Positions 1 to 32,547 of a DNA stretch of 32,547 nt are shown here, one piece after another. The DNA lies in contig JAGTVA010000027.1 in assembly GCA_018224445.1 (NCBI GenBank), forward strand, positions 1 through 32,547, read 5' to 3'. Position numbers and translations under genes: made by a program. Under the pieces are notes generated by a model. It searched no databases and was not told the DNA's origin. It was given only the letters and a program-made list of their open reading frames with translations. This stretch comes from Saprospiraceae bacterium. Lineage in GTDB: Bacteria > Bacteroidota > Bacteroidia > Chitinophagales > Saprospiraceae. Numbering within the stretch: position 1 is the first letter of the stretch; each line of letters opens with the position of its first letter.

Positions 1-132
1 ACTTTTCGACTTTTCGACTTTCGACTTTTCGACTTTCGACTTTCGACTTTCGACTTTCGACTTTCGACTTTCGACTTTCGACTTTCGACTTTCGACTTTT
101 GGACTTACGACTTTCGACTAATTTGACTTTGA
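1..132. repeat. Degenerate heptamer tandem array (ACTTTCG)n
   Basis: About 16 consecutive copies of ACTTTCG run from base 1 to 116. Four of the first sixteen are the 8-base variant ACTTTTCG or ACTTTTGG, and decay continues to about 132 (ACTAATTTG, ACTTTG). The array starts at the window edge, so its full length is unknown. It ends about 10 bases before the porD start codon. The heptamer has no stop codon in any frame on either strand, so it could be read as a seven-residue peptide repeat if an upstream gene enters it, but no start is visible here. Unit order shows 8-mers clustered at the left and perfect 7-mers in the middle, as expected for slippage-driven expansion. Confidence 0.95.
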
Positions 133-142
133 ACTTAAAAAT

Positions 143-1063
143 ATGAAACTTACTTATTCAAACTTCTTTTTAATAGCCGGATTCATTTGCACCTCTTTTT
201 TACAAACCGGTACCGCCCAGGAACTCAACGTCAACCTGAGGGTCAGCACCCCTCAGATACAGGCTACAGATCCCCAAATATTCAGAGAATTGGAATCCGA
301 ACTAAATGATTTTCTCAACAACAGGGCATTCACCAACATCACTTACGAAAATGAGGAAAGAATCAACTGCACCTTTCAACTCACCATAAAAGAAGCTCTG
401 GATGATGTGACTTTTTCTGCCGAACTGTCGGTACAGTCCTCCAGGCCGGTTTTTAACAGCGATTATGAAACTACCATCATCAATCACCTCGACAGAGACA
501 TTCTGTTTACCTATACACAGGGACAATCCATCCAAATAACCCGGACCAGCTATTTGGACAATCTCTCTGCCCTATTGACCTTTTATGGATATTTGATCAT
601 CGGGATGGATTACGAGACCTTTGTCCCCCTGGGTGGAGAAGAGTATTTTAAAATACTTGAAAATACCGTCAATGCCGTACCTCCCTCAGAAGCAGGTAAA
701 TTTAAAGGCTGGAGGGCCATGGACGGCAATAGAAACAGGTATTGGATAGCGGAAAATCTCATGAACCCCAGAGTTGTGGCTTTCAGGGAAGCCTTATATC
801 AGTATCACAGAAAGGGCCTGGATCTCTGTCACAGCGACCCGGAAGCGTGCCGACTGGAAATATTAGCTGCCCTTCAAACCATAGACGAAGTTCACAGAGC
901 TTATCCCAACAGCATTATTGTACAGATGTTTATGAGTGCCAAAGGACAGGAAATTGTAGATATTTTCAGCAAGGCAACCCGCGGGGAACGCAATCAGGTG
1001 TACCAGATTCTCTCTAGATTGGATCCAGCCAACCTGAATATCTACAGGCCTTTAAGATCCTGA
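143..1063 (+). CDS. porD: Type IX secretion system protein PorD (DUF4835 family)
   Basis: The 306-residue product has an N-terminal signal peptide (hydrophobic residues about 8-22, likely cleavage after TGTAQ). The mature start QELNVNLRVSTPQIQATDPQIFRELESEL, then FLNNRAFT, is the hallmark of the DUF4835 family, known as PorD in T9SS work. Other family-like stretches are YTQGQSIQITRTSYLDNLSALLTFYGYLIIGMDYETF and GWRAMDGNRNRYWIAENL. Family length is about 300 residues, so the gene looks complete. PorD is needed for T9SS function, but its biochemical role is not established. The ATG at 143 places the signal peptide directly at the N-terminus. purN follows after 19 bases, suggesting co-transcription. 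Upstream lies the heptamer array; no clear promoter is seen between array and start. Confidence 0.85.
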   Translation: MKLTYSNFFLIAGFICTSFLQTGTAQELNVNLRVSTPQIQATDPQIFRELESELNDFLNNRAFTNITYENEERINCTFQLTIKEALDDVTFSAELSVQSSRPVFNSDYETTIINHLDRDILFTYTQGQSIQITRTSYLDNLSALLTFYGYLIIGMDYETFVPLGGEEYFKILENTVNAVPPSEAGKFKGWRAMDGNRNRYWIAENLMNPRVVAFREALYQYHRKGLDLCHSDPEACRLEILAALQTIDEVHRAYPNSIIVQMFMSAKGQEIVDIFSKATRGERNQVYQILSRLDPANLNIYRPLRS

Positions 1064-1082
1064 CACCTAACTGAGTTATATT

Positions 1083-1655
1083 ATGCAGAAAATAGCTGTT
1101 TTTGCTTCGGGTTCGGGCACCAACGCAGCTGCCATAGCTGATTACTTCTCGAGTCATCCTCATATTGAGGTGGCACTGGTACTCTCCAACAACCCGGATG
1201 CCGGAGTCCTGGAAAAGGCTAAACTCCGCGATATTCCCACCCTGATTATTGATAAAGGAAAATTGAATTCCCGGGAACTGGAACAGTACCTCGAGGATAA
1301 AGAAATTGACTGCATCGTCCTCGCGGGATTTCTGAAACTCATCCCCTCTAATCTCCTCAAGAAGTTTCACCCTAAAATAATAAATATTCACCCCGCCCTT
1401 CTGCCCGCCTACGGTGGCAAGGGAATGTATGGAATGAACGTGCACCGCGCAGTTTCAGATTCCGGTGATACTGAAACGGGGATTACCATACACCTCGTCA
1501 ATGAGGAGTACGACAAAGGCCAACACCTCTTTCAAGCCAAAACTCGTATAGAGCCAGGAGAAGACCCCAATGCCATCGCCGGCAAAGTGTTGAAGTTGGA
1601 ACACCACTTTTTCCCGAGAGTAATCGAGCATTACCTATTGGAAGAAAATCAATAA
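1083..1655 (+). CDS. purN: Phosphoribosylglycinamide formyltransferase (GAR transformylase)
   Basis: PurN transfers a formyl group from 10-formyl-tetrahydrofolate to glycinamide ribonucleotide, the third step of purine synthesis, in the cytoplasm. The 190-residue product shows the N-terminal phosphate-binding segment FASGSGTN (residues 7-14), the catalytic pair Asn101 and His103 in NIHPALLPAYGG, and Asp144 in the HLVNEEYDKG segment, matching the classical Asn/His/Asp triad. The segment GITIHLV is typical of the family. The length is slightly shorter than E. coli PurN (212) but complete. It follows porD by 19 bases on the same strand and ends 39 bases from a convergent gene. Confidence 0.95.
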   Translation: MQKIAVFASGSGTNAAAIADYFSSHPHIEVALVLSNNPDAGVLEKAKLRDIPTLIIDKGKLNSRELEQYLEDKEIDCIVLAGFLKLIPSNLLKKFHPKIINIHPALLPAYGGKGMYGMNVHRAVSDSGDTETGITIHLVNEEYDKGQHLFQAKTRIEPGEDPNAIAGKVLKLEHHFFPRVIEHYLLEENQ

Positions 1656-1694
1656 ACCCCGGATTGCCCTGGGATTGACCGATAGTGATAGAAC

Positions 1695-2669
1695 TCAGTT
1701 GAAGAACCCGTGCAATTTTTTGGAATACACGGCTGCCAAATTGTGAATTTGAGAATTATCCGGATATTTTTTTGAAAGACCTATCCACGTCTGCGCCCCA
1801 CCGCTGTGTATAAGTACCAAAGGCGCGTCTCCGTCAATCAGTTGGTTTTTTGCCAGCGCAAAAAGTACTTTTCCATTGTAAAAGGGATCCAATAAAATCC
1901 CTGTCTGAATATAAAATTTGTACAAGAATTTCACCACCTCCGGCTCAATATTTCCCATTCCCTTATCCACCCCGTAGGGCAGTAATTGAAAGTCTATTTC
2001 TTTTTTTTTCTTCGATTCAATCTCCCTTTTTACAAAATCATCAAATCTTCGGGACCTCACACTCGGAAAGATAAATAATTCAGCGTGTGCAGGAAGAAGG
2101 CTGGCAATAATTGAAGAAGTAATTCCGGTACCTGCAGCCACGGCCAATCTCAGTGGGCGGCCGGGAAGTGCTGCCCTGACTTCTTCCACCATTTCAGACA
2201 CTCCCCGAACAGACCAATTTCCACCCCCACCTTCGGGTATCCATTCCAACTCCTCAGAGTCACCCACCAGTTCAGTGGGCGAAATCTTCCCCTCCCTTAA
2301 CTCCCTCATAGCAGTTCGACTTACCACTATAAATTCAGTACCCATTTTCACGCACCAATCCATAAGGTAGGTATCCTCGCCCCGGTGTGAAGTAAATACC
2401 TTTAATTTTAATCCCTTCCATTGAGCCAGGTAGGCGAGGGCAAAAACCAAATTGGAGTATCCTCCACCCATGGTCACCAGGCACTTCGCCTTGAAATCAT
2501 CCGAAAAACACGGGTGGTACCTGAGTTTCCTCCACTTATTTCCGGAAACTACAGGGTGAATCAAATCGTCCCTCTTGATATAAATCTCGTACTTTTGTCT
2601 TTCATACTCAAAAATAACCTTTTGGGTGGGAGTAGGTTGAGAAAAGTGGTCTACCGTTACAGCATTCAT
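1695..2669 (-). CDS. PLP-dependent enzyme of the ACC deaminase / D-cysteine desulfhydrase family
   Basis: The protein belongs to fold-type II PLP enzymes. The motif SGNKWRKL (Lys45 counted from the chosen start) matches the PLP-lysine motif of ACC deaminase and D-cysteine desulfhydrase. IKRDDL just before it and a Gly-rich segment (AAGTGITSSI) for the cofactor phosphate agree. LIHSGGAQTW near the end is also family-typical. Substrate cannot be decided from sequence by eye: 1-aminocyclopropane-1-carboxylate, D-cysteine and other small amino acids are options. The ORF track starts at 2783, but the first 38 residues (with GGIRTPSDTR) do not look like the family. The internal ATG at 2669 gives a usual 324-residue protein and lies just downstream of a promoter-like TAAATTTG. 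The gene is convergent with purN. Confidence 0.8.
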   Translation of the reverse strand: MNAVTVDHFSQPTPTQKVIFEYERQKYEIYIKRDDLIHPVVSGNKWRKLRYHPCFSDDFKAKCLVTMGGGYSNLVFALAYLAQWKGLKLKVFTSHRGEDTYLMDWCVKMGTEFIVVSRTAMRELREGKISPTELVGDSEELEWIPEGGGGNWSVRGVSEMVEEVRAALPGRPLRLAVAAGTGITSSIIASLLPAHAELFIFPSVRSRRFDDFVKREIESKKKKEIDFQLLPYGVDKGMGNIEPEVVKFLYKFYIQTGILLDPFYNGKVLFALAKNQLIDGDAPLVLIHSGGAQTWIGLSKKYPDNSQIHNLAAVYSKKLHGFFN

Positions 2670-2693
2670 GTCAATGAGTTTTATAATTACTTG

Positions 2694-2701
2694 CAAATTT
2701 A
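2694..2701 (-). promoter_or_regulatory. Putative -7 promoter element (TAAATTTG)
   Basis: Read on the minus strand, TAAATTTG is an exact match to the Bacteroidota -7 consensus TAnnTTTG, 24 bases before the ATG at 2669. No TTTG is seen at the expected -33 distance, so support is partial. It would exclude the longer ORF-track start at 2783, which lies upstream of it. Confidence 0.4.
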
Positions 2702-2829
2702 GCAATTTACCTCTTGTATCGGATGGGGTTCGTATTCCACCACACCCTTGTTCCTGGTAAATCAAAAAAAAATGAAAAATCATTTAAAAATTTGCGATAT
2801 TCATTTCTATTTTTTCCTTACCTTAGTTG

Positions 2830-2904
2830 CCCGGATTATTCATAGAAAGCTTCTATTACAAGACTACATGCCTTTCACGACGAAACCCTTATGAATAATC
2901 CGGG
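2830..2904. repeat. 75-bp element with perfect 14-bp terminal inverted repeats (MITE/REPIN-like)
   Basis: CCCGGATTATTCAT at 2830-2843 is repeated as its exact reverse complement ATGAATAATCCGGG at 2891-2904, with 47 bases between. The next inner pair (A2844/T2890) also matches. Flanks are TAGTTG on the left and TAGCTG on the right, a possible six-base target duplication with one mismatch. There is no ORF inside. No other copy occurs in this window. It may be a non-autonomous mobile element or an IS-end remnant. A transcript could also fold into a long hairpin in front of the 2980 gene. Confidence 0.6.
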
Positions 2905-2979
2905 TAGCTGACATCAATTGAAAAAAGCAACTTATAACCCGGTATCGCAATCACCCATTTTACACCTTACACAACACAG

Positions 2980-5900
2980 ATGAAAAGTACCATATTAAAT
3001 TTACTCATGCAGTTGAACCCTGAGATAAGAAACCGATCAATATTTAGGTCTATAGCAGTAATAACTATAAGTATAGCGGCTTTTTTTTACCTGGAAATGC
3101 CCTCTGCTTACAGTTGCAACACCCCAATTCCACTCAACATTCAGCACATTACCATTCACTCAGGTGAAATTTCGTGGTTTCAAACCGGCTCCGCAGACAG
3201 TTTTGATATTTCTTTCAGAAAAGTACCAGCCCCCTACCCCACTTACCCCCAAATAACCGGTGTTACCGAATCCTCATTTAATTTGATGGGGTTGGACCCC
3301 GGAGGACTCTACGAATTCAGGATTCGGGCACACTGTGAATCTGAAGTGAGTGACTGGTCTCAACCCCGCCGATTCATCACCCATCTGACCAATCCGTCCC
3401 CGTGCAGCATTCACCTGCCTTTGGGAGACAACAATTGCGGGGGTTTGGGTGATCTTTTCACCATCTGGGTAGATAGTGTACCCGGAGGATTTTTAGGGGT
3501 AGACGTTTTTATTTCAGAGGTCAAAGCCATCGTATCACATACCTGGCCTGCCGACCTTTCCATCACCCTGAGAAATCCCGCGGGAAATGAAATCATCCTA
3601 AGCGCCGACAACGGCATAGGAGACGACCACTACGGGGACCCTGAGTCATCGGATTGCAGTCTGGCTACTGTTTTTTCAGATGCAGCCTGCACGGGCATTG
3701 AGAGCGGAAATCCACCCTTTATCGGATTGTTTAAACCTCAGGAATCCTTCAGCATATTACACGACAGCAGTCAGGCCGCGGGAAATTGGCAATTGCATAT
3801 TTGCGATAAAGCACCGGGAGATGTGGGGACTTTGGTGTATTTTGAAATTGTTTTTGAGGAGCTGAGTTGTAAACCCCCGGAATTTAATGAAATCCTGTTT
3901 GCGGAGGAAGAAGAACTGTCGTTTAGTTTTACTGCTTTGCCCAATTGCGATTCTGTTCTGGTGGAATGGGGTCCAAAAGGATTTACCTCCTCCTTTGAAA
4001 GTGGGGTGTTGGATTCATCAGCCACCCAAATGGTGGTCGATTGTAATGCGCCATACCTTTTGATTGAGGGACTGATTCCCGCTGTAGAATACGATATTTA
4101 CATGGTTTCTCATTGCAGTGGGCAAAAATCCTCCCCCTCCTGTCCGGAGACCGTCAGTACACTTTGTGCGTCGCCCCAATTAGTTTCGGATTTTGACTCG
4201 GAAGAACTCTGTCCTCCGGTTTGCAATGAATACTGTAACCTGAGGGGTTGGTGGACCAATTCAACCGGGGCAGAATTGTCGTGGTTGGTCAACGAAGGGC
4301 CTACCCCTGCAGGGGGTACCGGGCCCTCAGCCGGTTTTGGAGATAAGGGAAACTATTTGTACTACCACAGTTCAGGCCCCGATTGTCAATACCCCGGCCT
4401 GGCAGTACTGGAATCAACTTGTCTGAAAATTCAATCCGGCAGTGGAAATTGCGATATGAGTTTTTACTATCACATGTGGGGACCTCACGTGAACAGGCTG
4501 GATTTGATTCTCTCTACGGATGGAGGGTTTACCTGGGATACGCTATGGTCACTGGCAGGTAATCAGGGCAATGAGTGGATAGAAGTACAAGTAGACCTCT
4601 CTGCCTACCACGGTACAACCGGGAAATTTAGATTCGTAGCACAGGCTGCTGAAGGCGCCTTGGGAGACATAGGACTGGATCACATACTATTATACAATTC
4701 CGTGCCGGCGGACAGCAATCAACTTTTTTACTTTGTGGATATGGATGGCGACGGGTATGGTGTGGATGGAACCGAAACTTTTTTCTGCACCCACAGTCCC
4801 CCTGAGGGATGGGCTGATCGCGGAGGAGATTGTGACGACGGCAATCCCAACATCCATCCGGGGGCCGAAATTATCCCCTGCAACTTAGTCGACGAAAATT
4901 GCACGGGACTTGAGGACGACCAACCAACTGACGATCCCATGCGAGACAGTTTGATATTGTTGATTCACGAATCCTGTGCGTTGGCCAACGACGGTTTTAT
5001 AGAAGTGGAAATTTCGGGAGGGGTTCCGCCCTACACCATTGAATGGAATAACGGCGATACCACCTCAGCAATAATTGATTTGGGCGCGGGGGTTTACTTT
5101 GCCACTGTTACGGACAGCGACGGTTGCTTGTACAGAACCGATTTTTTCGAAATTGAAAGTCAGGTCTCCATAAATTTTGTTTTTTCGGATATTGTCCGGC
5201 CGAGCTGCATTTCCTCTCACGACGGATCCATCAGCATACTCACAGGTGGAGGCTTGCCCCCTTTTCAATACAAGTGGAATACCGGCGACACCAGCAGTCA
5301 GTTGATCGGTGTAGGGCCTGGAACTTACCACCTTACAGTGACCGATGCCAATCAGTGTGAATTTGTATCTCCGAACTTTACTCTCACCGCCCAAAATCCA
5401 TTTGTTATACAAGTGGCCGAAAAGATTCAACCCAGTTGTTACGCATACCACAATGGAAGTATCCAGCTCGCGGTAACCGGAGGTGAACCACCCTACCAAT
5501 ATCTATGGAATACCGGGGACAGTCTGTATTCAATTCACAACCTGAACTCAGGCTGGTACTCAGTCACCGTTACCGACAGCACCGGATGTGCTGCAAAAAA
5601 AGATTCTATTTTTCTCGATCAACCTGAAGAACTCCTGGCTTTTTACCCGGTAGTTTCCCCTCCAATCTGTCCCGGAAAATCAACCGGTCAAATTCTCACG
5701 GAAGTACAGGGCGGAAGCTTCCCATATAGTTTTTTGTGGCAAAACGGCACTCAAAACTTCTCTACCAAAGACCTTTTGGCTATTCCATCCGGAACGTATC
5801 ACCTCAGCCTTACCGATTTTAACGGCTGCTCATTTGAGGATTGGGTAACTGTTGAAGGTCCGGATCCTTATGTGGTGGAGATCGATACCCTCATACAGGT

Positions 5901-7095
5901 AACCTGCGGCAATCGATCAGATGGACAAATAAGTCTGAGTGTATCTGGGGGGTGGCAACCCTATCAGCTATTCTGGAACAACGGAGTCGAACAGACCACC
6001 CATTTGACCAACTTGTCCAGCGGGGACTATCAATTCACCCTGACCGATCAGGCGGATTGTAAATTTACCTCCGCGCCCCTTACCATTCAAAACCTGGAAT
6101 TGCCACTGGAAATAAGTCTCCAAATCACAGATTCAATTAGCTGTAGCGGAAAAAATGATGGAGTGATTCAGGCCATGGTCAACAGTGTGTATTCGCCTTT
6201 TTTATTCAATTGGAGCCATCAAAATGCAGAGATCCTGGAGAGTTCCACTCACAGTGTTTCAGGCCTCTCCCCCAACAACTACAGCCTTACCGTTTCAGAT
6301 GCGAGTGGATGTGTAGGACACTCTTTTGCCATTCTACTCCCTGAACCCGACGAACTGCTCATCGGTCAGGTAGAAATCTATCACCCTTCCTGTCACCGCA
6401 GCAATGATGGACAAATTACTCCCAATGTCACGGGAGGCACTCCTCCTTATCGCTTTCAATGGAGTAACGAAACCGATGAGGCTGTTGCAAAAAATTTAGA
6501 GGAGGGAATTTACTCTTTTACGGTAACCGACCGCAATGGATGTGAAAAACAAAGGGGTAATTTTCAACTGAATGCCCCCTCTCCCCTGGAACTCAATATT
6601 GAAACTACAGAAGATGAGGCGGGAAAGGAAAATGGAACTGCCTCAATTCGCGTACAGGGAGGTACACCGCCTTACAACGTCATCTGGGATACCAGAATTC
6701 AGCATTACACCGACAGCAGTGCCCATCAACTTAAAGCAGGGGTGTACGATTTGACCATTGAAGATGAAAACCATTGTTTACTAGATACCACCTTTACCAT
6801 TGAACTTATCAACAGCGTACCTCATTGGACAGAAGGCGATTATACCCTTTCCCCCAACCCTACCAGCCGAGAGTTGTACCTTGATTTTTCAAGGGAAGTA
6901 AATTTTGGGGAATTGAGGTTTTATTTAATCGATCAGCTGGGCAGGAGAATTGTTTTGACTCACTATCGCGAAACCGGGTCAACACTGAGGTTACCTCTGC
7001 CTGAAAGCCTGCCTATTGGCCATTATACTCTGGAGGTTCTCCACAGTCAATTTAAATGGAAAATCACCCATTCAGTGGTCATTCACCAGGAATAA
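2980..7095 (+). CDS. Large secreted multidomain SprB-repeat protein with P-domain, MAM-like domain and T9SS sorting domain
   Basis: This 1371-residue protein has an N-terminal hydrophobic export segment (about 22-42, ending PSAYSC). A second possible start is Met10, which leaves the signal intact. Approximate domain order is: fibronectin-III-like (47-135); proprotein-convertase P-like beta domain (143-295, HTWPADLSITLRNPAG); a second FnIII-like segment (297-395); MAM-like jelly roll (415-580); MopE-type metal-binding motif (584-646, DMDGDGYG and GGDCDDGNPNIHPGAE); eight SprB-type repeats (665-1270, pattern SC...DG.I...GG.PPY...W..GD...GxYxxTVTD..GC), spaced about 77-83 residues; and a type A sorting domain from 1288 (TLSPNPTSRELYLDFS). 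SprB-family repeats occur in gliding adhesins of Bacteroidota. A surface adhesin or matrix role is inference; no catalytic domain is visible. It is convergent with the PorE-like gene, 5 bases apart. Confidence 0.85.
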   Translation: MKSTILNLLMQLNPEIRNRSIFRSIAVITISIAAFFYLEMPSAYSCNTPIPLNIQHITIHSGEISWFQTGSADSFDISFRKVPAPYPTYPQITGVTESSFNLMGLDPGGLYEFRIRAHCESEVSDWSQPRRFITHLTNPSPCSIHLPLGDNNCGGLGDLFTIWVDSVPGGFLGVDVFISEVKAIVSHTWPADLSITLRNPAGNEIILSADNGIGDDHYGDPESSDCSLATVFSDAACTGIESGNPPFIGLFKPQESFSILHDSSQAAGNWQLHICDKAPGDVGTLVYFEIVFEELSCKPPEFNEILFAEEEELSFSFTALPNCDSVLVEWGPKGFTSSFESGVLDSSATQMVVDCNAPYLLIEGLIPAVEYDIYMVSHCSGQKSSPSCPETVSTLCASPQLVSDFDSEELCPPVCNEYCNLRGWWTNSTGAELSWLVNEGPTPAGGTGPSAGFGDKGNYLYYHSSGPDCQYPGLAVLESTCLKIQSGSGNCDMSFYYHMWGPHVNRLDLILSTDGGFTWDTLWSLAGNQGNEWIEVQVDLSAYHGTTGKFRFVAQAAEGALGDIGLDHILLYNSVPADSNQLFYFVDMDGDGYGVDGTETFFCTHSPPEGWADRGGDCDDGNPNIHPGAEIIPCNLVDENCTGLEDDQPTDDPMRDSLILLIHESCALANDGFIEVEISGGVPPYTIEWNNGDTTSAIIDLGAGVYFATVTDSDGCLYRTDFFEIESQVSINFVFSDIVRPSCISSHDGSISILTGGGLPPFQYKWNTGDTSSQLIGVGPGTYHLTVTDANQCEFVSPNFTLTAQNPFVIQVAEKIQPSCYAYHNGSIQLAVTGGEPPYQYLWNTGDSLYSIHNLNSGWYSVTVTDSTGCAAKKDSIFLDQPEELLAFYPVVSPPICPGKSTGQILTEVQGGSFPYSFLWQNGTQNFSTKDLLAIPSGTYHLSLTDFNGCSFEDWVTVEGPDPYVVEIDTLIQVTCGNRSDGQISLSVSGGWQPYQLFWNNGVEQTTHLTNLSSGDYQFTLTDQADCKFTSAPLTIQNLELPLEISLQITDSISCSGKNDGVIQAMVNSVYSPFLFNWSHQNAEILESSTHSVSGLSPNNYSLTVSDASGCVGHSFAILLPEPDELLIGQVEIYHPSCHRSNDGQITPNVTGGTPPYRFQWSNETDEAVAKNLEEGIYSFTVTDRNGCEKQRGNFQLNAPSPLELNIETTEDEAGKENGTASIRVQGGTPPYNVIWDTRIQHYTDSSAHQLKAGVYDLTIEDENHCLLDTTFTIELINSVPHWTEGDYTLSPNPTSRELYLDFSREVNFGELRFYLIDQLGRRIVLTHYRETGSTLRLPLPESLPIGHYTLEVLHSQFKWKITHSVVIHQE

Positions 7096-7100
7096 AAAAA

Positions 7101-9080
7101 CTATTCATTTCTACTGATAATCCTAAAGGTCGTTCTCCTGTTTTGTTGGTGCTCTTCCTCAGTACATTCTTCACATACGCAATCCACCCTCAACTGCGAC
7201 TTTCCGTATCCTTTTGCCCTGAGCCTTCGCTCTGATATACCATCTTCCACCAGGTATTCCACTGCGGCTTGTGCCCTGTTTTGAGAGAGTTCCTGATTGT
7301 ATTCAGGGGTACCTCTACAATCGGTGTGCGACCCCAGTTCAATAGTCAGTTCCGGATTGTCGTTAAGCAAATCGGCCAGTTTATTGAGCGTAGGTTGTGC
7401 GTCTTCCCGAATTTCCCATCGATCAAAATCGTAGTAAATATCTTCTAAAATAACTTCCTGGTCAAAAAATATTTTTTCCAATACTATGTCAACGGGAATA
7501 ATCATGCGGGGATTAGCCGGATCCTTATCAAGCCCTCTGGTATCCACTCTCTTGCTTTGCCTCAAATACCCATCCGCAGAAGCAGCAACTACATATTCGG
7601 TATCGATTTCCACTTCCTTAGAGAACCTGCCGTCTCGTCGGGTTTCAACTATAAAAGTATCCACCGGGCTCATGATTTCCACCCTGGCGAAAGGCAAATT
7701 TTGCACTCCCAGCTTTCTGCTGTTGGGATCCTGGGGATCTGCGTAGAGTTGTTCGAAAACAATGCCCCTCAACACAATGGAATAGCTTATCTCGGGTTCT
7801 ATTTCTATTTTTTCCGTCGGAAATTTCTCGTAGTAGTAAATATTGTCCACTGCACCGTCTCTCGAGCTGGAAAAAAAGCCCCTTTCCAATACAAGATCGT
7901 TACTTTGATGATCGGAATCCAATACCCAACCAAAATCATCTGCTCCTGAATTTATGGGAGGCATCAGGTTTTGAACTTGTCCCCAATTTCCATCGGCCTG
8001 CCTTACCGACCTAAAAATATCGAGGCCGCCCATTCCGGGATGACCGTCACTGGAGAAATAAAGCGTATCTTTTTTCAAAAAGGGAAAAACTTCATTACCC
8101 CTGGTATTTACAGCACCGGGCAGTTTTCTGGGTTCTAACCAATCCGGCCCCCTTTTGTAAGAGACATAGAGGTCATATCCCTCCTCCTGTCCGGGCGGCT
8201 TGTAGGAAAAGATAAGTACATTGCCTTCTTCATCGACAGTGGGATGAGCGTAATTTGCCCCCTCCTCCTGAAAGGGCAGTGGTTCCGGATCGGACCAAAA
8301 CCCATTGAGGAGTTCAGTTTGCAATATTTGACAGTAACCATCTTCACCTTCTATTGATTTACATCGGGTAAAAAAAAGTGTTTTCCAGTCCCCGGTAAAA
8401 GCTAGCGTACCTTCGTTGAATTTAGAATTTAAAAAGTCGAAATCCTCGGTAAAAGAATTGCTGTTTAAATCAAAAGTAAAGTAATTGAAATATCCTCTCC
8501 CGGTCCATCCATAGGATTCTCCCTTGAAATCCGGGTGAGGTCGGTCACTCGAGAAAATTATTTTATCCGTTGAAACAAAAACCGGTGCATAATCCGAAGC
8601 AATAGAATTGAAATTTGTTTTTTGAATGCGGATGGGCCTATCCTCAGCCTCCTCTTTCCAGCGACTAGCCTGAAGTGAAACATCCCTCGCGTTTTGCCAT
8701 TCGTCCAATTGCCCGTGATCGTTCAGTAGCTCACTGAAAACCAATGCAGCCTCATCGTATTTTTCGAGCTTCATCAAGCTGTGGGCGTAGGCCTCTTTGG
8801 CCGGCAATCCATATCCCAAAGTCTGTGCAGTCTTATACCAACCGGAAGCAAGCTCGTAATTTCCCAGGCGGGAATAACTCTCTCCCAGGAAGTAGGATTT
8901 TTCAGCACGGACATCAGCCATTCTCGCATTTTCGTACTCCTCATTGTAGAGTTCAACAGCCAGGGCGTATTTTTTCAATTCAAAAGCGGTATCCCCATCC
9001 CTTATTTTCATAAGGCCGCCACACCCCTCAAGGAGGACCAGCAGGGCAATAGCAAAAAAAGGGAGTGAAAGTTTATACAT
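7101..9080 (-). CDS. PorE-like outer-membrane lipoprotein: TPR, PD40 propeller, CRD, OmpA C-terminal domain
   Basis: The 659-residue product begins with a lipoprotein-type signal ending LLEGC (lipidated Cys20; Glu at -2 is unusual). TPR-like helices follow (about 25-135, DTAFELKKYALAVELYNEEY). Next come PD40/WD40-like propeller repeats (about 160-425, IIFSSDRPHPDFKG, TLYFSSDGHPGMGGLDIFRS), then a carboxypeptidase-regulatory-like domain (about 440-535). An OmpA C-terminal peptidoglycan-binding domain ends the protein (about 548-657, YYDFDRWEIREDA and HTDCRGTPEYNQELSQNRAQAAVEYL, with the conserved Asp and Arg). This order matches PorE, a T9SS protein thought to tie the machine to peptidoglycan. 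Bacteroidota often carry paralogues of this layout, so assignment as the T9SS PorE itself is likely but not proven. A Cys cluster (CVCEEC) sits in the last loop. Confidence 0.8.
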   Translation of the reverse strand: MYKLSLPFFAIALLVLLEGCGGLMKIRDGDTAFELKKYALAVELYNEEYENARMADVRAEKSYFLGESYSRLGNYELASGWYKTAQTLGYGLPAKEAYAHSLMKLEKYDEAALVFSELLNDHGQLDEWQNARDVSLQASRWKEEAEDRPIRIQKTNFNSIASDYAPVFVSTDKIIFSSDRPHPDFKGESYGWTGRGYFNYFTFDLNSNSFTEDFDFLNSKFNEGTLAFTGDWKTLFFTRCKSIEGEDGYCQILQTELLNGFWSDPEPLPFQEEGANYAHPTVDEEGNVLIFSYKPPGQEEGYDLYVSYKRGPDWLEPRKLPGAVNTRGNEVFPFLKKDTLYFSSDGHPGMGGLDIFRSVRQADGNWGQVQNLMPPINSGADDFGWVLDSDHQSNDLVLERGFFSSSRDGAVDNIYYYEKFPTEKIEIEPEISYSIVLRGIVFEQLYADPQDPNSRKLGVQNLPFARVEIMSPVDTFIVETRRDGRFSKEVEIDTEYVVAASADGYLRQSKRVDTRGLDKDPANPRMIIPVDIVLEKIFFDQEVILEDIYYDFDRWEIREDAQPTLNKLADLLNDNPELTIELGSHTDCRGTPEYNQELSQNRAQAAVEYLVEDGISERRLRAKGYGKSQLRVDCVCEECTEEEHQQNRRTTFRIISRNE

Positions 9081-9170
9081 CGATTTTACCTCTATTCAGC
9101 TATAAGAACGGAATATTGAGAACCTTAGTTTTGTGTCTGCTTTAATTATTGGATTAATCGGAAATAATAA

Positions 9171-9206
9171 AAAAAAGGGAAAACCTGTGCAGACTTTCCC
9201 TTTTTT
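9171..9206 (-). terminator. Intrinsic terminator downstream of secDF
   Basis: AAAAAAGGGAAA (9171-9182) pairs with TTTCCCTTTTTT (9195-9206) around a 12-base loop. On the minus strand this gives a GGGAAA/TTTCCC stem followed by six T, 28 bases past the secDF stop. The symmetry would allow function in both directions, but only secDF points into it. Confidence 0.75.
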
Positions 9207-9233
9207 ATCTAGTAATACTAAACTATTTTCTAC

Positions 9234-12200
9234 TTAAACCTTAGATCTGGCCAAAGCGGATTTTTTCTTAACGGTTCTTGCTTTCATTTCACCCGTAAAA
9301 TCGTGTACTATCGGGGTAGCTATAAAAACTGAACTGTAGGTACCTACAATAATACCAACCAGCAGGGCAAATGCAAATCCCTTGATGCTGCCACCACCAA
9401 AGATAAACAACATCAATACCACAAAGAAGGTAGTTAAAGAGGTTATAATGGTTCGGCTAATGGTACTGTTTACTGCCATATTAATCACCTCTGTTTTGTC
9501 CTTATTGACATAGATGTTTAAAAATTCCCTGATGCGGTCAAAAACCACCACGGTATCGTTAATGGAATATCCAATGATCGTCAAAAGAGCAGCTATAAAG
9601 GCCTGATCAATCTCCATTGCCCATGGAACTATACCGTGAAGTATTGAGAACACGGACAGCAAAATCAGCGTATCGTGAAACAAGGCCGCAACCGCCCCCA
9701 AACTATATTGCCATTTGCTAAATCGGATGAAGATGTATAAGAAAATTAATAAAAGCGCAAAAATAGTCGCATAAACAGAACTCCTTCGAATATCTTCTGC
9801 TATGGTAGGTCCGATTTTTGCTGAACTGATGATGTGGGTACCTCTCGAATCGGTGGTAACGAACCGATCGAAATCCACATTTCCACCTGCAATTTCATTC
9901 ACCCCTTGATAGAGCAGTTCTACTACCCTGTCGCTTACATCCTCACCAGTGTCATCTATTAGGTGAGAAGTGGTTATATTGAAGGTGTTTCTGGTGTCCA
10001 CCGCTTTGACCACCGGTTCGTCGTCAAATATTCCGGAGAATGTTTCCCTGAGGTCCTGTGAATTTACCTCGACGTCGTTTGCAAATTGGACATTATAGGA
10101 ATACCCTCCTCTGAAATCTACCCCCAATTCAAAACCCCGGGTCATAAAGGAAACAATCCCCAAAACTATGATTAATCCTGAGATCATATAAGTCACCTTC
10201 CTTTTACCCAGCCAATTTACCTGCGGATTGGCAAACATATTCTTAGTAAATCCAGTAAAAAAGGTAATTTTTCTTCCCTTTGATATGGTCCACCACTCGA
10301 TCATCATCCTTCCTAAAAGCACCGCAGTAAAGAGCGAGCAAATCACACCGATGATCAACACCACTGCAAACCCCTTAATAGGACCCATTCCAAAATAGGC
10401 GAGTACAATGGCGGTGAGGATGGTCGTTACGTTGGCATCAATAATAGCGGAGTAGGAATTTTTAAATCCGTCACTGACAGCCATCAACATCGACTTGCCT
10501 TCGCGGACCTCCTCCCGTATTCGCTCAAAAATGATCACGTTGGCATCCACCGCCATACCAATGGTGAGTACGATACCCGCTATCCCCGGGAGGGTCAACA
10601 CAGTACCGAAGGAAGACAGTGCTCCGAAAATAAAGAAAAGATTGGCAAAAAGTGCAATAATCGCCACCAAACCCCCTGTACTGTAATAGAGCAACATAAA
10701 TACCAACACCAATAAAAATCCCACCACCAATGCGGTGATACTCCTGTTGATATTGTCCTGACCCAACGAGGGCCCAACCAATGCCTCCTGAATAATTACT
10801 ATTTTGGCGGGCAGTTTACCAATCTCTAATATATTGGCCAAATCCTGCCCCTCCTGCACGGAGAAATCTCCACTTATACGAGAATCACCGGAGGGAATAG
10901 GTTCGTTTACTCTAGGTGCTGAAACCACCTCGTCGTCGAGTACAATGGCTATTTCCCTGTTGTTGTCCTGTGCGGCGCGAGAGGTCATGTCCTCCCATAT
11001 TCTGGCTCCTTCGTTATCCAGGGAGAGATTTACCACCACTTGACCGGAAACGGGATCAATGGTGCTTGAGGCCCTGATTACCCGGTCTCCTTCTATGGGT
11101 GCAGACTGAGCTCCCCTTCTCTTTTGAATGGCGTACAACTGATACTGCCGGGTCCTTTGACCGGTCTGAATATCTTTGGTGGGTTGTGCAGACCATCGAA
11201 ATTCCATATCTCTGGGAAAAAGTGCTTGAATGTCTGGCCTGGTGAGCATTTCCATTATTTGATCCCGGTGCGACCTGTCGGCTACCCCCATCACTGCAAG
11301 GGGAAAAGACAACATTTCTCCTGTCGAAGAATTGATCTCTAATAGTGACAGGAGAGGACCTCTTTCCCCGGCTTGCGTATCCTCCCCAATATCCACAGAA
11401 AGGGTATCTACGGTAACAATGGTATCTATGGGGAAATTGTCGTCGTCGTATACAAAGGATAGGGTGGTATCCAATCGAATCTCTCTTTCGGTTTCAGCTT
11501 CTGACCCATCGATTTCCTCACCCCCCGATATCACCTGCTTCAATCTCTCATCAGCACTAAAAAACCCATCCATGACCCCTTCGTCTGAGACACGGTACAC
11601 ATCCCAAAACTCGAGTTGAGCACTGGCCTGAAGGAATCTTCTCGCTCTTTCGGGGTTATCTACACCCGGCAATTCCACAATAATTATATCCCGGGATGCA
11701 TCCAGAGAGACCGAAGGTTGGGTAACCCCAAATTTATCGATTCTCTCCCGCATCCTATTAAAGGTTCGCTGAACAGTTTCATTAGCTTGCTGTCTAATTA
11801 TTCTCAGCATTTCCCCGTCGGAAGTCTCAAAAGTAATCTCCTCCCTGAGGGCTGGATTTCTAGAAAAGATAGAAACCAGTGTCTGCCCCTCTGCACGCTT
11901 GCTCCACTCGTCGTAAAAAACTGATATATAGTCGGCTTGCGCACTTGACATATTTGCTGAGGCAGCTTCTAGCGACTCCCTGAACACGGGATCTCTGCTG
12001 TTGTTTGAAAGTCCCAGTAAAAATTCTTCCAGATCAACCTGAAGTACCACACTCATTCCACCTTTGAGGTCTAATCCGAGCGCCAACTGACGCGATTTGA
12101 GTTCTTCGTAGGTGTATCCCTTTACCAAAGGCAACCTGAATATCTCCTCACTTGACATAGAATCCAAAAACGCAATCCGGGCTTCTTTTTGCCTGTCCAT

Positions 12201-12356
12201 GCGTTCATCGACATTCTCAATATGGGCGGAAACCCGTTCTGCATGGCGATCTGCTTCTCGCTCCACTTTGGTCGTCGGCAATACAAAAAAGTATTGAATC
12301 AAGGTTACAATAACCATTACGACCAGAAAAAATTTAATTATCCCTTTTCCTTGCAT
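9234..12356 (-). CDS. secDF: Fused protein translocase subunit SecDF
   Basis: SecD and SecF assist SecYEG by pulling exported proteins across the inner membrane using the proton gradient. In this 1040-residue protein both are joined in one chain, as is usual in Bacteroidota. TM1 lies at about residues 7-26. The SecD D1 motif LGLDLKGG is at 93-100, and periplasmic P1 follows with an acidic stretch around 275-330. The SecD membrane bundle contains AVDANVIIFERIREE and FGMGPIKGFAVVL. A second N-terminal TM and the SecF motif GVDFRGGYSYNV start around 740, and the SecF bundle carries NDTVVVFDRIREFL and GGSIKGFAFALLVG. Length is typical of the fused family. The gene has its own promoter-like sequence and terminator, so it is probably monocistronic. 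Confidence 0.97.
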   Translation of the reverse strand: MQGKGIIKFFLVVMVIVTLIQYFFVLPTTKVEREADRHAERVSAHIENVDERMDRQKEARIAFLDSMSSEEIFRLPLVKGYTYEELKSRQLALGLDLKGGMSVVLQVDLEEFLLGLSNNSRDPVFRESLEAASANMSSAQADYISVFYDEWSKRAEGQTLVSIFSRNPALREEITFETSDGEMLRIIRQQANETVQRTFNRMRERIDKFGVTQPSVSLDASRDIIIVELPGVDNPERARRFLQASAQLEFWDVYRVSDEGVMDGFFSADERLKQVISGGEEIDGSEAETEREIRLDTTLSFVYDDDNFPIDTIVTVDTLSVDIGEDTQAGERGPLLSLLEINSSTGEMLSFPLAVMGVADRSHRDQIMEMLTRPDIQALFPRDMEFRWSAQPTKDIQTGQRTRQYQLYAIQKRRGAQSAPIEGDRVIRASSTIDPVSGQVVVNLSLDNEGARIWEDMTSRAAQDNNREIAIVLDDEVVSAPRVNEPIPSGDSRISGDFSVQEGQDLANILEIGKLPAKIVIIQEALVGPSLGQDNINRSITALVVGFLLVLVFMLLYYSTGGLVAIIALFANLFFIFGALSSFGTVLTLPGIAGIVLTIGMAVDANVIIFERIREEVREGKSMLMAVSDGFKNSYSAIIDANVTTILTAIVLAYFGMGPIKGFAVVLIIGVICSLFTAVLLGRMMIEWWTISKGRKITFFTGFTKNMFANPQVNWLGKRKVTYMISGLIIVLGIVSFMTRGFELGVDFRGGYSYNVQFANDVEVNSQDLRETFSGIFDDEPVVKAVDTRNTFNITTSHLIDDTGEDVSDRVVELLYQGVNEIAGGNVDFDRFVTTDSRGTHIISSAKIGPTIAEDIRRSSVYATIFALLLIFLYIFIRFSKWQYSLGAVAALFHDTLILLSVFSILHGIVPWAMEIDQAFIAALLTIIGYSINDTVVVFDRIREFLNIYVNKDKTEVINMAVNSTISRTIITSLTTFFVVLMLFIFGGGSIKGFAFALLVGIIVGTYSSVFIATPIVHDFTGEMKARTVKKKSALARSKV

Positions 12357-12655
12357 GTGTATTAGAAAATTTAAAAATGTTTTTTGAAAAACGCCACAAA
12401 GATATACATTTAAATAAATATATCAGAACGCATTACTCCAAGAGTATCTACCCCGTGTCAACCACTGAAAAACTAAAGGTCTCTATCATAAATACAATTT
12501 ACTGCAAATCAACCACCTATATTAAAATTTTCCATAAAAAAAGCCCCCGGAAATCAGGTAAAAAAGGAAGAGAATAATTTAAACAAATACGCATTTAAAC
12601 CTCCGGAGGTATTTTAAGGCCTGAAAAAGATACCAAAACACTCCTTCATTACTAT
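12357..12655. other. Intergenic region between secDF and the TerB-like gene
   Basis: The stretch is AT-rich and holds the putative secDF promoter. It also contains a 12-base palindrome ACCTCCGGAGGT (12599-12610), a size expected by chance. The 66-codon plus-strand ORF here is Lys/Ile-rich, crosses the promoter and is not credible. I see no RNA gene. Confidence 0.5.
12397..12427 (-). promoter_or_regulatory. Putative secDF promoter
   Basis: On the minus strand, TATCTTTG (12397-12404) is an exact TAnnTTTG match. TCTG, one base off the -33 TTTG, lies 19 bases further upstream (12424-12427). The -7 element sits about 41 bases before the secDF ATG. The position and spacing fit the Bacteroidota primary sigma factor. 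Confidence 0.6.
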
Positions 12656-13114
12656 TTATAAACTGTCTACATCTGTCAACATTTCGAGCTTTCGAGCCTT
12701 GTCCTGTCTAGGCCCGTAAGTCCCCATAGCCAACAGTCCTCCCTCCGCTCTGGCTACGTGCTCTGCAAAGCTCTTGAACGATTTCAACAGTTGCAAGGCG
12801 TGCAAGGGATCCAGTTTTTGAATAATTCCATTCATTTTGGCAATTTCTTTCTCCAGGTATGCGCTCCTCTCTTCCTCATCATTGGGGAGATTGTGCACCA
12901 ATTCCAGAAACCGGTCGTCAAACTGCTCAAATACTTCAGTGTAATATCTTCTCACTGCAGGTTCCACCTTAGAATTAAACCTTCGAAGATTGGCAATGCG
13001 TTTGGCTGAATCCACCTCCTTTTTATCCAGTTCCCCATCGGCAAATGCCACATAAGCCGCTATCATCGGTATGGCATTCAGCAATTTTTTTCTGTCCTTT
13101 TCTGTGATTTTCAT
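12656..13114 (-). CDS. Small TerB-like helical protein
   Basis: This 152-residue, soluble, charged protein has no signal peptide or membrane segment. Residues about 15-45 (MIAAYVAFADGELDKKEVDSAKRIANL) resemble the first helices of the TerB/DjlA-like fold, where an acidic loop (ADGELDKKE) follows an alpha-helix and may bind metal. The remainder is predicted helical with no catalytic motif visible. TerB-like domains are found in stress and envelope proteins, but no specific function can be given. It stands alone between secDF and the divergent mutS. The ATG at 13114 is the only sensible start. Confidence 0.6.
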   Translation of the reverse strand: MKITEKDRKKLLNAIPMIAAYVAFADGELDKKEVDSAKRIANLRRFNSKVEPAVRRYYTEVFEQFDDRFLELVHNLPNDEEERSAYLEKEIAKMNGIIQKLDPLHALQLLKSFKSFAEHVARAEGGLLAMGTYGPRQDKARKLEMLTDVDSL

Positions 13115-13433
13115 TAAATCTGGTTTTATCCTTATAATTCAAAGCCCAAATATCGGAAGAATCCTAAAAATTACTATTACCTTTTCCCATAACTTAATTA
13201 TTTTTTTCACTCAATCTATTTGTGAAGTATATTCTTAGCACCTCAAATATTTGACATTTTGATAGAGCCCTGAATACCTGCCAGTGACAAAAGGTCTTAT
13301 TTCGATTAACCCTGGTTGAGGAAACACAATTGAATCCGCAGAGGTATTTTTTTATACATTAGTCTGTAAATCCAAACACATACATTATTTTTGTATAAAT
13401 TATATTTCAATATTTGAAAACAAAATCAAAATT
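13115..13433. other. Intergenic region between the TerB-like gene and mutS
   Basis: This AT-rich divergent promoter region carries the putative mutS promoter near its right end. I see no ORF, RNA gene or sizeable inverted repeat in the rest. Confidence 0.5.
13363..13393 (+). promoter_or_regulatory. Putative mutS promoter
   Basis: TATTTTTG (13386-13393) matches TAnnTTTG. TCTG, one base off TTTG, lies 19 bases upstream (13363-13366). The expected transcription start near 13400 leaves a leader of about 34 bases before the TTG start, which is compatible with that start codon. Confidence 0.5.
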
Positions 13434-16073
13434 TTGGCTACCAAAAGTAAAAACACCCATACCCCTTTGATGAAACAGTACTTTCGAATGAAAGGAAAAT
13501 ATCCGGACGCCATTTTGCTGTTTAGGGTGGGTGACTTTTACGAAACTTTCGGAGAAGATGCAATAACGGCTTCGAAAGTACTGGGTATCATTCTGACCAA
13601 CAGAAACAACGGTGGAAGTAAGATTGAGTTGGCCGGCTTTCCGCACCACTCCCTGGAAACCTACCTCCCCAAATTGGTCAAGGCCGGATACCGGGTAGCG
13701 GTTTGCGATCAATTGGAAAAGCCCTCCCCTCAAAAGAAAATTGTTAAACGAGGGGTTACGGAGGTAATCACCCCGGGAGTTACCATAAACGACACCCTGC
13801 TCCACCAGGGCAATAACAATTATTTGTGTGCGCTACATATCGAAAAAGAATATCAAATAGGACTGGCTTTTCTCGATATCTCCACGGGAGAGTTTTTTGT
13901 TACCCAGGGCGACCGGGAACAGGCCGATAAATACCTTCAGAGTTTTCAACCCTCAGAAATCCTTCACTCGCGAAGCCTTAAAACCGAAGTGGAAAACTGG
14001 CTCGGGGATGAGTATTACACCTACGCTATAGACGATTGGATGTTTACCGAAGAGTTCGCACTGGAAAAATTACTGCATCATTTTCAGGTGGTCTCCCTAA
14101 AGGGGTTTGGAATTCAACACTTAAAATCCGCTCAGGTGTCGGCGGGCATCATACTTCAGTATCTGAATCAAACGGAAAACAACCGACTGAATCACATTCG
14201 AAAAATAAGCAGGCTGCAATCGGGCGACTACCTCTGGCTCGATAAATTCACCATCCGAAATCTCGAATTGATCCACAGTCTTCATCCAACCGGACACTCC
14301 CTTCTCAGTATCATCGATCGCACCCTCACACCCATGGGCTCTCGCCTCCTCAAAAAGTGGTTGGTACTTCCCCTCACTTCTCTCTCCAAAATCGAAGGGA
14401 GGCATACTGCTGTTGAATTTTTATTAAAAAATACAGAGGAAAGGCATTCACTAAAAGTAGAACTCAAAAAAATGGGGGACCTGGAACGGCTGGTCTCAAA
14501 AATCACGCTGCAGCGAATCAATCCCAGAGAACTACTGCAACTGCTGCTCTCCCTCGAATCCATTACTCCCATAAAAGAGACCTTTATAGAAGAGGTCCCC
14601 CAGGCCCTGCAACAAATTGTCGATTTCCTCTCTCCCTGCAGCGATTTACAGGAACTTCTCAGGACTCAAATTCGGGAAGACGCACCCGCTGTATTCGGAA
14701 AAAGTCCTGTAATCAAAGAGGGATTTGACCCTGAATTGGACGATTGGCGACACATCATAAAAAACAGTAAAGAATTGCTCCTGGACATACAAAATCAGGA
14801 GGCTGAACGAACGGGCATTCAAAATTTAAAAATAGGCTTCAATAATGTCTTCGGCTATTACCTTGAAGTAACCAATAAATACAAAAACAAGGGAATGGTG
14901 CCGGAAGATTGGATCAGAAAACAAACCCTGACCAACTCGGAAAGGTACATTACCGAAGAGCTCAAGGACCTCGAAGCCAGGATACTTACAGCTGAGGACC
15001 AAATCGCCATTTTGGAAGAACGACTCTATTCCACCCTCATAGAAAAGCTACAAAACTATGTGGAACCCATACAAAACAACGCTCTTCAATTGGCCAAATT
15101 GGATTGCCTGATCTCCTTTGCTGAAACGGCTTTTGAAAACAACTTCGTCAAACCCGCACTCAACAACGATTACGGAATAGTAATCAAAAATGGAAGACAC
15201 CCTGTTATTGAAAAGGAAATGCCTCCCGGCCAATCCTATATACCCAATAACCTGACCATGGATACCGAGGAGAATCAAATCCTCATGATAACCGGTCCCA
15301 ATATGTCGGGTAAATCGGCTATTTTAAGGCAGACGGCCTTGATCTGCCTGTTGGCTCAAATGGGATCCTTCGTTCCCGCTGAAAGAGCCGAATTGGGATT
15401 GATAGACAAAATCTTCACGCGAGTGGGGGCTTCAGACAACATCTCCTCAGGAGAATCTACCTTTATGGTGGAAATGAATGAAACGGCCTCCATACTCAAC
15501 AACCTATCCGACCGATCGCTTATTTTACTGGATGAAATCGGGCGGGGCACCTCCACCTACGACGGAATGAGCATCGCATGGTCCATTGCGGAATACCTCC
15601 ACGAATACAAGGACCTTCGGCCGAAAACTCTTTTTGCTACTCACTACCACGAACTCAATGAATTGGAAAAATCCTTCAGCCGCATAAAGAACTATCACGT
15701 CGCCACCAAAGAGGCTGGCAATAAGGTCATATTTTTAAGAAAACTGATCAAGGGAGGATCTAACCACAGTTTTGGAATCCACGTTGCTGCCATGTCGGGT
15801 ATGCCCGATCTGGTCATTCAAAGAGCCTCTGAAATTCTCGGTGAACTCGAGGAGAAGGCAATGGAGGGAAAGGCAACAAATACTCCAATTAAAGTGAGCC
15901 CCAAACCGGCGAATTCCCAACAAAAAGAAGGCATTCAACTGAGCCTGTTCGACATGAGTAATCCACAGAGCGAGAAGGTAGCCGAACAATTGAATAAAAT
16001 GGACGTCAACGCCATGACGCCGGTGGAGTGTATGCTCAAAATCAGGGAACTTCAGGAAATATTAAAATCTTAA
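13434..16073 (+). CDS. mutS: DNA mismatch repair protein MutS
   Basis: MutS recognises base mismatches and small loops and starts methyl-independent or strand-directed repair with MutL. The mismatch-reading Phe-X-Glu motif is seen in RVGDFYETFGEDA. The ATPase has Walker A TGPNMSGKSA (about 620-629), signature STFMVEMNE, Walker B LLDEIGRGTSTYDG and the FATHYHELNELE segment. A C-terminal tail with QLSLFDM follows, then a short helical end. The 879-residue length is normal. The ORF begins with TTG (ATKSKNTHTPLMKQYF); the first ATG is codon 13. Residues TPLMKQY before and over that ATG are usually conserved in Bacteroidota MutS, and no in-frame ATG lies upstream, so TTG at 13434 is preferred. It is convergent with the next gene, 14 bases apart. 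Confidence 0.96.
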   Translation: MATKSKNTHTPLMKQYFRMKGKYPDAILLFRVGDFYETFGEDAITASKVLGIILTNRNNGGSKIELAGFPHHSLETYLPKLVKAGYRVAVCDQLEKPSPQKKIVKRGVTEVITPGVTINDTLLHQGNNNYLCALHIEKEYQIGLAFLDISTGEFFVTQGDREQADKYLQSFQPSEILHSRSLKTEVENWLGDEYYTYAIDDWMFTEEFALEKLLHHFQVVSLKGFGIQHLKSAQVSAGIILQYLNQTENNRLNHIRKISRLQSGDYLWLDKFTIRNLELIHSLHPTGHSLLSIIDRTLTPMGSRLLKKWLVLPLTSLSKIEGRHTAVEFLLKNTEERHSLKVELKKMGDLERLVSKITLQRINPRELLQLLLSLESITPIKETFIEEVPQALQQIVDFLSPCSDLQELLRTQIREDAPAVFGKSPVIKEGFDPELDDWRHIIKNSKELLLDIQNQEAERTGIQNLKIGFNNVFGYYLEVTNKYKNKGMVPEDWIRKQTLTNSERYITEELKDLEARILTAEDQIAILEERLYSTLIEKLQNYVEPIQNNALQLAKLDCLISFAETAFENNFVKPALNNDYGIVIKNGRHPVIEKEMPPGQSYIPNNLTMDTEENQILMITGPNMSGKSAILRQTALICLLAQMGSFVPAERAELGLIDKIFTRVGASDNISSGESTFMVEMNETASILNNLSDRSLILLDEIGRGTSTYDGMSIAWSIAEYLHEYKDLRPKTLFATHYHELNELEKSFSRIKNYHVATKEAGNKVIFLRKLIKGGSNHSFGIHVAAMSGMPDLVIQRASEILGELEEKAMEGKATNTPIKVSPKPANSQQKEGIQLSLFDMSNPQSEKVAEQLNKMDVNAMTPVECMLKIRELQEILKS

Positions 16074-16087
16074 CCCGAATTAAGTAT

Positions 16088-19000
16088 TTAGTTTTTTACT
16101 GCCTTCCTGATCAATCGGTTATTGTTTCGGATAAATTCAATACTGTACATTCCGTTGGGCCATCCGGAAGTGCTGATTTCGACATCAATATGGCCTCCAT
16201 TCCCGACTCTGCTGTAGACCTCCCGTCCCTGCATATCCCTAATTGTCACAGTGGTAATACCGGAAGATAAAAATACGGCCTCAATACTTAAAACCTCACT
16301 TATCGGGTTGGGAAAAATATCCAAACTGTAGATATCCGGAATGAGATCGTAGGAAGATAAATCGTCGACCTCAAACGGCCCGAGCTCCGCTGTGCAACCG
16401 TTGGCATCCGTAAGGGTAAGGTAGTAATGCCCCGCATCCAAATCCTCTATATCCCGCGTAGTTTGCCCTGTGGACCAAAGGTAGGTATAGGGTGCAGTGC
16501 CGCCAGTAACCTCAATAATTATACTTCCTCTTTGATCGCCGGTCACCTCGGAAACATTCAATTCCGACAGCTCAATGGGCCCGGGTTCATTCACTTCCAC
16601 CTCCACTTCTTCACTCTGTCCAATATCGTCGGTAATGACAAGCGTATACATTCCCGCCTTCAAACCGTCAAGAACGTTTAGTGAGTCTCCGGTATTCCAC
16701 AAAAATTGAAAGGGAGCATTTCCCGTTGCTGCCACAAAAACATACCCATCACTTCCTCCGTGGCAACTCACGTGCTGGATATTGACGTGGTAATTGACAG
16801 TGGAATAAGCTACAATTACCGAGTCACAAAATTCAGCTGTACCGCAGTCGTTGGTAACGGTCAGGCAAACCTCATAAGTACCGTGGTGTAAATAAGTGTG
16901 CTGAGGACTGGAGGTATCCGAACTGTTTCCATCTCCAAAATCCCACTCCCATCGGTCGGGATTGCCCTGGGATAAATCTGAGAATACCACACTCAACTCA
17001 TCGGCTTCCATCGAAAAGTCTGCCTGGACATTGGCTAATCCTTCCTCTACCGTTACTTCCGCTGAATTAAGACAGCCCGTTTCTGTGTTGGAAATCGTGA
17101 GCAGATAAGTGCCGGGGGCACTCACTGTAGGGGTCAGGGTTTGGTACCCGGAATCTATAACCCCCTCGGAGGTTGACCACTCTATTTCGAATTCGGGACC
17201 ATGGTCCGATGCTGTGGCATCCAATTGAACAGAAGCCTGAAGACAGGTCAGTTCTTCGGATGGTGCAATACTAATGAAGGGCAAATTCCTGTCCTCCTCT
17301 ACCGCCAGTGAGGTCACAGAAATACATCCCATGGAGTGGTCTGTCACCTGAAAAGTGTAGGTACCCCCCTCTGAAACGGTTAATACAAGGCTGTCGGATA
17401 ACACCTCCCCTTCAAATGCCCAAAGGTAACTGATGTCCATGCCTTCAGCAGAACCCACTCCACTGAGGGTTACCTCTTCAGTCAGGCAGGTGAGCTTTTC
17501 GGGGGTATTGACCTGTATCTCCGGAAAATCTCCCTCCTGCTCCACTTCCACCGTGGAAACAGACCAGCAACCCGAAGGTTGATGAGTTACTTCCAGGGTG
17601 TAGTTTCCCGCAGCATTGACTGTGGCGATCAGTTCATCTTCACCCGACACTATATTTCCGCTATCGGTAGTCCAGCTATAGGTGTAGTCGGGGCCTTGAG
17701 AAGAAGCTGTCCCGTCGAGTTCAGTCTCCATACTCACGCAGGTAATCACCTGATTAGGTCCTGCTATAGCCATTGGGATATTCAGATTTTCACTTAACGT
17801 AATTTGATCGCTATCGACACATTCGGAATCCGGATCGGTAACCCACAGCACGTAGGTGCCGGGAGCATCAATCAGTGGGGTGGTGGTTTCTTCTCCTTCC
17901 ACTATATTTCCATCTGAAGTGGTCCATTCAAAGGAGAGTGACCCGGGACCAGAAGATTGCCCGCCATCGAGGTAGACCGAATCCTGATTACAGGGAAATT
18001 CAAAATCATCTTCAGAAATGACGGCTTGAGGAGAGGGTATATTTCCAATTTCCACTTCAGCAGATGCACTGCAATCGTTGTCGTCTACGACTTCAACCTG
18101 GTATAGCCCGGGAGGTAAATTTTGGTAGTTTTGGAGGGGATCAAGACCAAATCCGATATCGATTAGGTATTGGGGTGTTCCTCCCAGTATCACTATTTCG
18201 AGTGTCCCGTTATCCTCATCGCATTTGGCGTCTTCCACTGCTACCATCAGTTCGAGGACTTCAGGTTCCACCACCTCGATAATTTCCGTCTGCAATTCAC
18301 ATCCATTGGCGTCGGTAAGGGTCATGTAATAATCGCCTCCCGGGAGACTGGTAATTACCGGTGAGGTTTGACCGGTATTCCAAAGGTAGGAATACCCCGG
18401 TGTCCCTCCCCAACTGCTGAGGCTAATACTCCCTTCATTGTTGTGGGCACAGAGGTTGTGATTCACCTCATCAATCTCATATTCCAGTGCTGAAGAGGGA
18501 CCTTCTATTTCAATATCTGTAAGTACGATCTGTCTCTCATTCTGATCCTCGACCGTAACCGCATAGGTGCCCTGCCCAAGTCCGTATATATTTTGTCCGG
18601 AATTTCCGTTGCTCCAGGTGTAGGTAACTGTTCCATATCCCTCTTCATAAGAGGTTTCAATCGATCCATTCATATCCCCGAAACAGATTTCATCCTGAAT
18701 TTCATCAATTTCAACAGAAAGGGAACAGGAATTTATATAGGTTTCCATAATGCTTTTTGGTGGGGACCACAAATTCCCGGGTCGAAAAGTTTTTCTATCC
18801 GGACAGATGGCATAAACGGTTGGGTAACCGCTGACCTGATAGGCATTCCGCACCGAGACATTGGGCAAATTAATAATGGGATAGGGAGTTCCCGTAACCC
18901 AATCGCCCAGGGTGGATCCGGAGCAATTGACTACATCTCCGTAGAGACAGGCTAAGTTGGTGCCCATATCGGCCTCCAAAAAAAACACCATAATCTCATC

Positions 19001-19258
19001 GGTTCCGTCGGGACCGTACTCGTCGTACAAATCAGATAAAGCCCCGGAATTGTGATAATTCCAACAAATTCCACACCAGGTCGCTGAAAACTTGAGGTAA
19101 ACGGTTTTACCCTCATCGAGATAGTCGTAAAGCGTATGCGTCACACCGTTTATATCGGTCAATGTCCAATCCGGAGCAATTGAATTGCTGGGCAATTGTC
19201 CCCAGAGGGAAAAAACAAAGGACAAACTACAAAAGAGAGAGAGTATACCTTTTTTCAT
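16088..19258 (-). CDS. Secreted thioredoxin-fold protein with SprB and PKD repeats and T9SS sorting domain
   Basis: The chosen ATG at 19258 gives 1056 residues; the ORF-track start at 19267 is a GTG. A signal peptide (KKGILSLFCSLSFVFSLWGQ) precedes a TlpA/thioredoxin-like domain (about 22-180) with redox motif TWCGIC (Cys62, Cys65) and the cis-proline segment VSGYPTVYAI (Pro146). Approximate remaining order: three SprB-type repeats (190-385), four PKD/Ig-like modules each with a conserved Cys pair (for example LDGTASSQGPDYTYSWTT), one canonical PKD domain (WEWDFGDGNSS, HTYLHHGTY), two more SprB repeats, and a type A sorting domain (DIFPNPISEVLSIE) ending RKAVKN. It should cross the Sec and T9SS routes and act at the cell surface or outside. 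Disulfide exchange is inferred from the CxxC; the substrate is unknown. Confidence 0.85.
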   Translation of the reverse strand: MKKGILSLFCSLSFVFSLWGQLPSNSIAPDWTLTDINGVTHTLYDYLDEGKTVYLKFSATWCGICWNYHNSGALSDLYDEYGPDGTDEIMVFFLEADMGTNLACLYGDVVNCSGSTLGDWVTGTPYPIINLPNVSVRNAYQVSGYPTVYAICPDRKTFRPGNLWSPPKSIMETYINSCSLSVEIDEIQDEICFGDMNGSIETSYEEGYGTVTYTWSNGNSGQNIYGLGQGTYAVTVEDQNERQIVLTDIEIEGPSSALEYEIDEVNHNLCAHNNEGSISLSSWGGTPGYSYLWNTGQTSPVITSLPGGDYYMTLTDANGCELQTEIIEVVEPEVLELMVAVEDAKCDEDNGTLEIVILGGTPQYLIDIGFGLDPLQNYQNLPPGLYQVEVVDDNDCSASAEVEIGNIPSPQAVISEDDFEFPCNQDSVYLDGGQSSGPGSLSFEWTTSDGNIVEGEETTTPLIDAPGTYVLWVTDPDSECVDSDQITLSENLNIPMAIAGPNQVITCVSMETELDGTASSQGPDYTYSWTTDSGNIVSGEDELIATVNAAGNYTLEVTHQPSGCWSVSTVEVEQEGDFPEIQVNTPEKLTCLTEEVTLSGVGSAEGMDISYLWAFEGEVLSDSLVLTVSEGGTYTFQVTDHSMGCISVTSLAVEEDRNLPFISIAPSEELTCLQASVQLDATASDHGPEFEIEWSTSEGVIDSGYQTLTPTVSAPGTYLLTISNTETGCLNSAEVTVEEGLANVQADFSMEADELSVVFSDLSQGNPDRWEWDFGDGNSSDTSSPQHTYLHHGTYEVCLTVTNDCGTAEFCDSVIVAYSTVNYHVNIQHVSCHGGSDGYVFVAATGNAPFQFLWNTGDSLNVLDGLKAGMYTLVITDDIGQSEEVEVEVNEPGPIELSELNVSEVTGDQRGSIIIEVTGGTAPYTYLWSTGQTTRDIEDLDAGHYYLTLTDANGCTAELGPFEVDDLSSYDLIPDIYSLDIFPNPISEVLSIEAVFLSSGITTVTIRDMQGREVYSRVGNGGHIDVEISTSGWPNGMYSIEFIRNNNRLIRKAVKN

Positions 19259-19323
19259 AATCTTCACTTTTAATTAAACTCTAGTGTCAAGTCAAGAAAG
19301 AAAAAACAATAAAACAATCCAGG

Positions 19324-20661
19324 TCAACCTTTTAAATTTTGCATCCCTTTCATCATGTTTTGCATTCCCTTCCCTTTGCTCATCATGTGCATCATTTTTT
19401 TCATCTGGTGAAACTGCTTGATAAACATGTTTACCTCGTGCACACTTCTGCCGCATCCACCGGCTATGCGTTTTTTTCTGCTCATATTGAGCAGATCCGG
19501 GTTTCCTCTTTCTTCAGGGGTCATGGAGTGTATAATGGACTCCACTTTGGAAAAAGCCTTGTCGTCTATATCGAGATTTTTCGTCATTTTGCTCATCCCG
19601 GGTATCATAGACATCAGGCTTTTGAGGTCGCCCATTTTTCTAATTTGATTCAACTGACTCAAAAAGTCGTCGAAGTCAAATTTATTCTTTTTAATTTTCT
19701 TTTCGAGCTTTTTGGCCTCCGCCTCATCGAATTGCTCCTGGGCTTTTTCTACAAAAGAGACGATATCCCCCATTCCCAGTATTCGCTGGGCCATGCGCTC
19801 GGGATGAAATACATCCAGGGTGTCCATTTTTTCCCCACTGCTGACAAACTTGATGGGCTTGCCCACAGTGTATTTGATGGAGAGGGCTGCACCCCCTCTG
19901 GTATCGCCGTCGAGTTTGGTCAATACCACCCCGTTGAAATCTATTCTATCGTTGAATACCTTGGCGGTGTTCACCGCATCCTGACCGGTCATAGAGTCGA
20001 CCACAAAAAGCGTTTCCTGGGGGAGCAGCGACTTTTTCAGTGCCTCAATTTCATTCATCATATCCTCATCCACAGAAAGACGACCGGCCGTATCCACAAT
20101 AATCACGTCGTGGTGGTGCGTATTGGCGTGAACGATGGCATTGTTGGCAATTTCCACCGGATTTTTATTCTCGAGCTCCTTGTATACAGGCACATTGATC
20201 TGATCCCCGAGTACTCCGAGTTGATCGATGGCCGCAGGGCGATACACGTCACAAGCTACCAGCAGGGGACTCATCTTCTTTTTGGATTTGAGGTAATTGG
20301 CCAGCTTCGCACTGAAAGTAGTCTTACCACTACCCTGTAGACCGGCGACCAACACCACGGCGGGTTTACCCTTGACATCGAACTCAGCCGTTTCAGAGCC
20401 CATGAGCTCCACCAATTCATCCCTCACAATTTTCACCATGAGTTCTCCCGGCTTTACAGACTTCAATACATTTTTCTGTCCGAGGGCTTTTTCTTTTATA
20501 CTTTCCGTAAACTCCTTGGCTATCTTAAAGTTTACATCTGCAGCTACCAGGGCTCTCCTGATTTCTTTAACCGACTGAGCTACATTAATCTCGGTAATTT
20601 TGTGTTGTCCTTTGAGGAGGGAAAAGGCACCTTCCAGACGTTCATTTAGGCTATCGAACAT
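19324..20661 (-). CDS. ffh: Signal recognition particle protein Ffh (SRP54)
   Basis: Ffh binds signal sequences on ribosomes and, with FtsY, delivers nascent membrane proteins to the translocon. The 445-residue chain has the helical N domain (1-95) and the GTPase G domain with P-loop GLQGSGKTT (107-115), DVYRPAAIDQL, DTAGR and TKLDGD. A C-terminal M domain follows, rich in methionine (MKKMMHMMSKGKGMQNMMKG), with GGCGRSVHEVN replacing the usual SRP RNA-binding SGSGTSVQEVN-type segment. The SRP RNA-contact region therefore carries a Cys not usual in the E. coli protein. An exact two-part promoter lies upstream. Downstream, the thioredoxin-SprB gene starts after 65 bases, so partial co-transcription is possible. 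Confidence 0.97.
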   Translation of the reverse strand: MFDSLNERLEGAFSLLKGQHKITEINVAQSVKEIRRALVAADVNFKIAKEFTESIKEKALGQKNVLKSVKPGELMVKIVRDELVELMGSETAEFDVKGKPAVVLVAGLQGSGKTTFSAKLANYLKSKKKMSPLLVACDVYRPAAIDQLGVLGDQINVPVYKELENKNPVEIANNAIVHANTHHHDVIIVDTAGRLSVDEDMMNEIEALKKSLLPQETLFVVDSMTGQDAVNTAKVFNDRIDFNGVVLTKLDGDTRGGAALSIKYTVGKPIKFVSSGEKMDTLDVFHPERMAQRILGMGDIVSFVEKAQEQFDEAEAKKLEKKIKKNKFDFDDFLSQLNQIRKMGDLKSLMSMIPGMSKMTKNLDIDDKAFSKVESIIHSMTPEERGNPDLLNMSRKKRIAGGCGRSVHEVNMFIKQFHQMKKMMHMMSKGKGMQNMMKGMQNLKG

Positions 20662-21132
20662 ATCTTTTTACAAATTTGACCCAAAGATAAAACAATTAAA
20701 TGTGAAACCAAAAGATCGTTTTTCCGAAGGTCTTGAAATTGTTTAATTCCGGCAAAGCCAAAGATTAAAATAACATCGGCCTTTCACCTCTCGGATTTCC
20801 CCCAACCCCCGAGTCTACTTTGCCCTCAAATCGGGTATATTCCTCGCTTTCGAAATCGCATTCCACCAGCAATAGAACCCACCGTATCAGCATTTTTTGA
20901 AAATATAATTACCTGAATCATTCTGAAAGTGGGAGGCTTCGCACATCCACAAGAAGACGTCTGCCTCAGCGAAACTCATAAAAATACTCTCTGATTCAGT
21001 ACTATTTAGATTTTTTACTTATTATTACTCTGGAAATTTTGGTTTATTTTAGGAAAACTAACCCAAATAATTAAGTCAACTAATTTACCTGATATTAAAC
21101 AGGGCATTATATAGAAATTAAACTCTCTAGCC
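20662..21132. other. Intergenic region between ffh and the 21133 gene
   Basis: The 471 bases include the ffh promoter at the left. I looked for an SRP RNA (conserved GGAAGCAG-type loop) and found none. The GC-richer middle (20790-20890) holds no convincing ORF or strong hairpin. No clear TAnnTTTG element precedes the 21133 gene. Confidence 0.5.
20682..20712 (-). promoter_or_regulatory. ffh promoter (TTTG-N19-TATCTTTG)
   Basis: On the minus strand, TTTG (20709-20712) and TATCTTTG (20682-20689) match both parts of the Bacteroidota consensus exactly, with the expected 19-base spacing. The -7 element is 20 bases before the ffh ATG. This is the best promoter in the window. Confidence 0.75.
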
Positions 21133-21777
21133 ATGAAAAAAGTAATTATCAGTATTTTTTTATGGGGTGTATTGAGCACCTGGCTCACAGCTCAGAATTT
21201 CGAGGGTATTATTGTTTACGAACGAACTACCGATGGCGGTAGCCTGGCATTGAAAACTTATTACTTTGGAGATCAGAAAATTCGGACGGATACGCGTTTT
21301 ATTTTTGAAGACCATCACATGGATTATATTGCCATCTTTGATTTCAAAAACTACACCAATAAATATTTTTCCGATTCCGGTCATGGACCTTTCAGGCCCA
21401 TTGAAATCACTAAAAACAACATTGAATTGATGGAAGTACATCCGGACAGTATAAAGACCTTTTTGGGATTTGATTGTTATCTGATCGAAATTGAATTCGA
21501 AGTCGGTCCTTTCAGTACCTTTATGACCCAATCCAGATATCATGCCAAAGACCTTCAATTTTCTGTTCCGGAGGAGTGGATGCTGGATTATATTCAAATT
21601 ATTTCCGGTGACGATGGAATTGCGTTGTTTGTGGAAACAGACATTTCCAACGTTGATCCGGAGTTGGCGATGTTTTTACCCAAGAGTAGCTTTACTTATA
21701 ATGCGATCAAGGTAATACCTATGAAATTACCTGAGGATTTATTCCATTTTGAAGAACTGCTCGGGCGGCAGAATTAA
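21133..21777 (+). CDS. Exported protein of unknown function (DUF4412/GLPGLI-like)
   Basis: The 214-residue product has a clear signal peptide (KKVIISIFLWGVLSTWLTA, cleavage before QN). The mature part starts FEGIIVYERTT and continues with LKTYYFGDQKIRTDTRFI, a beta-rich pattern seen in periplasmic DUF4412 and GLPGLI-type proteins of Bacteroidota. These have an opening strand with F.G.I.Y followed by a strand describing a small polar ligand or lipid pocket. The resemblance is by eye and weak. No lipobox, membrane span or catalytic motif is visible, and there is no C-terminal sorting domain. The gene stands alone, convergent with the DUF3293 gene 9 bases away. Confidence 0.65.
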   Translation: MKKVIISIFLWGVLSTWLTAQNFEGIIVYERTTDGGSLALKTYYFGDQKIRTDTRFIFEDHHMDYIAIFDFKNYTNKYFSDSGHGPFRPIEITKNNIELMEVHPDSIKTFLGFDCYLIEIEFEVGPFSTFMTQSRYHAKDLQFSVPEEWMLDYIQIISGDDGIALFVETDISNVDPELAMFLPKSSFTYNAIKVIPMKLPEDLFHFEELLGRQN

Positions 21778-21786
21778 TTGCCGGTG

Positions 21787-22206
21787 TTATAACCATATCA
21801 ATGAAGGCCTTATTCCCACCCTGCCGTATACCAGAGCGCGCTGATGGAATAGATTTCCCAAATCGACCGCCTCCTGCAAATCAATGTTTACCACCCAAAA
21901 ACTCTGTTCGGAATCCCAATCTTCGCTTTTATCGGGCACCCCCAATCCCTTCCAATATCGGAAATCCCCTTCCTCCAAAAGTTTTTTCAAAGCACTGTTG
22001 CGCACTTTATTTTCAGTTTTATTTATCTTTTCTGACTGGGGATTCCAGGCGGTGATAAAGGCCCATGATTGAATTTGGTTCTCCTCACACCACCTTTCCA
22101 GGCGGGAGTTTTTTCGACCCAGACGGAAGGTCAAATCCAGCTCAGGCACCCGATAAGAGGTTTGATAATATGCTATAATTAACTTTTGATCACAATCAGT
22201 TTCCAT
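21787..22206 (-). CDS. DUF3293 domain-containing protein
   Basis: The 139-residue cytoplasmic protein is recognised by AFITAWNPQSEKINKTENKVRNSALKKLL (about residues 49-80), followed by a Gly-rich segment (GLGVPDKSEDWDSEQSFWVVNID), the core of DUF3293. Function of the family is unknown. The ORF track starts at 22227 with a GTG. The ATG at 22206 (METDCDQKLIIAYYQTSYRVP) places the domain start at the usual distance and is preferred. It is divergent from yidC with only 62 bases between them, so the yidC promoter overlaps its 5' region. Confidence 0.75.
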   Translation of the reverse strand: METDCDQKLIIAYYQTSYRVPELDLTFRLGRKNSRLERWCEENQIQSWAFITAWNPQSEKINKTENKVRNSALKKLLEEGDFRYWKGLGVPDKSEDWDSEQSFWVVNIDLQEAVDLGNLFHQRALVYGRVGIRPSLIWL

Positions 22207-22208
22207 AA

Positions 22209-22242
22209 TTTGGGTTATATGATTCACAAAATATTACCTTTG
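22209..22242 (+). promoter_or_regulatory. yidC promoter
   Basis: TACCTTTG (22235-22242) exactly matches TAnnTTTG. TTTG (22209-22212) lies 22 bases upstream, one base beyond the usual 19-21 spacing. The yidC ATG is 26 bases after the -7 element. It probably drives the whole yidC to M1-peptidase gene run. Confidence 0.6.
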
Positions 22243-22268
22243 CAAAATTACATTTTTAAGAGAGAATA

Positions 22269-24185
22269 ATGGATAGAAATACAGCTATAGGCATTGTATT
22301 GTTATTTATACTTTTTGTGGTTTGGGTGATGATTAACTCCCCTACTCAGGAAGAACTGGAACAGCAACGAATCGAGTTGGAACAACAGAGGTTATTGGAA
22401 GAGGCCGAGGTGGCTGACACCTTGATCAGTCCAATGGAAGCAGAGGCCGATACCCAGGTGAGAGAGGAAGTTATCCGCGACACTGCCGCTGTTACTTCAC
22501 CGGATACCACCGCGCGAATTCAACAAATGAGAGCGCTGCACGGTCCATTTGCTGCCGCTGCTTTGGGTAAAGAAGAACAAACCGTGTTGGAAAACGATTT
22601 GGTGCGTATTGTTTTTTCCAACCGCGGGGGACAGATCAGAGAGGTATGGATCAAAAACTATCTGAGGTCTTTTCTCAGCGAGGACAATGAAGAACTTCGG
22701 GATTCCCTCTTTATGATGGACCACGAGCGAAATCGCTTTGAGTACTTCCTGCAGTTGCGTCAAAACAACATAATGGTCAATACCGGTGAATTGTATTTTG
22801 ACACCCAGCTTAACGGAAATACGCTCACCTTTCGATTGCCGGCAGAAAATGGAGGTTATTTTGAACAGCGATACACTTTGCCCGACGATACCTATGCATT
22901 GGATTATGAATTGAATTTTGTCAACCTGCAAAATACCCTGGTCAATGATCCCGCTCCCGTTTCTCTAAACTGGATAAATTACCTGAATAAACTCGAACAA
23001 AACACAGGTTACGAGAGGTACTTCTCCACTGTTTACTACAAGGCAGAATCGGATCGATCCAGTTACTGTTCCTGCCGGGGCGACGATACGGAAAACAAGG
23101 ACGACACACCCCTGCGTTGGATTTCCCACGCCAATCAGTTTTTCAACAGCAGTTTGGTCGCTGAGCAACCATTTTACGGTGGATTTATGGAGACCGTTAT
23201 GCTGGACGAAGAGGCAGATGAACTCAAGTTACTGCGGAGTCGATTGGATATTCCCATTTCGATGGGCAGCCAGTCCACCTTCAATATGACTTTTTACATA
23301 GGACCTAATGAATTCGACAGATTGCAAGCCATCGGGCACGAACTCACGGATATTGTGCCCTTTGGATGGAGTATCTTTGGAACGATCAACCGATGGGTTA
23401 TTCGCCCGTTGTTTTCCTTTCTTTTTCAAGTGATTGGACATCCGGGCATGGTAATATTGGTACTGACTTTTATAGTAAAATTAGTCCTCTATCCACTGAC
23501 TTATAAAATGCTTTACTCTCAGGCCAAAATGGGTGCCCTCAAGCCTCATATGGAAAAATTGAGAGAGAAATTAAAGGGCGACCAACAAAAACTTCAAATG
23601 GAAACCATGAAGGTGTACAGGGAGTTTGGGGTGAACCCTCTAGGGGGTTGTATGCCCATGGTCCTTCAAATGCCCATTTGGTTTGCCCTCTACCGGTTTT
23701 TTCCGGCCTCCATTGAATTCCGGCAGGCCTCCTTTTTATGGGCTTCTGATTTATCTTCCTACGACTCCATCGTATACCTCGGATTCAATATCCCCTTTTA
23801 CGGAGCGCATGTGAGTTTGTTTACCCTGCTTTGGGCCGGGACTACGGTATTGTACACCTATTACAACACCAAGCACATGGACATGAATGCGGTTAACCCC
23901 ATGATGAAAAATGTGCAGTACTTTATGCCGATCATGTTTCTCTTCTTTTTCAATAGTTTTGCTGCTGGATTAACTGCTTATTTATTTTTTAGTAATATCT
24001 TTAACATCGGCCAGATCATCGCCACCAAGAACTTTATTTTTGACGACTCAAAAATAAGGGCCAAGCTGGAAGAAAACAAGAAGAAACCCAAGAAGAAGGG
24101 AGGTTTCCAGGCCCGGCTGGAAGAAGTGCTTAAAGAACAGCAACGAGTGGCTGAAGAGCGCAAAAAGAAAAAATCAAAAAAATGA
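22269..24185 (+). CDS. yidC: Membrane protein insertase YidC/Oxa1
   Basis: YidC inserts membrane proteins, alone or with SecYEG. The 638-residue chain has TM1 at about 5-22, an acidic, Gln-rich linker, and a large periplasmic beta domain (about 110-350). The conserved insertase core then follows (about 365-600), with LYPLTYKMLYSQAKMGALKPHMEKLREKLKGD, the FGVNPLGGCMPMVLQMPIWFALYRFF segment and FAAGLTAYLFFSNIF. The basic tail (KKPKKKGG to KKKKSKK) is typical of Gram-negative YidC and can contact ribosomes. The stop overlaps the next start (ATGA), showing translational coupling. It heads the plus-strand operon. Confidence 0.97.
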   Translation: MDRNTAIGIVLLFILFVVWVMINSPTQEELEQQRIELEQQRLLEEAEVADTLISPMEAEADTQVREEVIRDTAAVTSPDTTARIQQMRALHGPFAAAALGKEEQTVLENDLVRIVFSNRGGQIREVWIKNYLRSFLSEDNEELRDSLFMMDHERNRFEYFLQLRQNNIMVNTGELYFDTQLNGNTLTFRLPAENGGYFEQRYTLPDDTYALDYELNFVNLQNTLVNDPAPVSLNWINYLNKLEQNTGYERYFSTVYYKAESDRSSYCSCRGDDTENKDDTPLRWISHANQFFNSSLVAEQPFYGGFMETVMLDEEADELKLLRSRLDIPISMGSQSTFNMTFYIGPNEFDRLQAIGHELTDIVPFGWSIFGTINRWVIRPLFSFLFQVIGHPGMVILVLTFIVKLVLYPLTYKMLYSQAKMGALKPHMEKLREKLKGDQQKLQMETMKVYREFGVNPLGGCMPMVLQMPIWFALYRFFPASIEFRQASFLWASDLSSYDSIVYLGFNIPFYGAHVSLFTLLWAGTTVLYTYYNTKHMDMNAVNPMMKNVQYFMPIMFLFFFNSFAAGLTAYLFFSNIFNIGQIIATKNFIFDDSKIRAKLEENKKKPKKKGGFQARLEEVLKEQQRVAEERKKKKSKK

Positions 24186-24721
24186 CGACAACCAATCGAG
24201 TATTTCAGGTTTTATTATTCGCCATGATGTGCAGTGCATTGACGGTAGTTTCGTGCAATCGAAAAGCTGCTGACGGTTCTCAGGCGGAAGGCGACCAGGT
24301 GGAGGAGGGGTGGACTGTTTCCGAAAATCAAACTGCAGTTGCTTCTTTCAGGAGAACGGGATGTTTTGGACAATGCCCCATTTACAGAGTCTCCTTTTAC
24401 GCGAATGGAATTGCCAAATACAAGGGCGAAGCGCACGTAGATTACCCCGGAGATTACGTGGGAATTTACGACAGGGATCGCTTGAAGGAAATCATTGATT
24501 TTGCAGAAAAAAAAGGATTTTTTGAAATGGAGGACTCCTACCCTGTAGATGATCGCTACTACATTCCGGACATGTCTAATACCATCACCATGCTCAGTAC
24601 AGACCAACAGACCAAAACGATCAATCACAACAACTACGGCCCGGATGAATTAAAAGAAATTGAGAATAAACTTCAGCGTTTGGTTTATTCAATTGTTTGG
24701 CAGGGTATAACAACTAAATAA
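24182..24721 (+). CDS. DUF6438 lipoprotein
   Basis: The 179-residue protein has a lipoprotein signal (VLLFAMMCSALTVVSC, lipidated Cys near residue 25). The mature part carries FRRTGCFGQCPIYRVSFYANGIAKYKGE, where TGCFGQCPxY is the hallmark of DUF6438. The two Cys may form a disulfide or bind metal; no enzymatic role is known. It starts inside the yidC stop codon (ATGA overlap), so it is translated with yidC. A periplasmic or outer-membrane location is expected. gpsA follows after 59 bases. Confidence 0.8.
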   Translation: MTTTNRVFQVLLFAMMCSALTVVSCNRKAADGSQAEGDQVEEGWTVSENQTAVASFRRTGCFGQCPIYRVSFYANGIAKYKGEAHVDYPGDYVGIYDRDRLKEIIDFAEKKGFFEMEDSYPVDDRYYIPDMSNTITMLSTDQQTKTINHNNYGPDELKEIENKLQRLVYSIVWQGITTK

Positions 24722-24780
24722 TTTAGTCGATGCTGGAGGTGATGAATGTGCCAAAATATTTCAACTAATCTCTGGACCCC

Positions 24781-25839
24781 ATGGAGAAAGAAATTAATGG
24801 AATTTTAAAATGCGTGGGGGTAATCGGTGCGGGAGTATTTGGAAGCACCATTGCCAACTTGTTGGCAAAAAACGCGGAGCAGGTACTCATATACTCGCGG
24901 AGGAGGGAATTTGTACAGCGTATAAACAGCGGGGATCTCGGGCCTTATCTCAACGATCCAAAAACCATAAGGGCGACCGATGATCCATCCTTTTTAGCCA
25001 ATTCCTGCACCTTGATTTTCCCCGTTTTGCCCTCGGTCTCTTTTGGCGAAGTCCTTGCCACCTTCAGTCCCTTTCTCAAACCCTCCCATATATTAATTCA
25101 CGGGACCAAAGGCCTCCATCTCCACGGCTTTGACGAAAACCAAATTTTGGATGCCACGATTTCGAGAAAATCAGTCCGTACCATGAGTGAGCTGATCCGA
25201 GAGGAGACCAATGTCCTTCGCGTGGGATGCCTTTCCGGCCCCAATCTCGCTAAAGAAATTCTGGAAGGGCAACCCACGGCAACCGTCATCGCTTCCGAAT
25301 TCGAAGAAGTAGTTGAATTGGGCCAACGAGCGCTTTCAAGCGATAAGTTTTTTGTTTTTGGCTCCAAAGATATTGTAGGAGCAGAATTAGCGGGTTCGCT
25401 GAAAAATATCATTGCCCTGGGATCCGGCCTGCTCATGGGATTGGGCTTTGGAAAAAACATGCAGGCCATGTTGATTACCCGGGGCCTCAGGGAAGTGATT
25501 TATTTTGGAAAAGCAATGGGCAGTGATAGTAAAGCATTTTTGGGTACCGCGGGTATAGGTGATATCATCGCTACCTGCACCAGCGAGAAAAGTAGAAATT
25601 TTCAGGTTGGTCAGCGACTGGCTGAAGGAGAAACACTGGAGGAAATTTTAAATTCCATGGTTGAAGTGGCCGAAGGAATCCGCACGTTAAAGATCGCGCG
25701 ACAATTAGCAAAGCATTACAATATCCACGTCCCCATTACCAATATGCTATACAGTGTTGTATTCGAGGGATACAATATCAATCGCGCCATTCACTACCTC
25801 ATGAGATATCCCTTCGCCCCCGATGTGGATTTCTTGTAA
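24781..25839 (+). CDS. gpsA: Glycerol-3-phosphate dehydrogenase [NAD(P)+]
   Basis: GpsA reduces dihydroxyacetone phosphate to sn-glycerol 3-phosphate, the backbone of phospholipids. The 352-residue protein has a Rossmann fold with GAGVFG (16-21), the segment FPVLPSVSF, LSGPNLAKEI, the catalytic Lys208 in AGSLKNIIALGSGL, and the substrate-binding ATCTSEKSRNFQVG. The length is slightly above E. coli (339) owing to both ends. The ATG at 24781 places the nucleotide-binding motif at a normal distance. Its place next to yidC and an envelope-stress-like gene fits membrane biogenesis. Confidence 0.96.
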   Translation: MEKEINGILKCVGVIGAGVFGSTIANLLAKNAEQVLIYSRRREFVQRINSGDLGPYLNDPKTIRATDDPSFLANSCTLIFPVLPSVSFGEVLATFSPFLKPSHILIHGTKGLHLHGFDENQILDATISRKSVRTMSELIREETNVLRVGCLSGPNLAKEILEGQPTATVIASEFEEVVELGQRALSSDKFFVFGSKDIVGAELAGSLKNIIALGSGLLMGLGFGKNMQAMLITRGLREVIYFGKAMGSDSKAFLGTAGIGDIIATCTSEKSRNFQVGQRLAEGETLEEILNSMVEVAEGIRTLKIARQLAKHYNIHVPITNMLYSVVFEGYNINRAIHYLMRYPFAPDVDFL

Positions 25840-25952
25840 TCTCTGCGCTTTTTTTTTCAAAAAAAATACACACTTTTGGAATAGCCGGGCTTTTTTTCAG
25901 TTTGAAAGAAAAATATATCCTATATTTAAGCCTAAAATACAATACGAAAAAC

Positions 25953-26972
25953 ATGAATCAAGTACCCAGTCCTCAGTTTAAAGACAAGTCCTTTTGGCAG
26001 AGACCCGAAGGAATTACCGGCATGCTGTTTTTAGCAGGATTAATAGTGGGAGGTGGATACCTGCTTTATTTGGTCCTGCCTACGCTGGTAATCATGGCTC
26101 AGAATACCCTTTATTTGGTGGGTATGCTGTTGGTTTTATTTGCTGTTTTATACATGGTGTTCGATCCGCGTATGCGCACCTTGATTTCCTACAGCTACCG
26201 AAGCATTATGAGGTGGATAACCGGAGTTTTCATCACTATTGATCCCATAGGAATATTAAAAAATTACGTCCAGGACCTCGAAAAAAACCTTCGAAAAATG
26301 GGCAAGCAAATCGGAACCATACGCGGCCAGATGAGACGACTAAAAACCATGGTGTCAGACAATGAAAAGGAAATTGAAAACAACCTGCTGATGGCGAGAA
26401 GGGCCAACCAAGAGGGCATTGAAAGGCAGGTAATGCTGTCAACCCGCAAGGCTGCTAGATTGAGAGACAGCAATGAAAAGTACCGGGAATTGCTTCAAAA
26501 ACTCGAAATTCTGTATCGCGTACTCACTAAAATGTATCAAAATTCCGAAATTCTACTCGAGGATACCAAGGATCAGGTAAAGCTGAAAGAGCAAGAGAGA
26601 AAAGCCATTCGCGCCAGTCACTCCGCAATGAAATCGGCTATGAATGTCATTTCCGGTGACAACGACAGGCGAATACTCTTCGACAAAGCCCTTGAAGCCA
26701 TAGCAGATGACGTGGCCGATAAGGTAGGAGAAATGGAGCGATTTATGGAGATGTCCTCCAATTTCATGAATTCTGTGGATTTGCAAAACGGTATCTTCGA
26801 GGAACAAGGCCTCCGTATGTTGGAGCAGTGGGAGAAGGAATCCAAACTCATGTTATTGGAAGGCGAGTCGTCTTCGAGTTCCCTCGACCTCGGGAAAAGA
26901 AAGCCTGAAAAGGAAAAATTAAAAAGAAAAAATGAAGAAAAGGGCTCTCAATACGACAGCTTATTTGATTAG
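25953..26972 (+). CDS. Membrane-anchored PspA/IM30-like coiled-coil protein
   Basis: The ORF track starts at a TTG (25902); the ATG at 25953 (MNQVPSPQFKDKSFW) is preferred and gives 339 residues. Two adjacent TM helices at about 19-66 (GMLFLAGLIVGGGYLLYLVLP and LYLVGMLLVLFAVLYMVF) precede a long helical coiled coil (about 95-290), with DPIGILKNYVQDLEKNLRKMGKQIGTIRGQMRRLKTMVSDNEKEIENNLLMARRANQ. That stretch resembles the start of PspA/IM30 proteins, whose N-terminus is normally an amphipathic, not transmembrane, helix. The C-terminus is Lys/Glu-rich (KRKPEKEKLKRKN). The sequence suggests a bitopic or hairpin membrane protein facing the cytoplasm. Function is not established; a membrane-integrity role is inference. 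The M1 peptidase gene follows after 18 bases. Confidence 0.65.
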   Translation: MNQVPSPQFKDKSFWQRPEGITGMLFLAGLIVGGGYLLYLVLPTLVIMAQNTLYLVGMLLVLFAVLYMVFDPRMRTLISYSYRSIMRWITGVFITIDPIGILKNYVQDLEKNLRKMGKQIGTIRGQMRRLKTMVSDNEKEIENNLLMARRANQEGIERQVMLSTRKAARLRDSNEKYRELLQKLEILYRVLTKMYQNSEILLEDTKDQVKLKEQERKAIRASHSAMKSAMNVISGDNDRRILFDKALEAIADDVADKVGEMERFMEMSSNFMNSVDLQNGIFEEQGLRMLEQWEKESKLMLLEGESSSSSLDLGKRKPEKEKLKRKNEEKGSQYDSLFD

Positions 26973-26990
26973 AATACAAACCCGTCATTT

Positions 26991-29483
26991 ATGTTGAAGA
27001 CTCCGTACCTTATCCACTGTTTAAAAATGGTGGTTGTGTTGTTTCTCTTTATTCAGGACAGCGGTCAATTGCTAAATTCACAACCTATAGACGCTCCGTA
27101 TGGTTGTCACCACATCCACAATAATTTTCAATCCTACGGTGTATTTACTCACCGCTCAGATGCTGCTCAAAAAGTAATTCGAAGGAGCGATACCCTGAAT
27201 TTGTATCACTATGAAATTCACCTGGATGTAACCCGTTTTATTTCAGGTGAAATATACGGAAGGACCATCGTCCACCTGGAGTCATTGATGGATTCAATCC
27301 ACGTGATAACCCTCGATCTCGAAGGTTTGACAGTAGACTCTGTAAACATAGAGCAGTCCGCAATGCCCTTTAGTCACGACGGCAGATTTTTGCGCATTTT
27401 TTCCGACGAACCCCTCTCAGCCAACGACAGTATTGAAGCGGAAGTTTTTTACCACGGAAGCCCGATCACCTGCCCGTCCGGATTTGGAGGCTTTTATTTT
27501 GAGAATGGTTACGCCTACAACCTCGGAATCGGCCTGGCAGCGGACCCTCACAATTTTGGCCGCAGCTGGTTTCCCTGTTTTGATAATTTCGTGCAGCGAT
27601 CTACCTTTGAATACCACGTAAAAAGTGAGGGAGGGAGAAAAGCCCACGCCGTAGGCAGATTTATAGAAGAGCAAGCCCTTGCAGGCGACACCCTGGTAAG
27701 GGTTTACCGAATGGAACAACCCATTCCCACTTACTTGAGCAGTGTAGCTGTCTCCAACTACAGAACGATGGACTGGACCCACCAGGGGGCTTACGGCCCG
27801 GTCGATATTCAACTGATTGCAAGGTCGGGAGATCTGGATAACTTCAGGGCATCTCTTGAAGACCTGGAATACGCCATAGATGCTCTTGAATACTGGTACG
27901 GCCCTTATCCCTTTGAGCGCATAGGATATGTAATCACCACCAGAGGAGCCATGGAGCACCCCACTAATACCGCATACCCAAGCCACAGTATTGCTGGCGG
28001 ACAAAAAAGCACCCGACTGATGGCCCACGAACTCTGCCACCATTGGTGGGGAAACCTCACCACGCTCACCACTGCTAAAGACATGTGGATCAAAGAAGGG
28101 CCGGCCGAATACGGCGCTCACCTGACTCAGGAATTTATCAACGGGCCTGAGGGCCTTAAAACTGCCGTTAGAAATAACCATCAAACCACCATCGAAACTG
28201 CCCACACCGTCGACGATGGTTACTTTGCACTTTCCCCTATGCCCGCCTACAACACCTATGGAAGGCATACCTACATCCGCGGCGCTTCCGTAATCCACAA
28301 TTTGAGAGGTTACCTGGGCGACAGTCTCTTCAGGCATGGTATGCAAGGGGTGCTCATGGACAATTCCTTCTCGGCTATAGATGCTTATGAATTCAGAGAT
28401 CAACTAACAGATCTTACCGGTTGCGATCTCACTCACTTTTTTAACGATTGGATTTTTGCCCCGGGTTACGCTGATTTTTCAATAGACTCCTTTAGGGTGA
28501 TTGGCCAAAGTGGAAATAAGCACCTGGTGGAGACTTTTTTTAAACAGCGAAAATACCAAAGCCCGCATTATCACCTGGAAGTTCCCCTTCAAATAACTTT
28601 TGGGAATGCAGGCCAAAAAACAAGCGTGAGGATGATCGCCTCAGACAGTCTGTCCTCCGATACCATTGCCTTGGAATTTATTCCCGAATGGGCGGTTTTA
28701 AATGACGAACACAGCTTGAATTTAGCTTCTTTTACCAGTGTTCTTAAAATCGACCAGCCCGGAACCATTCAGGATCCGTATACCCGTACCAGGTGGGTCA
28801 CTGACCAGGTGGAAGATTCGGTGCTCTTGTATATAGAGCACCACTATTCCGGGCCTGACAAGCCCGAGGCAATGGATCCGGATTTCCGGATTTCAGCAAA
28901 TCACTATTTTGCTGTCAAAGGCAATTTTGACGAAAGTTGGAAGGCTACACTCACTCTGCGAATCGAGGGAAAGGGAAATCTAGCCCTCGACAGCGATTTG
29001 GTTTCAATAACGGAGGATTCTCTCATTTTGGTGTATCGACCCGACAGGGCTACCGAATGGGTGGAGTACCCTCACTACACCAAACATATTCTTATTCCCG
29101 GAAGTGGATCTGGTTTTATCAATATCCAAAAAATTCAATCCGGAGAATACGCTTTTGCCAATTCATTTTTTAAGGGTGGAACTCCAACAGTGGATCGCAA
29201 TCAACCCGATATAGAGTTTTCTCTTTATCCCAATCCATTGACGACAAATACCCTCCATATCGCAAGTGGGCAACAGGAGGGCAATTACCGCGCTACAATC
29301 TATGATCTGCGGGGTACTGAGGTTATGACAATTCCGGTATTGCACATCTCACCGGAGGCCGAGCAATCCATCGACCTGAAAAACCTCCTTCCGGGAACCT
29401 ATTTTTTGAATTTGAGTAAAACCGGGGACCAATCCCAATATATGAATTCAAATTTAAATGTATTACCGTTTATTAAACAATAG
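26991..29483 (+). CDS. Secreted M1-family metallopeptidase with T9SS sorting domain
   Basis: The 830-residue protein has a signal peptide (about 1-31). An aminopeptidase N-type N-terminal beta domain follows (YEIHLDVTRFISGEIYGRTIVHLE). The thermolysin-like catalytic domain has the zinc site HELCHHWWGN (His346, Glu347, His350), with the third ligand Glu369 18 residues on (KEGPAEYG). The active-site Tyr is in YIRGASVI. The substrate-amine motif, normally GAMEN, reads GAMEH (319-323). A type A sorting domain closes the protein (from about 742, FSLYPNPLTTNTLHIAS, and LPGTYFLNLSKTGD). It should cleave N-terminal residues from peptides at the cell surface. It is the last gene of the yidC run. Confidence 0.9.
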   Translation: MLKTPYLIHCLKMVVVLFLFIQDSGQLLNSQPIDAPYGCHHIHNNFQSYGVFTHRSDAAQKVIRRSDTLNLYHYEIHLDVTRFISGEIYGRTIVHLESLMDSIHVITLDLEGLTVDSVNIEQSAMPFSHDGRFLRIFSDEPLSANDSIEAEVFYHGSPITCPSGFGGFYFENGYAYNLGIGLAADPHNFGRSWFPCFDNFVQRSTFEYHVKSEGGRKAHAVGRFIEEQALAGDTLVRVYRMEQPIPTYLSSVAVSNYRTMDWTHQGAYGPVDIQLIARSGDLDNFRASLEDLEYAIDALEYWYGPYPFERIGYVITTRGAMEHPTNTAYPSHSIAGGQKSTRLMAHELCHHWWGNLTTLTTAKDMWIKEGPAEYGAHLTQEFINGPEGLKTAVRNNHQTTIETAHTVDDGYFALSPMPAYNTYGRHTYIRGASVIHNLRGYLGDSLFRHGMQGVLMDNSFSAIDAYEFRDQLTDLTGCDLTHFFNDWIFAPGYADFSIDSFRVIGQSGNKHLVETFFKQRKYQSPHYHLEVPLQITFGNAGQKTSVRMIASDSLSSDTIALEFIPEWAVLNDEHSLNLASFTSVLKIDQPGTIQDPYTRTRWVTDQVEDSVLLYIEHHYSGPDKPEAMDPDFRISANHYFAVKGNFDESWKATLTLRIEGKGNLALDSDLVSITEDSLILVYRPDRATEWVEYPHYTKHILIPGSGSGFINIQKIQSGEYAFANSFFKGGTPTVDRNQPDIEFSLYPNPLTTNTLHIASGQQEGNYRATIYDLRGTEVMTIPVLHISPEAEQSIDLKNLLPGTYFLNLSKTGDQSQYMNSNLNVLPFIKQ

Positions 29484-29609
29484 AATAGAACTCTATAGGC
29501 TATCGCAAAGTGAAATTTAATACCAGGACAATAAGTCCCAATCAGCTGAACATCAAATATTTACAATTCAATTTGGCAAGGTTTTTGTTTTGTTAATAAA
29601 AAAAACAAA

Positions 29610-29795
29610 ATGGAAACCACAGACTATTCTTTCACAAAAAAGCAGTCCTCCTACGCCCTGGATTGGTTCAATGCCATCCTGATCATCCTCATTTTAATCA
29701 TCCTCCTGATCCTTGTTTTTTTATACGATTATGGAACGGACCTATTCAATTTAATTTTTTCGAATGAAAAAATTGAAAATTTAGTCGGGCAGTAA
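29610..29795 (+). CDS. Small single-span membrane protein of unknown function
   Basis: The 61-residue ORF begins METTDYSFTKKQSSYALDWFN and has one strong TM helix (about 22-40, AILIILILIILLILVFL). A short polar tail follows (YDYGTDLFNLIFSNEKIENLVGQ). The hydrophobic block is uninterrupted and the polar ends are balanced, which supports a real gene. No family is recognised. It lies 126 bases after the M1 peptidase and before tRNA-Lys. The leader is rich in TTTTG repeats, with no exact TAnnTTTG. Confidence 0.5.
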   Translation: METTDYSFTKKQSSYALDWFNAILIILILIILLILVFLYDYGTDLFNLIFSNEKIENLVGQ

Positions 29796-30002
29796 ACTTG
29801 AAAAACAAACAATCAGGCCTTTCCTTCTCTACCATAAATTAAGTCGAAATTACTCGCTCCAATAAGCCCGGGTTATCGAATTAGAAAAACATCTTCACCA
29901 TCGTTCCGGATTCTCACAAGGGAATCGGTTGATTATTTTTCGTCCGGAAAATTACTTAAAGGCCAACTCAATTATCTTTTGCGAGAATCATCTTCCTGCA
30001 CG

Positions 30003-30039
30003 AAAAAAGGGCAATAAGCTTTATCGCCTACTACCCTTT
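30003..30039 (-). terminator. Intrinsic terminator for tRNA-Lys
   Basis: Read on the minus strand, AAAGGG pairs with CCCTTT and, after a seven-base bulge, CGATAA pairs with TTATTG (one G-T) around an AGC loop, followed by a run of six T. It lies 11 bases after the tRNA 3' end. Confidence 0.6.
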
Positions 30040-30050
30040 GATCTTGAAAG

Positions 30051-30123
30051 TGATCTCGCCGGGGCTCGAACCCGGGACCCTCTGATTAAAAGTCAGATGC
30101 TCTACCAGCTGAGCTACGAGATC
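30051..30123 (-). tRNA. tRNA-Lys (anticodon TTT)
   Basis: The 73-base gene folds as a full cloverleaf. The acceptor GATCTCG pairs with CGAGATC. The D-arm is GCTC-AGCTGGTA-GAGC. The anticodon arm is TCTGA-CTTTTAA-TCAGA with TTT at the centre. The T-arm is CCGGG-TTCGAGC-CCCGG, and the discriminator base is A. CCA is not encoded, so it must be added after processing. The plus-strand ORF across it is an antisense artefact. Confidence 0.97.
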
Positions 30124-30328
30124 ATCCATTATTTTTTGGAGTTGCAAAGATAAAATAAAGTTTTTAAATGCCGCAAATCAACATGGAAATTATCAATTAT
30201 TATTTACCCCCTTCGATCAGGAGTTGACTAGTGTATGATTTACAGGAATTTAACTACCTCTATTGGATATATAGATTTATGGTTACCCCCTGTGATTATA
30301 AATCACCCTCCCGGCCTAAGACTGTGGC

Positions 30329-31240
30329 CTATATATCAAAAACTTCACCTTCCTCTGCTGCATAGGTCTCCTTAAATACTGTACTGGCCTCCTCTCTGAT
30401 TGTATCAATATCTTTATACCGGGAGGAAAAGTGTCCGACAATTAATTTTTTCACCCCTACCTTCAATGCCAATAGCGCTGCCTGCAAGGAGGTTGTGTGC
30501 ATGGTCTTTTCAGCTCTTTCCCTGTCCTCCTCCAAAAAAGTAGCCTCGTGATACAGGGTAGTCACCCCTGTGAGTATTTCTTTCTGGGCTTCAAAGGGCC
30601 GGGTGTCTGAGCAGTAGGCGTATTTTCTGGCAGGCTCTTCTTCAACCACAAAAGCCGAGGCTTTAATTACCTTTCCCGAAGAGGTTATATAATCCGCTCC
30701 CGCTCTGATTTTTTCTCTTTCCTCTCCGGGGACTCCGTATTCATCCAACAGTGCTCCGTCCAAATTCCTTTTGCCCTTCTTTTCCCCAAAAATATATCCA
30801 TAAGTAGGCACTCTGTGTTCAAGAGGAAAGGCGGTTACTGTCAGTTGCCGGTTTTCAAATATCTGTTTGACTCCTACATGATTCAATTCAAGCAATTCCA
30901 GTGGGTAGTTGAGTGGATTTCCGGTGATATTCAGTATGCACTCTACAACCTCTTTGATCCCCAAGGGAGCAATTACCTGAAGGGGTTCCGACCGATGCAT
31001 AAGATTGTACGATTGCAACAGGCCAAATAGTCCGAAAAAGTGATCTCCGTGCAGGTGACTGATGAAAATCTGTTTTATCCTGTTCTTTTTGACTCCGGCC
31101 TCGTCCATCCGCATTTGGGTTCCCTCTCCACAGTCTATCAGGAATATATCATCTCTGTATTTTAGCACCTGTGCAGAGGGATGTCTCCCATAGGCGGGAA
31201 GTGCCGAATTACTCCCTAATATTCTGACTTTAAAATCCAT
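30329..31240 (-). CDS. rnz: Ribonuclease Z (tRNA 3' endonuclease)
   Basis: RNase Z cuts the 3' trailer from pre-tRNAs, mainly those lacking an encoded CCA. The 303-residue metallo-beta-lactamase-fold protein shows the zinc motif SHLHGDHFFG (His62, His64, Asp66, His67). Further zinc and catalytic residues are in EHRVPTYGY, YCSDTRPF and VGHFSSRY. The N-terminal ILGSNSALPAYGRHPSA is typical of the short bacterial form. It is downstream of, and 36 bases from, the STAS-domain gene on the same strand, so co-transcription is likely. tRNA-Lys without CCA lies just beyond its stop. Confidence 0.96.
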   Translation of the reverse strand: MDFKVRILGSNSALPAYGRHPSAQVLKYRDDIFLIDCGEGTQMRMDEAGVKKNRIKQIFISHLHGDHFFGLFGLLQSYNLMHRSEPLQVIAPLGIKEVVECILNITGNPLNYPLELLELNHVGVKQIFENRQLTVTAFPLEHRVPTYGYIFGEKKGKRNLDGALLDEYGVPGEEREKIRAGADYITSSGKVIKASAFVVEEEPARKYAYCSDTRPFEAQKEILTGVTTLYHEATFLEEDRERAEKTMHTTSLQAALLALKVGVKKLIVGHFSSRYKDIDTIREEASTVFKETYAAEEGEVFDI

Positions 31241-31276
31241 TAAAATGCTGGTTATTCCCCCGAGAACTACCGGGAT

Positions 31277-31660
31277 TTACTCCTCTTCCGCTTCACCCAA
31301 TAATTCCCTTTCGACTTCTTCCATCAGTACGAATTCTATGGACTCCTCAATGGTGGGAATAATATTAAGTATGGTATCCAGTCGGGAAATCTGAATAATT
31401 TTTCTCACGTGGTCATTTTTCAATCCGGTCACTACAAAACTACCTCCCTGTTTCAAAAGTCGGTGCGCAGTGAGTATGGAACTCAAGCCCGAGCTGTCAA
31501 TGTATTTGACTTTACTCAAATCGAGGATTAGGTTATTTACTCCCTCATTAAGTAAAAAGATAAATTCACTTTTTAATTTTGGAGCGAGGGTAGAATTCAA
31601 GTTCTCTTCATTAAATCTGAGTATGGTATACTTTTCTTCTTTTTCCAGTTCGTACTTCAT
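31277..31660 (-). CDS. STAS-domain protein (anti-sigma factor antagonist type)
   Basis: The ORF track starts at 31711, but the ATG at 31660 (MKYELEKEEKYTILRF) gives a normal 127-residue STAS protein and removes an unnatural Leu/Ile-rich extension. The core LILDLSKVKYIDSSGLSSILTAHRLL holds DSSGL, where the second Ser (Ser57) is the phosphorylation site in SpoIIAA-type antagonists. Such proteins are switched by a kinase/anti-sigma factor, but no partner gene is visible here. The acidic C-terminus (VERELLGEAEEE) is unlike the short classical form. It precedes rnz. Confidence 0.88.
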   Translation of the reverse strand: MKYELEKEEKYTILRFNEENLNSTLAPKLKSEFIFLLNEGVNNLILDLSKVKYIDSSGLSSILTAHRLLKQGGSFVVTGLKNDHVRKIIQISRLDTILNIIPTIEESIEFVLMEEVERELLGEAEEE

Positions 31661-31719
31661 AAAAAATAAATAGGTTATTGAATGAGTAATTAATAAGGGC
31701 CAATTTAACAAATATCCTT

Positions 31720-31738
31720 CTAACAGTCTACCTGTTAG
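31720..31738. promoter_or_regulatory. Palindromic operator-like site CTAACAG-N5-CTGTTAG
   Basis: A perfect seven-base inverted repeat with a five-base centre lies 60 bases upstream of the STAS start. It has no T-run, so it is unlikely to be a terminator. An operator is possible, but an inverted repeat of this size can occur by chance in a window of this length. Confidence 0.25.
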
Positions 31739-31868
31739 TTACTTTAAACAGGATTATATTAAAAGGGTTCTCATTATTCCCGAATCTATTTTCAACACAA
31801 CCACCAATTTGCTTTCAATGGTCAGAAAGGTGGGCATCAAATGCAGACACCCCAACTGGAGTCCGGTA

Positions 31869-32547
31869 TTAAAAAGTAAACTTGGCCGCCAAACTCGGCA
31901 AAATAGGCAATTGGTCAACTCGCTCGAGTTCGATCACATCGTAATAAAAAATATTTTTCCTGTCGTAGGCATTGGTTACACTTGCTGTAATTTCAAGATT
32001 GGTGTATCGCCCGAGTTCTATAAACCTCTTCAATGAAAGATCCATTCGGTGGTAGTAAGGAAGGCGGCCCCGGTTGAGATTGTTATCAAATATGGGCCGG
32101 ACATCCGGATTTCCGCTTACATAATCTAAGTCATTGGGTTGTAAAAAGGGATAATCTCCGAAATATCCCCTGATCTGGGTAAAGGGAAAACCGGAACCCA
32201 AGTTCCACCTGGCACCTGCCTCCCATTGCTTATCAGCTCCAAATCTGTAGGTGGCTAATAAATTGACGTTGTGCCTTCGATCAAAATTGGTGGGATAGGT
32301 CTGAAATCCGTCATTCCTATCCACATAAGCGAGAGAATAAGTCGCCCAAAGATAGAGGTAGTTTCGATCGTATCTGGCAAAAAAATCAATTCCGTAAGCT
32401 TCGCCCGTTTCGGCTATATAATTTGGGTCACCAGCCCTCAGTTTATTTCGGTTGAGGTTGATCAACAACCCGTGATATTTATAATAGGGCTCAAAATTAA
32501 TCTCAATAAGATTTTCAAACAAATCCGCCTCGAGTCCCACGCCAATA
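31869..32547 (-). CDS. TonB-dependent receptor, C-terminal part (cut by window edge)
   Basis: The visible 226 residues are alternating beta strands of an outer-membrane barrel (LYLWATYSLAYVDRND, DRRHNVNLLATYRFG, WEAGARWNLGSGFPFT, RYTNLEITASVTNAYDRKNIFYYD), ending in LAAKFTF. The terminal Phe is the signal for barrel assembly. The strand pattern and the NAYDRKNIF segment are typical of TonB-dependent/SusC-like receptors. The ORF-track Met at 32540 is an internal GTG, and the frame stays open to the edge, so the N-terminal plug and most of the barrel lie outside the window. The ligand cannot be told. Confidence 0.85.
   Translation of the reverse strand, partial: IGVGLEADLFENLIEINFEPYYKYHGLLINLNRNKLRAGDPNYIAETGEAYGIDFFARYDRNYLYLWATYSLAYVDRNDGFQTYPTNFDRRHNVNLLATYRFGADKQWEAGARWNLGSGFPFTQIRGYFGDYPFLQPNDLDYVSGNPDVRPIFDNNLNRGRLPYYHRMDLSLKRFIELGRYTNLEITASVTNAYDRKNIFYYDVIELERVDQLPILPSLAAKFTF

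Follow-up and report, generated by a model that had tools for sequence, protein, structure and literature searches.

A 75-bp inverted-repeat element in a Saprospiraceae genome is a shortened copy of a small non-autonomous transposon family with IS1380-type ends

A perfect inverted repeat lies between two divergent genes in the window (the whole 32,547-nucleotide stretch of Saprospiraceae DNA that was analysed), which raises the question of whether it is a mobile element or a regulatory hairpin of one of its neighbours. On one side is a PLP enzyme gene (PF00291, minus strand, 1695-2783), past whose start the element sits; on the other is a large secreted adhesin-like gene, which runs from 2980 on the plus strand and encodes SprB repeats, MAM and fn3 domains and a Por-secretion tail. 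The first-pass annotation, which likewise placed the element between a PLP enzyme and an adhesin-like gene, had described perfect 14-bp terminal inverted repeats. A direct reading of the window shows that the arms are one base pair longer than claimed, at 15 bp, in the arrangement CCCGGATTATTCATA-(45 nt)-TATGAATAATCCGGG (Table 1). No other inverted repeat in the window has arms of 14 bp or more separated by up to 100 bp, and none was obtained in 30 windows simulated with a first-order Markov model, in agreement with the earlier view that a chance origin is unlikely.

Table 1. Parts of the element between the PLP enzyme and adhesin-like genes
Feature	Position	Strand	Basis
Short internal-deletion MITE copy, 75 bp	2830..2904	+	Own-genome repeat family; alignment with 176-bp, 73-bp and 59-bp members
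Left terminal inverted repeat CCCGGATTATTCATA	2830..2844	+	Initial 13 bases are those of IS1380-family ends in G537/G613
Right terminal inverted repeat TATGAATAATCCGGG	2890..2904	+	Terminal 13 bases are those of IS1380-family ends
Left subterminal arm, common to 176-bp members	2845..2872	+	Ends at GCCTT deletion joint, ~2871-2876
Right subterminal arm (TTTCACGACGAAACCCT), common to 176-bp members	2873..2889	+	Repeat search and alignment

The genome that carries the window is a 2.49-Mb draft in 208 contigs and is 85.6% complete; its genes and the structure of the repeat family suggest a Saprospiraceae-type Bacteroidota. Searching it with the 14-base end of the element (ATGAATAATCCGGG) gave 75 occurrences, 36 of them exact and 39 with one mismatch; the reversed pattern, used as a control, occurred once at up to one mismatch. 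Elements with the same two ends are found at about 30 loci, the many dispersed copies expected of a MITE. An 83-base query gave a close sibling 73 bp long (88%), and many copies matched the left 45 and right 36 bases with about 100 or more extra bases in between. The copies that we extracted show that the usual family member is 176 bp long with a 16-bp inverted repeat (CCCGGATTATTCATGA...TCATGAATAATCCGGG). Like the 15-bp repeat on the 75-bp window copy, this is a terminal inverted repeat on an element with no transposase gene.

In the alignment, about 100 internal bases of the 176-bp members are missing from the window copy and from its 73-bp sibling, and the deletion joint lies within a GCCTT sequence found on either side of the gap. 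The perfect fifteenth base pair of the window copy arises from two differences from the family, an additional A on the left side and a C-to-T substitution on the right side. Forms of 59 bp and 40 bp with different deletion joints also occur, and lengths within the family range from 40 to 500 bp. The shortest copy seen (C20, L025:1493-1532) has little beyond its two ends in 40 bp, with TTAA at either flank.

Insertion of a transposon is expected to duplicate its target, and we compared the flanks of 39 distinct spans with paired ends, taken from the own genome, from its sister species and from a single Acidobacteria contig; some few of these spans lie inside one another. The flanking tetramers are identical at all four positions in 12 spans and at three positions in a further 13, in comparison with 10% full matches when left and right flanks are paired at random. 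Eleven of the 12 perfect tetramers are TTAA, TTAG, CTAA or CTAG and the remaining one is TTTA. The insertion sites of the family are tetranucleotides of the YTAR (TTAA-like) type, whose duplication can be seen on many copies. The window copy is a counterpoint to this, as the tetramers that abut it (GTTG and TAGC) agree at none of the four positions. The near-duplicated TAGTTG and TAGCTG that the first-pass annotation took as a sign of a mobile element are present as described, but they are 6 bp long and imperfect whereas the family duplicates 4 bp, and they were ruled out as a target duplication. The left flank has a TTAG at 2823-2826 with three additional bases after it, which might be the remnant of a duplication that has decayed. 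The flanks at 2823-2829 and 2905-2911 also add seven stem pairs (three of them wobble) to give a stem of 22 pairs; members of the family usually have the 4-bp YTAR duplication only.

Within the same taxonomic family, IS1380-family elements with matching termini occur in a different genus, as four copies in genome G537 and one in G613. They are about 1,640 bp long with the inverted repeat CCCGGATTATTCACGG, and all five have perfect TTAA or TTAG duplications. The element at L146 encodes a transposase of 435 aa, and the G613 copy carries a stop codon. The terminal 13 bases of the MITE are identical to theirs at both ends, 13 of 13, and inward of these there is no convincing match. In the sister species G006 there is a broken IS1380 element (PF13701, E 4.9e-71), which is bounded by CCCGCATTATTCACCA and TCATGAATTTTTCGGG, similar to the MITE ends, and flanked by TTAA and TTAG. 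No IS1380 transposase gene was detected in the 85.6%-complete draft of the own genome. Judged on sequence likeness, IS1380 is well supported as the transposase type of the family; the known IS1380 elements share no more than their terminal 13 bases with the MITE, which is too little to mark any of them as its direct parent.

That short stretch of identity, and the absence of a parent element from the search of the own genome, would also fit a MITE that depends on a different family of DDE transposases and has an end sequence and target that merely resemble those of IS1380. Against this, all 13 bases agree at both ends, the IS1380 copies have the same TTAA/TTAG target, and the relic in the same genus has similar ends and flanks, so we consider this reading highly unlikely. 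A REPIN, in which paired REP sequences are spread by a RAYT (Y1) transposase, was also proposed in the first-pass annotation, and it would be an intergenic, hairpin-forming short repeat in many copies, as is seen here. This proposal did not hold. A search for the Y1 transposase (PF01797) gave no match in the own genome and was positive in five control genomes; moreover, the copies have inverted repeats of the DDE type in common with IS1380 elements, their target duplications are 4 bp long, and full-length forms of 176 bp do not favour a REPIN. Its probability is close to negligible. Taken together, the copy number, inverted repeats, target duplications on many copies and IS1380-type ends bear out the earlier MITE or IS-end reading: the 75-base element is a shortened copy of a small non-autonomous transposon family with ends of the IS1380 type.

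The 91-nt region around the element has a strong predicted RNA fold (-33.2 kcal/mol, z -7.7), and its 22-pair stem is placed between two divergent genes. This could suggest a conserved regulatory hairpin (a terminator, attenuator or operator) of the PLP enzyme or adhesin gene. However, the fold is strong because an inverted repeat is present, and any long inverted repeat is expected to fold well. A promoter and terminator scan gave no terminator-like site and promoter-like sites at chance level, and Rfam gave no match to the element, a tRNA being the sole match in the window. In the sister species G005 the order DUF4835, formyltransferase, PLP enzyme and divergent adhesin is kept, and in the locus fetched from G006 the PLP enzyme gene is likewise paired with a divergent adhesin gene (identities in sister species, 41% for the PLP enzyme and 47-50% for the adhesin). 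The element is absent from the orthologous PLP/adhesin intergenic region of both, so a conserved hairpin specific to this locus was rejected. This is presence/absence variation between species, as in a MITE, rather than a base-exact empty site. A single copy conserved at one place across species would have favoured regulation; what we found was about 30 copies at unrelated sites and two sister-species loci without one. Copy number and absence from these loci largely rule out the conserved hairpin, to which we give a very slim probability. The window copy is most likely a neutral insertion between the PLP enzyme and SprB-type adhesin genes, with a putative cis effect on either promoter being possible.

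Relatives of the 176-bp form are present in five of the seven sister species sampled, and among 53 further genomes outside the genus there was one 30-base match only. Among 399 genomes sampled from the order, three have the exact 16-base end and each of them belongs to the own genus. On this sampling the MITE family is restricted to the genus. G006 has a second subfamily of 175 bp, which has the ends in common and CTAA/CTAG duplications. A paired-end scan of genome contigs gave one contig from another phylum, that of Acidobacteria AH-259-O06, with a 61-bp element (L060:7441-7501) whose 15-base ends are the same as here and whose ACGA-AACC arm is similar. No recognisable matching ends were found within the fetched flanks of the IS1380 loci of that genome. 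The exact paired-end pattern gave no match in viral contigs, in a scan with a gap range of 10-40 that leaves 75-bp copies with their 45-nt centre outside it.

These data suggest that the element is very probably a MITE, a non-autonomous DNA transposon mobilised in trans by an IS1380-family (DDE_Tnp_1_4) transposase acting on CCCGGATTATTCA ends. Such a transposase would act on the MITE ends now or would have done so formerly, with insertion predicted at YTAR tetranucleotides and their duplication. The window copy may have arisen by loss of about 100 internal bases across the GCCTT repeat. It is taken to be immobile now, given that the search of the draft gave no IS1380 transposase and that its own target duplication is unrecognisable. 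The probable sequence of events would be mobilisation in trans at YTAR in the past, followed by internal deletion and decay. A wider reading is that IS1380-type MITEs have been amplified in the genus (several subfamilies, with nested copies and variants of 40 to ~500 bp) by a transposase since lost from the own genome, and that those lying between divergent genes, among them the present copy upstream of the adhesin gene, now serve through co-option as promoter-proximal hairpins; this we think unlikely.

Many copies of the first family contain a second MITE-like element of about 165-200 bp with the ends GTGTCAAGTCA ... TGACTTGACAC. Its place of insertion within the first family is constant, after GGCCTCTA or similar, and it is found in the own genome at L050 (C114), L026 (C13), L021 (C48), L013 (C97), L005 (C127), L012 (C128), L023 (C153) and L027 (C207). 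In the window, CTCTAGTGTCAAGTCAAG at 19280-19296, between two genes and with no partner end nearby, is an exact match to its end. An 11-mer of that end with one mismatch allowed matched in 38 of 100 shuffles, and the site is possibly a truncated copy or due to chance. Elsewhere in the window, a perfect inverted repeat of at least 12 bp at 9171-9206 (AAAAAAAGGGAAA...TTTCCCTTTTTT) lies between two minus-strand genes and looks like an ordinary bidirectional terminator.

The family seems to be undescribed, and the open literature that was searched held no IS1380-type MITE in Bacteroidota; the kind of element is ordinary, as is the biology otherwise. An isolated hairpin is here resolved into a defined MITE family with a transposase type (IS1380) and a target (YTAR), which aids annotation, and IS1380 elements with a piggyBac-type TTAA target are documented in five of five copies. 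The MITE resembles the IS1380-family insertion sequences (NF033539/PF13701 transposase) of G537 and G613 in its first 13 terminal bases and its TTAA/TTAG 4-bp duplication, but it has no transposase gene, is 40-500 bp rather than about 1,640 bp long and has unrelated subterminal sequence. Bacterial MITEs already described include MITEPye1, which is tied to the IS1182 family (PMC11578231), and BrickBuilt of Porphyromonas gingivalis (PMC4596501). Both are likewise small, multi-copy, mostly intergenic and foldable, with inverted repeats, some direct repeats and no transposase. They differ in having the ends of other IS families and other targets, and BrickBuilt also has an internal minisatellite. 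The piggyBac literature treats IS1380 as a distant relative, among prokaryotes, of piggyBac, whose own duplication is TTAA (PMC10140906). piggyBac and its non-autonomous derivatives share with the MITE the TTAA duplication and short inverted repeats that often begin with CCC, and the piggyBac transposase is distantly related to that of IS1380 (PMC10140906). In contrast with the MITE, piggyBac is eukaryotic; the MITE has a looser target, YTAR, and a piggyBac transposase plays no part in it. By analogy, the likeness would be one of mechanism only and not of membership.
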